Shown here piece by piece: positions 1 to 64,000 of a DNA stretch of 64,000 bases (the first letter of the stretch is position 1; each line of letters begins with the position of its first letter). The notes beneath the pieces were generated by a model. The model made no database searches and was not told the DNA's origin. It saw only the letters and a list, made by a program, of their open reading frames with translations. The stretch spans positions 318,995 through 382,994 of the forward strand of contig PEZS01000011.1 in assembly GCA_002778785.1 (NCBI GenBank), in the 5' to 3' direction. A program made the translations under genes and the position numbers. Source of the stretch: Bdellovibrionales bacterium CG10_big_fil_rev_8_21_14_0_10_45_34 (GTDB lineage Bacteria > Bdellovibrionota > Bdellovibrionia > Bdellovibrionales > 1-14-0-10-45-34).

Positions 1-1
1 A

Positions 2-1798
2 GAGCGACTACTTGAAGGACTGGATAATTTAGATTGGAGCGAGCGCACAAAAGACGGTCAGCGAAATTGGATCGGCAAAAGTGTAGGAGCCGAGGTGCAC
101 TTCAAAATTGTGGGTACAAAAAAGACCCTCAATGTTTTTACAACTCGGCCCGACACTCTTTTTGGAGCGACGTTTATGGTTCTAGCTCCGGAGCATCCGC
201 TCGTTGCTGAAATCACCACTTCGGCTCAACTCGCGATCGTTGAAGATTACAAGAAAAGCGCTGCTTCCAAGAGTGAAGTCGATCGCCAGACTGCAAAGAC
301 GAAGTCGGGCGTGTTCGTCGGAAGTTACGCACTGAATCCACTGACTCATCAACAAATTCCTATTTGGATTGCTGACTACGTGTTGATGGACTACGGCACC
401 GGCGCCATCATGGCAGTGCCAGCCCACGACGAGCGAGACTTCGAATTTGCAACCCAGTACCAGTTGCCGATACAGCGGGTCATCGCGGGCGGCGAACTCC
501 CCTACACATCAGAAGGGACACTTTGTAACTCTGATGGCTTTGATGGAACCTCCTCTACGGAGGCCATCGAAAAAATTACGCACTTCCTAGAGAGCGAGGG
601 TATTGGAAAAAAGCGAGTGCAATACAAGCTGAGAGACTGGCTTTTTAGTCGGCAGCGCTATTGGGGTGAGCCCTTTCCGATAATCAAGAAACCTGACGGA
701 GAGCTTGTGGGCGTTCCGCCAAATGAGCTGCCTGTTGTTTTGCCCGACGTAAAAGACTTTCAACCATCTGAGGATGGCAAAGCTCCTCTTTCAAAGGCGG
801 TAGATTGGATCAACTACGATAGCAATGGACTGCAGGGCCAGAGAGAAACCGACACAATGCCAGGATCAGCCGGAAGCTCTTGGTACTTTTTAAGGTATAT
901 TGATCCTAACAACAACTTTGCCCCTTTTTCTCCTGAGGCGCAGAGCTACTGGATGCCCGTAGACCTTTATTTAGGAGGAGCCGAACACACGGTCGGTCAC
1001 TTGCTCTACGCACGATTTTGGCAAAAGGTACTCTTTGACTGCGGGCTTGTGAGCCACGATGAGCCCTTTAAGAAGCTCGTTCACCAGGGAATGCTCCTCG
1101 GTGAGGATGGCGAAAAGATGTCGAAGTCTCGAGGGAATGTGATAAATCCCGATGAAATTGTTAAGGAGTTCGGAGCAGATTCCCTGCGGACTTACCTTAT
1201 GTTTATGGGCCCGCTTGAAAAAGACAAACCTTGGTCAACCTCTGGACTCGAAGGAGTAAGGAGGTTCCTAAACCGTATTTGGCGAGCCATGTTCGACGAG
1301 CAAGGAAACCCTCTGTTTAAGGATGAACCGCTGTCAGCCGACTTACAAAAAGCTCTTCACAAAACAATTAAGAAGGTCACAGAAGATATTGAAAGGCTCA
1401 ATTTTAATACGGCGATTAGCCAAATGATGATTCTCGTTAATGAACTCTACAAAACGGACGCTCGCCCGAGAGAACTTTTTAAAGTGCTCAGCCAACTTCT
1501 CATGCCTTTTGCGCCTCATTTGGCGGAGGAGCTGTGGAGTCGTCTTGGCGAAAGTGGACTCGTCAGCATCGCACCTTGGCCAAAATGGCATCCTGATTTT
1601 GTTACCGAGGATGAAGTTGAGATAGGAGTACAAGTGCTTGGAAAAATGCGAGGCACCCTCAGGGTTTCACTGGATACCACCGAAGAAGAGGTTGTCAAAA
1701 AGGCTTTAGAAATCCAGGCGGTGACCAATGCTGTTGGCGCCAAGCCCCTTAAGAAGGTCATTTACAAGCCCGGAAAGATTTTGAATCTCATTGTGTAG
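2..1798 (+). CDS. leuS: Leucyl-tRNA synthetase, C-terminal part (5' end outside window)
   Basis: This class I aminoacyl-tRNA synthetase charges tRNA-Leu in the cytoplasm. The frame is open from base 2, so the gene is cut by the window edge; the first in-window GTG (95) is internal. The visible part starts in the sequence before the CP1 editing domain (RNWIGKS, then the threonine-rich TTRPDTLFGATF editing peptide and GTGAIMAVPAHDERD). Next come the catalytic-core stretch GSSWYFLRY and the KMSKS loop at 1115-1129, followed by the anticodon-binding helices and the C-terminal domain. All landmarks are in the order expected for bacterial LeuRS. About the first 230 residues (HIGH motif) lie upstream of the window. 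The gene is followed closely by a short GC hairpin and then by speA on the same strand. Confidence 0.97.
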   Translation, partial: ERLLEGLDNLDWSERTKDGQRNWIGKSVGAEVHFKIVGTKKTLNVFTTRPDTLFGATFMVLAPEHPLVAEITTSAQLAIVEDYKKSAASKSEVDRQTAKTKSGVFVGSYALNPLTHQQIPIWIADYVLMDYGTGAIMAVPAHDERDFEFATQYQLPIQRVIAGGELPYTSEGTLCNSDGFDGTSSTEAIEKITHFLESEGIGKKRVQYKLRDWLFSRQRYWGEPFPIIKKPDGELVGVPPNELPVVLPDVKDFQPSEDGKAPLSKAVDWINYDSNGLQGQRETDTMPGSAGSSWYFLRYIDPNNNFAPFSPEAQSYWMPVDLYLGGAEHTVGHLLYARFWQKVLFDCGLVSHDEPFKKLVHQGMLLGEDGEKMSKSRGNVINPDEIVKEFGADSLRTYLMFMGPLEKDKPWSTSGLEGVRRFLNRIWRAMFDEQGNPLFKDEPLSADLQKALHKTIKKVTEDIERLNFNTAISQMMILVNELYKTDARPRELFKVLSQLLMPFAPHLAEELWSRLGESGLVSIAPWPKWHPDFVTEDEVEIGVQVLGKMRGTLRVSLDTTEEEVVKKALEIQAVTNAVGAKPLKKVIYKPGKILNLIV

Positions 1799-1800
1799 GT

Positions 1801-1816
1801 GTCCCCACGCGGGGAC
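1801..1816 (+). terminator. GC-rich hairpin just after leuS
   Basis: A perfect 6-bp stem (GTCCCC / GGGGAC) with a 4-nt loop begins two bases after the leuS stop codon. No T-run follows, so it is a weak candidate as an intrinsic terminator. It may instead stabilise the 3' end of the leuS message. Confidence 0.3.
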
Positions 1817-1999
1817 TCTACGCGCGAGCGGCATTTTCACTGGGTACATTAAGAGAAACTTCAAAAAGGAAAGTTTAGTAACTTTACCGCCTTCCGACTC
1901 CGACAAAAATCCTAAATTAACTAGGCTCGTCCAGAAATAATTGTTAGATTGCCCCCGGTAAGGCCCATCAGTATTGGCTCTAGCGAGTGGAGAATAAAA

Positions 2000-3964
2000 A
2001 TGTCGACATCCCCGACAACTGAAAATCAGGTTCGAAGTGTTTCAACAACCTCTGAAGCCGAGTGGACAAGGGCCGACAGCTCCTCACTCTACGGCGTCGA
2101 TCTGTGGGGCGCCGGTTACTTTCGAGTGAATGAGCGAGGCAACGTCAGTGTGACTCCAAAAGGCGAAAAGGGCCCTCAAGTAGATTTGACAGATCTTGTT
2201 GCAGATCTTATGGACAGGGGCATAAGACCTCCTATTCTCATTCGCTTTCCAGACATAGTTCGCTCACGCGTAGAGCTCCTCGCAGGATGTTTTCAAAATG
2301 CCATCACCGAGTATGGATACAAGGGGCTATACAAAGCTGTTTACCCGATCAAAGTGAACCAACAACGCCACCTCGTATCAGCAATACTAGAAAGCGGGCG
2401 CCGCTTTGATCTTGGGCTTGAATGCGGGAGCAAACCAGAGCTTTTGGTGGCATTGGCACTCATGGACAATCCCGATGCTCTGCTCATTTGCAACGGCTTT
2501 AAAGACGCCGAGTATGTCGAAACGGCGATTCTCGCCCGAAAACTCGGAAGAAAAGCGATCCTTGTTGTCGATAGGGCCAGCGAGCTTCCGTTAATTATTG
2601 AGAAAGCGAAAAAGCTAAATGCGACTCCCAAAATTGGACTAAGGGCCAAACTCGATTCGAAGGGCGCTGGTCGCTGGGTAGAAAGTTCTGGCGCTAAATC
2701 CAAATTTGGCCTCACGTCAACAGAGATGGTCGAAGCACTTGAGCTACTCAAAAGAGAAAACATGCTTGAGATGCTAGAACTCGTGCATTTTCATATCGGG
2801 TCACAAATCACAAGTATTCAGGCCATCAAGGCTTCGCTCAATGAGGGCGCCAGGTTTTTTTGCGAACTTCACAAACTCGGCGCACCACTCAAATACATCG
2901 ACGTTGGAGGCGGCCTAGGAGTTGACTACGACGGGTCTAGCTCTAGCAATAGCTCGATTAACTATTCTGAGCAGGAATACGCAAACGATGTGACTTTCAC
3001 GATTCTAAGAACTTGCGATGAAATGGGAATTCCACATCCGAATATTATCACAGAGGCGGGGCGTGCTCTTGTGGCTCACCATTCGGTTTTGATATTTAAT
3101 GTGCTCGGGGTTAATGAGCTCTCAAACGCACCAATGCCCTCGCCTGCCGCGAAAGAAGATCACCGCATTGTGCAATCTCTTTACGAGATCCTGTCGACTC
3201 TTAAAAGCAAAAACCTTGTAGAGTCTTTTCACGACGTACAACAACTAAAGAACGATACCTTGCAACTTTTTAACTACGGCTATCTTTCTTTAGAGCAGCG
3301 CTCAAAAGCAGAAGCTATTATCCGCAGCATACTTCGCAAAATGTCGGAGATCATAGAGGCCACGGGAGATTTTGAAGAACTTAAAGAAACACTATCGGCC
3401 GATCAAACAGACACTTACTTTTGCAACTTCTCGGTGTTTCAATCTGTTCCTGATTCTTGGGCAGTAGGCCATGTGTTCCCGGTAATGCCGATTCAATGCC
3501 TCAACGATAAGCCTACCAAAAGATGTGTGCTCGTGGATCTTACGTGCGACTCAGACGGCAAAATCGACACTTTTAGTGAACAAGGAGTTAAGAAAAACTA
3601 CCTTGAAGTCCATCGTATGAAACCCAATGAGCCTTATTATATGGGAGTCTTTTTAATTGGCGCCTACCAAGAAATTCTCGGAGACCTACACAACCTCTTT
3701 GGCGACACTGATGCTGTACTTATTGGTATCTCAGAGGCCGGGTACACTGTAAACCACGTTGAAGAAGGTGACACTGTTGCAGAAGTTTTAAGTTATCTTC
3801 AATATAATAAAACAGAGCTATGTAATAGTGTTCGCCAGGCCACTGAGCGTAGTATTCAAGAGGGGCAGATTTCGAAAAATGAAGCCAGATTACTTATGCG
3901 CAATTACGAAGAGAATCTGACGGGCTACACTTACCTCGAAGAACCAGATGAACTGATGTCGTAG
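2000..3964 (+). CDS. speA: Biosynthetic arginine decarboxylase
   Basis: This PLP enzyme decarboxylates arginine to agmatine, the first step of putrescine/spermidine synthesis through agmatine. It is about 654 residues long, the normal size for SpeA. The PLP lysine lies in YPIKVNQ (about K118). The barrel-domain motifs HIGSQ and GGGLGVDYDG follow, and the C-terminal half carries the family's FCNFSVFQS and HNLFGD stretches. I chose ATG 2000 because GGAG lies seven bases upstream; an in-frame TTG at 1949 has no ribosome-binding site. The gene converges on the EamA transporter with only 5 bp between stop codons and no visible terminator, so the two transcripts probably overlap at their 3' ends. 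Other polyamine genes are not seen nearby. Confidence 0.95.
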   Translation: MSTSPTTENQVRSVSTTSEAEWTRADSSSLYGVDLWGAGYFRVNERGNVSVTPKGEKGPQVDLTDLVADLMDRGIRPPILIRFPDIVRSRVELLAGCFQNAITEYGYKGLYKAVYPIKVNQQRHLVSAILESGRRFDLGLECGSKPELLVALALMDNPDALLICNGFKDAEYVETAILARKLGRKAILVVDRASELPLIIEKAKKLNATPKIGLRAKLDSKGAGRWVESSGAKSKFGLTSTEMVEALELLKRENMLEMLELVHFHIGSQITSIQAIKASLNEGARFFCELHKLGAPLKYIDVGGGLGVDYDGSSSSNSSINYSEQEYANDVTFTILRTCDEMGIPHPNIITEAGRALVAHHSVLIFNVLGVNELSNAPMPSPAAKEDHRIVQSLYEILSTLKSKNLVESFHDVQQLKNDTLQLFNYGYLSLEQRSKAEAIIRSILRKMSEIIEATGDFEELKETLSADQTDTYFCNFSVFQSVPDSWAVGHVFPVMPIQCLNDKPTKRCVLVDLTCDSDGKIDTFSEQGVKKNYLEVHRMKPNEPYYMGVFLIGAYQEILGDLHNLFGDTDAVLIGISEAGYTVNHVEEGDTVAEVLSYLQYNKTELCNSVRQATERSIQEGQISKNEARLLMRNYEENLTGYTYLEEPDELMS

Positions 3965-3969
3965 ATTAT

Positions 3970-4875
3970 CTATGACCAGCGGGTGCGAAAACTTCGGTAA
4001 AATTTAGCGATTAACCCTGTGCCCACCATCACCCCAGATACAACAAGCACAGAAGAGGCTAACATTCTCGCTGTGGGCTGCTCGCCCAGCAGATAATACG
4101 ACAAGATCATTGATACTAAAGGTTGAATGTAAATGTAAATTGCTACCGTGCTTGAGTCGACCTTCTGAAGCGCCCAATTATTGAGTAGGTATGTCAACAC
4201 CGATGGACCTAGAACCAAAAATGCAATGTTCGCGTACACTTGCCATCCAAAACTTTGCCAATCTGTTTGAACATAGCCGTGGACACCATAAATCCACACG
4301 GCAGGTAGGGCGATGCTAAACATCATGGTTGTCGATAAAATGGGGGAGACATTCTTCAGCGGACCTTTTGAATAAGCTAAATAAAAGCTGAAGCTGCAAG
4401 CATTCAAGAGGCAAAGTAAGTCGCCCGTAAGATATTGATTTGAGAACTCTAATTTATCAACTTCGAGAAGATAGAGCACGCCAATAAAGCTTAACAAAAC
4501 ACCAAGTGCTTTGAATAAGTTCATCTGTTCGCGTTTTAAGATAACAGAGAAGATCAAGGTCCAAATGGGAATAGACGTGTTCATGATGGCGGAGTGAGAA
4601 GGTATAGTGCGCTGAAGGCCTTCGATAAAGCTAATCTGATTAATGACAACACCAAATAGAGCGCAGACCCCCAAATGCCAAAATCGAAGCTTTAAATCTC
4701 CGCGCTTCTTCCAGACTGTTTTGCCAAAGAGAATCCAAAAAAATGCTGAGGTTAGGGTAACTCGCAGAGCAATCCAGGCACCTGGCTCCATACTGAAAAG
4801 CAATATTTTGCCAAAAACATAGCTCACCCCAAAGAGCAAGCTGACAAACGCTAGGCCTAAATGTACGCCAATCAC
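3970..4875 (-). CDS. EamA/DMT-family inner-membrane transporter
   Basis: A 301-residue protein with about ten hydrophobic segments arranged as two EamA repeats, typical of drug/metabolite transporters (RhaT/RarD/PecM type). Substrate cannot be read from sequence. The conserved glutamate/proline pattern near the end of each repeat is recognisable (SIPIWTLIFS in the first, QPLVSMILSYYLLGE in the second). The start is GTG at 4875 and overlaps the ferredoxin stop as GTGA, so it is translationally coupled. It is the last gene of a minus-strand run that starts with the SulP transporter. Its link with bicarbonate transport is unclear and may be only positional. Confidence 0.85.
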   Translation of the reverse strand: MIGVHLGLAFVSLLFGVSYVFGKILLFSMEPGAWIALRVTLTSAFFWILFGKTVWKKRGDLKLRFWHLGVCALFGVVINQISFIEGLQRTIPSHSAIMNTSIPIWTLIFSVILKREQMNLFKALGVLLSFIGVLYLLEVDKLEFSNQYLTGDLLCLLNACSFSFYLAYSKGPLKNVSPILSTTMMFSIALPAVWIYGVHGYVQTDWQSFGWQVYANIAFLVLGPSVLTYLLNNWALQKVDSSTVAIYIYIQPLVSMILSYYLLGEQPTARMLASSVLVVSGVMVGTGLIAKFYRSFRTRWS

Positions 4876-5177
4876 ATATCCTCTAGAAGAGTGTTAAGGA
4901 GTAGTTCCTTGCCATCGAGTGTAACCTCTTTTAGCCAAATACCCTGTGGATAAATGACACAGGTGATTCCCGATTCACACCCCCCCAAACAACCCGACGC
5001 GGACACTTTATACTCTCCCCAAAGCCCTCGGTCTCTTAAGCTCGTTTTAAGCGAATCTCGCAATTCTTTGCCGCCCTTAGAATAACAGCACGGCCCATTT
5101 GGCTTTTGATTCGTGCAAACAAACATATGATGCTTTAACCGAGAATCCTTTTCTCGCTTCATAGACCACCAAATCAT
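4872..5177 (-). CDS. Thioredoxin-like [2Fe-2S] ferredoxin
   Basis: A 101-residue protein of the thioredoxin-fold 2Fe-2S ferredoxin family (like the NuoE C-terminal domain and Azotobacter FdI-type proteins). The first cluster cysteines lie in CTNQKPNGPCC (about residues 21-31) and the second pair in GCLGGC, the usual four-ligand pattern. It would carry electrons in the cytoplasm; no partner reductase is adjacent. The ATG at 5177 overlaps the AI-2E permease stop (ATGA). A second ATG at 5162 would also give a complete domain, so the exact start is uncertain. Confidence 0.85.
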   Translation of the reverse strand: MIWWSMKREKDSRLKHHMFVCTNQKPNGPCCYSKGGKELRDSLKTSLRDRGLWGEYKVSASGCLGGCESGITCVIYPQGIWLKEVTLDGKELLLNTLLEDM

Positions 5178-6256
5178 TTATCTGTGAGTTTAAGATCTTC
5201 TGTCAGTAGCTCATTCTTTGCGCGTTTTTTCGAAGGAACCATTTCTCCCGTTCGAAACAAATGAATTAAGATGCCGAACAAAATTGGGCCGAGAAAGAGC
5301 CCCGGAAATCCAAAGCCAATTAGACCACCGATCACCGCGGTGAAAGCGATGAACGGATCCATCTGAGCTCCGGCCCTGAGCACAAGCGGGCGCACCAAAT
5401 TATCTAGAATTCCCGTAAGAAAGGCGGCCACAGTCAAAATAAGTCCGACACTTGGTGTTTCCGATAGCAAATGGTAAATCGCTAATCCGAATGTTACTGG
5501 AGCTGTACCCAACAAAGGGATAAAAGACATTACGAAAACAGCGAAAGAAACAACTAAGGTCCCCTCTAGACCTGCGATAGAATACCCTATAGAAAATATG
5601 AGTGCTTGAGCAAGGCCAGTGATCAACATCGCTACAACCAAGGAGCGACAGAGTAAACGAAACGCTTTTAAAAGATCCTCAGTTTTTGTAGGAGTCCATG
5701 GCGAATGCGTATACGCCAGTCGAACCACCTCAGATCCGTGAAGAGTAAAGAAAAACAAGCTAACTATGAAAAACAAGGAGCTTAGCAATCCGGTGGGAAT
5801 GCGCGCCAAAAGCGTACCCAAAATTTTTGTGAGTCTATCTCCTAACGCGGCCGCCATATCAATCAATGTCGCCTTCAGTTCCATAACATCAAAAGGCAAA
5901 ATTGAGCCTACGCTTATAGCAAGTTCGTCGAAAGGAATCCTCGCGAACATCTGCGACCAGCCATCTCCGTCTAGAATACGATAGGCCTGCGGAATCTGAG
6001 CCAACAATGACCGTGCTCCGGCCACGAGCAGCAACCCCACTGGCACCAGCACTAACACCGTAGCAAGAGCAACCACAAAACTTGTAGCTGCCCATTCGCT
6101 CCATTTCTTCTCAACAAGATATGATTTGAAAGGAAAAAGAATTATTGCAAAAATCCCGCCCAAACTCACGTACGCAAGAAACGGCAACAAACAATACACA
6201 ACGCCAGCGGCTACAGCCGCAACTATTGCCCATCGAATGAATAACTGACTACTCAT
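5174..6256 (-). CDS. AI-2E family (YdiK/TqsA-type) permease
   Basis: A 360-residue inner-membrane protein of the PF01594 family. Two N-terminal hydrophobic segments are followed by an amphipathic stretch, then a cluster of five to six membrane helices. The C-terminal family signature is visible in GILDNLVRPLVL and in the glycine-rich IGGLIGFGFPGLFLGPILFG. Members export diverse small molecules or act as Na+/H+ exchangers, so a role in autoinducer-2 export should not be assumed. It lies 77 bp downstream of the carbonic anhydrase and overlaps the ferredoxin start by 4 bp. The C-terminal tail is short and basic, as is common in the family. Confidence 0.85.
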   Translation of the reverse strand: MSSQLFIRWAIVAAVAAGVVYCLLPFLAYVSLGGIFAIILFPFKSYLVEKKWSEWAATSFVVALATVLVLVPVGLLLVAGARSLLAQIPQAYRILDGDGWSQMFARIPFDELAISVGSILPFDVMELKATLIDMAAALGDRLTKILGTLLARIPTGLLSSLFFIVSLFFFTLHGSEVVRLAYTHSPWTPTKTEDLLKAFRLLCRSLVVAMLITGLAQALIFSIGYSIAGLEGTLVVSFAVFVMSFIPLLGTAPVTFGLAIYHLLSETPSVGLILTVAAFLTGILDNLVRPLVLRAGAQMDPFIAFTAVIGGLIGFGFPGLFLGPILFGILIHLFRTGEMVPSKKRAKNELLTEDLKLTDK

Positions 6257-6333
6257 GGGCCAAGAGCATATATGCGTTTAAAAGAAAAGACTAGAGCTTA
6301 CTTATGCCGGGTCTCAGCTGTTTCATTAGGCGA

Positions 6334-6975
6334 CTAGGTCTCGTCAGCAAAGTCGAACTGATAAATAGAGTCGATGTTGGTGCCGGGCCTCAAAATAACA
6401 AGATCTTTAAGCTCTCCTGAATTCAAACCGTAAACCCAACCATGAAGAGTCGGTCTCTGCTCAAACTTCCAAGCTTTTTGAACAATCGAAGTCTTTGCTA
6501 AGTTATGCACTTGCTCCACAACGTTTAGCTCTACGAGGCGATCAGCTTGTTTTATAGGATCGGTGATAAGATCTAGTTCACCTCTGTAAATCCTGTGAAC
6601 ATCTTTAATATTTCTTAGCCACTTATTGAGAAGTCCAAATCTATTGTGGGTAAGTGAAGCCCTTACGCCGCCACAACCGTAATGACCGCAAACGATAATA
6701 TGCTTCACTTTCAAATAGTCTACCGCGAACTGCAGAACACTCAGCAAATTAAAATCTGTATGCACGACTACGTTTGCTATGTTTCGGTGTACAAATAACT
6801 CTCCCGGCTCAGTGCCAGTGATTTCCTCCGCTGGAACGCGACTATCCGAGCAACCAATCCAAAGAAATTCAGGTTTTTGCTCTTTTGCAAGTTGAGTAAA
6901 GAAATCCGGTTTGAGCTCTAATTTTTCTTTCATCCATGCTTTATTCGCCAAAAGGAGTTTTTTATAGCTTTCCAT
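6334..6975 (-). CDS. Beta-class carbonic anhydrase
   Basis: A zinc enzyme that interconverts CO2 and bicarbonate. The 213 residues are full length for the beta class. Zinc ligands are all present: C42 in GCSDSR (with the catalytic D44/R46 dyad), H98 and C101 in CGHYGCGG. The conserved HRNIAN segment is also intact. It starts one base after the stop of the SulP transporter, so both are surely on one message. This SulP-carbonic anhydrase pairing is a recurring arrangement for bicarbonate uptake linked to hydration of CO2. No signal peptide is visible, so the enzyme is cytoplasmic. Confidence 0.95.
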
Positions 6976-6976
6976 C

Positions 6977-8512
6977 TTACCTCAGTTTCTTCATAAAACT
7001 CGGATACTTTTTACCCTCTACGTTCGAAACAGAAAGTGTTACCCCGTTAAGATCGGCACTCTTCTTGTAATCTTCTAAAATATCGTAGATATCTTGATCG
7101 ATGAAAGCCGCGCGAGACCCGTCTACCCACAACCTTGAACCTGCAGGAACTTTTGCGAGCTCTCTTTTCAGTCGGATCTTATTCAAAAACGAAACGTCTT
7201 TGGTGAAGCGTAAAAGATGATCTTTGCCGTCCGAAACAACCGATATCGATGAATAAGAATTGCTCAAAACCACAATCAAGATACCCACAAAAAGCCCGAT
7301 GAGAACACCAGTCAAAAGGTCAGTTAACAGAATTGCGATTATTGTAACTACGAAAGGTACGAACTGATCTGGCCCGTCGCGATACACACTCATCACCAAA
7401 CTCTTACTCGTCAGTTTGTAGCCGATGATTATCAGTATGCAGGCTAGGCTTGCGAGTGGAATCTGGTTAAGAACTGATGCAAAAATCCAAACAGCAAACA
7501 ACAAAAACACTCCATGCAATATGGCCGAATAACGTGTTTTTGCTCCACTGTACACATTGGCTGAGCCTCGCACAATAACCGCTGTAAGTGGCAAGCCACC
7601 TAAAAATGCGCTTACCGTATTGCCCGCACCTTGAGCAAAGAGTTCTTTTCTCGAGTTTGAAATTCTGTGCATCGGGTCCAGTCGATCAATTGCCTCGACA
7701 CTAAGAAGTGTCTCGATGCTCGCTACCACGGCAAGTACAAAACCAATCTTATAAATCGCTGGATTTGTAAAAGAGCTCCAGTCAGGGGACGTGCTTGAAA
7801 AGAGCCATAGCCCTTCTGTCAGGGGAATCTGCACAAGATGCTCATTAAGGATTGCTAACGGACTGCTGCCAAATGACATATTTAACAGAATGCCTATGAC
7901 AACAACGATGAGAGGGCCAGGAACCCACTTAGCATTCGGTATCTTTTTAATAACAACTTTGTCCCAAACTATGAGAACAAAAAGAGAAATCACTGATAGC
8001 AAGACCGCGCCTGGATGGGCACTCAATACGGCCTTAACTATGTCTGCAAATGTGTTACTGCCCGTCGCCGAGAGAAAATCCAAGTTGCCTTCAAAAGTTT
8101 CATCTCTGCCGAGCGCGTGAGGGATTTGCTTAAGAATAATTAGAAGCCCTATGGCAGCAAGCATACCTTTAATCACGCTGGCCGGAAATATCCCTGCCAC
8201 TCTATGAAGCTTGATAAGCGCAAACAGAATCTGAAGAACTCCACAAACAACTACAGCCAGCTGAAAAGTTTCAAAAGTTCCTAACTCTCTTATCCCGCTG
8301 GCGACAATAACAGTTAATCCAGCGGCAGGCCCGGATACGCTAAGTGCACTACCCGACAGAATGCCGACCAGAATTCCACCCACTACGCCAGCAATTAAAC
8401 CCGAAACTAGCGGTGCTTCAGACGCCAAAGAGATTCCAAGACACAATGGAAGGGCTACGAGAAATACGACGAATGAGGCCGAGATGTCAGAGGCAAGACG
8501 GTCTATCTTCAT
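6977..8512 (-). CDS. SulP-family inorganic anion transporter (probable bicarbonate carrier)
   Basis: A 511-residue SulP/SLC26 protein. The N-terminal part holds 10-14 membrane segments, including the family's [15 protein letters not shown] region and the [15 protein letters not shown] stretch, which matches the sulphate-transporter signature. The C-terminal about 80 residues form a reduced STAS-like domain ([17 protein letters not shown]). Family members carry sulphate, bicarbonate, dicarboxylates or other anions. The adjoining carbonic anhydrase gene, separated by one base, favours bicarbonate. It is the probable first gene of the run reading down to EamA, with a 110-bp gap upstream to the next same-strand gene. 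Confidence 0.9.
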
Positions 8513-8623
8513 AATTGAAGAATTAGGCTATTCGAACTTGCTTATGCTAACAACAAAGAAAAGGCGTTTTGCTGCGAGTAAGATACTAAAGTGCAGTTCC
8601 AGATTGGAACTCTTGCTAAAGAC

Positions 8624-9271
8624 CTAAAGAGCACCTGCTTCAACGCTTTGAAACTGCACGCTTGCAGAAGTCAGTCCATCCGGTGATTTTACTTCAATTG
8701 TGTAAGTGTCATTGAAACTCGACGAAGATAAAGCGACTCGCTCTCTGTGCACCGTCGTAATCTGATCTTGAAATATCTGCTGAGCATTGCTTTTGTTAAC
8801 AGACTCCACTTTTAATCCCACGCGTTCTTCGTTCGAGACGAATTTGAGAGTATATGATTCTGTAACCGCGATAGTATCATTTACAACCTCGATTGATTTA
8901 GGAACCTTGATGGACCATTCTTTTTTCTTTTCTGCTTTGAAACTTTTGCCGCTCATTCCACATTGGGGCAGTCTACTTTTTCGCTGAGTAACTTCTCCTT
9001 GAATCGAAACATGGGAGCTTTCTCCTGAAAGCGGGGCCGAAATAACAATGTCTACAAACTGAAAGGCATGGCGACCATTCGGCAAATAGTTAAGTGGTAT
9101 CAGGATTCCGTCGCTTTGGGCCTTGCGAAGTTTATTGGGTACATAGCTATCTTCGCAGCTACTGGCAAAAACAATTTCTTCTTCTGCTTTAATTTGCTTT
9201 TCGTCGACTTTTTGACACGACGATAAGGCGAAAACCGCTGCTGCGATAATCAAAAATTCAAACCGAGACAT
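8624..9271 (-). CDS. Putative lipoprotein of unknown function
   Basis: I do not recognise this 215-residue protein. Starting at ATG 9271 it has a classic lipoprotein signal: a short basic start, a hydrophobic run and the lipobox LSSC at about residues 15-18. An AGGAG ribosome site lies six bases upstream of this ATG. A longer frame extends to 9322 but has no such site and would bury the signal. The mature part is rich in beta-strand-like, Lys/Ser/Glu segments and contains two further cysteines (SSCEDS and PQCGMSG), possibly a disulphide. It is probably anchored in the outer membrane facing the periplasm. It stands 112 bp upstream of the SulP gene on the same strand, and may or may not be co-transcribed. 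Confidence 0.7.
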   Translation of the reverse strand: MSRFEFLIIAAAVFALSSCQKVDEKQIKAEEEIVFASSCEDSYVPNKLRKAQSDGILIPLNYLPNGRHAFQFVDIVISAPLSGESSHVSIQGEVTQRKSRLPQCGMSGKSFKAEKKKEWSIKVPKSIEVVNDTIAVTESYTLKFVSNEERVGLKVESVNKSNAQQIFQDQITTVHRERVALSSSSFNDTYTIEVKSPDGLTSASVQFQSVEAGAL

Positions 9272-9512
9272 CCTAAACTCCTGGTAGCGACGAATATGAG
9301 AGCAATAAATAGATAGTGGCAATTCCCATGCCTGAGCGCAAACATTTTACGACACAAGCTCACTCGCAGGGCCCTCTAATGGGCAGCAGAGGGAACGCCA
9401 ACTCCTGAATCTCTTTGATTTGATCTTTATTTTAGGTAAAGCCCGTTTACGGCTCGCGCGTGTCTAATGTTTTAACAGCCACATGCCTCTTTCTGTTTTC
9501 GCCTAACTCTGT

Positions 9513-11708
9513 TCATTTGGGGGTAGGACATTTGATTTGAGGCGCTAGCGATCTCTCAAAGTAAACATGGATGGGCAGGCAGGCCCCTTTAGATTCATCA
9601 GCGTCTACAATGTCACCTCCAACGCCAACGACTTTGCATTTTGGATTCTCTTTGCTGAGGTTTGAACTCAAATTGTAGCATCGGTTAGCTTTGCAGTGCT
9701 GGAAGAACGGCCCGGCAACACGCGGATCCAGAACTGCTAACGATTTGTACTGTCCTTTTTCTACCTCTTCAGGGTTGCCAAGTATCCATGGATTGCGTCT
9801 TAAAAAGTCTTCACCACCCAAAACGAGCTCCGTCGCCAGTTTGAGCGAATTCCTGTAGGCCAATTGGTTTCTTTTAAAAACGTCTCCTCTATCTCTTTGG
9901 GGTTGAATCGGACACAACGTTCTTTTGTAGTTTTCGGACAAATTCCCTTTTTTGTTTCTCTCTTCACTCCAAGGTTGAAATTGCTTTCCTTCGACGGCGA
10001 CGCAGCTGGGGCCGTCGCAAAGCAATTCGGATATCTGATATTGAAAGTCCTTTTCATTCAAAGTGCTATATTTATGAGCCGTAAAATCTGATCTCTGATA
10101 GTTTCCAAAAAGTTCAAACGTGTCGCCATTTGCTTGGTGAGAGGCCGGATTTGCACGAAATGAAGGTTCTTTTTTAGCAAAGTACGCTCTCTCAGCAATA
10201 ACCCGTGCGACAATTTGGCCTTGCCCTGGATGAAAAACGTTTCTTCCAGCCCCATCGCTTTGCACTTGGCAGTCTCTCGACTCGGCCCATATAGTTCGAG
10301 TTACTGCATCGATATCATAAAGTTCTTTAAGATCAATTCCGGTGTTGTTTTTCAGTTGTTTATCGACGCTAGCACTCGCCTCATTAGCCAGACCCTCGGA
10401 AGCTAACACGTAGAAGGTTTTCATTGCCCATGCAATTTTATAGAGCCGTTCGTATTGGGCACTCATTAATTTGTCAGTAGACGGTTGCTTTGAAAAGTGA
10501 GTGTATTCATCCAATAGATGCGCAATCCCCATTTTACCAAGAATGTCGTCTAAAGTTTCTGCATAGTGGGGCAAAGGCTTACCGTGGCAGGTTAGTAAGT
10601 TTGCAAGCGGATCTTGGTACGCATTTTTATTTAGCGAAGCCACAGCCCGTGGGATTCTCTTTCTCTTTCTCTTTAACAAATCATTTGGCGGCTCACTTTT
10701 TTTTTCTTTGATAGGGGGCTTCGGTATTTTCCTTTGCGCTAGTACTTTTTTTAAACACTCCAGGTCCTGAGGCGCAATACATTGACCTGTTAGTTTTGTG
10801 AGAAGCTCTTCTCGAGGCGTTTCTTCAAGGGCCTTACCTCTGTTAGCACTGCTCGGGTAACCAACCTCGTTAAACGCCACATTCCCGCCCTTCAACCCTG
10901 TCTCGAGTGAAGCTATCTTAGAATCGCCTTTCCCAACGTACTCTAACTGGTCAGCATTAGCGTCAATAGTCGGCGGGAGTTCACTTTGACACTTACGAGC
11001 CACAGACGAGTCGGACCCGCAGCTCCGCAGGCATTTTCTCAACATTTGAGTTTGATTTACATCTCCGAATCGCTGCTCTATTTCATCAATACTCAATCCG
11101 GCTTTTATCATCGTAGAAATCATATGGTATTTGGGAGTGTGATGTTCAGACGAAGATTGAATTTTTGGATTTGGCTCAGAGTCCTTGCGATATCTAGGAT
11201 CGGTTTTGCAGACTGATGCCGCTAAAAATTCGTTGTGGTCTTGAAAAAATCCACACGCCCTGCGGGCGCAGCCGTGGGGATCAGTCGTGTCATCCGGAAG
11301 CGCCAACACTTCAAACTTGTAGGAGAGTTTACCCCCCACCTTTTTTGATTTTTTTGTAGGCACAAGAATATGCGCAGCTGGAACTTTTGCTAAAGGCGAA
11401 TTATCTTCTGATTTCAGCCCAGATCTCATTCTTACGCGATGAACAAAGTAATCTGTTTTGGATTCGCTTTTAAATAAACCCAGCAGCCCCGTGTTTGTTT
11501 CTGGTTTCGTCTCAGGAGTCTTAGTTCTAGTCTTACTGAGCGGGAGTCTTGGCAATTCACGCGACAGACGCGTAGAATCTTCTAAGGAAGGGGGCGTTTT
11601 GCTCGCTACCTCTAAAGTGGGCAAGACAGGAGCTAAAACCAAAATAGCTAACCAATGTGTATGGAATAACAAATTGTAAAACCGGATGTTGAGACGAGTT
11701 GCTTTCAC
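9513..11708 (-). CDS. Large exported protein with a SleB-like cell-wall hydrolase domain
   Basis: About 731 residues with one N-terminal hydrophobic segment (likely signal or anchor). Next comes a long Lys/Pro-rich, poorly conserved region with several paired cysteines (residues about 30-460). The C-terminal part resembles the cell-wall hydrolase family PF07486 (SleB/CwlJ). It has TRTIWAESRDC, which fits the family's catalytic-glutamate motif (T.YGEARGE in SleB), followed by GQGQIVARVIAERA and later QFQPWSE, matching the family's QFSCW-like segment. SleB-type enzymes are lytic transglycosylases that cut peptidoglycan. The domain match is by eye and divergent, so function is inferred. Starts at GTG 11708 or TTG 11711, both without a clear ribosome site. 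In a Bdellovibrio-like predator a large, unique cell-wall enzyme could act on self or prey wall. Confidence 0.6.
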   Translation of the reverse strand: MKATRLNIRFYNLLFHTHWLAILVLAPVLPTLEVASKTPPSLEDSTRLSRELPRLPLSKTRTKTPETKPETNTGLLGLFKSESKTDYFVHRVRMRSGLKSEDNSPLAKVPAAHILVPTKKSKKVGGKLSYKFEVLALPDDTTDPHGCARRACGFFQDHNEFLAASVCKTDPRYRKDSEPNPKIQSSSEHHTPKYHMISTMIKAGLSIDEIEQRFGDVNQTQMLRKCLRSCGSDSSVARKCQSELPPTIDANADQLEYVGKGDSKIASLETGLKGGNVAFNEVGYPSSANRGKALEETPREELLTKLTGQCIAPQDLECLKKVLAQRKIPKPPIKEKKSEPPNDLLKRKRKRIPRAVASLNKNAYQDPLANLLTCHGKPLPHYAETLDDILGKMGIAHLLDEYTHFSKQPSTDKLMSAQYERLYKIAWAMKTFYVLASEGLANEASASVDKQLKNNTGIDLKELYDIDAVTRTIWAESRDCQVQSDGAGRNVFHPGQGQIVARVIAERAYFAKKEPSFRANPASHQANGDTFELFGNYQRSDFTAHKYSTLNEKDFQYQISELLCDGPSCVAVEGKQFQPWSEERNKKGNLSENYKRTLCPIQPQRDRGDVFKRNQLAYRNSLKLATELVLGGEDFLRRNPWILGNPEEVEKGQYKSLAVLDPRVAGPFFQHCKANRCYNLSSNLSKENPKCKVVGVGGDIVDADESKGACLPIHVYFERSLAPQIKCPTPK

Positions 11709-11794
11709 CAAACAATTCTTCGGACAGTCTGGCCAATAAGAAGAGAAAAAAACTGGCCCGAGTTCGAAAGGTACTTCGAGTCTTATTGTACCTC

Positions 11795-11832
11795 AAAAAA
11801 ATGATGGGGCCGGCCCTTCATGGCCAACCCCA
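11795..11832 (-). terminator. Intrinsic terminator of the DksA-like gene
   Basis: Reading on the minus strand, an imperfect GC-rich stem (TGGGG..GGCC paired with GGCC..CCCCA, two mismatches in the middle) is followed by a run of seven T after a short CATCA-like link. It begins 18 bases after the stop codon of the DksA-like gene and fits a rho-independent terminator, which would separate that gene from the hydrolase gene downstream. Confidence 0.75.
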
Positions 11833-11850
11833 CAAAATATGATTGGTAAA

Positions 11851-12222
11851 CTAAAATTGTGCGTATCTTTTGCTAACAGCTTCACGATGCTCAGCGCCTT
11901 CGATACTGAGTCTAGTCCATGGTATGGCCAGGAGCCTTTCCACTTCAATAATCTCCTCAGTCTCTTCGCATAAGCCGTAAGTGCCTTTTTCGATTCGAGC
12001 CAATGCGAATTCAATTTCGATAAGCTGTTTTCGAAGCCGCTCTTGCTGGCTTAAGGATTCACTCTCAACGAGCAAGCGCATAGTTTGGTCAGCCTCATCG
12101 CCCCCACGATCAAAGCTACTCAAATCGTCTTTGCGGTCACGCACTCGATTTAGAATGTCCTGCTTGGCATCCATCAGTCTCTTCTGGCATTGAAGTATTA
12201 ACTTCTTGGATATACTTGCCAT
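11851..12222 (-). CDS. DksA/TraR-family protein lacking the zinc-finger cysteines
   Basis: A 123-residue protein with the DksA/TraR layout: an N-terminal coiled-coil hairpin (residues about 1-80) and a C-terminal segment starting with the family's GTYGLC. DksA proteins bind the secondary channel of RNA polymerase and, with ppGpp, tune stringent-response promoters. Here the usual CxxC...CxxC finger is reduced to a single cysteine (CEETEEII where CxxC is expected, then no second pair), so zinc is probably not bound. The aspartate pair at the coiled-coil tip is plausible in DRGGDEAD. The gene has its own terminator and a very unusual run of ten G immediately before the ATG. Confidence 0.8.
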   Translation of the reverse strand: MASISKKLILQCQKRLMDAKQDILNRVRDRKDDLSSFDRGGDEADQTMRLLVESESLSQQERLRKQLIEIEFALARIEKGTYGLCEETEEIIEVERLLAIPWTRLSIEGAEHREAVSKRYAQF

Positions 12223-12223
12223 T

Positions 12224-12233
12224 CCCCCCCCCC
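12224..12233 (-). repeat. G10 homopolymer tract directly upstream of the DksA-like start
   Basis: On the minus strand ten consecutive G are followed by one A and then the ATG at 12222. The tract occupies the position of the ribosome-binding site. Homopolymer G tracts of this length are slippage-prone, so the tract length, and with it the spacing or strength of ribosome binding, may vary between cells. Confidence 0.9.
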
Positions 12234-13257
12234 TTACGCGAGTAAACCTTCACTCGCAAGTGAACTAGTTACACACAATCCCAAAAAAATGTGCAACACG
12301 AAAAAAGGCGATCGATCGTGTAACCTGTTGAAATAAATGAAATTTTAATAAGTCACAAACAAACATCTCGGCAGCATCGCAGGTGAGTTTAAGATCCTTA
12401 AAGTTTGAATTTAAGTTTTCAAGCAGCCGCAAACATCAACAGCGCTGATGAGGTTTGTATATAAACCTCAGTATTCACTCTCTAATTGATGAACTCTCGA
12501 ATGTTTTTGTTTTGGCCAGCAGGACTTTAGGCCAGAGATGCTGTCATATTTTTGCTTAGATTTAAGTCTGAAATTTCACATTTAAGAATCTAAGAATACG
12601 GAGCAAAAAAAGTGATGGCTTAACGCGTAATCGGTTCCAAAATAGAACCGCAGAATCAAAAAGTTGGCTCAAGTCGAATAAAGGGCTGCTCCCAATTTGT
12701 CGAACGTAGCGAGCAAAAACAAAGATAGTGGTGTTAGGAGTAGGTAGTACCGATCGATGTGCCGACCAGGAGGCGCCGGGGACAGCGCGCTGAAAATAAA
12801 AAAAAGGTTTCCACAGAATTTTGTGGTGGCAGAAATCCAAAACCCGTTCTAGCTCTAGGTGGGTCGCCGTTATAACAACTTTAGGCTTCTCAGTCCAAAA
12901 ATGCTGAGCCTGCTCACCATCGTCAGGGACAGCCCCCGTACTTATGCTTGTAGGGTTTTAATTTACTGATTCCACAAACCTATAGAAACCCTTACTGATT
13001 ACTTTACCACGCAGAAAAGAATGCACAACGGGAAGCCATTACAGGCGATGTCTCATTTTGAAAAATCCCACCAAATCCGCAGATTTACAGGCGAATTTTT
13101 TTTGCCCATCCCAGCATAAAGCCCTGCGTCTCCAAAAGGTACCTGCTTCCCTTTGGTAGCGCTCCAGCGCTACCAAAGGGAAGCAGGTACCTTTGGAGAT
13201 CGATTTTCGTGTGTCTCATATAAAGATTCCCGGTCGTAATTCCGATAAACTGTTTAT
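12234..13257. other. Gene-free kilobase between divergent genes
   Basis: I see no convincing gene here. A 92-codon minus-strand frame at 12562-12840 has no ribosome site and an odd composition. Structured items are a perfect 8-bp inverted repeat (TGAGGTTT / AAACCTCA, 12449-12470), a small hairpin (CGGTTC / GAACCG, 12629-12647), and the long hairpin at 13129-13199. Promoters for the DksA-like gene (leftward) and the coiled-coil gene (rightward) must lie here. TATAAA at 13219-13224 is a possible -10 element for the latter, without a good -35. An uncharacterised small RNA in this stretch is possible but cannot be supported from sequence alone. Confidence 0.6.
13129..13199. repeat. Very long near-perfect hairpin
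   Basis: Two arms of 34 and 33 bases pair completely except for one bulged A, around a 4-nt TCCA loop (13163-13166). The arms begin TCTCCAAA and end GGTAGCGC. No T-run follows, so it is not an ordinary intrinsic terminator. It lies about 60 bases before the start of the coiled-coil gene, in or next to that gene's promoter or leader. Confidence 0.95.
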
Positions 13258-14967
13258 ATGAGCCGCTACTTTCAGTCTGTCTTATACAGCCTGTTTCTCA
13301 TGAATGCCTTTTTGGGGTCGTCGGACTGGTTTACCACTTCGTTTGCCGCCAATTGGATTAGACTAGTATCGAGCACCACGGCTCATGCTGACACTGCTAC
13401 GATCTCGCCCGCCGCGCCGCCTACCTCCCAGCCACCAATCACAATTGGCACCCCGCAGAGAACTGATACTGATCGCCTCGAAGATCAGATCAAATCTTGC
13501 CAGCCATCCTACCAGAAGTACGAATCTCAAGTGGCTACGGCCAGAGAAAAATGCGCAAAACTGCGAGTCACAAAGAAGCGCGGGACACTCATTCAAGACA
13601 CTGAGTTATGTCAAAAAGCGGCTGAAGACTGTTTTGGGGCCATGAATAGTTATGTCTATTTTGGAAACCCCTCTGACAAAAAAAAGAGAAGGGATCAATC
13701 TAAGCGTGTCGGTGAAGAAATGGCTGATGCATGCCCTCCCTTTCAGATGCAAAAAATGAAACTAGAGGGTTCGATTCTCAAAGATCACCAAGATACAGTA
13801 AAGGACCTTGAGGATGACATTTTCAAATTGATGAAGAAAATCTCTGATTCCAAAATAAAATACGAAAAAGACAGTCTTGATATTCAGGCCCAAATCACAA
13901 AAGCTCAGCAAGATCAAAGAGCGGTGACAGAGGATATTCAACGAGCCTTGAGCAATCAGCAGCTACAAAACTCTCAGCAGGCTCAAAAGCTGCTATCAGC
14001 TTACCGGGAGCTACAAGCTCAGCTCGATCGACTGAGAACCTCTGATCTTCAAAAAGCCCGTACCGCCTACCTCAACAGCATTCAAGACACTTACCAAGAC
14101 TGCATCTCAAAGGCTGAAGAGTCCTCAACAATGACTGTCAATGCTCTGGCTGCACAGGCAATGAACAACACTCACATACCTTTCGACTGGTTAATTCGTA
14201 CAAAAGGACGATCTGAGCAAGAAAAACAGCAAATGATTGTTCGCTATCGTGCAGCTAAGTGTATGGAAGGGCCCGGAAAACTCGGGGACCTTCAAAAATT
14301 AGAAAGAGCCTACCAAGATGGACTCCGCGATATGCGATTAAAAGAGCAAGAGATATTAAGGCGTATCGAAGATGTCATCGCCCAGCGCGATCTACTTAAT
14401 AGCGAACAAATTGTACTTTCACAGAATCTCACTCAGCAATCCAACACACAACTCAACAACCTAAGAAATACTATTCTACAACATATGAGGTCTATGGAGA
14501 TTGCAGCTCAGCAGCACGGTGAAGAGATCGGGCTTTTGAACGCAGAACTTGCCAATAAGCATCAAGAGAAACTGAAATCCGAAAGTACACTCGTGGCACT
14601 GGGACTTGCCAATCTAAAAGACGTGCGTGGCGAGTACAGCAAGGCATTAGCGTCGTCAGACAACGGTCGTGACTCTATAAAGGCAACCGTCACTTTAGAA
14701 GAATACGACGAAGCACTAGAAAGCATTGGCAAAATAAATATTACCTTCAAAAAAGCACAAGATGACTGTCTTTGTAGCAAAGACGATTCAGGTAAAGTCA
14801 AAACTGATTTTGAGGCAGTTCTTGGTAGCCTTGCGCCAACAACCGGACAAAACAGCATTCTGGATGGCTATGTTAAACAAGCCCAACGAGCCTGTGAAGC
14901 TCTAAGCAAAAAAGAGTCCCGCGAAAGCACGACAGGTGACAGCACGGTATCGCAGGGGGGCAACTAA
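13258..14967 (+). CDS. Exported coiled-coil protein of unknown function
   Basis: No family recognised. The 569 residues start with a hydrophobic segment and a likely signal peptide ending near the TTAHADT stretch (about residues 40-46). A short Pro/Thr-rich linker follows. The rest is dominated by Gln/Lys/Glu-rich heptad-like sequence (about residues 150-470) typical of long coiled coils. Cysteines occur in pairs (SCQPSYQK, REKCAKL, LCQKAAEDC, CLCSKDD), suggesting periplasmic disulphides. No clear ribosome site precedes ATG 13258; a second ATG fourteen codons in is an alternative. A role as a periplasmic scaffold is conceivable given the neighbouring PBP1A gene, but this is only a guess from position. 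Confidence 0.7.
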   Translation: MSRYFQSVLYSLFLMNAFLGSSDWFTTSFAANWIRLVSSTTAHADTATISPAAPPTSQPPITIGTPQRTDTDRLEDQIKSCQPSYQKYESQVATAREKCAKLRVTKKRGTLIQDTELCQKAAEDCFGAMNSYVYFGNPSDKKKRRDQSKRVGEEMADACPPFQMQKMKLEGSILKDHQDTVKDLEDDIFKLMKKISDSKIKYEKDSLDIQAQITKAQQDQRAVTEDIQRALSNQQLQNSQQAQKLLSAYRELQAQLDRLRTSDLQKARTAYLNSIQDTYQDCISKAEESSTMTVNALAAQAMNNTHIPFDWLIRTKGRSEQEKQQMIVRYRAAKCMEGPGKLGDLQKLERAYQDGLRDMRLKEQEILRRIEDVIAQRDLLNSEQIVLSQNLTQQSNTQLNNLRNTILQHMRSMEIAAQQHGEEIGLLNAELANKHQEKLKSESTLVALGLANLKDVRGEYSKALASSDNGRDSIKATVTLEEYDEALESIGKINITFKKAQDDCLCSKDDSGKVKTDFEAVLGSLAPTTGQNSILDGYVKQAQRACEALSKKESRESTTGDSTVSQGGN

Positions 14968-15122
14968 AACACTTGAAAGACTTGAGCCTGTCGCTACCAC
15001 GCCCAACTCATGCTTAAGAGGCCACTGAGAATCTATTTTTGAGTCGTTGCATTGTCTTTGACCTAACAATTGAAGCCCTACCAACTTGTATCCTCTGACC
15101 TCTTCATTTACTCTTTTAGCCT

Positions 15123-17954
15123 ATGGCAAAAAAATTGATTCTCGCGGTGTTTTCAATCGCTTTAATTGGCGCAATTTCGGCTGGCCTTTTTTTAGTTTGG
15201 ATATCAGGAAGCCTTCCAAAACTTGTTACAGTCGAAGATTATAAACCCTTACTCGTTTCTGAAGTCTTCGACAGAAACGGAGAAAAAGTTGGAGAATTCT
15301 TTAGAGAACGAAGACTCATCGTACCTTTTGAAAAAATGCCTGAACAGATTGTTCAAGCCTTTATCTCGGCTGAAGACTCAAGCTTTTTCAATCATGGCGG
15401 AATCAACCTAGTTGCAATTTTCCGAGCCTTTGTAGCCAATGTGAAGGCCGGCCGCAAAGTTCAAGGCGGCAGCACCATCACCCAACAGGTAGCTCGCTCT
15501 CTTATGTTGACCTCAGAGAAAACCTATGACCGCAAGATACGCGAGATTTTGCTCTCTTACAAAATGGAGCAAAACCTTTCTAAGCAAGAGATTCTCTATC
15601 TTTACTTGAACCAAATCTATCTAGGGCAAGGAGCTTATGGCGTTGAAGCTGCCGCAAGGTCTTATTTTCGAAAACCCGTCGACCAACTAAACGTTGCAGA
15701 AGCGGCGCTATTGGCGGGTCTGCCTCAGGCGCCGACTCGGTATTCTCCATCGAACAATCCTGAAATGGCTAAGCAGCGGCAGGTTTACGTCTTAAGACGA
15801 ATGAACGAAGAGGGGTACATTACCGACGAAGAGTTTGAGAAATGGAAGAATGAACCTTTGAAGTTTTTTGTTCGGACGGACTATAAAGATCGCGCTCCCT
15901 ATTTTTTAGAAACGCTCAGGCAATACTTGGTCAATCAACTGGGAGAAACCGCCGTTCTCGATGAAGGGCTTCGTATACACACTTCTTTAGACCTCTCGGC
16001 TCAGGAACTTGCGCAAGAAGAAGTTCGTAAAGGATTAAGAGACACCGACAAACGACAGGGTTACCGCGGTCCGCTTCAGCATATCGAAGGCGACGAAGCC
16101 ATCACTGAATTTCTCAAGGCCAATGAAGAGGGTCTCGTCAAGTCGGCCTCAGACTCACAGATTCTTCTGCCGGACGGCAGCGTTAATTACCTTGGTGATT
16201 TTGTTGATTTGAAAGCAGACCCAACTAAAAAGTCCGCAGCACTGATACCGATGGCAATCTCAAAGCTTCCGGCGCATCTTAAAGTAGGAGAGTTTTACAA
16301 AGGTCTCGTCAGCTCGGTAAACGACAAGAACGGTTTTGTCATTGTCGATCTTCCCGGCATAAAAGGCATGATCGACTTTGATACGATGACCTGGGCCAGA
16401 AAGCTAAATCCAGAAATTCGCTACGATTACGATCTCATCAAAAAACCTTCTCAAGCACTTAAAGCAGGTGACATCGTTCTAATCAGGATTGCCTCAGAGG
16501 GCATTTCGAGTGAACGCATCAAAAAGTGGCATAAAGAAACCACGGATTACTTTAAAAAAATCAAAAAACCTCTTCCAGCCACTGTACCTGACCTCGATAA
16601 GCTTGTTGCACTAGAACTGGAGCAAGAGCCTGTTGTTGAAGGAGCCCTTCTTAGCTTTGACCTACAAACAAAAGACATCGTTGCTATGGTGGGCGGCTAT
16701 TCGTTTCAAGACACCCCATTTGGAAGAAAGGGAAGCCAGTTCAATCGCACGATTCAAGCTGTTAGGCAAACGGGCTCGGCTTTTAAACCCTTTGTTTACT
16801 TAGCCGGCCTTGACCGTGGGTACAGCCCCAACACCGTTATTGTGGATGCGCCCATCGTTTACAAAGATGACACAATTACCGAAGTGAAAGATTCCAACGA
16901 TAGCCAAGACAACGAAGTCAAAGTATGGAAACCCGGAAACTACAATTCTCAGTTTGGTGGCGATATACTTTTTCGAAACGCCCTCATCGAATCCAAAAAC
17001 ATCCCGACCATAAAAATACTCGACAAAACAGGAGTCGACACTGTCGCAACCTATGTAAAGCGACTAGGCGTTTTTAGTCCGCTGAACATGGATCTCAGTC
17101 TTGGGCTCGGCTCATCTTCTACGACTCTTTACGAAATGACTCGAGCTTATGGTGTTTTTGCAAATCTAGGAAGGCGCCTCACACCTATAATGATTCGTAA
17201 AGTAATAACTGCCAGCGGAGAAGAAGTTTTGTCTGCTACGAGCTTGGATGAGCGATTCAAAACAGATCTCGAGAATTTAGCCCAAGAATTTGAAAAGAAA
17301 CGAACCGAGACTTTAGCGTATTTAAATTCCACGGACGCAGCAAAACCGACAGATACGCCGCCAAAAGAAACTGGGGAAATGGGAGAAGCTGAAACGATTT
17401 TACCGGCCCATGAAGCGAAACGAAAAGGCCCACTGCCGCTCTATTTTGAGGATCCAGATCAGCTTATCTCCCCTCAAAGCGCTTATCTCATAACCTCAAT
17501 ACTTACCGGCGTCATCCGTGACCCTGGCGGAACAGGCGCTAGAGCGCGGGCCCTTGGCCGAACAGCTGCTGGTAAAACGGGCACTACAAGCGACTATTTT
17601 GATACGTGGTTCATTGGTTACACGCCACAATTCATTACGGGCGTATGGGTAGGTTTCGACGCCGAAAAGAGTTTGGGCCGCGGAGAGACGGGCTCTTCTA
17701 CCGCCCTTCCAATATGGCTCGAAGTCATGAAAAAGCTTCACGATAATAGGGAGATTCGTGAGTTTTCAGTGCCATCAAAAATTGTATTCGCCAACATCGA
17801 CGCCGAGGCAGGTCGCCTAGCCTCTTCTCGTTCGAAAGTAGTGGTGCGGCAGGCCTTTCTGGAGGGTACCGAACCTGGTACACAGCAAGAGGTTGAAAAG
17901 CGGCTCGACGACCAAGAAGAAAAAGAATTTTTAAAAGAAGATCTTGTCCAGTAA
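15123..17954 (+). CDS. mrcA: Class A penicillin-binding protein 1A
   Basis: A bifunctional peptidoglycan synthase anchored in the inner membrane by one N-terminal helix (residues 5-29). The GT51 glycosyltransferase domain follows, with catalytic E84 in AEDSSFFNHGG, then GGSTITQQVAR, RKIREILLS and LNQIYLGQGAYGVEAAA. An OB-like insertion (about residues 330-500) precedes the transpeptidase domain with SxxK at S552-K555 (TGSAFKP), SxN in ESKN, and KTGT at about 818. At 943 residues it is slightly longer than E. coli PBP1A; a charged insert near residues 720-770 and an acidic C-terminal tail account for the extra length. Beta-lactams should acylate S552. uvrA follows after 112 bp on the same strand. 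Confidence 0.95.
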   Translation: MAKKLILAVFSIALIGAISAGLFLVWISGSLPKLVTVEDYKPLLVSEVFDRNGEKVGEFFRERRLIVPFEKMPEQIVQAFISAEDSSFFNHGGINLVAIFRAFVANVKAGRKVQGGSTITQQVARSLMLTSEKTYDRKIREILLSYKMEQNLSKQEILYLYLNQIYLGQGAYGVEAAARSYFRKPVDQLNVAEAALLAGLPQAPTRYSPSNNPEMAKQRQVYVLRRMNEEGYITDEEFEKWKNEPLKFFVRTDYKDRAPYFLETLRQYLVNQLGETAVLDEGLRIHTSLDLSAQELAQEEVRKGLRDTDKRQGYRGPLQHIEGDEAITEFLKANEEGLVKSASDSQILLPDGSVNYLGDFVDLKADPTKKSAALIPMAISKLPAHLKVGEFYKGLVSSVNDKNGFVIVDLPGIKGMIDFDTMTWARKLNPEIRYDYDLIKKPSQALKAGDIVLIRIASEGISSERIKKWHKETTDYFKKIKKPLPATVPDLDKLVALELEQEPVVEGALLSFDLQTKDIVAMVGGYSFQDTPFGRKGSQFNRTIQAVRQTGSAFKPFVYLAGLDRGYSPNTVIVDAPIVYKDDTITEVKDSNDSQDNEVKVWKPGNYNSQFGGDILFRNALIESKNIPTIKILDKTGVDTVATYVKRLGVFSPLNMDLSLGLGSSSTTLYEMTRAYGVFANLGRRLTPIMIRKVITASGEEVLSATSLDERFKTDLENLAQEFEKKRTETLAYLNSTDAAKPTDTPPKETGEMGEAETILPAHEAKRKGPLPLYFEDPDQLISPQSAYLITSILTGVIRDPGGTGARARALGRTAAGKTGTTSDYFDTWFIGYTPQFITGVWVGFDAEKSLGRGETGSSTALPIWLEVMKKLHDNREIREFSVPSKIVFANIDAEAGRLASSRSKVVVRQAFLEGTEPGTQQEVEKRLDDQEEKEFLKEDLVQ

Positions 17955-18066
17955 AGAAATACCTTCCAGTTAACTCGCGCGCCATGTGCGATGAGAAAGC
18001 TGAAGAAGCATTGCCCATGCGACGAAGAATGATAGGCACACGGTTTAAACAGGATTAGAATTACTC

Positions 18067-20901
18067 ATGAACTCCATCAAGTTATGGGGTGTTCGACAAA
18101 ACAATCTTAAGAATTTAAATGTCGAATTCCCATTATTTAAAATGACAGTGCTTTGCGGACCGAGCGGATCTGGCAAAAGCTCGCTGGCCTTTGAAACTCT
18201 CTATGCAGAAGGACAGCGCCGCTACATCGAAAGCTTATCCAGCTACGCTCGCCAGTTTTTACACAAAGCCCCGCAACCTCTCATTGAAGATATCGAAAAT
18301 ATTCCCCCGGCCCTTGCAATCGAACAACATAACTCTGTGAAGACGAGCCGATCGACTGTGGGCACACTTACAGAGCTGAATGATTATCTCAGATTGCTCT
18401 TTGAAAAAATCGGTAAACCTCACTGCCCCAATCATCACACGCCCATAGTTAAAGATCACCCTGGTCAAGTGGTAGACAAACTCTTCGAGCATTTCGACGG
18501 CGCCCGAGGGTATGTTTTGGCTCCCATTAAAAAGGCGCAGCTCACTCTTGACGATAAGAAGCTTGCTGGGCTTCTTCAAAAAGATGGTATAAAGAGATTT
18601 TTTGTCAATGGTGAAGTCGTCGACTTTGAAATAGGCACTCAATTGCCAAGCTCTGACTTTGAACTTGTCGTCGATCGAGTCGCAGTTACAAAAGATGATC
18701 GAGCAAGACTTTTAGATTCCGTCTCTCAGTGTTATCAACTCAGTCTTCGATATAACTCTAAGTATACGGGCGGCAAAATGCGCTTTCTGTCGACCGATCA
18801 AAGAGAGATGCGATTTACTGAAGAGAATGCCTGCTCGATCTGTGATTTTACTTTTCCAAAGATCACCTCAGCGTTTTTTAGTTTTAGCTCGCCCGTTGGA
18901 GCCTGCTCAACCTGCAGTGGATTCGGCAATCAGCTTGTGCTCGATGAGTTCAAAATAGTTCCCAAGCCATCCTTATCAATTAAGCAGGGGGCCCTTGCTC
19001 CATTTGAAATGCCCAGCGCCAAGCAAGATCGCAGAGAACTGCTTAAGTTTTGCGAGAAAGCTGGCGTTGACCCGCTTGTACCTTGGGAGAGTCTTTCACA
19101 AAAGGATCGCGAAACTGTTTGGAATGGTAGCGGCAAGTTTTCTGGGGTAAAAGGCCTCTTTGATTATCTTGAGACTAAGAAGTACAAAATGCACGTTCGC
19201 GTGTTTCTTTCGCGCTACAAAACGCAGCAGCTCTGCACAGTTTGTCACGGTAGCCGCTTAAGACCCGAGGCGGCTTTTGTACTCATCGGAAGCCATTCCA
19301 TTCAAACTCTCTCAAAGTTAACTCTCGGAGAACTACTTCTTGAAATAGGAAAATTGGATCTTTCAAACTCAGAGGCAGCTCTCTCAAAAGACATTCGTTT
19401 GCAGCTCACCTCTCGCCTTAAGTTTTTGTCGGACGTTGGCGTACCTTATTTAAACTTGGATCGAGCTACGCGAACACTCTCCGGCGGAGAGTATCAGCGC
19501 ATCCAATTGGCAAACCAGCTCGGGATGGGGCTTAGCCAAATTCTTTATGTGCTAGACGAGCCGACCATTGGGCTGCATCCGCGCGACAACCACCGTCTCA
19601 TTGATGCGCTCAAGGGTCTCGTAGCCCTCAGAAACACTCTTGTCGTTGTAGAGCACGACGCTGATGTTATCAAATCGAGCGACTATGTTATCGAAATGGG
19701 GCCAGGATCTGGCCCATCGGGCGGCGAGATTGTTTACTCTGGCTCCACTAAAGATTTTTTAGAATCTAATGATTCTCTAACAGCCCGCTATCTTAATAGC
19801 CGCGCGCCCCTTGTTGAGATGCACGCAGCGAAATCCTTAGACTATGAGAATCTTAAGTTCTATGTGGGAATCAAAGGCGCCCGCGGACACAATTTAAAGA
19901 ATATTAACGTAAAACTTCCTCTTAATAGCCTTGTTACGGTTGCGGGTGTTAGTGGGTCAGGTAAGTCGAGCCTCATCACACAGACGCTTTATCCGGCACT
20001 CCATTTGGCTCTCAAAAGAGAGCGTATCTCGGGCCTAGAGTATGACACTCTTGAAGGACACGAAAACCTGAGAGACGTCGTTCTTGTCGATCAAAGTTCT
20101 ATTGGAAGGTCTTCAAGAAGCAATCCTTTGACGTATCTTAAGGTGTTTGACGAAGTCAGAAAACTCTTCGCAGCACTAAGTGATGCCATAGATTTGGGTT
20201 TCACTGCGGGTACGTTCAGCTTAAACGTCTCGGGCGGCAGATGCGACGCTTGTCAGGGCGACGGCGTACAAATTGTCGACATGTTGTTTATGGATGACGT
20301 CACACTGACCTGCGAAGAGTGCGGCGGAAAGCGCTACAACCCAGATGTTTTAACGGTTAGGTACAAGGGCAAAAACATAAACGAAGTACTTAATATGACG
20401 GTCCAAGAGGCTTCACTATTTTTTTCTGATAACAAAAATCTTAAGCGCGCACTTGGTATATTAAAAGATGTGGGGCTCGATCACATTCAGCTAGGTCAAT
20501 CATCAAGCACCTTCTCTGGCGGCGAGCTTCAAAGGCTTAAGCTTGCCCGCGAGTTTATGCAAAGTACCCAAAGGGCTACGCTCTACATACTAGATGAGCC
20601 AACAACAGGTCTGCATTTTCGAGAGATAGAGCTACTACTCAAAGCCCTCTGTCGTCTGATACAAGCTGGCGGAAGCGTTATTATGATCGAGCACAACATG
20701 GATGTTATTAGAAACTCCGACTTTGTGATCGAGATTGGCCCTGAAGGCGGCGGTGAAGGTGGCCATCTTCTCTTCGCAGGGGCTCCAAAAGATCTCATTG
20801 CCGTCAAAAGCTCGCCCACCGCCAAATATCTTGAGCCCTACTTCTCTGCAAAGAAAGAAAAGAAGCCGAACACCGGGCCATTTAGTGAGGCCGTTAAGTG
20901 A
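18067..20901 (+). CDS. uvrA: Excinuclease ABC subunit A
   Basis: This is the DNA-damage recognition ATPase of nucleotide excision repair. At 944 residues it matches the standard length. It has two ABC modules: the first Walker A is at about residues 31-40 (GPSGSGKSS) and the second near 627-636 (GVSGSGKSS). ABC signatures are LSGGEYQR and FSGGELQR. Zinc modules are CSICDFT/CSTCSG in the first half, a short CTVCHG hook, and CDACQGDG/CEECGG in the second. It acts with UvrB, which is not in the window. The ATG at 18067 fits the family N-terminus (IKLWGVRQNNLKNLNV). Upstream spacing to PBP1A and downstream spacing to the ABC exporter are small, so co-transcription is possible. Confidence 0.97.
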   Translation: MNSIKLWGVRQNNLKNLNVEFPLFKMTVLCGPSGSGKSSLAFETLYAEGQRRYIESLSSYARQFLHKAPQPLIEDIENIPPALAIEQHNSVKTSRSTVGTLTELNDYLRLLFEKIGKPHCPNHHTPIVKDHPGQVVDKLFEHFDGARGYVLAPIKKAQLTLDDKKLAGLLQKDGIKRFFVNGEVVDFEIGTQLPSSDFELVVDRVAVTKDDRARLLDSVSQCYQLSLRYNSKYTGGKMRFLSTDQREMRFTEENACSICDFTFPKITSAFFSFSSPVGACSTCSGFGNQLVLDEFKIVPKPSLSIKQGALAPFEMPSAKQDRRELLKFCEKAGVDPLVPWESLSQKDRETVWNGSGKFSGVKGLFDYLETKKYKMHVRVFLSRYKTQQLCTVCHGSRLRPEAAFVLIGSHSIQTLSKLTLGELLLEIGKLDLSNSEAALSKDIRLQLTSRLKFLSDVGVPYLNLDRATRTLSGGEYQRIQLANQLGMGLSQILYVLDEPTIGLHPRDNHRLIDALKGLVALRNTLVVVEHDADVIKSSDYVIEMGPGSGPSGGEIVYSGSTKDFLESNDSLTARYLNSRAPLVEMHAAKSLDYENLKFYVGIKGARGHNLKNINVKLPLNSLVTVAGVSGSGKSSLITQTLYPALHLALKRERISGLEYDTLEGHENLRDVVLVDQSSIGRSSRSNPLTYLKVFDEVRKLFAALSDAIDLGFTAGTFSLNVSGGRCDACQGDGVQIVDMLFMDDVTLTCEECGGKRYNPDVLTVRYKGKNINEVLNMTVQEASLFFSDNKNLKRALGILKDVGLDHIQLGQSSSTFSGGELQRLKLAREFMQSTQRATLYILDEPTTGLHFREIELLLKALCRLIQAGGSVIMIEHNMDVIRNSDFVIEIGPEGGGEGGHLLFAGAPKDLIAVKSSPTAKYLEPYFSAKKEKKPNTGPFSEAVK

Positions 20902-20977
20902 TTCGCTTTTATTTCTACTCATGCGCCCCGGTTTGTGCAATAAGCCAAGGTCAGATGAAGTCGTTTGAAAGGCTGAG

Positions 20978-22708
20978 ATGAACTGGATCGCCGCAAAGAA
21001 ACTCTACCCCTACATAATCCCTTATAGGCGTCAGTTTTTTTTCGCCATTTTTATAGGACTATTGTTTGCCCTGACGAGCGGACTTCCGGCCGTTCTCGGA
21101 AAGTATCTTATCGATGATGGCTTTGTAAAAAAGAACATCTCGCTACTCACCTGGTCGTGTGTTGCGATTGTGGTCCTTTATATAATCAACGGATTCTTTA
21201 GGTACATTCACTACTATTTGCTCATATTTTACGGCGAAAAGGTTTGCGCTGATATACAGATAGCCTTACAGCAAAAATTCATGGACTTGAGCTTGGCTTA
21301 CCATAGTGAGAATGATTCTGGAGCAAATTTATCTAAGGTGATAAATGATGTGAACAACATCAAGGTCGGGCTTTTAATGGTTGCAGACATTTTGCGTGAG
21401 CCATTTACTGCCATCGCTCTACTAGGGTGGATTATTTACCTCGACTGGAAGCTCACCCTTCTAGTGATTGTCTTAGCGCCTATACTAGCACTGACTCTCA
21501 AGCAATTCGGCAAAAGCATTCGAAAATACTCTCACCAGCAGCAAGAGACTTTAGAGAACCTCACCTCGACTTTTAAGGAAACTTTAGATGGAGTGCGGAT
21601 TATTCAAGGGTACAATTTGCAGCAGCATATGAAGCAACGGCTTATGAGGGTTGTAGATAATTACCTTACGTCTCGCAGAAAGATTATCACTCGACAAGAA
21701 AGCGCTGGGCCCGTTTCTGACTGGCTAGGCGCAATCGCTTTTACGATAGCGGCCTTTTATATTGGCGTTCAAATCATCGAAGATAAATCAACTTTAGGTA
21801 ATTTTGTCTCATTTATAGCAGCCCTTGGCATTTTGCAGAAGCCCGTCAAAAAAGTCCAAGATGCTTATGTTCGCCTTCAACCTTCTTTCGTTGCCGCCGA
21901 GAGGATACTGCGAGTTTTAGAAAACCCACAGGTTGTTACGGACAAGCCAGCCTCGCGAGCGTTCAACCGCAACTTCAATAATATATCATTTAAAGACATT
22001 AGCTTTAGGTATCCCCATGCATCTTCTGATTCTCTCAGCAACATTAACCTCGACGTCAACAGAGGCGAAGTCATTGCTTTTGTGGGCACCAGCGGAAGCG
22101 GCAAGTCGACTCTTGTCAATTTGCTCGCAAGGTTTATGGATCCCACCTCAGGTTGCATTTTTGTTGATGGTGTCGATATTCGAGAGTTTCGACTAAAAGA
22201 TCTTCGCTCCAACGTGGCACTCGTCACCCAAGATGTATTCTTGTTTAACGATACTATTGCTGAAAACATTCGAGCCGGATCACCAGTCAGCGTTGAAAAA
22301 ACAATTCAGGCAGCGGAGCTTGCCAATGCCAATAAGTTTATCGAAGCCAAGCCGAACAAGTTCGAGTCCACGGTAGGCGAAAGAGGCAGCTCTCTTTCAG
22401 GTGGAGAAAAGCAACGAGTCAGTATCGCAAGAGCAATCTATAAGGACGCCCCCATACTCATCCTTGATGAGGCGACAAGCGCCCTAGATAGTGCCAGCGA
22501 AGTTGAAGTTCAGAAGGGCCTTGATGAACTCATGCATGGGCGCACGACTTTTGTAATCGCACATCGGCTCAGCACAGTCATGAGAGCTGATCGAATACTT
22601 GTGATGGAACATGGTAAAATCATCGAATCGGGAACTCACCGAGAGCTTATCCAGATGGGCGGAAAGTACTCAGAGCTTGAAAGCCTTCAGCTAAGGTCGT
22701 TCGACTAA
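20978..22708 (+). CDS. MsbA-type ABC exporter (fused membrane and ATPase domains)
   Basis: A 576-residue half-transporter. The N-terminal six-helix membrane domain (about residues 15-310) is followed by an ATPase domain with Walker A GTSGSGKST at about 370, Q-loop TQDVFLFN, signature LSGGEKQR, Walker B ILILDEATSALD and the switch histidine in IAHRLS. Length and arrangement match MsbA/lipid A flippases and related multidrug exporters, working as a homodimer in the inner membrane. MsbA itself is plausible but not certain because no lpxK or other lipid A gene lies next to it. It is 76 bp after uvrA. Confidence 0.85.
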   Translation: MNWIAAKKLYPYIIPYRRQFFFAIFIGLLFALTSGLPAVLGKYLIDDGFVKKNISLLTWSCVAIVVLYIINGFFRYIHYYLLIFYGEKVCADIQIALQQKFMDLSLAYHSENDSGANLSKVINDVNNIKVGLLMVADILREPFTAIALLGWIIYLDWKLTLLVIVLAPILALTLKQFGKSIRKYSHQQQETLENLTSTFKETLDGVRIIQGYNLQQHMKQRLMRVVDNYLTSRRKIITRQESAGPVSDWLGAIAFTIAAFYIGVQIIEDKSTLGNFVSFIAALGILQKPVKKVQDAYVRLQPSFVAAERILRVLENPQVVTDKPASRAFNRNFNNISFKDISFRYPHASSDSLSNINLDVNRGEVIAFVGTSGSGKSTLVNLLARFMDPTSGCIFVDGVDIREFRLKDLRSNVALVTQDVFLFNDTIAENIRAGSPVSVEKTIQAAELANANKFIEAKPNKFESTVGERGSSLSGGEKQRVSIARAIYKDAPILILDEATSALDSASEVEVQKGLDELMHGRTTFVIAHRLSTVMRADRILVMEHGKIIESGTHRELIQMGGKYSELESLQLRSFD

Positions 22709-22811
22709 AGAATTGGCTGGGATCTAAATCCTTTCGTGCGGAACGTGAAGATTTTGGCAACAGCCCTCAATGCCCAAATCGCTTCTCGACCTAAGGCCGA
22801 GTAATCAACTT

Positions 22812-22869
22812 TTAGACAGTTTTAGTGTCAACTTGTTCAAACATTTGACGATAAGAACTTAGACAGTTT
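22812..22869. repeat. Pair of 11-bp direct repeats upstream of the sigma-54 activator
   Basis: The sequence TTAGACAGTTT occurs exactly at 22812-22822 and 22859-22869, 47 bp apart, within the 195-bp gap upstream of the activator gene. TTGACG at 22845-22850 could be a -35 element but no good -10 follows at the usual distance. The repeats could be binding sites for a regulator of the activator gene. Confidence 0.5.
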
Positions 22870-22904
22870 GTAGGAATACTTGTCATTTTTAGGGGGATCG
22901 TCAA

Positions 22905-24458
22905 ATGATCAATTGGGATGATTTTGAACATATACATGTGATCAGAAAGCTCAAAGAAATTCTGAGGACGTGGTGGAATATAGAGGTCGTGTTCACCGAC
23001 GAACGCGGACATCTTCGAGGCCTTGAAAAAGACAAAGCCAAGTTTCAAAATTTAGCAGTTAAGGCGATTCTAGAAAAACCGGCATCTCACGAATCTCTCG
23101 CTGTTGAAGTCTCGAAAATGGTCGATGATCTTCGCCAGACGGGAAATCGCTACTCTGTTCGAAAATGGGAGTCAGCTGGCTTCGATGTTGCTCTATTCCC
23201 GATCGTTATTGACGGCGACTTTATAGGAAGCGTTGTCGCTCTTGGATTTTTCAGAGACCCAAGCGAAGTTAATCGCCTGGCTCAGTTGCGAGAAAGGCTA
23301 GCGGCCTTTGGCACTCCACTAGATGTTATAGAAAGGGCGATCCCAGCGATCAAAGCTCTCCATGAAGATCAAAAACAACACTTTGTTGACATTGTCGATC
23401 TCGTTGCAAAAGAAGTTGTCACACTACATTTAGAAATCACAACTAGAGAAGACCGTATCACTGAACTAAACAAAGAGCTTGGCAGTCGCTACAAGTACGA
23501 CAACATGATCGGCAAGTCTAAGCCTATGCAAGACTTGTATGCACTTCTAGACAAAATTAAGGTCGCAGAATCTACTGTGATGATCCAAGGTGAAAACGGA
23601 ACTGGTAAAGAATTAATTGCCAAAGCTATTCATTACAATTCCTCACGAAAAGACAAAGCTTTTGTGATTCAAAACTGTTCCGCATTTAACGACAACCTTT
23701 TGGAGAGTGAACTTTTTGGTCACGCCAAGGGATCCTTCACAGGGGCTATCAAGGATAAAAAAGGATTGTTTGAGATTGCCGACAAAGGCACCTTCTTCTT
23801 AGACGAGATTGGTGACACATCCCCGTCAATGCAGGTTAAACTTCTTCGCGTTCTGCAAGAAGGAACTTTTACGCCGGTAGGCAGTACGGAGCCGCGCAAG
23901 GTTGATGTTCGAATTATCGCAGCGACTAACCGCGATCTCAAAGATATGGTTGAAAAGGGAACGTTTAGAGAAGATTTGTACTATCGTTTAAACGTTATCA
24001 ATATCCGCGTCCCGCCACTCAGAGAAAGAAAAGAAGACATACCTCTTCTCATCGATTACTTTCTAGAAAAGGCTCGTGAAGACGGGCATGGCCGCAAAAT
24101 TGTAACTAAGCGTGCTTTAGAAAAGCTTTATGATTATGCATGGCAGGGTAACGTTCGTGAACTACAGAACGAGATGGAAAGACTAGTCGTTCTTTCTGGG
24201 CAAGAAGACAAAATCACAGCCGATATGCTTTCTAGTCGAATCTTAGAGTCTTCTGAAAAAGGCAAGGTTCAGGGCGCGCGCTTGCAAGGCAAGTTAAAAG
24301 ACGCTCTTGAAGAGCTTGAGAGAGAGATGATTCGAGAGGGTTTGCGCAGGACAGGATGGAACAAGTCAAAGCTTGCAAAAGAACTAGGAATCTCACGAGC
24401 GGGCCTCATAATGAAAGTCGAGAAATACGGACTGGATAAACGAAAAATGCTGCGTTAG
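22905..24458 (+). CDS. Sigma-54-dependent transcriptional activator (Fis-type HTH)
   Basis: A 517-residue enhancer-binding protein. The N-terminal 180 residues form a sensory region without a receiver aspartate pattern; it may be a PocR-like or GAF-like ligand domain (low confidence). A short coiled coil (about 180-195) leads to the AAA+ domain with Walker A GENGTGKE (229-236), the sigma-54 contact loop GSFTGA (276-281; an accepted variant of GAFTGA), Walker B FFLDEIGD and the arginine-finger region REDLYYRLNV. The C-terminal HTH (about 470-510) is Fis-like. It has an AGGGGG ribosome site. A terminator follows it, then a sigma-54 promoter in front of the next gene, which this protein is the obvious candidate to activate. 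Confidence 0.92.
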   Translation: MINWDDFEHIHVIRKLKEILRTWWNIEVVFTDERGHLRGLEKDKAKFQNLAVKAILEKPASHESLAVEVSKMVDDLRQTGNRYSVRKWESAGFDVALFPIVIDGDFIGSVVALGFFRDPSEVNRLAQLRERLAAFGTPLDVIERAIPAIKALHEDQKQHFVDIVDLVAKEVVTLHLEITTREDRITELNKELGSRYKYDNMIGKSKPMQDLYALLDKIKVAESTVMIQGENGTGKELIAKAIHYNSSRKDKAFVIQNCSAFNDNLLESELFGHAKGSFTGAIKDKKGLFEIADKGTFFLDEIGDTSPSMQVKLLRVLQEGTFTPVGSTEPRKVDVRIIAATNRDLKDMVEKGTFREDLYYRLNVINIRVPPLRERKEDIPLLIDYFLEKAREDGHGRKIVTKRALEKLYDYAWQGNVRELQNEMERLVVLSGQEDKITADMLSSRILESSEKGKVQGARLQGKLKDALEELEREMIREGLRRTGWNKSKLAKELGISRAGLIMKVEKYGLDKRKMLR

Positions 24459-24466
24459 TGTTTTTC

Positions 24467-24497
24467 AAAAGCAGAAACTAATTTCGTTTCCGCTTTT
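24467..24497 (+). terminator. Intrinsic terminator after the sigma-54 activator gene
   Basis: A 12-bp stem (AAAAGCAGAAAC paired with GTTTCCGCTTTT, one mismatch) with a 7-nt loop begins eight bases after the stop codon. The descending arm ends in TTTTC. The A-rich and T-rich flanks fit a rho-independent terminator. Confidence 0.7.
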
Positions 24498-24787
24498 CTC
24501 GAATCCCCACGATTTCACGCATTACGAGCTTTCAGTTTCGCTCATGGTTTGAAGGCCTGGAGTGTACGAACTACACCATTTGAAAACGAGTTCGTCGAAA
24601 ATATAGTCGCCGCCTCATGCTGAATTTCCTACTTTTTGATGTCCAACGAATAGCCACTCTGAAAAAGATTCCAGCCGCCTAAAAATATCCGCAAAAATCA
24701 GGTACTTAGGTGCCCCCTGTCGGTAGGTCCACTATGGGATAATTCTTTCCATTACAGTGTAATTTCTTTTTAAACGAAACTGCTTTT
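24498..24787. other. Non-coding leader region before the sigma-54 promoter
   Basis: No gene seen between the terminator and the sigma-54 promoter. The only clear symmetric site is ATTACA-G-TGTAAT at 24751-24763. It ends 26 bp upstream of the promoter and is listed separately as a possible activator-binding site. Confidence 0.5.
24751..24763. promoter_or_regulatory. Inverted repeat, possible enhancer site for the sigma-54 activator
   Basis: ATTACA and TGTAAT form a 6-1-6 dyad centred at about position -58 relative to the predicted start site. Fis-type HTH activators bind short dyads like this. Sigma-54 enhancers usually lie farther upstream (80-150 bp), so this is only a candidate. Confidence 0.35.
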
Positions 24788-24804
24788 GTGGCACGTGCCT
24801 TGCC
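24788..24804 (+). promoter_or_regulatory. Sigma-54 (-24/-12) promoter
   Basis: TGGCACGTGCCTTGCC matches the consensus TGGCAC-N5-TTGC with the invariant GG (24790-24791) and GC (24802-24803) exactly 10 bases apart. Transcription should start near 24815, giving a leader of about 14 bases with a CCGGAGG ribosome site at 24816-24822 before the ATG at 24829. This is a very strong match. Confidence 0.92.
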
Positions 24805-24828
24805 TTATGCTCATACCGGAGGCACAAC

Positions 24829-25692
24829 ATGTCCATTAAGCAAAACGTATTTCAGCTAATTAGTCACATCATGAGTCAGCATCAGGTCGAAGTCGATTTC
24901 ATCGATATGAGTGTTACTGACCACTCAGAGCCGATTCAAAAGATTATCGATTCCGTAGCACGCAATCAACTCGCCCGATTTTTAATTATAGGCAATGACT
25001 TGATAATCCCTTGCGCCAAAAAAGGCGAGCTTATTGGTATTGCCCGTGTACACGATGGCGCAAATTTGGACAATCTTTTCACTAAGCGAATTCAAGCAAT
25101 GCTCCAGTTTGCCTGCGACTCTGCGGATTTGTTCGATAAAGCTGACTATGAGTTTACGACAATTCGTGAACTAAATCCTAATGAAGACTGCGAAGAAGAG
25201 GACCTAGACGAGCTCACTGTTTCTGCGACCTCTGCTATTCTGCTTGAAGCTCACGATCTCGAAAAGGCTCGCCGGTTTGCTATAGATATGCATCAAAACT
25301 CCAAGCGTATAGCTTTTTTACCGCTTGCTGACCTTTCAATTTCTTCAGAAAGCGGCGCCGAAGAGCTCAGAAAGCTTGGTAATATCACACTCTTCATTTC
25401 AGATCTTGAGTCTCTTAGCGTTGATATTCAAAACTCACTTTTGACTCTTCTTTCTGATGATTTAAATAACCTTGAAGATCCGGTGATTATAGCCGCAACA
25501 GCAAAGCCTGTGGCGGAGCTGATGCATTCTGGGAAGGTTGATAAAGAGCTCATTGAGCTGCTATCACAATCGCGCATTCAACTATTGAACGTGATAGTAA
25601 ATCAAAACTGGAAGCAACCCCTTGCAGTGATGGCTAGGGAGTTCACGCCAGCTCCGAACTTACACATAGTCGAAACAAAGACGATTCACTGA
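24829..25692 (+). CDS. Degenerate sigma-54-activator-like protein without ATPase motifs
   Basis: This 287-residue protein is not a recognised family at first sight, but its second half lines up with the AAA+ core of the activator upstream. GNITLFISDLESLSVDIQNS corresponds to GTFFLDEIGDTSPSMQVKLL, and VIIAATAKPVAELMHSGKVD to RIIAATNRDLKDMVEKGTFR. Walker A is lost (an AHDLEKAR-like stretch replaces GENGTGKE), Walker B lacks the DE pair, and the whole GAFTGA loop is missing; there is no C-terminal HTH. The N-terminal about 110 residues look like a small sensor domain. It should therefore not hydrolyse ATP or bind DNA. It is expressed from the sigma-54 promoter and has a strong ribosome site. It could form mixed rings with, or titrate, the active protein. 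That is inference. Confidence 0.65.
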   Translation: MSIKQNVFQLISHIMSQHQVEVDFIDMSVTDHSEPIQKIIDSVARNQLARFLIIGNDLIIPCAKKGELIGIARVHDGANLDNLFTKRIQAMLQFACDSADLFDKADYEFTTIRELNPNEDCEEEDLDELTVSATSAILLEAHDLEKARRFAIDMHQNSKRIAFLPLADLSISSESGAEELRKLGNITLFISDLESLSVDIQNSLLTLLSDDLNNLEDPVIIAATAKPVAELMHSGKVDKELIELLSQSRIQLLNVIVNQNWKQPLAVMAREFTPAPNLHIVETKTIH

Positions 25693-25756
25693 TTAGCTGA
25701 ATCGGTCATTCTTTTAACCGTTTGCCAACTCTACCTAGTTCTGCGAACCTTTTAAT

Positions 25757-26803
25757 ATGGTTGCGTTAGATCCAGTAGAGCTCAGGTTAGAGCCTTACTT
25801 TTCCTTTTTAATGTCGAGTCTCAAAAGCGACGGATTTGAGGTGTACCCCTTAGCAGGCGACGCCTCAGCCCGTCGTTATTATCGAGTGGTGCACGGCGAA
25901 GAATCGAGCGTTCTCATGCGTTGGGAGCCGTTTGAAAACAACAAAGACTATCCGTTTTTAAGCGTTCTTAACCATTTTCAGCGTAATGATGTTCAGGTTC
26001 CTGACGTTATCGCACTCGATCCTCAGGGCGGCTATATATTGCTCGAGGATCTTGGAGATCTCACGCTGGAAAGAAAGTATTGGGAGAGTCAAAACAAAGA
26101 CTCGGCTCTGGGTTTTTATCGCAAGGCAATCGATGAGTTAATTAAAATTCATTACACAGCCACAAACGACAAGAGTGATTGCACCGCCTTTGAGACGACA
26201 TTTGATACCTCTAAATTTCTTTGGGAAATGAACTACGCCTTCCAACACCTGCTTCAAACCATGTTGGGTATTAAGTTTGATGAAGCAGAATCTGGCCGCC
26301 TTCAGACTGAGTTTCATCAAAATTGCAAGCGCCTATCCGAGGAGCCGCGGGTCATATGTCACCGCGACTATCACTCCCGAAATCTCATGATCAAACTTGG
26401 TAAAATGCGGGTGATAGATTTTCAAGACGCGCGAATGGGCCCCATTTACTACGACCTAGTTAGTCTTTTAAGAGACTCCTATGTAGACTTGACCGATGAT
26501 TATGCGCAGTCTTTGATCGATTATTACCTTGTTAACAGACAAGAGCAAAAAGCACCTGCTATTTCTAAAGACGAATTCAGTGAACTATTTGAGATTCAAA
26601 CCGTCCAAAGAAGTTTTAAAGCCTGCGGTAGTTTTGCCAGCTTCTTTAACTCACGCGGCGATAAGCGATATTTGAAGTATCTTAGTCCAACTCTCAGAAA
26701 AGTTTATCTGGCTTGCCAAAGAACTCGTAGCAGCCCGTTTCTGGCTAAAATCATCAATGACAATGGCTTACTTGAGAGAGATTTGGAATCTGAGTTCTCC
26801 TAA
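25757..26803 (+). CDS. amgK: AmgK-like sugar kinase (aminoglycoside-phosphotransferase fold)
   Basis: A 348-residue kinase of the APH fold. N-terminal beta-sheet lysine-region is seen in RRYYRVVHGEESSVLMRW. The catalytic loop is in HRDYHSRNLM (about residues 200-210) and the metal-binding aspartate in IDFQDARMGPIYYDL, a combination typical of AmgK. AmgK phosphorylates MurNAc (and GlcNAc) at the anomeric position in peptidoglycan recycling. The next gene is a nucleotidyltransferase of the MurU type with start and stop overlapping (TAATG), the same pairing as in Pseudomonas. The gene starts 65 bp after the pseudo-activator gene and could be read from the same sigma-54 promoter. Confidence 0.8.
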   Translation: MVALDPVELRLEPYFSFLMSSLKSDGFEVYPLAGDASARRYYRVVHGEESSVLMRWEPFENNKDYPFLSVLNHFQRNDVQVPDVIALDPQGGYILLEDLGDLTLERKYWESQNKDSALGFYRKAIDELIKIHYTATNDKSDCTAFETTFDTSKFLWEMNYAFQHLLQTMLGIKFDEAESGRLQTEFHQNCKRLSEEPRVICHRDYHSRNLMIKLGKMRVIDFQDARMGPIYYDLVSLLRDSYVDLTDDYAQSLIDYYLVNRQEQKAPAISKDEFSELFEIQTVQRSFKACGSFASFFNSRGDKRYLKYLSPTLRKVYLACQRTRSSPFLAKIINDNGLLERDLESEFS

Positions 26804-27963
26804 TGGTTGTTTTTTTACTAACCGCCGGACACGGCACAAGGCTTCGTCCGTTAACAAATTTTTTAGCTAAGCCGACGCTGCCTTTTCTCGGCGCTCCGAT
26901 TGCCATCCATGCACTCAATCCGCTAAGAAGTTTAGACGTCACCGAAATTGTCTTTAACACCCACCACCTGCCGGATACCGTGCGCAATTGCATAACCAAC
27001 GAAAGCCTCCGTCGCGCTTTTAAAGGATGTTCGCTTGAGAGAAGCAAAATTCATCTGTCTAGCGAATATGACCAGATTTTAGGAGGGGGAGCCATTAAGA
27101 AAGCCGAAAGCCTACTTTCAGCACACGAAAACTTTTGGCTCGTCAACGGAGACGTCGTTTACCTTCCAAACCCACAGACTCTTGGCCGTGCTTGGCAGGA
27201 ACACTGCCGCTCTGGCGCAATGGCTACCTTAATCGTCTTAAAGGACGAGCGAGTGGGTAAGCAGTTCGGAGGTGTTTGGTGTAAAGGTAAAGGCGTTATG
27301 AAGTTTTCTAAAAAATCTGTGCCTGGCACCGATGGATATCATTTCACCGGCTTTATGATTTTGAGTCGTGAGGTGCTTGCACATATTCCGCCGGAGAAAG
27401 AGATTAACTTACTTTACGATACCCTTCAAAAACAGATAGATACGGCGACCACTTCAAAAGGGCCGTTTCCGGTGAGAGCCTTTGTTGATGATGGATATTG
27501 GTTCGAAACCGGCAATTGGCCGGACTACCTAGCTTCGCAATCCCGTGTAATTTCTTTACTTGAAGGGGGGCCAACAAATCCCCATTTAAAAGATCTCAAA
27601 GAGCTTTTGACCAACTGGCATAGGCCTTATGGCTACCAATTGAAAGCTGGGCCTGAAGGGACTCTTTTTTCGAATGCCGCCGCCTCATCTGCTTCTGCGG
27701 CCAAAACTAAGTTTTCAGGTTGCTCTGTACTAAACTTCCGTCCGGAATTAGAACTACCTAAAAAGATGAGAGATTGCATGGTGGATTCTTTAGACTGGTT
27801 GCACGACAATGAAGTGAGGGCGCGAATCCCAGACGTTATAGAAATGGCACCCGGCCAAACCCCGATTGGCGCTACGTCCAGCAACCATCACCTCAAAACC
27901 CGGGAACTTGCTGGCCTTAAGGAGATTACAGATGCTTTTGTCTTCGTTGAATCGGCTGACTAG
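26803..27963 (+). CDS. murU: MurU-like sugar-1-phosphate nucleotidyltransferase
   Basis: A GT-A-fold nucleotidyltransferase. The N-terminal signature TAGHGTRLRPLT (residues 7-18) and AKPTLPF (22-28) are those of NTP:sugar-1-phosphate transferases, and the metal-binding NGDV motif follows. MurU makes UDP-MurNAc from MurNAc-1-phosphate and UTP, completing the bypass that also gives fosfomycin tolerance. The length, 386 residues, is well over the roughly 225 of Pseudomonas MurU; the extra C-terminal region (about residues 240-386) has no family I recognise and contains alanine/serine-rich sequence. ATG 26803 overlaps the kinase stop. It is about as sure as the pairing with AmgK suggests. Confidence 0.7.
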   Translation: MVVFLLTAGHGTRLRPLTNFLAKPTLPFLGAPIAIHALNPLRSLDVTEIVFNTHHLPDTVRNCITNESLRRAFKGCSLERSKIHLSSEYDQILGGGAIKKAESLLSAHENFWLVNGDVVYLPNPQTLGRAWQEHCRSGAMATLIVLKDERVGKQFGGVWCKGKGVMKFSKKSVPGTDGYHFTGFMILSREVLAHIPPEKEINLLYDTLQKQIDTATTSKGPFPVRAFVDDGYWFETGNWPDYLASQSRVISLLEGGPTNPHLKDLKELLTNWHRPYGYQLKAGPEGTLFSNAAASSASAAKTKFSGCSVLNFRPELELPKKMRDCMVDSLDWLHDNEVRARIPDVIEMAPGQTPIGATSSNHHLKTRELAGLKEITDAFVFVESAD

Positions 27964-30178
27964 TTTAACTCGGTTAAAACAGTTACCTCAGTCGATTGAG
28001 GCAGTGCCGAACGTTTTGCTGAAATTAGCTCGAATCACTGGTGGATTTGCTTTAACCATTGCTTCTATTGCAATTCTCGCTTCGTGCAGCAGCTTACGAA
28101 GTGATCGGCTTTCTTTTGTTGAAACCGATGAAGAGAGTGCTCTTAAAGAAGCAGATTCTCAAGTTGTTAGCCGTGAATTGACGGAGTCGCCCAGCAATAT
28201 GTCTTTAAACGCAAGAAATCCGTCAAGCAAACTCTCAGAACAAGCTACGGGTCTCGATCAAAATGATTCCGCTAACGATAAAAATAATTCGCTTACGGAT
28301 CAAAGTAATTCCGCTAACGATCAAAGTATTTCGCTTTCGCATTCGAACGACTCTACTACAACAATGAGTGACCCCATAGCTGCAACTAAAGATGAGGCTA
28401 GAGTAATCCGCGGACTCAATACTGCGACTGTGATGATTTTGGACCGTTGGTATCAAGAGCTCTCTAACAGAAAATACGATGTCGGAGCGTTGGCGCAATC
28501 AAGGAAAATTGTTGTTCAAAGCAAAGATGCCCTACGTTTACCTATAACGTCCAATCTTCCTGTAGAAAGTATTATCGCAGAAGCTGTCCACAGGTCTTTA
28601 TCTCTAGCGACTCTTACAGAAATGGCATCAGCGCTTGTCAATGAAAGAGAGCGCATTCGTCATCTAAAGACTCAAGCATCGCTCGCTCAAGAGAAGAAGC
28701 GCCAGATTTTGTGGGCACTTCAGATTATGCTAGAAGAGCTACTCTATGTAGTTCATCAAAGGCATTCCGTCACTGACTTGAAGACCTTCGTATTTGCTAG
28801 CGAACTTCTAGGCAAATCAGCCTATGCCGGTAACAACTCAAATTCTATCGCTGCAACTGCCACCAGTTCCGCTGCAGGATCTGATTCCGAAAAAAACCCC
28901 AACTCAGAGCCTTCCAAAGGACAATTATCATCGGTGGCCCAATGTGATCCTAAATTTCTATTGACCTATCAAAGCGTAGAAGTTTGCTCCGGTGATATTC
29001 TTGCATCTAAAGGCAGTGCACCTAGTAGCACGTTGATTTCTTCAATGGGGCAGATTCCTTCGGCATTCTCACATTCGACGGTTTCATTTTTGCCGAGTGA
29101 CTCTAAACAGGCGGCCTATGTTGTTGAGGCGCTTATTGAAGATGGCGTAAAGATACGAGTTCTTGAAAACTATGGCAAAGAAAGTAAAAAACTATCAGTG
29201 TTTCGAATGACGGGGCAGGCGCAAGATGCACACATCGATACGGCGGCTGTCGCAGTCGCGCTATTGGATCGGTACGAGAGCCTAGCCAACGCAATTGCGT
29301 CACCAACTGCCGATTCGCCTTACTCTTCATCAGAACAGCCTGTAGCTAACTATGATTTTAGGATGGACCCACTTAATTCAGATAGATATTTTTGCAGTGA
29401 GGTTTCTTACGAAATTTATACAAAGGCTTTCGAAAACTCTGAGTTTGCCAATGACTACAACCCTTATGGAAGGCCTTATTGGAGCCAGATTTCCGGCGAC
29501 GCTATAGTTTTCTTTGAATCAGTTTTTGGTATAGAGCAGTCTTCTTTACCTGCGCCAGGAGACGTTGAGCTGAATCCTTACTTTGATTTGATGAGCGCTA
29601 GCTATGCACTCGACAAACTTGCAGAGGATCGCATAGATGCGGCTCTAGTAGATGCTCTTTACAAAGAGATTTCTAATCCTCAGTCGGGTTGGCCCGAATT
29701 CTTTGTGACAATCAGCGAAAGATGGAACACCACGGCCACAAAAGACCAGATTCAAGAAGTATTTCACGATCTGCTCACTCATCAAGGCTCTCGGAATGCC
29801 TTGCGAGAAGTTCTTGATAGAAAGAATGCCTTGCAGCCACTCGAAAATGCCGGTGATGGTAACATCGACTCCGAGCAGTCTCTTGCATTCTTAAAGAGTA
29901 AATTTAATGAAGCCGTCGCCAAGTTGCCAGAAGAGATGACTTTAAAGCAAGTCGTCGCGTTTGCTTTAATTAATGAAGTTATTATTTCAAAGCTCAAATC
30001 ACACTTTTTAGAAAACTCAGAATTGGCTCGGACCGCCTGCGGCGGCCAAGACTGTAAAACACTTGGGCGCGGAGAGCTTTTTAAAGCCGTCTACCCCGTT
30101 TTAAAGGCAAAGCTCACGCCACTTCGCGAAGGCCTTATTAGCACAATCACCCCGTCGGCCAAAAGCGTTTCGAACTAG
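27932..30178 (+). CDS. Lipoprotein with permuted papain-like (YiiX/NlpC-type) peptidase domain
   Basis: About 748 residues. ATG 27932 has AAGGAG seven bases upstream and overlaps the murU end by 32 bp. A hydrophobic segment ends in the lipobox ILASC (about residue 52), a longer leader than usual. Next is a low-complexity Asn/Ser/Asp stretch with four heptapeptide repeats, then a helical part. The central part has the permuted papain pattern of the YiiX/YaeF family: a GDIL turn, the histidine in FSHSTVSF, VVEALIEDGV, and the nucleophile cysteine in FCSEVSYEIY. These proteins are amidases or peptidases. With AmgK/MurU just upstream this suggests wall or lipoprotein turnover, which is inference. 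The last about 230 residues are helical and unassigned. Confidence 0.7.
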   Translation: MLLSSLNRLTSLTRLKQLPQSIEAVPNVLLKLARITGGFALTIASIAILASCSSLRSDRLSFVETDEESALKEADSQVVSRELTESPSNMSLNARNPSSKLSEQATGLDQNDSANDKNNSLTDQSNSANDQSISLSHSNDSTTTMSDPIAATKDEARVIRGLNTATVMILDRWYQELSNRKYDVGALAQSRKIVVQSKDALRLPITSNLPVESIIAEAVHRSLSLATLTEMASALVNERERIRHLKTQASLAQEKKRQILWALQIMLEELLYVVHQRHSVTDLKTFVFASELLGKSAYAGNNSNSIAATATSSAAGSDSEKNPNSEPSKGQLSSVAQCDPKFLLTYQSVEVCSGDILASKGSAPSSTLISSMGQIPSAFSHSTVSFLPSDSKQAAYVVEALIEDGVKIRVLENYGKESKKLSVFRMTGQAQDAHIDTAAVAVALLDRYESLANAIASPTADSPYSSSEQPVANYDFRMDPLNSDRYFCSEVSYEIYTKAFENSEFANDYNPYGRPYWSQISGDAIVFFESVFGIEQSSLPAPGDVELNPYFDLMSASYALDKLAEDRIDAALVDALYKEISNPQSGWPEFFVTISERWNTTATKDQIQEVFHDLLTHQGSRNALREVLDRKNALQPLENAGDGNIDSEQSLAFLKSKFNEAVAKLPEEMTLKQVVAFALINEVIISKLKSHFLENSELARTACGGQDCKTLGRGELFKAVYPVLKAKLTPLREGLISTITPSAKSVSN
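28256..28339 (+). repeat. Four tandem 21-bp units within the lipoprotein gene
   Basis: Units at 28256-28276, 28277-28297, 28298-28318 and 28319-28339 are alike and encode DQNDSAN, DKNNSLT, DQSNSAN and DQSISLS. They form a flexible, polar linker after the lipid anchor. Since each unit is 21 bp, unit gain or loss would keep the frame. Confidence 0.9.
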
Positions 30179-30948
30179 CGAATCACGTCGACGTAGACGC
30201 CGTAGATTAAGTTAAATTGGCCGTCGTTAACATCTGATGAGTCCCCATAGATTCTTACTATCGAGCCATTTGCAAGGGCCGCTTCGAGCGTCGCCTTTTC
30301 CTCTGCATCCACCCGGTTAAACACGAGCAACACTGAGGTTCCATCGACCAAAGTCATTTTATAATCAGCAAAACGGTATTCACGCCATTGGTCACTCGGT
30401 ACTTTTTCGATCACTCTTCCTTCAAAGACTTCCATTCTCTTAAGCTGAATTACGTGTGGTTCATCATTCGATTCAAACACGGCGTTCTTTTCGCTCTTGT
30501 CAGCGACCCGGAGGCTATAGTTATTTGAGAAATAACGAGCATCCGTCTTTTCTCCGCCTTCTCCTATGAAGCTACGCGGTTCTGAGTTCGCTGTTACCTC
30601 TAAGCCCCATATCTTACCTCTGCAACCTGTGAAAATTCTGGTAAAGACGAAAACATTTTTCGCTTTGATCTTAACCGCTTCCGTTGAAAACTCTCCGTCT
30701 TCGCTCTTGGTTACTTTGACCGGAGTAGAAATGTAATTCTCATTCCAATGATCACCTGTTTTTTTAGGCTCGGCACGTGAGACACGTGCCGTGACTGGAA
30801 CATTCAGCTTATTGCCGTCTTCATCAACTACAACAAACTTCTGAGTTTGAAATTCAGCTGAATGGTGTTTGCCGCAAACGCTATCTGCTAATGCGGTGAA
30901 AGAATAGAAGCCCATCACAAGCCCAGTCAAAGTTCTTGTATATTTCAT
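30175..30948 (-). CDS. Exported protein of unknown function
   Basis: A 257-residue protein with a cleavable signal peptide (MKYTRTLTG then a hydrophobic run, cleavage likely after ALA at about residue 21). A strong GGAGG ribosome site precedes ATG 30948. The mature part is beta-rich with one possible disulphide (VCGKHH and TGCRGK). No motif of a known enzyme is seen. It converges with the papain-like lipoprotein gene and overlaps its stop by 4 bp, so transcription of either gene would give antisense RNA at the other's 3' end. Confidence 0.75.
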   Translation of the reverse strand: MKYTRTLTGLVMGFYSFTALADSVCGKHHSAEFQTQKFVVVDEDGNKLNVPVTARVSRAEPKKTGDHWNENYISTPVKVTKSEDGEFSTEAVKIKAKNVFVFTRIFTGCRGKIWGLEVTANSEPRSFIGEGGEKTDARYFSNNYSLRVADKSEKNAVFESNDEPHVIQLKRMEVFEGRVIEKVPSDQWREYRFADYKMTLVDGTSVLLVFNRVDAEEKATLEAALANGSIVRIYGDSSDVNDGQFNLIYGVYVDVIR

Positions 30949-31279
30949 TTATCCTCCGTTAAAAACTTTTCGCAATTGGATAGCCCGTGTTCTTTTGCTT
31001 GGGCTGAAAAGCTATATTACTCGCAACTAGCGCGATTTCCCAATTTTTGAGAAACCCAAGAATTTTTTTCAATTATTTAGTCTGCGGCAAAACGCCGTGA
31101 GCTCGTCTCTTCACTCTCATATGCATCTACTATGCGGCCTCAGGGAGCAAACCAGCTAAAGCTCCGTGAACATTTTGTTCTGGTCACAATTGACGGTCAG
31201 ACTTTTCTTTTGTTTGGAGGCTCGAAGGGATCCGTAAGAACTTGCGACCTGGCTGTTTTCTTCTCATTTGATACATCAA
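30949..31279. other. Non-coding gap with a decayed copy of a gene end
   Basis: No gene supported. It holds a diverged direct copy of the last 30 or so bases of the neighbouring gene: AAGAACTTGC occurs at 31236-31245 and again at 31293-31302 inside that gene, with matching flanks, 57 bp apart. The upstream part presumably carries the promoter of the 30175-30948 gene. Confidence 0.5.
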
Positions 31280-32380
31280 CTAAGGGCTCAGCAAGAACTT
31301 GCCACCCTGGCGCTGGCTATCGTATCTGCGGGAAATCATCTTAAAGATGTTATCGCCTGCAACGCCGATGTTATCTTGACCGAATTTTTTACTAAGTCCA
31401 ACGGCCAGCGATTGCCCTCGACTTGCAGGCACTCGCAGCTTTGTCCTATCAAAAAACGAATCATGATTTGATGGCGATTTCGCGCTAGCTCCGCCACTTG
31501 TTTCGTAAGCCACCATTTCATCAAGTTCTGAACGTAGCTTCGATTTGTAATCGTCTACAATTTTTGTGGCCGCAGCATTCAAGCTCTCAATTTCTTTTTT
31601 ATCAGATACGCTCAGGGCGCCGCCCATACTTCCCCCGCTGAGCGCTGAGGTTGAGATTTTGCCATTGGGAGTAGTAACAGATGCTGACGATGGGTCGTAG
31701 GAGTACCCCAGCTTTTTGAATTCATCAAAAGTTGCTTTCGCTTTTTCGCCTGCTTTAGCGCTCAGGGAGTTCAATTTTTCGTCATACACCGAATGTTGGT
31801 AGGGATCTGCATTGGCAAAGGAGTCTGTTTGCATATCACTAACTTCGATATTCGGGCCACCTGAGCCGTTTGGACCATTCGAATTGTTGGCTCCACGAGA
31901 GCCTAAACAACCCGCCCCTTGGCAAGCCGCCGCTTTTTGCGACTTACTAGCCTTACCTGTTGATGCTGCCATCATGACAGCCTGGGCGGCGGACATTGCT
32001 CCCATAATGCAGGCCCATTGATTTGTGGCGGGACTCTTGGCACATGTTTTAAACATAAAAGCTGACGCCGCAGCATTGGCGCCTACTCCCATTGCGGTCG
32101 CGAGTGCTGCGGAGTTGCCGCCACTTTCAATGTCGCTTCCAGGGGTTGAAGGCAATTGTTTAGCTGCGCCAGAGGTTGTCTCGCCAAGCGCCTGGTTCGA
32201 ACCACCTTGCGCGTAAACATTTGGTAGAACCGCAAGCATCGCACCCAGACTGAGAACAAAGGGCTTCGCAAAAGTAGTGAGCCTTAAAATGAGTGCTCCA
32301 GCTATTTGGTTTGTTTTTGTACGCTGAGAGCGAGTCGCTGCTTCCGTTCTAGGTAGATTCCTTATTTGCGATCGAAACAT
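31280..32380 (-). CDS. Exported Ala/Ser/Gly-rich protein of unknown function
   Basis: About 366 residues. ATG 32380 has AAAGG six bases upstream; an earlier start at 32410 lacks one. The N-terminus carries basic residues and a hydrophobic segment ending PNVYAQ, a likely signal-peptide cleavage site at about residue 57. Next is an alanine-rich hydrophobic patch with two cysteines (TCAKSP, WACIMGAMSAA), then a glycine/asparagine linker and a helical C-terminal half. I know no named family. The gene follows the 503-residue Cys-rich protein on the same strand after 54 bp and shares the style of Ala/Met-rich segments between cysteines, so the two may work together in the periplasm or on the surface. 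Confidence 0.65.
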   Translation of the reverse strand: MFRSQIRNLPRTEAATRSQRTKTNQIAGALILRLTTFAKPFVLSLGAMLAVLPNVYAQGGSNQALGETTSGAAKQLPSTPGSDIESGGNSAALATAMGVGANAAASAFMFKTCAKSPATNQWACIMGAMSAAQAVMMAASTGKASKSQKAAACQGAGCLGSRGANNSNGPNGSGGPNIEVSDMQTDSFANADPYQHSVYDEKLNSLSAKAGEKAKATFDEFKKLGYSYDPSSASVTTPNGKISTSALSGGSMGGALSVSDKKEIESLNAAATKIVDDYKSKLRSELDEMVAYETSGGASAKSPSNHDSFFDRTKLRVPASRGQSLAVGLSKKFGQDNIGVAGDNIFKMISRRYDSQRQGGKFLLSP

Positions 32381-32434
32381 GGCTAACCTTTTCTCATTAC
32401 ATATTTGCATATTATTAAAATCAAAGAACGTGCA

Positions 32435-33946
32435 CTAAGGGAGAAGGTTCGGACGATTTGAGTTCATTGTTCTCGTGATTTTTTCGAAATTACTTAGTCC
32501 TCGAGCTGATGTAACTCCACTTTGTAGAAGTTTTGAATTGGCGCTCGCAAGACCACGTTTGCCTGCAAGTCGACCGTTTGGCAAAAAAGCTCGTAGGTCG
32601 ATTCCGTCGCCACCACCGTCTCTTTTGCCGCCAGCACCGGCTCGTCCACCCGCAGCAGGACCTTCATCAGCTCTCATCCCACCGGCATAAGGATCCACAT
32701 AGCCGTCTTTGGCTGCGCCAAGGATATTGGTGTCGAGCCCTGAGCCATCGCCGGCGGCACCACTGCCTTGCCCGGGTGGAGCAAAACCTCCCATACCGCC
32801 GCCAGATGAGCCTCCGCCAGCGCCGCCTTTACCAAGGATGGGGTTAGCCTGCGCCTGCTGTCGTCCGCCCTTGTCGATGCTCTCGGGGCCCGCCATAGGG
32901 TCTATGTCGAAGCCCTGTGAGCCGTCGGCCTTCCAGGGTGCACTTGCTTCGAATGAGCCGGGGTTAAAGGGTGAGGCTTGATTTCGACCAAAGTCGCTGC
33001 CGCATTCGGGTGCCGTAGGATTGCGCATACACACACATTGCGGAAGATTGGCATTTTCGGGTTTGTCGCAACTGCCGCCAGCCGCGTACTGCATACAAAC
33101 GGGATGATTCGTGCGCCCAGGTTGAGAGCAGTACTGCATAGGGCAGCGTGTATCGTTAACGGCTTCAGCGCCTGTGCACCCGGCGGAGAGTTTTGAGCAG
33201 TCCACCGCAAACGCCGCCTGCATTGACTGCATACCAGCTGACAGAAGCGCCATATTTCGCTGCTCTGCCAATGCCTCACATTTTTGGAGATTGGCCTGCC
33301 TTTTTTCGTTTAAGGCCGCCACGCCAGCAACCCCCGGAGTTTCGTTGACAGATTGGCACGCTGAAACACAGCTCCGCTGCGCGAGTAGACACATAGCTGC
33401 CACTCCGCCATTGGCGAGTATTCCCGTAGTCATGGCATTACGAGCCGCATTGCAGGCATTATTAAAGTCGCCCATCGCTTTAAACTGTTGGTATTGATTC
33501 AGCATTGAGAGGCCCTGTTGCACAAAAAGGCTCGACTCACACGCCATCTTCGCCGCCGACACCGCCCCACTGCAATTGTTTAGATTCATCTCTGTGCCAC
33601 CTTGCGTACTATTTTCTGACCCCGCAACGCAAGCCTGAATCAGCAGTTCCTTCTTACTAGGAGTCAAATCTTTCTTGGCTCCAACAGTTGCCTCACATTG
33701 TTTCTTTTTTTGCTCCAGTGCCGAAGTATCCAGAGAAGGCTGGCTAGTCGTCTGAAGTGCCTGAATGTTCTCAACTTGTTCACATTTAGCGAGACACTCT
33801 GAAGTATGGTATTCGTCGGTATAGCACTGCTGCCTACAACTTGAATCTACCAGTTGAGCCCAAACAAACTCACCCACGAGTGCTACCATCAAAGCCAAAA
33901 TTAAGTTCAAAACACGCTCGCCGTTTAGTTTTTTATTACAAGTCAC
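32435..33946 (-). CDS. Exported Cys-rich, Gly-rich protein of unknown function
   Basis: About 503 residues. GTG 33946 has GGAG seven bases upstream and gives a clean signal peptide (basic NKKLNGER, then a hydrophobic run, cleavage after VWA). The mature N-terminal half contains about 20 cysteines in evenly spread pairs (SSCRQQC, ECLAKC, LAQRSCVSAC, CDKPEN, CVCMRNP), expected to form disulphides. The C-terminal third is a Gly-rich, low-complexity segment (about residues 350-440) and may be disordered. I recognise no catalytic motif. It is probably in an operon with the downstream 366-residue protein. Confidence 0.65.
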   Translation of the reverse strand: MTCNKKLNGERVLNLILALMVALVGEFVWAQLVDSSCRQQCYTDEYHTSECLAKCEQVENIQALQTTSQPSLDTSALEQKKKQCEATVGAKKDLTPSKKELLIQACVAGSENSTQGGTEMNLNNCSGAVSAAKMACESSLFVQQGLSMLNQYQQFKAMGDFNNACNAARNAMTTGILANGGVAAMCLLAQRSCVSACQSVNETPGVAGVAALNEKRQANLQKCEALAEQRNMALLSAGMQSMQAAFAVDCSKLSAGCTGAEAVNDTRCPMQYCSQPGRTNHPVCMQYAAGGSCDKPENANLPQCVCMRNPTAPECGSDFGRNQASPFNPGSFEASAPWKADGSQGFDIDPMAGPESIDKGGRQQAQANPILGKGGAGGGSSGGGMGGFAPPGQGSGAAGDGSGLDTNILGAAKDGYVDPYAGGMRADEGPAAGGRAGAGGKRDGGGDGIDLRAFLPNGRLAGKRGLASANSKLLQSGVTSARGLSNFEKITRTMNSNRPNLLP

Positions 33947-34091
33947 AATCACGCTCCGAAAATGAATAATTTTCACTATTCCATCTATCGACATAGGTTG
34001 GTACTAAATTGAGACCCAAAGCAATTGCGGGATTTTTTAGTGGTATTTTTGTATCAGTTTGAGACAATACTCGGAAGATAGGTACCGTCAA

Positions 34092-35051
34092 ATGAGCACA
34101 CCACTAAGAGACAAGAACATTTTATTTAGCAGTCAGGGAATCTTACAGAAGGTGCGTGCTACTTGCACCATTGGCCTTATACTTACCTTTTGCGTTTGTA
34201 CGCGAGCAGAGGTAAGGGCGACTAGAGCTCTCTATATTGCCAATGCCTTGACTAAGGCAGGCGTTAACAGCTCATTTTGCAATAAAAACGACTTGCCAAA
34301 CTATTATCCGCAACTCATAAGCGTTGTGCACATCAGCTCAACTGAAATCGCACACAATCCGAAACTTTATGGCGTTTCAGATAATTTTCCTCAGTTACTG
34401 CGCAACGCTGATCTAGTTCTGAAGATTGGAGCCACTCTCCAGCAGACTGTATTAACTGAAAACCTACCCTTCCTAGAAAAACTTGATCGTGAATTCGCTG
34501 CAACTGCGGAAGTTTTAGCAGGATGTGGAATCAGAACAAATTTTGAAATTCGAAAGTACTCTGGCTTAGAGCCGAGTAAAGTATTCGACAATGGCTACCG
34601 CGGAGAGAAGTTTTCAAGTCTTAATTGGCGAGCTAACTTAAGTCCTTTGGCTTTTGAAAGGCCTCACATTTTTGTGGTAAGCGAACTTACGGACCCTGAT
34701 CCATCTACAGCCATACGAGGCTTCCAAAGCGAGCAAATTAATGGCAATGCCGTAAATGATGGGTCCCCAGATACTGGTATTATTCTGCTTTCACAATACA
34801 GACTGAGTGAAGGCCACAAAAGAAAACGATGCTTCGACATGGCTCACGAGCTTGGACATGTGTTAGGTAGAATGAGCCACGTAGATTCCGTAACTGCCCC
34901 ACAAAAAAACAAAGATCTAATGACCGCATTATGCACAGACGGCAAAAACAAGTATTTTCGATTAGACAGGTTTTCCGATGCTCAGTGCAAATTAATAAGA
35001 TCTCACCCTGTATTTGCTGAACAACTTTCTTCGAGGAACGACAGCCAATAA
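34092..35051 (+). CDS. Putative exported zinc metalloprotease (metzincin-like motif)
   Basis: About 319 residues from ATG 34092 (a TTG at 34059 in frame is less likely). One hydrophobic segment (TCTIGLILTFCVC) is a probable signal. Near residue 265 the sequence MAHELGHVLGRMSH supplies HExxH with a later histidine, resembling the metzincin motif HExxHxxGxxH, but the third histidine is one residue further on. The conserved glycine is present. A downstream Met-turn may be LMTAL. Cysteines at CSF-like and CFDMAH positions could form disulphides. Protease function is inferred from the motif only. Upstream neighbours are transcribed away from it. Confidence 0.55.
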   Translation: MSTPLRDKNILFSSQGILQKVRATCTIGLILTFCVCTRAEVRATRALYIANALTKAGVNSSFCNKNDLPNYYPQLISVVHISSTEIAHNPKLYGVSDNFPQLLRNADLVLKIGATLQQTVLTENLPFLEKLDREFAATAEVLAGCGIRTNFEIRKYSGLEPSKVFDNGYRGEKFSSLNWRANLSPLAFERPHIFVVSELTDPDPSTAIRGFQSEQINGNAVNDGSPDTGIILLSQYRLSEGHKRKRCFDMAHELGHVLGRMSHVDSVTAPQKNKDLMTALCTDGKNKYFRLDRFSDAQCKLIRSHPVFAEQLSSRNDSQ

Positions 35052-35517
35052 ATGTTCGTATGTTGGTTCAGTTTTTTAAAATTCGAAAGTCCTTACCCCA
35101 CCAATTCCTTCAGATGCTCCAGATGGGCGAACGATTTAATTTTTAAATGTAAAGAGCTCCGAAAACGAAGTTCGAGCCAACTTAGCCTATAAATAGGCGG
35201 AGCGGCGGGATTTGTTCCCCAGATCCTCGGCAAATCGGAATTTAATTCACTATTCGGCAAAAATCTCTGGAAATACCACAGCAAATGTTAATATCAATAG
35301 TTTATGCGAAACCAACTGATAAAAACCCAATATTTGCAAAACGAACTGGGAGCTGAAAACGGGAGAATTCTTTCGGAAATATACATACAATGTTTACGGT
35401 AGAAGCAAGGTATGCAACTAAGAAACAAACCGGCCTATATTCAGCCTTAGAAGTATAGACGGCACACCGTGAATCTAACTGCGAAAATGTTCTAGTTAAC
35501 TTTTATGAGGGAAATGG
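35052..35517. other. 466-bp non-coding gap
   Basis: No gene supported; a 63-codon minus-strand frame at 35093-35284 has no ribosome site. The only symmetric element is GCCTAT-AA-ATAGGC at 35185-35198. The promoter of the signalling cluster must be in its right half; no textbook -35/-10 pair stands out. Confidence 0.5.
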
Positions 35518-35934
35518 ATGAAGAAGCGTTTTATTTCAGAGTTTTGTCCGCGGTTTTCAGACTTTGACATGCAGGGTATTTTAAACTCTAGGATTTATCT
35601 AGATTTGTTAGCGGAGGCGAGACTAGACCAAATGGTTCGCTGCTATGGAAGACCGTTAGACTACTACGCGAAGAAAAATGCGAGTTGGGTATTATCATCG
35701 TTAACGATAGATTTTCGCAGGCCCGTATACTATGGCAACAAAATTAGAGTAGAAACCGAAGTAGTAGCCATGGAAGGTGCCGTCGCGACAGTTGATTTCG
35801 CAATTGGAAACGATAATATTAGCGACCGATATGCTTCTGGGAAAGCCAATTATCACCTCGTAGATCTTGCAACCAAACGCCCCATTACGATCGGGAACGA
35901 GGATATTGAAATATTCCTATCTAAACCAAGTTGA
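35518..35934 (+). CDS. Acyl-CoA thioesterase-like hotdog protein (4HBT family)
   Basis: A 138-residue hotdog-fold protein. The N-terminal signature RFSDFDMQGILNSRIYLD contains the active-site aspartate region of 4-hydroxybenzoyl-CoA-type thioesterases, and the SSLTIDFRRPVYYGNKIRV strand pattern is typical. It would hydrolyse acyl-CoA thioesters in the cytoplasm; substrate is unknown. GAGGG six bases upstream supports ATG 35518. The next gene, a histidine kinase, starts within ten bases, so the thioesterase is the first member of this cluster. Why a thioesterase precedes a sensor kinase is unclear. Confidence 0.85.
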   Translation: MKKRFISEFCPRFSDFDMQGILNSRIYLDLLAEARLDQMVRCYGRPLDYYAKKNASWVLSSLTIDFRRPVYYGNKIRVETEVVAMEGAVATVDFAIGNDNISDRYASGKANYHLVDLATKRPITIGNEDIEIFLSKPS

Positions 35935-35943
35935 GTGTCGCAG

Positions 35944-37950
35944 ATGAATCTATCGCAAATACTGCTTCTAACTTTGAGTAGCAAAAACGCCGGGTCAAAA
36001 TCCTTGCGATACTACAAGGCTAACTGCCAAGTTTTCCTTCGTTTGGTAGCGATTTTATTTTTTCTGTTTAGCGATTCGGTAAGTGCGGTGACTTTAAAAA
36101 CCGATAGTCAGTTTTTGCCTGACCTAGCTGACGTAGCATCAATATATTCCGGCCGTCTAGACCCTAGCTTCAATTTGAATTTAACAACATTTGATGAGTT
36201 AAACTCAGAACTACAACGGTCAACCATAGTTCTTGATAAAGGCCGCATGGGTTACGGTGGCGGCTCAATTTGGGCGCTGTTTGACCTGCACAATCAGAGC
36301 AACTCTGATCATTTGGTTGTAAGGTACCCCTACGTTTCGATGCAGAAAATTGATTTCTTGGTCTTCAATAGCTCCGGCCATCTAATATCTCATCTTGTAT
36401 CCGGCAAACTTGTCGCACCAAATCTCAGAGCAACAAAAACTGCCGACTATCAGTTCCCGTTGACAGTCCCTGCGGGGAACAAAGTGACACTGGCAATACA
36501 TTTTGAATCTACTGGATCAATGCAAATGCCTCTCGAGATTGCGACATCAAACTACGTCAGCTTTTCTACTAATCTTAAGAATCTGCTATTCGGAGTCTAC
36601 TATGGAGCGATTCTTGTATTGGCAATTTACTCTTTCTTCTTGTTTTTGAAGCTAGGCAATCTGGTATATTTGGCATATCTCACTTATTTGATTTCTGTCG
36701 CTCTCGCGCAAATGAGCTTGCATGGAATTGGCTACCTTTACCTTTGGCCCGCTCACAGCAACTGGAATCTCGTAAGCACATTGGTTTTGGTGGGCCTTAT
36801 GTTTGCCTCACTTTCTTACTTCTCAAACTTAGTTCTGAATGGCCACAGAAACTATCTGCTGAGAGCTGCGTTTTATTTATCTGGCATTTCTTCGATTTCG
36901 TTAAGCCTGCTTGCTTTAGTCACCTATAGTTCTTTGGTGATAAAAATTGCCGGCTTTATGACGATCTTTCTGCCGTTCTTTTTTATTGCTATAGGGGCAT
37001 TTGCTTTGCGCAGAAAAGCCGAGTTTGCACCCTATTACTTAGCCGGACTGAGCTTTTACATGATTGGTGCCATTACGTATGGACTAAAAGATATGAACAT
37101 CTTCCCCAACAATTCGTTTACAGAGAATGGAATTGTTATAGGCTCACTTCTTGAGATCATAATTTTCGCATATGGTATCTCCAATCAAGTCGAAAGAATA
37201 AAGGAAGAAAGAGATAAGACCAAGCTTGCCTTCGAAAAAGCACAAGCCCTATCGAATGTTGCTGTCCAAGTTAGTCACGACATTAGATCGCCTGTAGCTG
37301 CCTTAAGAGCGATCAGCGGCTTACAAAGCGGCCTATCTGGCAACGTAAGCAAATTGCTCGACAATGCTATTTCGCGAATTCAGGCAATTGCAGACGACCT
37401 CTTATATCAATATCGGCCAAGCCGCGAGGCTCCTGACATGGAAGTAACGACACCCCTCGCTACCATTCTGGAGTCTACAAAATCAATGACAGAAGAGTAC
37501 CAACTCAGGCTTTCTTCGCGCACAGGAGTAAAAGTATCATTCGACACGTTCCTTGAAGACAACAATTATTTGCTCCCGATAAGTGAATTGAGTTTTTCGA
37601 GAATACTTGGCAATTTGTTGGAAAATGCATGCAATGCTATTGAATCTAGTGGAAATATAGACGTTACTGTATCGTCAGATCTGAAAACTTTTGTTCTAAA
37701 GGTTACGGATTCGGGCGTTGGAATGTCCGCCTCGGAGGTTTCTATGGCCACAACCAAAGGATGGAGCAAAAAAGGAAATGAGGGATTCGGTTTGGGCCTC
37801 AGCTTTGTCAATGAGACAGTCAGAAAGTGTGGTGGCGATATCAAAATCTTAAGCTCCCTAGCAATAGGCACTGAATTCATAGTCATTCTTCCTATGATTT
37901 CGTCAAACGTTAACGGAGTACAACGGTCTCATGAAACTCTCATTCGATGA
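35944..37950 (+). CDS. 7TM-DISM sensor histidine kinase
   Basis: About 668 residues. A signal-like hydrophobic segment (about residues 30-45) is followed by a periplasmic 7TMR-DISMED2-like domain (about 60-200). Seven membrane helices (about 205-400, 7TMR-DISM) and a coiled-coil linker come next. The kinase core has H445 in VSHDIRSPVAAL, N-box NLLENACNAI, G1 DSGVGM and G2 GFGLGLSF. It should autophosphorylate H445 in response to a periplasmic ligand, possibly a carbohydrate or other small molecule as in related DISMED2 proteins. GTG at 35935 is an alternative start. The end overlaps the following periplasmic-binding-protein gene. Confidence 0.88.
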   Translation: MNLSQILLLTLSSKNAGSKSLRYYKANCQVFLRLVAILFFLFSDSVSAVTLKTDSQFLPDLADVASIYSGRLDPSFNLNLTTFDELNSELQRSTIVLDKGRMGYGGGSIWALFDLHNQSNSDHLVVRYPYVSMQKIDFLVFNSSGHLISHLVSGKLVAPNLRATKTADYQFPLTVPAGNKVTLAIHFESTGSMQMPLEIATSNYVSFSTNLKNLLFGVYYGAILVLAIYSFFLFLKLGNLVYLAYLTYLISVALAQMSLHGIGYLYLWPAHSNWNLVSTLVLVGLMFASLSYFSNLVLNGHRNYLLRAAFYLSGISSISLSLLALVTYSSLVIKIAGFMTIFLPFFFIAIGAFALRRKAEFAPYYLAGLSFYMIGAITYGLKDMNIFPNNSFTENGIVIGSLLEIIIFAYGISNQVERIKEERDKTKLAFEKAQALSNVAVQVSHDIRSPVAALRAISGLQSGLSGNVSKLLDNAISRIQAIADDLLYQYRPSREAPDMEVTTPLATILESTKSMTEEYQLRLSSRTGVKVSFDTFLEDNNYLLPISELSFSRILGNLLENACNAIESSGNIDVTVSSDLKTFVLKVTDSGVGMSASEVSMATTKGWSKKGNEGFGLGLSFVNETVRKCGGDIKILSSLAIGTEFIVILPMISSNVNGVQRSHETLIR

Positions 37951-38848
37951 AACTGTATACCCGATGAAAAAGTCCGCTCGGCGGAAGAGCACTATCAGGT
38001 CGCCGAGAATAAGTGGGCCTTGGGTTATTCGCGTTGTTCAACACCAAAAGCATCTTCTAGCGCTAATAACTTTGGCGGTTTTGAATTTCGGAAGTCCGAT
38101 TGCCTACTCTGCCGAGACCCTAAAAGTTTGTTACGTGCCTTGGTTCGGACCCGATAAAGAGTTTGGACCTGATTACGAAATGGCGATAAACTTCGCCAAA
38201 TCAAACGGCTACACAACTAGTTTTATTCAAATAACCTACGATCAATCATTTGAACTGGAGTCAGACACGGCGAATGAAACAAAGCTATTTCGTAGTGGTA
38301 AATGCGACCTATATAGTATGGCTCTTACCCTTACTCCCGCTCGGAAGAAAGTGACAGAAATGATCGCACTTTACCCTGGGCGTTCATTTGTTGTTGTGCG
38401 AAAAGGAACGAAAGACAGGAGCACACTTAACGACCTCAAAGGCACAAAAACAGTTGTTGTCAAAGGGACCAGTTACGAGCAGATATTAGAAAATGCGAAC
38501 CAAACTTTTAGCTCAAAAGATAAGATAAAAATTCAAACTACTATCGAAGGGGGCAACCTACCTAAACTGCTCTCTAACGAAGTAGATTTTATCGTTATGG
38601 ATTCTGCCTTGGCTTTTTCTGCTATTTTCAAACATTCCAAGGAGTTAAGGTTGGGGTTTCCTGTTGGCAAGATTGAACAGCTGGGCTGGGCAGTAAGCAA
38701 AAAGAATTCGAGACTTGCCAATGAAATACGATCTTATTTTGATAGCCAAAAAACCCTTGGTGATTCAGAAATAAGTGGAGTCTTTAAAAAATATTTCGGC
38801 CTGACCTATGCGCAGTACGAAAGAACTCTTTACTCAATTTCCAAATGA
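37931..38848 (+). CDS. Periplasmic solute-binding protein (SBP_bac_3 type)
   Basis: A 305-residue protein. A hydrophobic signal segment ends near AYSAE (about residue 60), preceded by an unusually long basic N-terminus; ATG 37964 would shorten it but has no ribosome site. The mature part has the family-3 binding-protein pattern: FGPDYEMAINFAKSNGY, CDLYSMALTLTPARKKV, DLKGTKTVVVKGTSYE, and DFIVMDSALAF. It would bind an amino-acid-like or other small solute. No ABC permease is nearby; instead it sits between two histidine kinases and overlaps both, so it is more likely a sensor subunit presenting ligand to a kinase than a transport component (inference). Confidence 0.8.
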   Translation: MKLSFDETVYPMKKSARRKSTIRSPRISGPWVIRVVQHQKHLLALITLAVLNFGSPIAYSAETLKVCYVPWFGPDKEFGPDYEMAINFAKSNGYTTSFIQITYDQSFELESDTANETKLFRSGKCDLYSMALTLTPARKKVTEMIALYPGRSFVVVRKGTKDRSTLNDLKGTKTVVVKGTSYEQILENANQTFSSKDKIKIQTTIEGGNLPKLLSNEVDFIVMDSALAFSAIFKHSKELRLGFPVGKIEQLGWAVSKKNSRLANEIRSYFDSQKTLGDSEISGVFKKYFGLTYAQYERTLYSISK

Positions 38849-40197
38849 AACAGATTAAGCTACAAAAAGCCTTTGATATGTCTTTTCTGGTGATCGTTAC
38901 GGCTTACGGACTGATGATCGTTAGCCTTTTTTACTGGGTATTCGAGCGTTTCGAATCAGAGATGTATAGTCGAGTTAAGGCAGAACTCATACTAATAGCA
39001 GATTCGCAGATTCCTTACCTTATCGAAGACTTCAACTCCGAATCTCACCAAAGTGTGCATCTTCGCAGCTTAGGCTTAACTGCCAACTATCGAGATCTGA
39101 AGCTCGCAATAAGAGTCAAAGATCAACAGGGTAAAGTTTGGAGTGAAGAGCCTTTGAATCTTGTTTCGAACTACGCTGACTTGTCCGAATCCAAGAAAGT
39201 TTATGTAGTGAAAGACATAACGTACTTTCCGGATACGCTCGGGCATGTCGAAATTTGGGCCACCCCACCAGACACGTTGCTGGCTAAAAACAATGCGCTA
39301 ATTTGGTCATTCTTAGTGGGTATTATTGCGCTCGTTCTTGGTCTATTCCTACATAGAAAATTCTTACATGTTTTTGCGTTGAAACCATTGCTGCAGCTTA
39401 AACATAGCGTCCGAAACTACAAGTATGGCGGAAGTTTTTCACTCCCAACGACGGGATCTGTGGACATTGCTGAACTAGGCAATGAGTTCTCAACTCTTCT
39501 TAAGAAAGTTGAAGATGCCGACTCCAGAGAGAAAATTTCAGAAATGAAGTCTCAAATAGCTCGGCAGATCGCGCACGACATTCGATCACCCGTGTCGGTC
39601 CTAAAATCCGTGTTCACGACAGATAATTCTGAGCTACCTCAAAGTAAAGAACTCATATCAAAGGCTCTCTACAGAATTGAGAGCATTGCAAATGATCTAC
39701 TTTACCGAACAGTTGATCTACAGATAGTCTCTGCCGAGGAGATTGCTGATTTAATTCAAAGTGTAGTTGAAGAAAAGAACATCGAGTTTGACCATCAAAT
39801 TAGCTTATTATCTGATTTCCGACCCGGGCCAGCTAAGGTAAGAATGAGCAAGTCACACTTTAGTAGAATTGTTTCCAACCTAGTTAATAATAGTGCTCAA
39901 GCAAAAAAGAACTCCTTAGTAAAAATTGTTGTCAGCCTAAATGTCGTCAATGAAGAAGTTGTTGTTGCAATTAGCGATGACGGCGTCGGCATACCGGAAG
40001 ATACCATACGAAGAGTTATTCAGGGCGATCAAGTTATCAGCGAGTCAGGGTTCGGCCTGGGCCTATCAAGTGCTCGTAACCAGATTTTGGCGTGGGATGC
40101 GAAGTTCACTATTGAAAGATTGAAAGATGCGGGAACGAAGGTAGAGATTCGCTTTCCGAGACAAGATATTAACCCAACTGGAGCTACAGCATTTTGA
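38845..40197 (+). CDS. Sensor histidine kinase with periplasmic domain
   Basis: A 450-residue kinase. Two membrane helices (about residues 13-33 and 150-175) enclose a periplasmic domain of about 115 residues. HAMP-like and coiled-coil sequence follows. The core has H244 in AHDIRSPVSVL, N-box SNLVNNSAQAK, G1 DDGVGIPE and G2 GFGLGLSSA. The start overlaps the binding-protein stop as ATGA, and the end overlaps the receiver gene start (TTGA), giving tight coupling across three genes. The HDIRSP box is shared with the first kinase of the cluster, so both may serve the same receiver. Confidence 0.88.
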   Translation: MKQIKLQKAFDMSFLVIVTAYGLMIVSLFYWVFERFESEMYSRVKAELILIADSQIPYLIEDFNSESHQSVHLRSLGLTANYRDLKLAIRVKDQQGKVWSEEPLNLVSNYADLSESKKVYVVKDITYFPDTLGHVEIWATPPDTLLAKNNALIWSFLVGIIALVLGLFLHRKFLHVFALKPLLQLKHSVRNYKYGGSFSLPTTGSVDIAELGNEFSTLLKKVEDADSREKISEMKSQIARQIAHDIRSPVSVLKSVFTTDNSELPQSKELISKALYRIESIANDLLYRTVDLQIVSAEEIADLIQSVVEEKNIEFDHQISLLSDFRPGPAKVRMSKSHFSRIVSNLVNNSAQAKKNSLVKIVVSLNVVNEEVVVAISDDGVGIPEDTIRRVIQGDQVISESGFGLGLSSARNQILAWDAKFTIERLKDAGTKVEIRFPRQDINPTGATAF

Positions 40198-40544
40198 AAA
40201 AACTTGTGTTGATTGATGATGATGAGTTGATACGGATGACGTGGGAGTTCTGTGCTAAGCAACATGGGCGTGAAGTAGTAGCCTTTGATTCGGTAGAGGC
40301 TTTTTTAATAGCAGACATTCCGACAAAAATCCGCGTCTATATTGATTACAATTTAAAACCAAGGCACAACTCAAATAATCGCGCTAGCGAGAATGGTGAT
40401 ACGCAGCTTACGGGCTACGATGTAGCTAAACTTCTCTTCAATAAAGGCTATCAAGAAATCTACATCACCACCGGAGACGTTGTGCTTCCAGAGCGGCCGA
40501 CCTATGTGAAAGCCGTTGTAGGAAAAGACTTTCCAATTGAATAA
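40194..40544 (+). CDS. Stand-alone receiver domain (CheY-like)
   Basis: A 116-residue REC domain with the acidic pair IDDDE at residues 6-10, the phospho-acceptor D51 in YIDYNL, T in YITTGD and a lysine near the C-terminus (VVGKDF). A polar insert of about 15 residues follows the phosphorylation site (HNSNNRASENGDTQ), which is unusual. No output domain is present. The start is TTG overlapping the kinase stop (TTGA). It probably acts by binding another protein, or as a phosphate sink or relay for the two kinases upstream. Confidence 0.85.
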   Translation: MKKLVLIDDDELIRMTWEFCAKQHGREVVAFDSVEAFLIADIPTKIRVYIDYNLKPRHNSNNRASENGDTQLTGYDVAKLLFNKGYQEIYITTGDVVLPERPTYVKAVVGKDFPIE

Positions 40545-40700
40545 CAATTCTTTTCTAGGATTCGTTTACTTGGTCAAGCTCATTTTCGAATTTATAGAAT
40601 TGCCACTAAAGAATGAGACAAGTTATCAGCAGTGAAGGTCAAATCGCAATTCAACAAAACGTCACCGCTGCGGTCTATTGCCAATGTTTCGATGAACACA

Positions 40701-41672
40701 CTACGAAAGCATCGCTAAAAAATAGATGATAGGCGCACCAAACAAAATGCCGTCGATGCGATCAAGAATGCCGCCATGACCGGGCATAAGACTACCAGAA
40801 TCCTTCACACCAACATGCCGCTTGATCGTTGATTCAAAGAAGTCTCCCATTTGAGCAGACACCGAAGCTGCTATCAAAAACAGCAGCACCACAAGTAAAC
40901 TCAAATGATCGCCGCCCATAGACGCCCCAACAGCGTCCAGCTCAGTGCCCAACCCTCGTACAGTCTCTACTGCCGCACTTTGAGGCGCGGAACTGTCTGA
41001 GAGCGAACCCTGATGAGAAGATATCCCATATGAACTGCCCTTACCGAGCAAATACCAATATGTGAGCGAGCCCAAAATCACCGACCCAACTAAGCCTGCA
41101 ACTGCTCCCTCCCAAGTTTTCTTGGGTGATACCGTAGGCCACAATTTGTTTTTGCCAAACTGACTGCCTCCAAAATAAGCAGAAATGTCTCCGGCGAAAA
41201 CTGTAATAATTAAAAGTGCAAACCACCGATCTCCGCGCTCGAAATGAATTAGGCCGACTGCGAAAAAAGGAAGCAGCACGGTGTAAAGATGGCAAACCAC
41301 AATTCGGTTCAACACCAAGTAGATGCGCTCAATCGAAACCTCAGTACGCAATATGACAAAACTCGACAGCAAGCTTAACAACAAACCAAACACAAAAATG
41401 TGAAGGGCAATGTTAGGTAGGTACACCATCATCAAATAAGTACTTACCGAAAAGAACAAAAAGAGATTTGAGTACCGCTTATCAATCCCTAGCAGCATCC
41501 GCGCTATCTCTCTCTGAGAAAGCAGCGCCGCCACTGATCCGGCAATGATGAGCCCGTATTTTCCAAAAAGAGCGTAAGCTCCAATAATGCAAACTGCTGC
41601 AACCAGGGCAGAGACAACCCGCAGTTTCAATGTAGAGAATTTTTTTTGTGCATCCCCAGAAGATTCAACCAT
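40701..41672 (-). CDS. cdsA: Phosphatidate cytidylyltransferase
   Basis: This integral membrane enzyme makes CDP-diacylglycerol from phosphatidate and CTP, the branch point of phospholipid synthesis. About 323 residues from ATG 41672, which lies one base after the uppS stop. Multiple membrane helices and the C-terminal signature are clear: ESTIKRHVGVKDSG, then PGHGGILDRIDG, plus SPKKTWEG. A Ser/Gly-rich insert of about 50 residues (about 205-255) sits between the SPKKTWEG helix and the signature region, longer than in typical CdsA. A longer frame reaching 41801 overlaps uppS and is rejected as the start. The operon order frr-uppS-cdsA is classic. Confidence 0.95.
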   Translation of the reverse strand: MVESSGDAQKKFSTLKLRVVSALVAAVCIIGAYALFGKYGLIIAGSVAALLSQREIARMLLGIDKRYSNLFLFFSVSTYLMMVYLPNIALHIFVFGLLLSLLSSFVILRTEVSIERIYLVLNRIVVCHLYTVLLPFFAVGLIHFERGDRWFALLIITVFAGDISAYFGGSQFGKNKLWPTVSPKKTWEGAVAGLVGSVILGSLTYWYLLGKGSSYGISSHQGSLSDSSAPQSAAVETVRGLGTELDAVGASMGGDHLSLLVVLLFLIAASVSAQMGDFFESTIKRHVGVKDSGSLMPGHGGILDRIDGILFGAPIIYFLAMLS

Positions 41673-41673
41673 G

Positions 41674-42597
41674 TTAAATAAGTATTTCTTGTACAGATAA
41701 GCGCGAAAGAAGCTCAAAATCCGACGGCTCACGCGAGTCAAGCAGTCCCAGCGTTCTCGATGTCGCAAATTGGTCGGCAGTCTTAGCGACATCGCTTTCA
41801 AGACTTGCTGCAGCGAAATACTGCTTATCTGGCCGAACGGATTTTCGAATACTTATCCTTTCGACGGACTGTTGCTCACTTTTTATCTGCTCACCGGTCT
41901 TGCCAAACCGACGCTCACGACCCGCAAAGTTCTGCAGCAGCTCTTCAAGCTTCGCAGCTGTGAACGCGGGCCAAGCATCTGGCGTGAACGCAATCTCCGC
42001 GTAGGCGAGCTGCCATATTAAGAAATTAGAAATTCTCTGCTCCCCGCTAGTGCGTATCACCAGATCTATAGGAGGCATAGGATTACTCGGAAGCGCCTTT
42101 TCAAATGCGCTTAGATCAACATCACTCGGCTTCATCGTACCGGCTGCGACTTTTTCGCAAAGTAGTTGCGCGGCTCTGACAATTTCTTGCCGGCCGCCAT
42201 AGTTCAGGGCAAATACCAGACGAAGCCCCGTATTTGCCGAAGTCACCGCTACTGTCTTATTAATTTCACGCTGAACTTCTTTAGGTAACTTTGAGATGTC
42301 GCCAACTACTGCAAACTGAATGTTTTGCTTTAATAAAATCTTTCTTTCACGACGAAGATTCTTTTCTAAAAGTCGAAACAACAAGCTCACTTCTGATTTT
42401 GGTCTAAGCCAGTTTTCCGTAGAGAATGCGTAGAGAGTCAAATGTTTGATGCCAAGCTCAGTGCATCTTTCAATCACTCGGCGAGCCGTACGTGCTCCCT
42501 TTATGTGCCCATAAGATCTTGGGTATCCACGAGCTTCGGCCCACCGACCATTGCCGTCCATTATAATAGCAAGATGATTTGGAAGCCCTTCTTTCAC
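41674..42597 (-). CDS. uppS: Undecaprenyl diphosphate synthase (cis-prenyltransferase)
   Basis: This enzyme makes the C55 lipid carrier for wall and surface polymers by adding isopentenyl units to farnesyl diphosphate. The signature IIMDGNGRWA (residues 10-19, with catalytic D), ARGYPRSYGHIKGA, LTLYAFSTENW and the C-terminal RTSGEQRISNFL are all present. It starts with GTG 42597, with GGGAG in the end of frr as ribosome site. About 307 residues versus about 250 usual; the extra 65 residues after RERRFGKTG form a Ser/Ala/Arg-rich tail I cannot assign. Confidence 0.95.
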   Translation of the reverse strand: MKEGLPNHLAIIMDGNGRWAEARGYPRSYGHIKGARTARRVIERCTELGIKHLTLYAFSTENWLRPKSEVSLLFRLLEKNLRRERKILLKQNIQFAVVGDISKLPKEVQREINKTVAVTSANTGLRLVFALNYGGRQEIVRAAQLLCEKVAAGTMKPSDVDLSAFEKALPSNPMPPIDLVIRTSGEQRISNFLIWQLAYAEIAFTPDAWPAFTAAKLEELLQNFAGRERRFGKTGEQIKSEQQSVERISIRKSVRPDKQYFAAASLESDVAKTADQFATSRTLGLLDSREPSDFELLSRLSVQEILI

Positions 42598-42602
42598 GTG
42601 GG

Positions 42603-43160
42603 TTAGACTCCCATTATATCTTTCTCTTTGTCTTCTGCAATTTTGTCGACCTTAGCAATAAATTCATCTGTGATCTTTTGAACTTCTGCTTCGACTCTTT
42701 TGTTATCATCTTCGCTAATTGCTTTGTCTTTTAGAAGCTTCTTAAGACTTTCATTGGCATCTCGCCTCGCCATACGCACAGCAACTTTGCCTTCTTCAAC
42801 AACCTTTTTAGAAAGCTTCACCAAATCGCGCCTGCGCTCCTCGGTAAGGTCAGGCACCTTTAAGCGTATCACTTTGCCATCGTTCATCGGAGCAAGCCCC
42901 AGATCGGCCTTCACAATACCCGCTTCGATGTCTTTTAAAACTGACGCTTCCCAAGGAGTTATTAAAAAAGACTTTGCATCAGGACAAGAAATGGCAGCCA
43001 CTTGATTGAGCGGAGTAAGAGCTCCGTAATAGTTCACCTTTACAACGTCGAGCATCGTCGGCGTCGCCTTGCCCGTGCGAATCTTAGCAAGCTCCCTCAC
43101 AAGAGAGTCTACGCTTTTGTCCATAGATTCTTTTACTTCTTTTTTGAGTCCTTCTAACAT
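42603..43160 (-). CDS. frr: Ribosome recycling factor
   Basis: This protein splits post-termination ribosomes with EF-G. From ATG 43160 it has 185 residues, the family length, beginning MLEGLKKEVKESMDK and carrying the RTGKATPTMLD segment and the C-terminal DEFIAKVDKIAEDKEKDIM helix. AAAGG lies eight bases upstream of this ATG. A GTG at 43169 overlapping pyrH is less likely. It starts two bases after the pyrH stop. Confidence 0.96.
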   Translation of the reverse strand: MLEGLKKEVKESMDKSVDSLVRELAKIRTGKATPTMLDVVKVNYYGALTPLNQVAAISCPDAKSFLITPWEASVLKDIEAGIVKADLGLAPMNDGKVIRLKVPDLTEERRRDLVKLSKKVVEEGKVAVRMARRDANESLKKLLKDKAISEDDNKRVEAEVQKITDEFIAKVDKIAEDKEKDIMGV

Positions 43161-43161
43161 A

Positions 43162-44558
<1,397 letters not shown>

Positions 44559-44588
44559 GTCCAAATTCTCCCATTTAGAAAAGATTTT

Positions 44589-44613
44589 GAGACTCACCAA
44601 ATCAGTGAGTCTC
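44589..44613 (-). terminator. Hairpin between rpsB and tsf (possible attenuator)
   Basis: A perfect 9-bp stem (GAGACTCAC / GTGAGTCTC) with a 7-nt loop lies in the rpsB-tsf gap. On the minus strand it is followed by AAAATCTTTTC, only weakly T-rich. It would act as a partial terminator or RNA-processing site rather than a full stop, since tsf must be expressed. Confidence 0.5.
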
Positions 44614-44638
44614 GATGTGATCATATAAAACTAAGAAA

Positions 44639-45592
44639 TTATTTTTCTTCAGTTGTTGCGACTGCGCTAGGCTCTTCTACTTTCGCAGTTGAAGCCTCTG
44701 CAGCAGCTGGAGTCTCAGCAGACGCAGGAGCCTCTAGCTCGCTAGCAATCTCAACGTCGTCTGCCATACCAACGGCAACGAGTTTTCTCTTCGCCATCTT
44801 AACAACTGCGGGACCGCCCTTGTTTCTGCTGTCGCCCGCGGATGGCGCTTTAGAATCTGGACGCACTCTTTCTTCTGTCTTTTCAGCCATTGTGCGAACT
44901 TTAAGCTCCCACTCTTTGGCTCCCTCATTGAAGGAGTCAGCAATCAACGCGGCAAAAAGCTTGATCGAGCGAATGGCGTCGTCGTTACCCGGGATTGGAT
45001 AATCAACTACAGTAGGATCCGCATTCGTATCAGCAATTCCGATAACTGTAATGCCAAGTCTTTTCGCTTCTGCGACAGCGATATGTTCTTTTTTAAGATC
45101 AATAACAAACATTAAAGATGGCGGCTCTTTCATCTCACGAATACCTTCAAGGTACTCTTGTAGCCTGAGATACTCTTTCTCTATGCCTGCGCGCTCTTTT
45201 TTATTGTAAAAATCAAGTTCACCTTTTTCGCGCATTAAATCGATTTTTTTGAGTCGATCAATGCTCTGTTTAATTGTAACGAAGTTTGTGAGTGTTCCGC
45301 CGAGCCATCTTTTTGTGACAAAAAACTGGTCACACGCTTTGGCCGCTTCTTGAATGGGCTCCACAGCTTGTTTTTTTGTTCCGACGAAGATTAAACGCTT
45401 GCCTTGTGCAGCCTGCGCCTTAACGTAGTCGGCCGCTGTCTGTGCAGCTACCACGCTCTTTTGTAGGTCTATGATGTGAATTCCGCCCCGCTCACCAAAA
45501 ACGAAATTCTTCATTTTCGGGTTCCAGCGTTGAGTTTGGTGGCCGAAGTGCGCTCCGGCGTCGAGCATTTCTTTGATCGTTATCTGAGCCAT
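44639..45592 (-). CDS. rpsB: Small ribosomal subunit protein uS2
   Basis: This protein belongs to the 30S subunit. The N-terminal 240 residues follow the family closely: [50 protein letters not shown] and [13 protein letters not shown]. At 317 residues it is about 75 longer than the E. coli protein; the extra C-terminal part is rich in Ala, Glu and Pro (about residues 280-317) and likely disordered. Strong AGAAGGAG ribosome site. First gene of the rpsB-tsf-pyrH-frr-uppS-cdsA run. Confidence 0.97.
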
Positions 45593-45616
45593 GTTTTCTC
45601 CTTCTGGTTAAACCAC

Positions 45617-45669
45617 CCTCTTCATATGCCTCTTAGATTGCTAAGAGGACCAGTCGGCCCATGAAGAGG
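45617..45669 (-). promoter_or_regulatory. Nested hairpins in the rpsB leader
   Basis: On the minus strand CCTCTTCAT (45661-45669) pairs with ATGAAGAGG (45617-45625), enclosing a second perfect stem CCTCTTAG / CTAAGAGG (45629-45648) with a 4-nt loop. The structure ends 25 bases before the rpsB start. It could be the autoregulatory leader by which S2 controls its own operon, or it could serve the end of the upstream gene; no T-run follows. Confidence 0.5.
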
Positions 45670-45721
45670 TGCGTAATATTGACCTGCACGACTACCATAG
45701 TCGGAAATGTGTGGCAATCAA

Positions 45722-46861
45722 TTACCTGATTTCTGATGAAGCTTCTAGATTCGTTTCGCCAGAAATGGCGGGCTGTATTCGGCGGGCCATATCGATCTGC
45801 CGCCAAATGAGAGCTTTTTCAGACAGCTCTGGGCTAGCCACATAGAGATTGGCCAGTTTGGTGAAGCGGCCATCCGCTTCGATTCCTTTTTCGACCCCCA
45901 CTAGGTGGTTGTGGCTTAAAGGATGAACGGAGACCTTTTCAAATAAAACTTCGTTAAAAATGTCGGGGTAGGCTCGCTTGATCTGGCGTTTTACCTCTCG
46001 CAAGGCTCCGCCGGTAGCCTCATCATCGAAGGTCAGCTCTCCGCGCACAAATGTGACCCACGAGGAGCGCTGAATTCTTGTATTTGTATCGAACCCCTCA
46101 GGAACATGACTCAAATGAGTGTCTGACTCAAAAACCCCCACGCAGGGCCACGCCTCTTTACCCGTGCCATACAATACATGGATAAATCGATTTTCAGTAA
46201 AATTGCCCCTGTGAATGAGATCCAGGTAAACGGATGTCCATGTTTCTGCTCTTGAAATCTTTTGAAGAGCCCGCCCCGTCAGAACGCCATTCGGCAAATG
46301 GGTCATCAATTTAGAGAATACATCGAAGTAAATGACCTTCGCCGCTTTAATGGCTTTTCGATCAGAAAGAGTCACCGAATCTAACCGATCACCCTCGAAG
46401 TTCATCTTTACGACTTGCTGGAACACAAAGCGCTCTTTGGGGATGTCTCTTAACAAGTGAGTGATCCATTGATGGACGTGTGGAATCAGTAAAGAATATT
46501 TGTCGCAAATGTAGTCGGCTAAAGCTTGGTAAAACTCAGGCGACTGCTGACCAAACCCAATGAAGTTTGTGAATTCCCCTTTTTGAAAGGTTTGAGGAGC
46601 TGCATCGACCGCATGTTCATGGATTTTCAGACCCATCTCATCTTCAAGCCAGCCTAAAAGTTCCGCATCAAAGGTGTTTTCTGACTGCGCACTAATGCCG
46701 TGATCAAACGTACCGAACGGGGTCTCTGACGCGCGATACTCCCTACCAATCAAATCCGGCTGAGCAACTATAAGGTAGCGTTTGCCCTGCTTTTCAAGCT
46801 TTGAAGCAACAAGAAGGGATGAAAACGTGTCGCCGATAAGTAGGTAATCGATATCTGCCAT
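45722..46861 (-). CDS. FAD/NAD(P)-binding oxidoreductase-like protein
   Basis: About 379 residues. The first 40 residues form a Rossmann beta-alpha-beta unit (DYLLIGDTFSSLLVASKLEK, then KRYLIV) like that of flavin amine oxidases and related FAD proteins, although the GxGxxG is degenerate (IGDTFSS). The middle has a FEGDRLDSVTLSD strand-turn and the C-terminal part a conserved-looking NLYVASPELSEKALIW segment, similar in position to the second FAD-contacting motif. Substrate is unknown. The start is ATG 46861 or GTG 46864. No neighbour indicates a pathway; the gene is separated from rpsB by a structured leader. Confidence 0.55.
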   Translation of the reverse strand: MADIDYLLIGDTFSSLLVASKLEKQGKRYLIVAQPDLIGREYRASETPFGTFDHGISAQSENTFDAELLGWLEDEMGLKIHEHAVDAAPQTFQKGEFTNFIGFGQQSPEFYQALADYICDKYSLLIPHVHQWITHLLRDIPKERFVFQQVVKMNFEGDRLDSVTLSDRKAIKAAKVIYFDVFSKLMTHLPNGVLTGRALQKISRAETWTSVYLDLIHRGNFTENRFIHVLYGTGKEAWPCVGVFESDTHLSHVPEGFDTNTRIQRSSWVTFVRGELTFDDEATGGALREVKRQIKRAYPDIFNEVLFEKVSVHPLSHNHLVGVEKGIEADGRFTKLANLYVASPELSEKALIWRQIDMARRIQPAISGETNLEASSEIR

Positions 46862-46941
46862 CACCTACGAGAATTCCTGATACCAGCCAATGAAGGCAAG
46901 TTTAAAATGCGACGCACTTAAATAACTTCAGACTGCTTTTA

Positions 46942-47832
46942 CTAGGGCTTCACCGAAAAAAATCGGCGAAGCACAAATACTAAACCATCTAAAATGGTGC
47001 GAAACATTGGCCTAAATGACGGATTTCTAAGTAACCAGTTGGCCAGTGGCGGTGAATGAATGTAATACTGACGTGTTAATTTTCTTCCGAGTGTTGATTT
47101 TGACAAAACATTATCTCGAAAACTCAGCAGAGTGTGTACTTGCGGGTGATCGTAGCCACCGTAGGTCGCATTTGCCACAAAGCACATTTTAACCGTGTGA
47201 CCCGCGTCTTTAAAAAATTCGCGAAGTATATCTTGATTGCGGGCCTGTTTAGCATACTGGTCTGCAAGGCGAAAAAATTCTTCTTTGTTGGAAGAGGCCT
47301 TTACAAATTCAGCAAGCTTTTTTGCCACCGCAATCTGTCTATCTTTGTATCTTGGGCTGAGATCGTAGATTCTGTAAAGGTCCCAGAAAACGGAACAGAT
47401 AACATTCACTTCTTTTGATTTTTGCGCATCCTGAAACAAGTGGGGAGACAGCCCGCCTGGCTTAATCTCATAAATAATCTCTAAAACCTTTAGGTACTTC
47501 TCGTAGTTGACGGCGGCTTGAGAAAACGCGTTCGAGGCAAACTGCTCCCGCCCATCTCTTACGAGTTGGGTGCGCTTCTTCCAAAGAGTCATCTTTGTTT
47601 TTTCTTTGGCTTCTTCTTCGGCTTTGATTTTAGCGCCCTGAGAAATAAACTTTCCAAGAAGGGTGTAACATCTTGGGCAAACTTGATCTGGAATGACCTC
47701 TGTGTAACCCGAGTCTTGAAGCCGTAGTCGCATACCCGACTCAATCTTAACAAGCGTATTAACATGCGCCTCACACTTCGGGCACTTCAAGTCACCGTCT
47801 GCCTGGTTCGATTTGTCTTTTACTGCAGTCAT
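46942..47832 (-). CDS. Zinc-ribbon protein with C-terminal CFI-box domain
   Basis: A 296-residue protein. The N-terminal domain has two CxxC pairs (CPKC at about 17-20 and CPRC at about 52-55), a zinc ribbon. A helical middle follows. Near residue 217 the sequence CFVANATYGGYDHPQVH matches the CFI-box-CTERM domain (usual form CFIATAAYG..HPEV), with the following FRDNVLSKSTLGRKLTRQYYIHSPPLANWL also typical. That domain is known only by sequence and its function is unclear. The last segment is hydrophobic and basic, as in other CFI-box proteins, suggesting membrane association. Confidence 0.7.
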   Translation of the reverse strand: MTAVKDKSNQADGDLKCPKCEAHVNTLVKIESGMRLRLQDSGYTEVIPDQVCPRCYTLLGKFISQGAKIKAEEEAKEKTKMTLWKKRTQLVRDGREQFASNAFSQAAVNYEKYLKVLEIIYEIKPGGLSPHLFQDAQKSKEVNVICSVFWDLYRIYDLSPRYKDRQIAVAKKLAEFVKASSNKEEFFRLADQYAKQARNQDILREFFKDAGHTVKMCFVANATYGGYDHPQVHTLLSFRDNVLSKSTLGRKLTRQYYIHSPPLANWLLRNPSFRPMFRTILDGLVFVLRRFFSVKP

Positions 47833-47875
47833 CTTCGTCCTTGAAGCAATTTCAGCTCTATCAGGTTAGCAGCTC

Positions 47876-48712
47876 TTAATGGCATTGTTTACGTAAACCA
47901 AGGGCCCCATACAAGCCTGACCACTCGTCGAGGTCAGTGGCATCAACGATCAAACCTTCGTGGAACAACCTAGGCAAAGAGTTCTTAAGCTCTCTTTGGA
48001 TTTGTTTTGATATTTTCGACCAGGCTGCAGCAGCGCCACCAGCCAGCACAACAACCGAAGGATTAAAAATCATCACGACATTATAGACTGCTATTGCCAC
48101 GGCTTTTGTCCAGCTGGTCGCTCTATCTGAAGGCGAATTGAATAGATTTTCAATGTCACCAACGCTACCGCTACCGATATATTTTTCGAGGCTACCGTCA
48201 AAAAAGAATTCCTGAGCCATCGTCGGATTGACAACTGTGTGGCCAAATTCCACGGCCTGACCGCGACTACCAACAATTAGTCGCCCGTCATTGATGACGC
48301 CACTTCCAAGGCCAGTACCAAGAGTCAGCGCCACTAAGTAGCTAGTGCCCTTGTATTTGCCGTAGTAATATTCAGCGAGAGCTGCGCAGTTGGCATCGTT
48401 TTCAAATTTCACTTCCGCGCCAAATCGCTTTTCGAGGGCTTCTTTTAATTCAAAGCCGTTGAACTCTTGCAAATTGGGGGTATCTATCAAAACACCTCTT
48501 TGAAGATCTATAGGCCCCGGCGACGCTACCCAGATATGACTAATGCTATCTTCAATTCGCTTTGTGTATTGGTAAACAGATTCCACCCATTTTTTGGGTC
48601 CAAGCTTCGCTTCAGTCTTGATAAGAGTCTTATCGTTAATGAAATTTTCGTCTTTCGAAATCCAACCTAACTTTGTGTTGGTTCCGCCTAAATCAATGAG
48701 AATCTCTGCCAT
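47876..48712 (-). CDS. ROK-family sugar kinase
   Basis: About 278 residues from ATG 48712. The ATP-binding motif DLGGTNTKLG is at residues 7-16. ENDANCAALAEYYYGK, LTLGTGLGSGVI and EFGHTVV are ROK landmarks. The cysteine-rich zinc motif (CxCGxxGCxE) usual after the EFGH segment is absent here, as in some ROK kinases. It probably phosphorylates glucose or a related hexose; a direct assignment as glucokinase is not possible. No ribosome site stands out before ATG 48712; the frame extends upstream without one. Confidence 0.8.
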   Translation of the reverse strand: MAEILIDLGGTNTKLGWISKDENFINDKTLIKTEAKLGPKKWVESVYQYTKRIEDSISHIWVASPGPIDLQRGVLIDTPNLQEFNGFELKEALEKRFGAEVKFENDANCAALAEYYYGKYKGTSYLVALTLGTGLGSGVINDGRLIVGSRGQAVEFGHTVVNPTMAQEFFFDGSLEKYIGSGSVGDIENLFNSPSDRATSWTKAVAIAVYNVVMIFNPSVVVLAGGAAAAWSKISKQIQRELKNSLPRLFHEGLIVDATDLDEWSGLYGALGLRKQCH

Positions 48713-48883
48713 ATAAACACGATAACAATGCTGCACCATTACGTCTAGGCGTGTGAGCTCACTTGGGAGCAAGCGCGGAGGATAAAGCGGGAGTCTCTAG
48801 TGTGGGAACTCAGTAGAGATGGCAGAACACCTAGGCTGAGGAGCGCCAAGGGCAACAAGAAAGTGTTCGTTTTAAAAACTCAC

Positions 48884-49216
48884 TTACGGATATCCGCTGG
48901 CAACGCTTCGCTTGTCGACCTCAGGCTTTAAAGCCGGTCTCTCTCGAAGCTCAACTGTGAATTCGTCTACGGTCGATGCGGGATTTCTGCTTACGCTCGA
49001 AATATTTTTTTGAGACGCAGGCTTAGATTTCGTCAGCGTAACTGAGCGCTCTTCCCGACTTTGGGCCTGCGGATTTTTGGTTTTTCTCTCGTGAATTTGC
49101 GTGAGGACGCTTTTATCGCCCGGCCTCACCGTTGTGCAATTCTGAAATGAAAGCATTACAAATAAAGTCGACGTAATCAGTGATAAGTAAATCAACTGCT
49201 GCTTTATTGGAATCAT
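48884..49216 (-). CDS. Small putative lipoprotein
   Basis: A 110-residue protein of unknown function. An N-terminal basic residue and hydrophobic run end in SFQNC, a lipobox-like cysteine at about residue 27 (the FQNC form is not the standard LxxC). The rest is Lys/Arg/Ser-rich and probably disordered. Upstream lies a 218-bp divergent gap with the aldehyde dehydrogenase gene. Confidence 0.55.
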   Translation of the reverse strand: MIPIKQQLIYLSLITSTLFVMLSFQNCTTVRPGDKSVLTQIHERKTKNPQAQSREERSVTLTKSKPASQKNISSVSRNPASTVDEFTVELRERPALKPEVDKRSVASGYP

Positions 49217-49434
49217 TTAGTATCATTTCGGGTAGTACAAAGCTTTTGTTGAGCTAAATACATAGCACTTCAGACACTTTTGCTGAAAGGCATCATATGA
49301 CTCAAAGGGGTTCACAACTTGAGACAATACTGGCAACTGGCATCTCATATCGAAGCAGCTCCAGCAGGTCGCTGAGGTTAACGGACGAAGTACTGTCGAC
49401 TCAAAAGCGTTACAACTAATGGGAGATCAAAGAG

Positions 49435-50796
49435 ATGCCCTCGGTTACAACAGTTAATCCTGCAAACGGGAATGCAATTAGCAAGTACGAACTGCAGCCG
49501 TTCACGCAGATTTCAGAGCGTATAAGCTTGGGCCATAAGGCACACCTAGAATGGCGTGTTCTCGGCTTTTCTGAGCGCGCAATGATGCTAAAAAAAGTTT
49601 CGCTCGTACTTCAGCAAAAAAAGGAGTCTTTATCACGACTGATGTCTCTTGAGATGGGTAAACCCATTTCTCAGGCCTACCTAGAGATAGAAAAGTGCGC
49701 GTGGGTGTGCGATCACTACGCCGAAAATGCCGAGGAATATTTAACGGCAGAGATCGTGACAGAACCTAATTTGAACGCAGAGGTTGTTTGCCAGCCCCTT
49801 GGGGTTGTGTTTGCTGTTATGCCTTGGAACTTCCCGTTTTGGCAGGTTTTTCGCTTTGCTGCGCCGGCATTGATGGCGGGCAACGTGGGCCTACTGAAAC
49901 ACTCTTCAAATACCACGGGCTGCGCACTAGAAATTGAGAAAGTTTTTTTAACGGCGGGCCTTCCAGAGGGTATATTTCAAACCGTTGTTTGCGATCATCA
50001 GGTGACCGAGCAAATCATTGCGCACCCGCTAGTTAGGGCGGTCACTTTAACTGGCAGCTCTGAGGCGGGACAAAAAATTGCCGCGATTGCGGGTAAGTAT
50101 TTAAAAAAGAGCGTTTTAGAGCTTGGCGGCAGCGATCCGTACATTGTGTTAAAAGATGCAAACATTGATGATGCCGTAAAAGCTTGCGTGAAATCTCGGC
50201 TCATTAACACTGGGCAAAGCTGTATTGCCGCTAAAAGGTTTATTGTTGAAGCACCCATCTACGAAAAGTTCACAAAAGAAGTTGTCGAAGAGATGAGCCG
50301 CAAAAAAGTAGGCGCTCCTTTAGACGATCTTGATTTAGGCCCCATGGCACGAGTCGATCTACGAGACGAACTTCACAAACAAGTCATTAGATCTGTCCAA
50401 GAAGGTGCGAAGCTGCTACTCGGCGGTACTCTGCCTGAAATGCCAGGCGCTTACTACATGCCAACGGTACTCTCTGATGTGCTACCTGAGCACACTTGTT
50501 TTCGTGAAGAGCTTTTTGGCCCCGTTGCAGCTATTGTACGCGCGCAAGACGCCAGCCACGCCGTAGAACTTGCAAACACAAGTGAGTTTGGCTTAGGCGC
50601 TGCCGTTTTTACCGAGAGCCGAACGGCAGCTCATAAAATAGCCCTAAAAATTGACTCGGGTTGCGTTTTTATAAATGACTTTGTAAAGAGCGACCCGAGA
50701 CTGCCTTTTGGGGGCATCAAGTCTTCAGGTTACGGCAGAGAACTCAGCCATTACGGAATTAAAGAGTTTTGCAATATAAAGACAATCGCTGGTTAG
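49435..50796 (+). CDS. NAD(P)-dependent aldehyde dehydrogenase (succinate-semialdehyde type)
   Basis: A 453-residue ALDH-superfamily enzyme oxidising an aldehyde to an acid. Catalytic C263 lies in NTGQSCIAAKR and the general base E229 in LELGGSDP; cofactor-binding PWNFPFW and the C-terminal PFGGIKSSGYGREL are intact. The short length and the NTGQSC form agree best with Sad/YneI-type succinate-semialdehyde dehydrogenases, so GABA or related metabolism is likely. A GGGAGAT-like site precedes ATG 49435. The following hypothetical gene starts after a 60-bp gap and might be co-transcribed. Confidence 0.9.
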   Translation: MPSVTTVNPANGNAISKYELQPFTQISERISLGHKAHLEWRVLGFSERAMMLKKVSLVLQQKKESLSRLMSLEMGKPISQAYLEIEKCAWVCDHYAENAEEYLTAEIVTEPNLNAEVVCQPLGVVFAVMPWNFPFWQVFRFAAPALMAGNVGLLKHSSNTTGCALEIEKVFLTAGLPEGIFQTVVCDHQVTEQIIAHPLVRAVTLTGSSEAGQKIAAIAGKYLKKSVLELGGSDPYIVLKDANIDDAVKACVKSRLINTGQSCIAAKRFIVEAPIYEKFTKEVVEEMSRKKVGAPLDDLDLGPMARVDLRDELHKQVIRSVQEGAKLLLGGTLPEMPGAYYMPTVLSDVLPEHTCFREELFGPVAAIVRAQDASHAVELANTSEFGLGAAVFTESRTAAHKIALKIDSGCVFINDFVKSDPRLPFGGIKSSGYGRELSHYGIKEFCNIKTIAG

Positions 50797-50856
50797 TCGA
50801 AGTACTAACGACGAAGGGCCGACAATGAACAGCCTATGGGAGCGGGTGAACAAAAC

Positions 50857-51474
50857 ATGAATTCAGAGTTAAAGGATTGGGCAAGCGGTAACCCTTCTTG
50901 TGAACTATTAATTGAGCTAAGAGCCAACACAATGCCCTCTTCATTTAGGCAAGACATTGCAGCATGCATAGGTGCTCTTTACAAAGAAAGTCCGGTCAAT
51001 GCCTTTAGCCTAGATGGCGGCGGAAGGCTTCAAGTCATCACTGAAATGCCCAATTTAAAAACACAAGCCCTGCAGTTTGGTGATCAGTTAAAAACCGGGG
51101 GGCAGACGCTGTTAAGTGAGCGCTCTAGTCCTAATAGGATTGATCTACCTTTTGATGAAACGTGTTTTTTAATTGATGCCGAAAAGGCCAGAGCAAAAAA
51201 TGTGGCCGCGCTTGCTCACGCCCTTTGCGAGGTTCGCTTTAAGCCCGACAAGTATTTACTTATAAAGCGTTCACTTGTACCGGATGCCTCTAACTTGCCA
51301 ACACTCGCACAAGTTGAGGGCTCTTTACTCAAGATGCTCAGCGATCGCTACAAGGCGTCTCTTGGACCCTGGTATTTGTATGAGTTTTACTCTGACAGCG
51401 GCCCTAGCGGCGAGAGCCGTGTGAATCTTTACGGGGTCTCTCGCTCGGGTAAACTGAGTATGCTTTACAGTTAG
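50857..51474 (+). CDS. Hypothetical protein
   Basis: About 205 residues (ATG 50857; an ATG at 50836 is also possible). No signal peptide or membrane segment. The C-terminal half contains YLLIKRSLVPDA and GPWYLYEFYSD, well-formed strands but no motif I recognise. It lies between the aldehyde dehydrogenase and the tmRNA gene on the same strand. Composition matches the chromosome, not the ICE. Confidence 0.6.
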   Translation: MNSELKDWASGNPSCELLIELRANTMPSSFRQDIAACIGALYKESPVNAFSLDGGGRLQVITEMPNLKTQALQFGDQLKTGGQTLLSERSSPNRIDLPFDETCFLIDAEKARAKNVAALAHALCEVRFKPDKYLLIKRSLVPDASNLPTLAQVEGSLLKMLSDRYKASLGPWYLYEFYSDSGPSGESRVNLYGVSRSGKLSMLYS

Positions 51475-51628
51475 CGGATTTCGCAAGGACCGCGAAAGCC
51501 ACGACCCTTACCCGCCTGGCTTAGCGAATTTACAGGGGGTAGAGCCAAATTATCGTTGTGGATAACTTGGCAATAATTGTGTATAGTGAAGTGTTACGTC
51601 TTTAAAGCTTTTCAGGAGAACCCTCTTT

Positions 51629-51980
51629 GGGGGTGCACTGGTTTCGACGTGGGTAAAGAAGCTTAGGGAGCAGGTAGAGGCGCATGAGGACCTCTCAAAA
51701 AACGTGCACTTGTAGTTGCAAACCAAAACTTTGCACTTGCTGCCTAATTTAGTGTAGCACGCTGATTCAAGAAATGGTGATGGTCTTGATGAGGTGTCAC
51801 TTTAGTCACCTCGGTCGAAAGTGGTTTTCTTCAGCGCTTTCAGCCTAAATTTTCTGAGGGAATATTTGTAAATGAGTTTGTTTGTGTACTTGCTTACAAA
51901 TCATTAAACGCAAACTAAACCTGTAGTGCCTTAACGTGGAAGACTTGCGGACGGGGGTTCGATTCCCCCCACCTCCACCA
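51629..51980 (+). ncRNA. ssrA: Transfer-messenger RNA
   Basis: About 352 nt. The 5' arm GGGGGTG (51629-51635) pairs with CACCTCC (51970-51976), with a G3-U70 wobble, the identity element for alanylation; ACCA ends at 51980. The T arm (GGGGG TTCGATT CCCCC) is at 51953-51969. The resume codon GCA at 51718-51720 begins the tag reading ANQNFALAA, ending in TAA at 51745-51747, an ordinary ssrA tag with the AA terminus read by ClpXP. It rescues stalled ribosomes together with SmpB. The gene is intact at the ICE junction. TATAGT at 51582-51587 may be its -10 element. Confidence 0.97.
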
Positions 51981-53719
51981 AATCTTACGCTGGACGAACC
52001 ATCGTCCATTAAAAAGCCGCCTAGATAGACACCTATCTCAGCGGCTTTTTTAATTTCTGCCATCTTTTCACCACATTCAGCTCCTCCGAACGAAGCCTCT
52101 AGTGGCCTACCAAGTTTACGAAAAGGGAGAACAACTCCTGATTGACCCTTATGGGCCTCTCTAACGGCCTCTGATTGGCGCTCTGTTCCCCAAAAATCTA
52201 CCATAATGACATTTTCGGGGTTCAAGTGAATGGTCTTAACAATATTCCTCAAAATCTCACGCTTTTTGGCCAAATTGGCCTTTCTAAAACGTTCGCTTCT
52301 GAGTAAATCAATTCCACCCAACAGATAATCTATGTCAATTTCTCTTTCGTGATCAGAATCTAGTTTTTGTTTTAGTGATTCAGTTTCTTCTTTCAAAAGA
52401 ACTAATTTTTTTTCAGATTCTTCCAGTTTGTTGATCAAACTGTTCAATCTAGCTGCATTTGAATTGGTGGCCATGATCGTAACGAGTTGGTCAATTTCAG
52501 CTTGAGTTTTTTCAAGCTCTTTTTCTTTCATTTTAACTAATGATTGATTCACCTTTGGCCGAGAATTATTCATGTCCTTTAAAATCTCAACAAAATGCTC
52601 TTTCATTGCCTGATTATTTAAAAACGAGAAAGCTTGTTTCTTAACAAGAGTTTCTAATTCAATCGCAGGGTATCTTTTAATACGACAAGAAGAAGCTCCC
52701 TTGTGACCATAGTAGAAATGTGTGCCATTTCTACCACTGCCTGATTGACCAAAGAGAGGAGAACCACACTCGTCACAAGTAAGAAGCCCAGAGAAAATAA
52801 AATCATGCTTTGGTGCAGATTTTACTTGTTTGTTCATATTCAATCTTTCTTGAACTTGATTGAATCGTGCTTCGTCAATGATGGCTTCCCAAGAAGCATC
52901 AACATATGAATATTGTTCTTCAAACTTTAAAAGCTCAGGAGCGACTTCTTTATTGCTTTTATTTATCTCTCTCTTTCCAATATAGGCAGGATTGGTCAGT
53001 GTTCTCCAAATATGATCATGATTGAATGGGTTTCCACCTTTAGCTTGACCATCTTTGCCGACCCACATTTTATTTACAAATCCACGCTTGTTTAACTCAT
53101 GAGCTACTGCTGAAATACTCCCAAGTTCAAAATAAAGATTGAATATTTCCTTAACAAGATTGGCTTCTTTTTTATTGAGAATTAAACGACCAGAGTTTTT
53201 AGTGTCTTTGTCATAACCTAGAAAAGGATGGCCACCGTTTAAAAGGCCTCGCAATGCACGAGAGTGAAAGTTATTTTTAATCCTTTCTGCTGTTAGCTCT
53301 CTTTCAAATTGGGCAAGTGCCATAATAATCGTCATGAAAACGCGGCCAGCAGGGCTTGTGGTATCAAAATCATATTGAAGACAAATGAAATCACAGCCAA
53401 GTTTTTCCATATCATTGATGAAATTTAAAAAGTCGGCGACGGAACGACTCAAACGAGATAACTCCGTAACCATTACAGTATCAATTCTTTTTTTCTTGAT
53501 ATCAGCGATGAGCCTTTGGAACTCAGGGCGATCAGTGTTTTTACCTGAGTAGGCCTCATCTTTATATAGATCAACGACTTTTCCCCATTTGCCATTTTCA
53601 TAGCGATTCTTCTCTTCAACTTTCATTCTTAATCGTTGAATTTGAGAGGTAATGGAACCCTCTTTGTTTTTTGCCTGCTCATCTGTCGATACACGACAAT
53701 AAATAGCAATCTTTCTCAT
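51845..53719 (-). CDS. Large serine recombinase (ICE integrase), reading frame runs into antisense tmRNA
   Basis: A 624-codon frame. The resolvase-type catalytic domain is residues 1-150, with nucleophile S11 in YCRVST and AQFERELTAERI. A recombinase domain (about 165-280) and a zinc ribbon (CDEC at about 309-312, then a later cysteine) follow, and a coiled coil lies at about 385-450. It would integrate and excise the element at the tmRNA gene. The last 45 residues (about 580-624) are antisense to tmRNA, and a bidirectional terminator interrupts the gene at about residues 556-570. A stop codon occurs only inside the tmRNA. The element-encoded part is therefore about 555-580 residues. AAGGA precedes the ATG, two bases after the XRE stop. 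Large serine recombinases rarely use tmRNA; tyrosine integrases are the usual ones there. Confidence 0.9.
   Translation of the reverse strand: MRKIAIYCRVSTDEQAKNKEGSITSQIQRLRMKVEEKNRYENGKWGKVVDLYKDEAYSGKNTDRPEFQRLIADIKKKRIDTVMVTELSRLSRSVADFLNFINDMEKLGCDFICLQYDFDTTSPAGRVFMTIIMALAQFERELTAERIKNNFHSRALRGLLNGGHPFLGYDKDTKNSGRLILNKKEANLVKEIFNLYFELGSISAVAHELNKRGFVNKMWVGKDGQAKGGNPFNHDHIWRTLTNPAYIGKREINKSNKEVAPELLKFEEQYSYVDASWEAIIDEARFNQVQERLNMNKQVKSAPKHDFIFSGLLTCDECGSPLFGQSGSGRNGTHFYYGHKGASSCRIKRYPAIELETLVKKQAFSFLNNQAMKEHFVEILKDMNNSRPKVNQSLVKMKEKELEKTQAEIDQLVTIMATNSNAARLNSLINKLEESEKKLVLLKEETESLKQKLDSDHEREIDIDYLLGGIDLLRSERFRKANLAKKREILRNIVKTIHLNPENVIMVDFWGTERQSEAVREAHKGQSGVVLPFRKLGRPLEASFGGAECGEKMAEIKKAAEIGVYLGGFLMDDGSSSVRFGGGGGNRTPVRKSSTLRHYRFSLRLMICKQVHKQTHLQIFPQKI
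51991..52008. other. Perfect inverted repeat next to tmRNA, candidate attachment-site arm
   Basis: TGGACGA-ACCA-TCGTCCA begins ten bases after the tmRNA CCA end. Large serine integrases bind imperfect palindromes around a central dinucleotide, so this site (or the adjoining T arm/acceptor of tmRNA) may be part of attL. The matching attR lies outside the window, so the crossover point cannot be fixed. Confidence 0.35.
52011..52051. terminator. Bidirectional intrinsic terminator between tmRNA and recombinase
   Basis: Stem GCCGC..AGATAG, loop ACAC, then CTATCT..GCGGC, flanked by five A on the left and six T on the right. On the plus strand it ends tmRNA transcription 31 bases past the CCA. On the minus strand it has the same shape with five T, and lies inside the recombinase frame, before any stop codon. 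Confidence 0.9.
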
Positions 53720-53721
53720 AA

Positions 53722-53967
53722 CTAATCCTTACTACGCTTGATAATGACATCAACATCTAAACCAATACCGTTAGCAATTCTTACTAACTGGTCAATGCTG
53801 ACTCCTCTTTCTGTTCCTCGAAGAATTTTATTAACATTTCTTCGATCAAGCCCAATCATTCGAGCAACTTCACCTTGCGATAAATTCTTGCGTTCCATTT
53901 CTTTTTCAATTGATGCAAGTAACTTTATTTTTATCTCACCACTTTTGTTTTCAATCAAAATAGTCAT
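53722..53967 (-). CDS. XRE-family helix-turn-helix repressor
   Basis: An 81-residue DNA-binding protein. The HTH (about residues 30-70) reads LSQGEVARMIGLDRRNVNKI, then RGVSIDQLVRIANGIGLDVD, as in small autoregulators and antitoxins (HigA-like and phage-repressor-like XRE). It starts one base after the TIR gene stop and ends two bases before the recombinase start. The 26-bp palindrome upstream of the operon is its natural target, making it a repressor of TIR, itself and the recombinase. The extra N-terminal stretch (residues 1-25) is not typical. Confidence 0.85.
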   Translation of the reverse strand: MTILIENKSGEIKIKLLASIEKEMERKNLSQGEVARMIGLDRRNVNKILRGTERGVSIDQLVRIANGIGLDVDVIIKRSKD

Positions 53968-53968
53968 T

Positions 53969-54910
53969 TTACAAACCTTGTATCTGTTGAATTGTAATTC
54001 CAGCAGCCAATATTTCTCTCTTTAAATCATTTTTCCAATAGCCGTATTGATCAAAACCAACGTACACAACGCCACTAATATCATTAGGAGTTTCAATGTC
54101 TCCTTTAACTAAAGCAGTAACTCTTTGTCGTCCTAACTTTGCCATTAGATAACCATGTTCAAGAACGACATTTTGCCTAGCTCTGTACCTATAACTCATT
54201 TTAGATTGATCATAATTATATATTGAGCCAACGTCACAAGGAGTGTATAGAACTACTGCAAATCCAACATTTGTGTAAGTTTCAATTTTTTCAATAATTG
54301 TTTTTCCTAAATTTGCCTGTTCATGAAGAATAATTGGAATAAGGCCTAGTTCAGTAATGTATGAAGCAACTTGGTATTTTGTATCATCATCTCTCCCATG
54401 AACAATAAAAACATGATTGTTATTAAGGGAGTCAATGATATTTGCTGGTAGATTACTTCTACCAGTTTCACGCTCCCTTATTGTCTTAGCTGCTTCAACT
54501 TGATCTTTTGAATAAAATCCTTTTTCGGATAGAGTCTTGAGTAGGTTATCATCTTTGATTGACCAATGAGTTCTGTTTCTTTCAAATAGTGGTATATCAA
54601 AAACTTTCTCTAGTTTTTCAAGTGATCCAGCAGGAAGCGGAGGTAAGATGGTATCAAACTTATATTCAATAAGAATATGATCACTCCTAACTTTTAAATT
54701 AGTGATGTATCCAACTCTCGAATCATGTTTGTCACCTTCAATTGCAAACAAAGTCGGGAAAGATTTTAGTTTATTCAAGGTTTCAATATTTAATTCAGCA
54801 AACTGATCTCTTATATAACTCTCAGTGTGTTCTAAATATCTTTTCTTATCGCATTGGTAAGGATCAAGATTCCATGAATCAGGGTTATAGCTAATCATTA
54901 AGTTGAACAT
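53969..54910 (-). CDS. TIR-like (CAP12/Pycsar-type, PF10137) nucleotide-binding protein
   Basis: A 313-residue protein. The C-terminal domain (about 166-305) starts HVFIVHGRDDD and continues GLIPIILHEQANLGKTIIEKIE and ARQNVVLEHGYLMAKLGR, whose E251 matches the conserved glutamate of this TIR-like family. Several members degrade NAD+ when activated in anti-phage systems; this one might too (inference). The N-terminal 150 residues form a beta-rich domain often paired with it (FAIEGDKHDSRVGY, PPLPAGSLEKLEKVF). No nucleotide cyclase is adjacent. AAGGA lies six bases before ATG 54910. It is the first gene of the three-gene operon with the repressor and recombinase. Confidence 0.8.
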   Translation of the reverse strand: MFNLMISYNPDSWNLDPYQCDKKRYLEHTESYIRDQFAELNIETLNKLKSFPTLFAIEGDKHDSRVGYITNLKVRSDHILIEYKFDTILPPLPAGSLEKLEKVFDIPLFERNRTHWSIKDDNLLKTLSEKGFYSKDQVEAAKTIRERETGRSNLPANIIDSLNNNHVFIVHGRDDDTKYQVASYITELGLIPIILHEQANLGKTIIEKIETYTNVGFAVVLYTPCDVGSIYNYDQSKMSYRYRARQNVVLEHGYLMAKLGRQRVTALVKGDIETPNDISGVVYVGFDQYGYWKNDLKREILAAGITIQQIQGL

Positions 54911-54944
54911 TGTATTTCCTTGTAACTTATCCTATATAAAACAA

Positions 54945-54973
54945 GACTAGCGTGATATATCACGCTAGTCAAG
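54945..54973 (-). promoter_or_regulatory. Promoter with a 26-bp perfect palindromic operator
   Basis: GACTAGCGTGATA at 54946-54958 is followed by its exact reverse complement (54959-54971). On the minus strand TTGACT (54973-54968) and TAGTCT (54950-54945) are spaced 17 bp apart and lie at the two edges of the palindrome, so the operator fills the whole promoter. A bound repressor would block RNA polymerase. The same palindrome followed by TTGTTTTAT could also stop transcripts arriving from the conjugation operon upstream. Confidence 0.8.
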
Positions 54974-54998
54974 AAAGAAATACATTCGTGAGATCAGT

Positions 54999-55163
54999 TA
55001 CTTAACTTGCCGTGCTGGCCAAATGGGGAAAAATTAGCTGACAGAGCACTCTAAAACGCTGCTTTTCAGCCTCAATCTCCTGTGGGGTGTAGCGGACGAC
55101 TATTTTAAATTCCTTCAGGTTGGTCTTCTTCTGCGAGCTTTTCTTTTTTTGATTTTTTGACAT
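54999..55163 (-). CDS. Candidate small protein of 54 residues
   Basis: An ATG at 55163 opens a frame of 54 codons plus stop, overlapping the end of the 121-residue gene by 59 bases in another frame. The product starts with a basic stretch (MSKNQKKKSSQKKT) and continues KEFKIVVRYTPQEIEAEKQR, then ends FPHLPARQVK. The second half lies past the stop of the overlapping gene, has good amino-acid composition and is more GC-rich than its surroundings. AGGA is some 13 bases upstream. No family recognised. It is the last gene of the conjugation run. Confidence 0.55.
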
Positions 55164-55470
55164 TTGTTCGTTTGTTCCTCATTTGGATTTTCTGAAGAGC
55201 ATTGGCCAAAATATCGGCTGCATTATCAGAACTCTGAATTTTGGTTGCTAAATCTCGTAAGTATTCTTTTGAATTAAAATGATCCTGAATGATTTGATCT
55301 TTTTTCTTTTCAAAAGATTCTTTTCTGAAACCTTCAACAATCCATGAAACGAGTCTTGATGGGTTTATTTTTACAAAGTCACCGCTATCTTTTAACTCTT
55401 GTAACATTTCAGTTAATGCATCTTGTGCATTAGTATCCAGAAAAACTCTGAACTGGGTTTGCTTATTCAT
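55105..55470 (-). CDS. Small protein, possible DNA-binding or relaxosome accessory protein
   Basis: A 121-residue, highly charged protein. The N-terminal half reads FRVFLDTNAQDALTEMLQEL, then INPSRLVSWIVEGFRKESF, a strand-helix-helix order reminiscent of ribbon-helix-helix proteins. The C-terminus is Lys-rich (TNVKKSKKEK). Function cannot be assigned; in conjugative elements such proteins often nick-site-bind or regulate. The ATG overlaps the previous lipoprotein stop (ATGA). Confidence 0.55.
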   Translation of the reverse strand: MNKQTQFRVFLDTNAQDALTEMLQELKDSGDFVKINPSRLVSWIVEGFRKESFEKKKDQIIQDHFNSKEYLRDLATKIQSSDNAADILANALQKIQMRNKRTNVKKSKKEKLAEEDQPEGI

Positions 55471-56222
55471 TTAACCTCTCTTGGGTATTCAAGAACAACG
55501 CTGGCCTTAAATTCAACCCTGTCTTGATTTGGAATCTGTCTGGAACCTGTCGGCCCACCTGATGAAAATGATCTTTGACCGTGGCCATCACATCTGCCGA
55601 AGCCTAAAAATCCAGTTTGAACATTTCCATTTATTGGTTCTGGTGAAACTATAAGGAATACTTCATCGCTTTCTGAGAGCATTTCATCTGACAATTTAAA
55701 TCGTGAAATAACTTTTGCACCCTGATGGTCACTTATGATGCCAATGGGGTAAGTATTATTTCCAATTCTAAATTTAACAGAGATGTTGATTGCATCTTGG
55801 TCAAAAAGGTATGGGCTTTTGAGATCATCAGATTGCTCTCGATATTTATGAGTACAAGTCCCGCGACGCTCATCTTCAAAACATTCCATAAGCTTTGGAG
55901 TAAGACACATTCTACAAATCGGATCACGAATACATATTCTTTTTGTCCATCGAGATTGATAATTCCGATTAATGATGTTTGTGAACTGAGGTGTATATCT
56001 TGTGCCCACAAGATATAGCTCGATAATGTTCCCTGCCTGTTGTTGTCCTAGCGATATCTGATTAGTTAAAACTTCTGATTCAAGTAGAACTTCTCTTCGG
56101 GGTGCATTTTCAATTTGAACATCGTTTTTTACTTCAGGTGGATTCTCTTCTTCCCAAAAGTTTCCGCAACCAACAAGAGACAGCATGAACAACAATCCAA
56201 GACTAGATGTTAAGAATCTCAT
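55467..56222 (-). CDS. Lipoprotein of the conjugation operon
   Basis: About 251 residues. The start ATG 56222 overlaps the previous stop (ATGA) and has AAAGG seven bases upstream. The lipobox is LVGC at about residues 16-19. The mature part contains a cysteine cluster (RICIRDPICRMCLTPKLMEC and CTHKYRE), likely disulphide-bonded or metal-binding, and ends in a beta-rich stretch. No family recognised. In a T4SS operon it might stabilise the outer-membrane core, as VirB7 lipoproteins do, but it is much larger than VirB7. Confidence 0.65.
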   Translation of the reverse strand: MRFLTSSLGLLFMLSLVGCGNFWEEENPPEVKNDVQIENAPRREVLLESEVLTNQISLGQQQAGNIIELYLVGTRYTPQFTNIINRNYQSRWTKRICIRDPICRMCLTPKLMECFEDERRGTCTHKYREQSDDLKSPYLFDQDAINISVKFRIGNNTYPIGIISDHQGAKVISRFKLSDEMLSESDEVFLIVSPEPINGNVQTGFLGFGRCDGHGQRSFSSGGPTGSRQIPNQDRVEFKASVVLEYPREVK

Positions 56223-56668
56223 TTTTTTGCCTTTGGTGGATTTGGAACCCATTGAGGCTCTTCTGTAATAACCCAGACACGATGGCCCTCAATAAGTTTT
56301 TTTCCTTGCACTTGGGTATCAATCCACTGTGCTTCAACTTTTGGAACTGTAAGGCCCGGCCCAGATGAGCTTTGATAGCCTGAAGGAGTAGAGACATTAA
56401 ATTTCTCTAAATTGAAAAGTGTTTCTCTTCTTACTCGATCGTCTCGCTTATCCATGCCCTTATGTAAAAAGTAGCTAGCGATACCTCCGATGGCACCACC
56501 GATTAGCGCGCCTTGAAGTGCGGCTTGGCCTTTATTGCGATCTGCTAGCGAAGATGCTCCTATTGCTCCTGTCGCTGCACCTGTTCCTGCTCCAACAATT
56601 AATGATTCTCTCATTGTCGAACAACCCACCATCGAGACCATTAGCATGGTCAAAACTAAAATATTCAT
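56219..56668 (-). CDS. Glycine-zipper lipoprotein of the conjugation operon
   Basis: About 149 residues from ATG 56668, with AAGGAG seven bases upstream. The lipobox is VGCS at about residues 14-17. A glycine-zipper segment follows (IVGAGTGAATGAIGA and GALIGGAIGGIA), typical of outer-membrane-associated proteins that insert or oligomerise. The C-terminus ends WVPNPPKAKK. It is a candidate for a VirB7-like or pore-stabilising subunit, by position only. Confidence 0.7.
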   Translation of the reverse strand: MNILVLTMLMVSMVGCSTMRESLIVGAGTGAATGAIGASSLADRNKGQAALQGALIGGAIGGIASYFLHKGMDKRDDRVRRETLFNLEKFNVSTPSGYQSSSGPGLTVPKVEAQWIDTQVQGKKLIEGHRVWVITEEPQWVPNPPKAKK

Positions 56669-56742
56669 CAAAATTCTCCTTAATATCAAAATCCCTTGAT
56701 TGAACTTAAAAACCTAACTTGTGATGTAGTCATAACAATTAG

Positions 56743-57552
56743 TTAGAAGGTTTTTGCTACCAATGCATTGGTAGCTTGTTGGTAGTCATAATCATGGAAA
56801 TTTAGTGTAAATGTTTTGCCACTGATATTTTTAAAAGTGGCTGAACTACTGTGTTTAAAAAATTCTTTCACCAAACAAAAATATATTTTTTGTGTGTATC
56901 TTTGTGCCAATTCAGTTTCAATTCTCATTAGTCCTTTAAGAATTGTGGGGTTATCACAAACGTAAAGAACGACATCGACATTTTCCTCCAAATGGTAATT
57001 CAATAAATATTCAGACCATCGACCTGAGTCTTTGTGTGATCGCTCATATTCAACAGCAACTTTGAATTCTTGATTTTCGATCAAAAGTGAAAGAAAAATA
57101 TCACTATTCAATCTTTTGAATGGATCAAATTGTTCACTTAAATCACCATGATCAATTCCTTGAATTTCATTTTCAAGCTTAAGTGAGTTTAAACTTCTAG
57201 ATTTAATTAGCTTGAAATAAATCTTCGCCACACATAAATCATGGACTGGATTGGAGCACTTAAGTTCTTTTCTAATAATCTTCCCTGATAAATAGTCTTC
57301 GACTTCCAGCAAGCCATTTTCTGTAATGTTATATAAAGGCTTTAATGCCATTCCATTAAAATGGGCACGTTTATCAATGTAATGACCATTTACTAAACGC
57401 TGGATTCTTTTGACGACAGTGGATTTGTGCAAATTTTTGAAGTGATTATCCATCAGCAGATCAAGATCAAGACCTTTAGTGTAAAATAAATCCCTAAGTA
57501 AAACACGGTCTCGCTTACTTAAAACGACTTTCCAGCTTTTCTTTTTTTTCAA
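56743..57552 (-). CDS. Replication-relaxation family protein (Replic_Relax)
   Basis: A 269-residue protein. A winged-HTH-like N-terminal region (DRVLLRDLF, then STVVKRIQRLVNGHYIDKR) is followed by a domain with HDLCVAKIYFKLIK, AVEYERSHKDSGRWSEYLLNY and VVLYVCDNPTIL, the pattern of family PF13814, found in conjugative elements next to FtsK-like translocases. It probably takes part in DNA processing at the transfer origin. The start is a TTG at 57552 followed by eight A, and no strong ribosome site is seen. It follows the coupling protein by 8 bp. Confidence 0.75.
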   Translation of the reverse strand: MKKKKSWKVVLSKRDRVLLRDLFYTKGLDLDLLMDNHFKNLHKSTVVKRIQRLVNGHYIDKRAHFNGMALKPLYNITENGLLEVEDYLSGKIIRKELKCSNPVHDLCVAKIYFKLIKSRSLNSLKLENEIQGIDHGDLSEQFDPFKRLNSDIFLSLLIENQEFKVAVEYERSHKDSGRWSEYLLNYHLEENVDVVLYVCDNPTILKGLMRIETELAQRYTQKIYFCLVKEFFKHSSSATFKNISGKTFTLNFHDYDYQQATNALVAKTF

Positions 57553-57560
57553 AAGATGGA

Positions 57561-59015
57561 TTAATTCCCGTCAGGGATTTGTGTTTTCTTTCCTAGGACT
57601 TCGCCCTCAGAAATATCCATCATTGGTCGAAAGCAGGGATAATTTGAACTGAACTTTTCTTGTAAGATTTCAATTTCACTTTTGAGTTCTTCATCTTCAA
57701 GGAATGGAGCTTGTATTTCTAAAAACTCATTTCCTGAAGCCCATACTGCGCGGCCCTTAATATCTGGCAACTCAAATGCTCTTTTGTTGCCTAGAACTGT
57801 CACAGAGTTAGTCATCGTGTTCATTCTGAAACAAACTCGTCCACCGATATTTTCTTGAACTTTAGTGTCAATTGTTTCTTTTGATACCTTTTGAGTAGCA
57901 AAAATAAGATGAATTCCTGCGGCCCGTGCCAGTTTGGCCAGCTCATCTGTATATTCCCTTGCGGTATTAATCAGATGGGCCTTAGTCGCATTGGCCTTTA
58001 CTTTTGAATAGAGAACAGAAGCCTCATCAATTCCAACAACAATTTTGTCCATTTTGTCCCTTGCTGGAATAATTTCTTTATTTCCTGTCTTTTCCAAATA
58101 CTCAAAACGTCGATCCATTTCATCTTTTACTTTCTTTAGCATTTGACAGGCCTCGGCTTCCGTCTTGGCGATTCTCACATTTGGCAATTCTCCAAACTCT
58201 TTCATCTCAACACCTCGCTTTAAATCTAAGAGATAAAGCTGTAGCCTTGGCGTAGATTTTAAAAGACTCACAAGTGTTTGCTTAAAAAAGACACTCTTTC
58301 CACCGCCAGTGGTTCCAGCTATAAGCAGATGTGGAAGTGATTCAAGAGTCCTCGTGACAACTCCTTTCATTGATTCACCAATAATAAAAGAATGAGGCTT
58401 CACTAGTTGTGCTTCTACATCATGGTACTTAACAAGCTTTGGAAGTTTTCTCTTTGTTAGGTACAAAATGATAATTTGCGGATTACTGCCGTTAGCTATT
58501 GAATCAATCTCTTCAGCAAATGAAGCCTCAATATCACTTTTTCTCTGCTGGTATTTATCAATCCCAATTCCAACCGATTTTATAACTAACGTAGTCTTAA
58601 ACTCATCGACATTGTTGACTGATACGACTCTAAAAAAAGCGCCTTCTGCACCATTTAATCCAATTCTGTTCAATTTTTTCTGAAACTCTTGCATCAGCTT
58701 AAATTCACGCAGGCCAACCAAAATGGAGGTGAACAACAAAATCGCGAATAGAAAAGCAAAGAAGAAAACCTCCCACGGAATTTTGTAAAGGACATTTACT
58801 AGAAATTTAGGAAGCTCATTCTGTATTCCTAAATGTGTCGCCCATAAAAATCTGTGGTTAAAAGTTGTTGCGCCAATTATCAGAGTTGTAGAGAGCATTA
58901 AAAGATAATATTCCTTCTTGTTCCTCCACATTTTTTTTAGTCCAAGCCAAACGCATTGAGATAAAGATTCAATAATTTTAAGAAACTTATTCTCCTCTGT
59001 TTTTGATTTACTCAT
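57561..59015 (-). CDS. FtsK/SpoIIIE-like conjugative coupling ATPase
   Basis: About 484 residues. Two N-terminal membrane helices (about 35-55 and 85-110) are followed by a RecA-type ATPase with Walker A AGTTGGGKSVFFK, Walker B IVVGIDEAS, and the FtsK-type ATQKVSKETID motif. It hydrolyses ATP to pump DNA and acts as the coupling protein (TcpA/VirD4 role). FtsK-type coupling proteins are best known from Gram-positive ICEs; a diderm T4SS usually has a VirD4/TraD family protein instead. The ATG at 59015 overlaps the virB10 stop. Confidence 0.88.
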   Translation of the reverse strand: MSKSKTEENKFLKIIESLSQCVWLGLKKMWRNKKEYYLLMLSTTLIIGATTFNHRFLWATHLGIQNELPKFLVNVLYKIPWEVFFFAFLFAILLFTSILVGLREFKLMQEFQKKLNRIGLNGAEGAFFRVVSVNNVDEFKTTLVIKSVGIGIDKYQQRKSDIEASFAEEIDSIANGSNPQIIILYLTKRKLPKLVKYHDVEAQLVKPHSFIIGESMKGVVTRTLESLPHLLIAGTTGGGKSVFFKQTLVSLLKSTPRLQLYLLDLKRGVEMKEFGELPNVRIAKTEAEACQMLKKVKDEMDRRFEYLEKTGNKEIIPARDKMDKIVVGIDEASVLYSKVKANATKAHLINTAREYTDELAKLARAAGIHLIFATQKVSKETIDTKVQENIGGRVCFRMNTMTNSVTVLGNKRAFELPDIKGRAVWASGNEFLEIQAPFLEDEELKSEIEILQEKFSSNYPCFRPMMDISEGEVLGKKTQIPDGN

Positions 59016-59943
59016 TTTCACCGCCAAATGCCGAAGTTAAACTGATAATAATGTCAGTACCAGCTTCAAGCGTAATGTAAGGAGGAGTCTGGGCCATGGC
59101 CTCTGCGTGTCTGGCGGCTTCCATCTCTGAAACTTTAGATACACCCTGAAATACAGCATTTTTCATTGTTGGCTTGGGGGTTGTTGCACCGAAATCGCCA
59201 TGGGCCGTCTTATCTGTTAAAACATCTGTCATACTAGATACCATTGTTAGTCCTAATGTTCCGGCAATTCTAATCCCAGTTTCCGAGTGAACATCTCCAA
59301 TAATGCCATTTGAATAGTCAGAACTATCTAGCGCCATGGCCATTATTTGTTTTTCTTCACCCGTTGGGCTAATTGCTTTATCAAAACTCAGATAAATCCT
59401 TTCGCCTTTACCTGAAAAATGGGCTTTTCCAATAAGCATGGAATTCTTTTCAATAAATTGTTCTCCTTTAAAGTTTGCACCATAAGGCAAAAGAACTTTA
59501 ACTTGCGAGGTTAAATCTCGTGAGTCGATTGCGGACAAGAGCTTGCCAATGATATTTGATCCATTGGGAAGTGCTTTTTTCAATGACTTATCATCACTTC
59601 TAACAAGAACTTGTTTTGCTCTGTATTCCAGCTTCTTTTGCTGAAATTCACCCGACATATTATTAGATTTTTTTGTGTCAGGTGGTACTTCATTTTGAAT
59701 TGGAATCATTTCAATTTCAGTGCTGGTCAATTGAGGCTGTTGTTCATCGCCGTCAATTAGACTCTTATCTGTCTTTTGTGATGTACCTGCTGGTGGTGAA
59801 TCAAAGACAATGGCAAAAATTGTATAGGTTAGCCCCAGAATGAAGGCTAAAATACTTCCAATTTTTTTTATATTAAATCTTCTTTTCCCACCATCTAGAG
59901 TAAAAGCGAACCTCTCAAACCATCCAGATTTTTCATTGGCTAT
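59008..59943 (-). CDS. virB10: VirB10/TrbI-like T4SS scaffold, apparently starting at an AUA codon
   Basis: About 311 residues linking inner and outer membranes. From an in-frame ATA at 59943 the N-terminus is ANEKSGWFERF, then basic KRRFNIKK and a membrane helix (IGSILAFILGLTYTIFAIV), a proline-rich linker and the C-terminal beta-barrel domain of the VirB10 family (VKVLLPYGANFKGEQF, GKAHFSGKGERIYLSF). There is no ATG, GTG or TTG in frame before the helix; the first TTG (59730) would delete the cytoplasmic tail and helix. GAGGAG lies 8 bases upstream of ATA, which overlaps the virB9 stop as ATAG. Alternatives are an ATT start, a -1 frameshift from ATG 59936 on a run of five A, or a sequencing error. 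Confidence 0.8.
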   Translation of the reverse strand: MANEKSGWFERFAFTLDGGKRRFNIKKIGSILAFILGLTYTIFAIVFDSPPAGTSQKTDKSLIDGDEQQPQLTSTEIEMIPIQNEVPPDTKKSNNMSGEFQQKKLEYRAKQVLVRSDDKSLKKALPNGSNIIGKLLSAIDSRDLTSQVKVLLPYGANFKGEQFIEKNSMLIGKAHFSGKGERIYLSFDKAISPTGEEKQIMAMALDSSDYSNGIIGDVHSETGIRIAGTLGLTMVSSMTDVLTDKTAHGDFGATTPKPTMKNAVFQGVSKVSEMEAARHAEAMAQTPPYITLEAGTDIIISLTSAFGGENE

Positions 59944-60662
59944 AAAAATTTCTCCTCAATGATGTGTTTTGCTTCCAAGCCTTGATACTTAACATTCAGA
60001 GTAAAGCTTTTTTTAGATGGAAGTTTTAATAGAAGGCGAATAGTTGCCATATAATTTCCTTCTTTTTGATCAATTATCACTTTACTCTCACCATAAGTTT
60101 TATTCCCATGAGTCGTCATAAATTTGAAATCATTTACATTTATGATTTCTTTTTTTAAATGTTCAACTCTTAGGTCAAGGATATAAAGCTTTAGTGAATC
60201 ATGAAATTGGATATTCTCTGATGTCACAATTAGCTTACCTCCAATTACCTTTTTTAAACTAAACTTTTCTTTCGGCCTTTGTTTAGGTTCTTGCCTTTGC
60301 ATGATGGGAGATGGCTTCCAGCCACGCTTCACAATGACTAAGTCATCATAGTGAGCATCACTATCTACATTTAGAATCAAACCATAGGTGTTGTATTCAC
60401 CGTACACAAACAAGTTCGTTTTTGCCGTTCCTAGAGGTTGAATGGTGACATCATTATCAATGAATTCAACATTGAAATAATTTTGATTTCCAATGACAAC
60501 TTTCTTGGGCTTTTCCAAAAAACGCAATACAGTAGATTGGCCCATCTTAAGGTTAATATGGCCCATTTCGTTAGAACTCATGTACAGATCACGAACCTTT
60601 GCATGGGAGATACTCACAGCAAAAAAAGTAAAAATCACAATCAATATATTATTTATTCTCAT
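59940..60662 (-). CDS. virB9: VirB9/TrbG-like T4SS protein
   Basis: About 240 residues from ATG 60662. A signal peptide (MRINN, hydrophobic run, cleavage after SHA) is followed by a periplasmic beta-rich domain. Conserved points are GQSTVLRF near residue 40 and the C-terminal tail KSFTLNVKYQG. VirB9 assembles the outer-membrane core with VirB7 and VirB10. It overlaps virB8 by 14 bp and its stop overlaps the ATA start of virB10. The match is by architecture and position; sequence similarity is modest. Confidence 0.7.
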   Translation of the reverse strand: MRINNILIVIFTFFAVSISHAKVRDLYMSSNEMGHINLKMGQSTVLRFLEKPKKVVIGNQNYFNVEFIDNDVTIQPLGTAKTNLFVYGEYNTYGLILNVDSDAHYDDLVIVKRGWKPSPIMQRQEPKQRPKEKFSLKKVIGGKLIVTSENIQFHDSLKLYILDLRVEHLKKEIINVNDFKFMTTHGNKTYGESKVIIDQKEGNYMATIRLLLKLPSKKSFTLNVKYQGLEAKHIIEEKFL

Positions 60663-61236
60663 GCTCAATAACTCCGTTGACTAAGATTCCATAAGGGTTC
60701 CATTTTGAAGCTTTATCTTTGATTAATTGAAAACTTGCTTCTGTTGGTACGATCAAAGGAATGCCATTGAATCTGACAATTTTATCAAACTTTGCAAGTG
60801 CTTCCTTATCATTTACGATGACTTCAATGTTTGCGACATACTGGTCAATTTTTGACAATTGTGACTCAGATTTGTCTTTCTTGATTTCACCTTCAAGGGC
60901 CTGAAGATATCCATCCGTTGAAAGAGGAGCAATATTCCGTAAAGTTCCACCGAGGTCATCTTTTCTAATTTGATATCTAAGATTGATGAACTCTTTCAAA
61001 AAGACTTTAACATCTTCTTGGTTTGGGCCTGCGCTCAAATGCCTTCCAACGACATAGGACTTACTCTGACCAGTCTCTTGAATCACAATTGGATCAGGAT
61101 TTAGGATAACAAAAATGAGAATGACCATCAGTAGAGTTACAAATCCTAAAAACATCGTTGCGATCTGATAGAGTTTCAGCTCTTTGTTAATTCCAAGCCA
61201 CTGATTGATTGGTGTAAAGATTTTATTTTTTATCAT
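60649..61236 (-). CDS. virB8: VirB8-like T4SS protein
   Basis: About 195 residues from ATG 61236, with AAGGAAG nearby. One N-terminal membrane helix (IATMFLGFVTLLMVILIFVI) and a periplasmic domain of about 150 residues with VFLKEFINLRYQIRK. VirB8 proteins nucleate the T4SS. The start lies inside the end of virB6. Assignment is by size, topology and gene order. Confidence 0.7.
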   Translation of the reverse strand: MIKNKIFTPINQWLGINKELKLYQIATMFLGFVTLLMVILIFVILNPDPIVIQETGQSKSYVVGRHLSAGPNQEDVKVFLKEFINLRYQIRKDDLGGTLRNIAPLSTDGYLQALEGEIKKDKSESQLSKIDQYVANIEVIVNDKEALAKFDKIVRFNGIPLIVPTEASFQLIKDKASKWNPYGILVNGVIEHENK

Positions 61237-62194
61237 TATTTCTTCCTTTGTTGAAATTTGGACGTAGTACATTTGGTGGATCAATATGGCGCTCAGGTTT
61301 TCGCCAATTTTGTATCCTATTATCTATTCTTTCCTTGGCCATCTGAAGATTTTGTCCAATAGGACGACTAATTTTCCCAAATGATGATTTCAAACCATTT
61401 GATCCCTGACTCATTAAATTCTTGCCGTTTTTAACCGCCATACTTTTAATGAAAGCACCTGTTGCCGCAGTTGGAACTGCTGCTAACGCCGAAGCCGCTC
61501 CTGACATTCCATCATTTATGAGTGACTTCGTTGCAAATGGAATAAAGAGCATAGAGACACCAATACAAAGATTAATAAGGATTGATGTCAAAAAGTTATC
61601 CCAATTCCCGACTTGTGGAGCGGTTGCCAGTTTTAAAAGCATTATCGCTAGAATTGACCATAGCACTTTCCAAACCATGACATTGATCAATCCTTTATAA
61701 AGATTTGATGTCACAAAGGAGGTTGATCTTGAGATGTACATTAGAATCATCAGCGGCGAGCAGACATACAATACTGACCATACATAATGAATAAGTACAT
61801 TAGCGACGAAGACTCCAAGGTAGGCAACGATATAAGAAACCAGACTTAAAATAAAAATGATGGCCTCGCGAAACTTAAGCCAACTAACGCTATTATCTTC
61901 ATAGTTCTTGCCGAGTTCACCCATCAAATCCCATAGGCTTTTGACCCCATTGATTTTATCTGTAATCCCATCACCAACCATGGCAATGAGATTCATCGTC
62001 TCATTGAAAAAGAAGAGTAGGATCATTGAAATCACTGCTCTTCTAATGATATCTCCTGCATTCGGATTTCCTTCCGGCATTTTGAAAAACTCAAAGACGA
62101 TTAACAGAACACAAAATGGAACTATTAATATCCAGTAGATTTGCAAAATCTGAGCGTGAAGCTCCCTACATACCTCTGGTAAATACTCAAACAT
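61223..62194 (-). CDS. virB6: VirB6/TrbL-like polytopic membrane protein
   Basis: A 323-residue protein with five to six membrane helices in the N-terminal two thirds and a basic Asn/Lys/Gly-rich tail (about residues 260-323). VirB6-type proteins form part of the inner-membrane translocation channel. The start overlaps the virB5 stop (TAATG). Its end overlaps virB8. Confidence 0.75.
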   Translation of the reverse strand: MFEYLPEVCRELHAQILQIYWILIVPFCVLLIVFEFFKMPEGNPNAGDIIRRAVISMILLFFFNETMNLIAMVGDGITDKINGVKSLWDLMGELGKNYEDNSVSWLKFREAIIFILSLVSYIVAYLGVFVANVLIHYVWSVLYVCSPLMILMYISRSTSFVTSNLYKGLINVMVWKVLWSILAIMLLKLATAPQVGNWDNFLTSILINLCIGVSMLFIPFATKSLINDGMSGAASALAAVPTAATGAFIKSMAVKNGKNLMSQGSNGLKSSFGKISRPIGQNLQMAKERIDNRIQNWRKPERHIDPPNVLRPNFNKGRNNDKK

Positions 62195-62895
62195 TAGAAT
62201 CGAGGTAGGTTAAAGTCGCCGCGAAAGCTCGTGAGACCATTTTTCAAATCTTGCTTAACTTTTTGATGCCCAAGAACTGAATCTTTGCCATCTTTGTTGT
62301 TAAGGGCCAGTGATTCACTTTGTAGCTTAAGCATTTGTCCATTTACTCTTAATAGCTGATTTAGAGTGTGAAGAATTTGAGCATTTACTTCAGCATTCAT
62401 TCTAGCAGCTCCCTTGGGAGAAGCTTGTCTACTTTGAATAGAAATTTTCACAGCATTTTCCTCTTGAAGGCGGCTATACTCTTTTGAAGCATTAACCATC
62501 TTCAGACTTTCAGCTACACTTTGGTCATGAAGAAGTTGCAAAGCAGCTTCCTCACTCTTGGGAATAGCCCCATAAATCTGATTGACTGAGTTCATTGCTG
62601 TCTGAAATGTTCTTAGCTCTTCTAAAATTCTTTCATCTTTAACGGGTAACGAATTCATGAGACCGATGGAATTCTCAATACCTTGATTAATTAATCGAAT
62701 ATACTGATCACTATTCTTTGCCTGATCAATCATTAATTTTAACTGCTGATATCGCTTGATATTTTCTGCGAGTATCTTTGCTAAATATGCAGCATTGGCC
62801 CAGCCAGCACCGCCATCACCCCAAAATGCTTTGGACTCAAAAGGAGTAAAAGCGATTGATGAGACAATTAATCCAACCATAAATTTATTTCTTAT
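62194..62895 (-). CDS. VirB5/TrbJ-like exported coiled-coil protein, possible AUA start
   Basis: A protein of about 228-233 residues. From ATG 62880 the N-terminus is MVGLIVSSIAFTPFES, a signal sequence lacking its usual positive charges. Extending to an in-frame ATA at 62895 adds IRNKF, supplying the basic n-region; GGAGG lies four bases upstream and the codon overlaps the virB4 stop as ATAA. The mature protein is a Gln/Asn/Leu-rich coiled coil, as expected for the pilus-tip VirB5/TrbJ family. The family assignment is by position and composition. Confidence 0.65.
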   Translation of the reverse strand: MRNKFMVGLIVSSIAFTPFESKAFWGDGGAGWANAAYLAKILAENIKRYQQLKLMIDQAKNSDQYIRLINQGIENSIGLMNSLPVKDERILEELRTFQTAMNSVNQIYGAIPKSEEAALQLLHDQSVAESLKMVNASKEYSRLQEENAVKISIQSRQASPKGAARMNAEVNAQILHTLNQLLRVNGQMLKLQSESLALNNKDGKDSVLGHQKVKQDLKNGLTSFRGDFNLPRF

Positions 62896-64000
62896 GATGC
62901 CTCCTTAGTTTTGTTTGCAAGCTTTGATAAAATTTCGATCTTCGACAAGTTAGGAAACTGCGATTGCAAGTCTTGAATTTGAGACTTGTCATGGCCGTCA
63001 CTTGTACAAATCCAGTAGCTTAATGGGTCTGGCGTTAACCTTAAAACGGCACGGTTTTCGTCTTGGAGATAGTAAAATTCAGAATATTTTCCTTTAACTA
63101 TTTCTAAACTTTTTATCACTTCAATTTCGTTGTCATTTAAGTCCATTGCTTCTTGAAAATCTTTCCAATCAATCTTTCTCTGTCTTAAAACAAAGATGCT
63201 TGTAGTGTTTGGAAAAATTGCATTCTTAATTTCTTGACTAGAAAGGAAATCTTTATAGTTTTGACTGATGCACCAAATTCCTCCATTGAATTTTCTAAAA
63301 GTTCGGTAGGCTTCTAGTGTAAAACTAAGCCCACTTTTTGTTTCAAATAACTTCCACGCTTCATCAATGATAAGTAGATAAGGTCGTTTCAAATCATTTG
63401 CAGCCTCATTTTTTATGAAATCAGTTAGAAGGAGTAGAAACACGTTCTGTAGGTCTGGATAAGTATCCAATCCTTTTATTTCAATTGTTACCAAGTCCTT
63501 TGAGAGCTGAATATTCGTATGACCATCAAGCATTTTTCCGTAAGCTGTTTGACCCGTCCATGAATACAATATTTCAGCATAGTCCTTTAATGCTTTATTG
63601 GAGTGGGACTTTAAAGTTTCTTTGAAATCAGAAAGTGTGGGTGCTTTTTCTTTGCAGCGATTGTATGTCAAAAAGATAGCCTCTTCTAATAAAGCCTTAT
63701 CACGCTTGGGCAGTCCATTCGAGTCATCTTCCTTGATAATAGATTCGAGTGCCCCTAAGATCAGCTTTACCTTTGTTGGTGATGGTAGTTTTTCTCCTTT
63801 GGGTAAATCAAACATATTAAGGCAAATATTTGAATCAAGATTCAAATTAATGAATTCTCCATCTAAAACATCAAGCAATGTTTCAGAAGAGGCACCGTTA
63901 TCAATCCACACAATTTTTGGAGTAGGACTCTGCCCATAAAATTGAAGCATAAGCTGAGATATCGTGAAGCTCTTACCAGCTCCCGAACCACCAAAGATGA
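62892..64000 (-). CDS. virB4: VirB4-like conjugation ATPase, C-terminal part (5' end outside window)
   Basis: The frame is open to the window edge. Walker A (GGSGAGKS) lies at 63969-63992 and Walker B in LLIIDEAWKLF. The T4SS ATPase energises pilus assembly and DNA transfer at the inner membrane. The sequence from QFYGQSPTP onward follows the VirB4/TrbE C-terminal domain (SGLSFTLEAYRTFRKFNGG, WCISQNYKDFL, FPNTTSIFVLRQR). The first in-window ATG (63950) is internal because Walker A is upstream of it. The end overlaps the virB5 candidate start. Confidence 0.92.
   Translation of the reverse strand, partial: IFGGSGAGKSFTISQLMLQFYGQSPTPKIVWIDNGASSETLLDVLDGEFINLNLDSNICLNMFDLPKGEKLPSPTKVKLILGALESIIKEDDSNGLPKRDKALLEEAIFLTYNRCKEKAPTLSDFKETLKSHSNKALKDYAEILYSWTGQTAYGKMLDGHTNIQLSKDLVTIEIKGLDTYPDLQNVFLLLLTDFIKNEAANDLKRPYLLIIDEAWKLFETKSGLSFTLEAYRTFRKFNGGIWCISQNYKDFLSSQEIKNAIFPNTTSIFVLRQRKIDWKDFQEAMDLNDNEIEVIKSLEIVKGKYSEFYYLQDENRAVLRLTPDPLSYWICTSDGHDKSQIQDLQSQFPNLSKIEILSKLANKTKEAS

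Follow-up and report, generated by a model that had tools for sequence, protein, structure and literature searches.

A conserved degenerate relative of a sigma54 activator encoded behind a predicted -24/-12 promoter beside the activator in Bdellovibrionota

Results

Organization of the locus

The window analyzed here is a stretch of 64,000 nucleotides from Bdellovibrionales bacterium CG10_big_fil_rev_8_21_14_0_10_45_34 (contig PEZS01000011.1). Within it, a gene for a complete enhancer-binding protein (EBP), a sigma54-type promoter site, a gene for a degenerate EBP relative (the pseudo-EBP), and amgK-like and murU-like genes were found to follow one another on the same strand (Table 1). The distance from the activator stop to the pseudo-EBP open reading frame was 370 bp, as claimed in the first-pass annotation. 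The gene position directly downstream of the activator is referred to below as the slot, and L, f, and g denote loci, families, and genera. It was also noted that an ORF at 27866-30178 of the window contains an Asn/Ser/Asp-rich low-complexity stretch (NDKNNSLTDQSNSANDQSISLSHSNDS).

The activator is composed of an N-terminal domain, an AAA+ core, a lid, and a Fis-type HTH. Its motifs, including Walker A (GENGTGKE), GSFTGA, FFLDEI, and FREDLYYRL, were intact in almost all examined orthologues. Of 368 genomes from the phylum, 310 encoded the protein (E<=1e-150), and the listed identities were 58-78%. Across the order, its identity was approximately 73% (54-92% by domain), with the AAA core and the HTH region being 87% and 92% identical to those of the window protein. 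The window's genome contains about 13 complete activators and one copy of rpoN with an intact ARRTVAKYR box. In one genus (g20; L047, L057, L069, L076, and L089), the activator, which is otherwise nearly invariant, was noted to possess GAYTGS for GSFTGA and a changed recognition helix (RANLIDK for RAGLIMK), and at four of these five loci 106-120 bp separated the slot promoter from the start.

Table 1. Features of the activator/pseudo-EBP locus (window coordinates).
Feature	Coordinates	Strand	Evidence
Complete enhancer-binding protein, 517 aa	22905..24458	+	Pfam PF00158 E 5.8e-71, AAA_lid_14, HTH_8
Predicted sigma54-type -24/-12 promoter site TGGCACGTGCCTTGCC	24789..24804	+	Sequence and conservation in orthologous slots
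Probable ribosome-binding site GGAGG	24818..24822	+	Sequence
Pseudo-EBP, 287 aa, without lid and HTH	24829..25692	+	ORF, Pfam, profiles, AlphaFold2 model
Pseudo-EBP N-terminal domain, residues 1-132	24829..25224	+	Model m3682eef8d3a8; profile matches to N-only proteins
Degenerate AAA+ core, residues 133-254	25225..25590	+	pLDDT, VIA-align Z, motif survey
amgK-like kinase (MurNAc/GlcNAc recycling)	25757..26803	+	NCBIfam NF045759 E 2e-42, under its cut-off
murU-like nucleotidyltransferase	26803..27963	+	NCBIfam NF045761 E 1e-18, under its cut-off

Sequence and structure of the pseudo-EBP

The C-terminal half of the pseudo-EBP matched Pfam PF14532 (Sigma54_activ_2) at E 8.7e-8, above the curated cut-off, and the same family was matched by 40 of 54 orthologues. 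A profile-profile comparison between the pseudo-EBP family and the neighboring activator gave E 3.7e-7, and a second alignment of the order-type core with the activator gave an hhalign score of 58.6 (E 2.2e-7; reversed-column control 0.17). Profile methods were required for this recognition: BLASTP of the pseudo-EBP against the window activator was non-significant (E 0.34), and a PDB sequence search with the single sequence returned chance matches only, while the family profile found NtrC1 (E 7.7e-4). The AAA+ kinship that the first-pass annotation had read from a by-eye alignment is borne out by these matches, although the alignment itself, while correct, could not have been secure given the BLASTP result.

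The AlphaFold2 model of the pseudo-EBP had a mean pLDDT of 71, with blocks across residues 131-250 mostly at 74-95, and its predicted N-terminal domain consists of a helix and strands followed by a long helix. The top PDB matches of the model were 4bs1_B (NtrC family), FleQ, DmpR, LuxO, VpsR, and NtrC1, with VIA-align Z values of 11-13 over 117-135 residues against sigma54 activators; RuvB and clamp loaders scored just one to two units below these. The structural match to the model alone would show an AAA+ fold, and it is the sequence profiles that point to the sigma54 branch. The structure model of the orthologue from B. bacteriovorus strain kdesi gave the same answer. Structure prediction and search, proposed earlier as a check against an unrelated fold, returned a sigma54-activator-like AAA+ fold.

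A comparison of 61 family members showed that Walker A, Walker B, the sensor I Asn, and both R-fingers were unconserved and that no conserved Arg was present at the equivalent of FREDLYYRL. The GAFTGA segment was deleted. The pseudo-EBP ends after the AAA core and had no HTH match in Pfam. The losses of Walker A and Walker B first noted in the single protein extend across the family, and the loss of GAFTGA and the lack of an HTH were likewise upheld. Among the features of an enhancer-binding protein, the fold is present, and Walker A/B, GAFTGA, the R-fingers, and the C-terminal HTH are absent; with these four tested features missing, the pseudo-EBP falls outside the functional definition of a sigma54 activator. 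Comparison of its N-domain with that of the activator was non-significant (hhalign probability 15%, E 0.0018; hmmsearch E 0.46). A C-terminal '-xH' ending was recorded in only 10 of the 61 proteins and was dropped as a motif.

Maintenance of the pseudo-EBP within the order

Of 140 genomes belonging to the order, 107 contained a pseudo-EBP homologue when a single protein served as the query. The gene order uvrA-msbA-EBP-pseudo-EBP-amgK-murU was encountered in most of the 60 loci examined, and with few exceptions the pseudo-EBP lay between the same activator and amgK-murU. An initial scan of the genome collection with a single pseudo-EBP sequence gave zero matches, and a scan with an alignment query recovered 12 named loci, including one from B. 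bacteriovorus strain kdesi.

The pseudo-EBP was 20-25% identical across the order, the means being approximately 14% for the N-domain and 23% for the core. Because omega for its gene was 0.009-0.091 in eight close pairs, this low identity reflects evolution that is fast yet constrained, and the pseudo-EBP is under strong purifying selection. Its reading frame was intact in almost all genomes.

It was noted that amgK lies on the pseudo-EBP strand in all 60 loci, that for 59 of these the gap ranges from -25 to 145 bp, and that amgK and murU overlap by 4 bp in most loci. This short gap and the usual overlap suggest that the pseudo-EBP, amgK, and murU genes are probably co-transcribed as one operon.

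The predicted promoter site

The site TGGCACGTGCCTTGCC differs from TGGCACGNNNNTTGCW by a single mismatch at its last base, and within the window it comes closest to the sigma54 consensus. Its end (24804) is 24 bp from the ATG (24829), and a transcript start would be expected near 24815. The match score by itself is only moderately convincing: sites with at most one mismatch numbered 23 in the same genome, compared to 13 for the reversed pattern. We accept the site as real on the strength of its conservation across orthologues, unlike the score alone. The pattern GG[CT]A[CT]-N5-TTG was found upstream of 52 of 59 slot orthologues of the order, compared to a chance rate of 2% of trials in which a shuffled 360-nt region yielded a site, and the near-perfect -24/-12 promoter that the first-pass annotation placed before the gene is thereby supported. 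Upstream of the neighboring genes, sites of the same pattern were found for the activator in 0 of 53 cases, amgK in 0 of 61, murU in 2 of 61, and msbA in 0 of 43. For uvrA, 12 of 25 regions contained a match, all representing one conserved GGTATnGTnTTTGC string at about -158; these were dismissed as apparently conserved upstream coding sequence.

The -12 element was TTGCC in the window; TTGTA was seen for the greater part of genus g4 and for many further orthologues, and departs from the usual TTGC. The substitution of TTGTA for TTGCA at -12 in most of the best-sampled genus would perhaps make for a weaker promoter. In palindrome searches over 46 slots, the stretch separating the activator gene from the -24/-12 site yielded no conserved site for an upstream activator; the signals obtained were terminator-, coding-, or AT-rich, and none is claimed as an activator site. 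Rfam gave zero matches in 22700-26000.

Slot proteins in other classes of the phylum

In four further families (f15, f16, f18, and f19; eight loci), the slot was again occupied by a degenerate activator with a sigma54-type site. These slot proteins, about 300-390 aa in length, possess the lid and HTH, and the GAFTGA segment was missing in all eight; the ORFs of L175 and L180 were called mechanically with starts upstream of the site, so their true starts must be further down. Their HTH is close to that of the neighboring activator, as in NKSKVSRELGISRSGLIQKVEKY versus NKSKLAKELGISRAGLIMKVEKY. Because their scores were 82-156 bits with the activator family but did not exceed 79 bits with any other activator of the window's genome, the HTH-bearing slot relatives are clearly indicated to be paralogues of the adjacent activator. 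The order-type pseudo-EBP core is homologous to the activator, with paralogy to that particular activator being clear only for the HTH-bearing relatives. The core did, in turn, align better with the HTH-bearing slot relatives (hhalign score 70.5, E 2.4e-9) than with the activator. At L181, an order-type N-domain (E 2e-8; best shuffled decoy 0.69) is carried on an AAA+-lid-HTH protein, which, judging by these matches, links the order-type and HTH-bearing forms.

The portion of the protein that was kept varied among families. In f10 and f11, the slot holds the N-domain alone (134-143 aa) behind such a site, and three of these N-only proteins matched the N-domain profile at E 1e-19 to 2e-15. The f15, f16, and f18 proteins have no N-domain and possess the AAA+ core, lid, and HTH, and one full-length form was found among the slot proteins of other families. 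Two loci served as informal controls for the association of site and slot: at L151 an N-only gene is distant from the activator, at L157 the slot gene is inverted, and no site was found at either. Examined members of f14, f26, f27, and f29 had no slot relative. Many genomes of other classes contained the activator without a slot partner, from which the partner is dispensable for activator function.

The genes following the slot also vary by class, comprising amgK-murU, an M48 peptidase and then amgK-murU, a carboxyl transferase, or DUF1385. Since these downstream genes differ between classes, the conserved unit is the activator, the site, and the degenerate relative.

Another type of small activator relative, 280-286 aa long, was observed away from the slot in Bdellovibrio and another genus of its family (L155:5234-6076, G003; L165:6711-7571, G064), with an intact Walker A, no GAFTGA, a lid, and an HTH-like C-terminus. 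Other AAA+ activator-like proteins without GAFTGA, 266-278 aa in length, were noted in other classes at positions not beside the activator (L159:6940-7740 and L160:6737-7573).

Discussion

Building on the promoter site, the ancestry of the core, the motif losses, the conserved pairing, and the selection on the gene, we propose that sigma54 drives production of the pseudo-EBP, which would act in feedback as a partner of the adjacent activator, most likely as its brake, within a self-contained module; we place the probability of this reading at roughly 50%. The activator, together with RpoN, would switch on the 24789-24804 site, and the first product would be the catalytically dead relative, with amgK and murU next. 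From the lost motifs, this relative is predicted to neither hydrolyze ATP nor contact sigma54. It would most likely pair with the activator via retained shared parts, the candidates being the surfaces of the AAA core, the N-domain with its long helix, and, in other classes, the HTH as well. As the level of the relative rises, the output of the activator would be lowered or re-tuned.

The activator is suggested as the target because every lineage kept some activator fragment, and the fragments differ while the neighbor is constant. A brake is favored because all of the sigma54-energizing parts have been lost, with the DNA-binding domain retained in some lineages; slot paralogues bearing an HTH and lacking GAFTGA would suit a protein that competes or associates with the activator. 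The dead mixed hexamers envisaged in the first-pass annotation would fit the forms with an AAA core and do not extend to all slots, since the f10 and f11 proteins lack this core, which excludes AAA-AAA contact as the sole mechanism there. The N-only forms would be accommodated by contact via the N-domain with its long helix.

The main rival to a feedback brake is a switch subunit as in FleQ/FleT, which would change the promoter choice or DNA binding of the activator and produce an ordered two-step program. The gene layout matches that of FleQ/FleT, and co-dependent paralogous activators are known in Azotobacter (PMC9542535). However, the family-wide loss of every catalytic motif means that no ATPase subunits would be contributed, and N-only forms exist; we regard such a switch as unlikely. 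A position on the signal side, in which the N-domain would bind or sequester the ligand or upstream partner of the activator and the AAA relic would act as a scaffold with no role in the hexamer, draws on the f10 and f11 slots, which keep the N-domain alone behind the same type of site, and on a divergence much faster than that of the activator (N-domain approximately 14% and core 23%, versus 54-92%), as for a sensing part. The f15, f16, and f18 proteins have the AAA+ core, lid, and HTH but no N-domain, so N-domain sensing cannot be the function shared by the slots, and we hold this reading to be rather improbable.

The remaining explanations sever the link to the activator or to function altogether. 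In the order, the gene nearly always immediately precedes amgK-murU, and its product might on this basis be a local regulator or accessory factor of this peptidoglycan-recycling operon, unrelated directly to the activator; other classes, however, keep the slot gene by the activator while the downstream genes change, which makes this very improbable. A functionless duplicate in decay, as the loss of all catalytic motifs and the low identity between genera might imply, is scarcely credible: the selection test, with omega 0.01-0.09 in eight pairs, already contradicts it, and the promoter, the position, and, in almost all genomes, the frame have been conserved.

Extending the feedback-partner reading beyond the order, we tentatively suggest a phylum-level module in which a highly conserved sigma54 activator has a degenerating paralogue of itself as its permanent partner. 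The lineage-specific fragments, whether AAA-lid-HTH without GAFTGA, the N-domain with an AAA relic, or the N-domain alone, might then all be dominant-negative or retuning partners of that one activator.

The DNA-binding helix of the activator varies hardly at all within the order, and, should the interaction hold, this protein would give a tractable route into sigma54 control in Bdellovibrio; rpoN is noted there (bd0843) but has received little study in the literature found (PMC3464611). The fragments that occur naturally would likewise reveal which activator surfaces suffice for control in trans. In the open-access literature, we found no description of a dedicated, catalytically dead activator partner with a sigma54-type promoter and conservation across multiple classes of a predatory phylum.

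Comparison with known systems

Several groups of regulators resemble the pseudo-EBP in part. The GAFTGA-deficient EBP homologues TyrR, DhaR, HupR, VpsR, and YplP are likewise built as EBPs and have no functional motif for sigma54 contact (PMC3162934). These are stand-alone DNA-binding regulators, whereas the window protein has no HTH; the HTH-bearing slot relatives, unlike TyrR and the others, adjoin and derive from their cognate complete activator and lie behind a sigma54-type site. Activator hetero-oligomers have been described as rare, and in HrpR/HrpS and VnfA1/VnfA3 paralogous activators act jointly (PMC9542535). Those pairs are co-dependent activators, whereas here one partner appears catalytically dead. 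In the LuxR-family pair CerM/CerN of Cereibacter, an HTH-less paralogue antagonizes a DNA-binding regulator (PMC11655674), although the protein family is unrelated and sigma54 is not involved.

FleT of Rhodobacter (Cereibacter) sphaeroides is made from a FleQ/RpoN2 promoter, has no DNA-binding domain, and hetero-oligomerizes with FleQ in a switch between promoter classes (PMC11999139, PMC7277832, PMC11655674). The literature treats it as a second sigma54 activator protein, one with a co-activating role at class III flagellar genes (PMC11999139, PMC7277832). FleQ/FleT shows that such hetero-oligomers exist (PMC11999139) and in this respect favors the pairing proposed here. Both systems consist of a complete activator and a gene with a sigma54 promoter, predicted in our case, for a relative without a DNA-binding domain. 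They differ in that the ATP sites, GAFTGA, the lid, and the HTH are all gone from the pseudo-EBP, which has a separate N-domain, and in that pairing of the window type spans several classes of one phylum. FleQ/FleT is the closest known parallel, and both of the testable FleT-like features were found in the pseudo-EBP, with its place behind a sigma54 promoter being represented by the conserved predicted site.

Follow-up and report, generated by a model that had tools for sequence, protein, structure and literature searches.

The recombinase gene and its surroundings

We analysed a 64-kb window (G000:C11:318995-382994) in which a complete tmRNA gene and a large serine recombinase gene lie on opposite strands, the reading frame of the recombinase running into the antisense strand of the tmRNA (Table 1). 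The tmRNA encodes the tag peptide ANQNFALAA, in agreement with a previous reading of the DNA made from the sequence alone (the sequence-only reading). The recombinase contains the Resolvase (PF00239, residues 4-158), Recombinase (PF07508, 184-294) and Zn_ribbon_recom (PF13408, 308-362) domains of Pfam, in the order expected for large serine recombinases and all above cut-off. The best NCBIfam relatives of this body are the SCCmec CcrB-like (168 bits) and XisF-like (148 bits) recombinases, both matches being far under the curated cut-offs (900 and 375) and covering the body only, with the linker and tail outside. Similarity to distant recombinases stops near residue 504, and the stretch from there up to attP is variable. 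There are no in-frame stops between a terminator-like hairpin within the frame and the tmRNA, and the first in-frame stop of the recombinase lies in antisense tmRNA.

Directly upstream of the recombinase is a small HTH protein, likely a regulator, and near both is a candidate defence gene encoding a TIR-domain protein. Elsewhere in the window there are conjugation genes for an FtsK/HerA-like ATPase and a TrbI-like protein, as would suit an integrative conjugative element, and a 6S RNA gene. Additional element cargo comprises PglZ and BrxL (BREX) together with a SIR2-HerA pair, in which HerA may be broken, as it is split into two frames of 185 and 365 aa.

Table 1. Features of the recombinase locus, the element and its surroundings (window numbering unless a contig is given).
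Feature	Position	Strand	Basis and remarks
tmRNA (ssrA), complete; CCA end is the integration target	51629..51980	+	ARAGORN; Rfam RF00023, 154.9 bits
attL identity block CCACCAAATCTTACG	51975..51989	.	Single repeat at attR, C11:409703-409717 (~90709-90723 if the window numbering is continued past its end)
Element-side attP arm GCTGGACGAACC	51989..52000	.	Reverse complement GGTTCGTCCAGC at the opposite element end, just before attR
Terminator-like hairpin inside the recombinase frame, U-runs on both strands	52011..52051	.	Folding, shuffles, comparison with relatives
Body of large serine recombinase	51845..53719	-	624-aa ORF; own codons 1 to ~580, then antisense tmRNA to an accidental stop at 51845
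Small HTH (XRE-like) protein	53722..53967	-	Pfam HTH_37, HTH_3
TIR-domain protein	53969-54910	-	CAP12/Pycsar TIR, PADLOC PDC-S35
FtsK/HerA-like ATPase and TrbI-like protein	57561-59730	-	
6S RNA gene	12804-12991	-	Rfam RF00013, 70 bits
PglZ, BrxL and SIR2-HerA cargo	L108:11553-19026 (C11:401552-409025)		
IS481-like insertion sequence (L113, L109)	C11:409718-411010		Directly beyond attR, outside the window

Attachment sites and the fused frame

The attR site was located by scanning C11 for the half-site GGTTCG. It has the sequence GGTTCGTCCAGCCTCAGGCTCCGACCACCAAATCTTACG, lies 38.7 kb to the right of attL and has 15 bp in common with it. Joining the two ends of the element rebuilds attP, which reads GGTTCGTCCAGCGTAAGATTTGGTGGTCGGAGCCTGAGGCTGGACGAACC on the recombinase strand and has inverted arms that are perfect over 12 bp. 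The identity of the 15-bp block extends partly outside the expected crossover, and this counts against the interpretation as a split gene given below. A 30-bp match at G000:C6 was also considered as attR and rejected, since it is merely the 3' end of a tRNA-Ser. The insertion sequence that directly follows attR probably removes part of its host-side arm, and because it interrupts attR this close beyond the core, the element of the window may not excise and may be locked in place.

In the circle assembled in silico, the recombinase frame crosses attP and continues into an HTH tail of 148-150 codons with a stop of its own, giving a protein of 730 aa. The site attP thus lies within the coding sequence of the recombinase, and the gene is split between attL and attR. 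The sequence-only reading took 51845 as the in-frame stop of the recombinase; it is indeed the first one, but it is host sequence, and the gene's own stop lies at the attR end of the element. Unsplit frames also occur naturally, with lengths of 767, 784 and 793 aa (L143-L145). The left arm of L145 goes with the recombinase of that frame, while its right side does not match this recombinase, which fits a tandem junction; this frame is probably one element's recombinase reading into the tail of its neighbour.

Within the tail are an HTH region and another HTH, which resembles that of the Recombinase domain, and comparison with the PDB returned a weak similarity to the YokA/SPbeta recombinase. 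The tails are under purifying selection: among five close ones dN/dS is 0.07-0.17, and over codons 9-31 their ten pairs display 6-7.7 synonymous against 0-5.3 nonsynonymous changes, one of these pairs, L115/L117, being identical over this stretch. No start codon is shared across the tails: in several the sole possible start is a TTG at codon 32, and L114 has none before codon 75. In many attR copies, moreover, the core is preceded by stops at a distance of 2-7 codons. The lack of a shared start, the upstream stops and the selection on the early codons fit the C-terminal part of a fused protein and not a separate gene.

Recombinases and tails across Bdellovibrionota

Related recombinases were found in 141 of the 369 genomes of the phylum, and 49 recombinase loci (47 distinct) adjoin a tRNA or tmRNA gene, most relatives having a tRNA gene as target and not tmRNA. 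At these 49 loci the recombinase frame enters the antisense strand of the RNA gene, with phase 2 at the CCA end in 40. In 14 relatives (L018, L023, L032, L067, L070, L074, L078, L084, L089, L097-L100 and L104) the recombinase is ended 21 nt in by a TGA that the target supplies from the antisense T-loop of the tRNA or tmRNA. As the target tRNA gives a stop within the first codons in many relatives, the reach of the frame is an accident of the target.

Homologues of the tail are present in 76/369 genomes; compared with each other, they are divergent or unrelated upstream of a TGGTGG core and alike downstream of it. A search of 46 recombinase-bearing genomes with the tail profile (A1) recovered tails in 38 and found none in the other 8, owing either to its sensitivity or to real absence. 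The tail is on the same strand as the recombinase, 5' of it and typically 24-43 kb away. All same-contig pairs within ~100 kb that could be listed by comparing coordinates by hand share a strand. The tail is 5' of the recombinase in 23 contigs and 3' of it in three (G190:C73, G317:C12 and G005:C10), exceptions that count against a split gene.

For 19 recombinase-tail pairs the core was chosen only by arm complementarity, with the spacing fixed from the attP of the window. The phase at attL equals the phase at attR in every one of the 19, including one phase-0 and two phase-1 pairs, and the frame is open from core to tail in 18. The arms match at a median of 11 of 13 bases, compared with a mean of 6.2 in 323 mismatched pairs. 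In the exceptional pair, L101/L175, the arms match weakly (6/13) and the frame is not open at the chosen core, which speaks against a split gene.

A search of viral contigs with P0001 gave no match, the tail profile containing no stretch of sufficient conservation for such a scan, and searches of plasmids and phages gave weak matches alone, mostly over the HTH shared with the recombinase. We also observed many orphan tails that have no recombinase nearby, some of them in tandem a few kb apart, as in G108:C1 (L153), G047:C14 (L148, L149) and several G128 contigs, those of G108 and G047 being on one strand. Their arrangement looks as though many small islands lacking a recombinase had accumulated at a single site, each with a tail marking its attR.

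The hairpin within the recombinase frame

The hairpin corresponds to recombinase codons 557-570 (KKAAEIGVYLGGFL); the U-run after it is UUUUU in the recombinase direction and UUUUUU in the tmRNA direction. A 76-nt stretch that contains it and a second small hairpin folds with -34.5 kcal/mol (z -7.2) on the recombinase strand and -31.3 kcal/mol (z -7.6) on the tmRNA strand, and none of the shuffled sequences was as stable on either strand. The hairpin that the sequence-only reading described inside the frame is therefore real: it is strong and has a U-run on either strand. As a matter of sequence logic, an mRNA ending there has no stop codon. In L004, a 91% relative that is also inserted in tmRNA, the stems, U-runs and frame are unchanged and the loop has two differences. 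Between these two recombinases dS is 0.19 over the last 60 codons versus 0.96 in the body, synonymous sites elsewhere being near saturation, and the DNA at this end is therefore constrained beyond its protein.

We scanned the last 200 nt of 47 elements, and 233 control segments, with strict terminator thresholds (dG <= -14, U score >= 3.5), adopted since a looser scan gave many control matches. Under these thresholds, terminators leading out of the tRNA or tmRNA are found in 13 of the 47 elements and terminators in the direction of the recombinase in three, namely the hairpin of the window twice and L093, whereas no control segment has one in either direction. The relatives L003 and L015 lack a recombinase-direction terminator, and the expectation that related elements would keep the hairpin in frame without a stop fails. 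The terminators in the tRNA/tmRNA direction recur as hairpins whose sequences differ between lineages, which suggests the repeated gain of one function. We tried the idea that the hairpin substitutes for a displaced terminator of the tmRNA and rejected it, as just 3 of 28 tmRNAs, one of the three being that of the window, have a terminator within 120 nt. Because a close terminator is so rare at these tmRNAs, the hairpin is probably an insulator carried by the element itself against antisense transcription. Terminator activity in the recombinase direction would be a property of the window's lineage, and with translation following close behind the polymerase it may not act.

Discussion

Taken together, these data make it very probable that the attP of the element lies within the sequence that codes for the element's own large serine recombinase, so that integration splits the gene, the full form comes from the circle and the hairpin is a terminator borne by the element. 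At the level of sequence, the gene is split, its junction is in frame, its tail is under selection and its target is the CCA end. In the integrated state about 580 codons, comprising the catalytic, recombinase and zinc-ribbon parts and the variable linker, stay at attL and read into antisense tmRNA, while the last 148 codons, the HTH tail, lie at attR, 38.7 kb away. The circle would make the full-length recombinase, and probably only the circle would express it; integration would swap the tail for meaningless residues coded by the host, and with the loss of the tail the activity or direction of the enzyme may change. The recombinase targets the CCA end of tRNA and tmRNA genes, with the crossover predicted near the TGG of that end. 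The hairpin lies at the edge of the element, which is coding on one strand and on the other faces the tRNA or tmRNA. Its conserved job would be to stop readthrough from the tRNA or tmRNA antisense into the recombinase, and the symmetric form in the window's lineage may also act in the direction of the recombinase.

The sequence-only reading proposed instead that the mRNA of the recombinase finishes at the hairpin, short of any stop codon, that the stalled ribosomes lead to tagging with ANQNFALAA and degradation, and that the tmRNA thereby controls its resident element. The hairpin, U-run and open frame on which this depends are retained in L004, and the logic has precedents in ArfA and BrfA, where non-stop mRNA arises from a hairpin or terminator that precedes the stop within the frame (PMC8012679). 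There, non-stop control was tested (PMC8012679), whereas here a recombinase-direction terminator is a prediction specific to one lineage, present in the window and L004 and absent in most relatives, the majority of which are moreover in tRNA genes. The stop codon is missing because integration splits the gene, and since the hairpin precedes attP, a working terminator in this direction would, in the circle, cut off the conserved tail as well. We therefore regard such regulation as unlikely; it is not a conserved device, while non-stop decay or tmRNA tagging of the short recombinase may occur in the window's lineage.

Convergent genes often have a bidirectional terminator between them, and the hairpin could be one that serves tmRNA and recombinase alike, with the genuine recombinase stopping at about residue 505 and a meaningless frame beyond it. 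The end of similarity near residue 504 and the variable stretch that follows would agree with this. A meaningless frame does not, however, account for a phase at attL that is nearly fixed and equal to that of the distal tail in all 19 pairs, for strong protein-level selection from the first codons of the tails, or for the existence of unsplit fusions; its terminator part may be right, its view of the frame is not, and as a whole we regard it as improbable. Least credible is the view of the tail as a small DNA-binding gene in its own right, a regulator or directionality factor, placed by chance at the right end. Its HTH content and the orphan tails would suit such a gene, but the absence of a conserved start codon, the stops just upstream of the core, the selection on codons that precede the first possible start and the strict frame match to attL all argue for a fused protein.

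If the gene is split as we propose, a built-in switch can be envisaged, in which the tailed form, produced from the circle alone, integrates attP x attB and integration in turn severs the tail. The short form that is left, catalytically complete, would have an altered direction or activity, and the element would need no separate directionality factor; in the tmRNA-targeting lineage of the window, the symmetric hairpin may add tmRNA-dependent decay of the short form. We put this forward tentatively, as a scheme that may well prove wrong.

The logic of an attP in the own gene is that of the archaeal suicidal integrases (SSV-type, pTN3, pT26-2), which are partitioned by integration and restored in the circle, and which may form chimeric genes between elements (PMC8371274). 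Those enzymes are tyrosine recombinases, called exclusively archaeal in a 2021 review (PMC8371274), with the catalytic residues in the separated Int(C), whereas the present enzyme is a bacterial serine recombinase whose catalytic domain is N-terminal and stays whole, the HTH tail being lost. Alignment of the body covers almost the whole of XisF and a large part of CcrB; the short form may therefore stay active, unlike the archaeal case.

A further close description is that of DsiB, from ssrA islands of Dehalococcoides, a Ccr-like serine recombinase whose 3' end overlaps attL and finds its stop in host DNA only; its authors suggested that full function may require the circle or a neighbouring 3' gene fragment (PMC3146451). 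By description our recombinase is alike, being Ccr-like, overlapping attL at ssrA and stopping in host DNA. In the accessible part of the same paper the 3' fragment is not identified and the insertion site is the T-loop (PMC3146451), whereas here the missing fragment was found and tested across many elements, and insertion is near the CCA end. In mycobacteriophage BPs, attP is inside the repressor gene, so that the protein becomes shorter and behaves differently after integration, the 33 residues lost carrying an ssrA-like degradation tag (PMC4557955); in our case it is the recombinase itself that is split. Our search of the open-licence literature returned no description of a serine integrase gene that contains attP, so that priority is unproven.

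Self-splitting integrases have so far been described as a peculiarity of archaeal tyrosine enzymes, and a widespread bacterial serine version would mean that self-splitting originated independently in an unrelated enzyme class. As the catalytic part is kept whole, it can be asked directly whether the removable tail sets the direction of integration. The tail is the kind of 3' fragment that was proposed in 2011 for the Dehalococcoides islands. The split gene would explain why recombinases appear to end inside tRNA and tmRNA genes, the recognisable tail would mark the attR of many islands, and serine integrases reading the CCA ends of many tRNAs are also of practical interest as tools for genome insertion.
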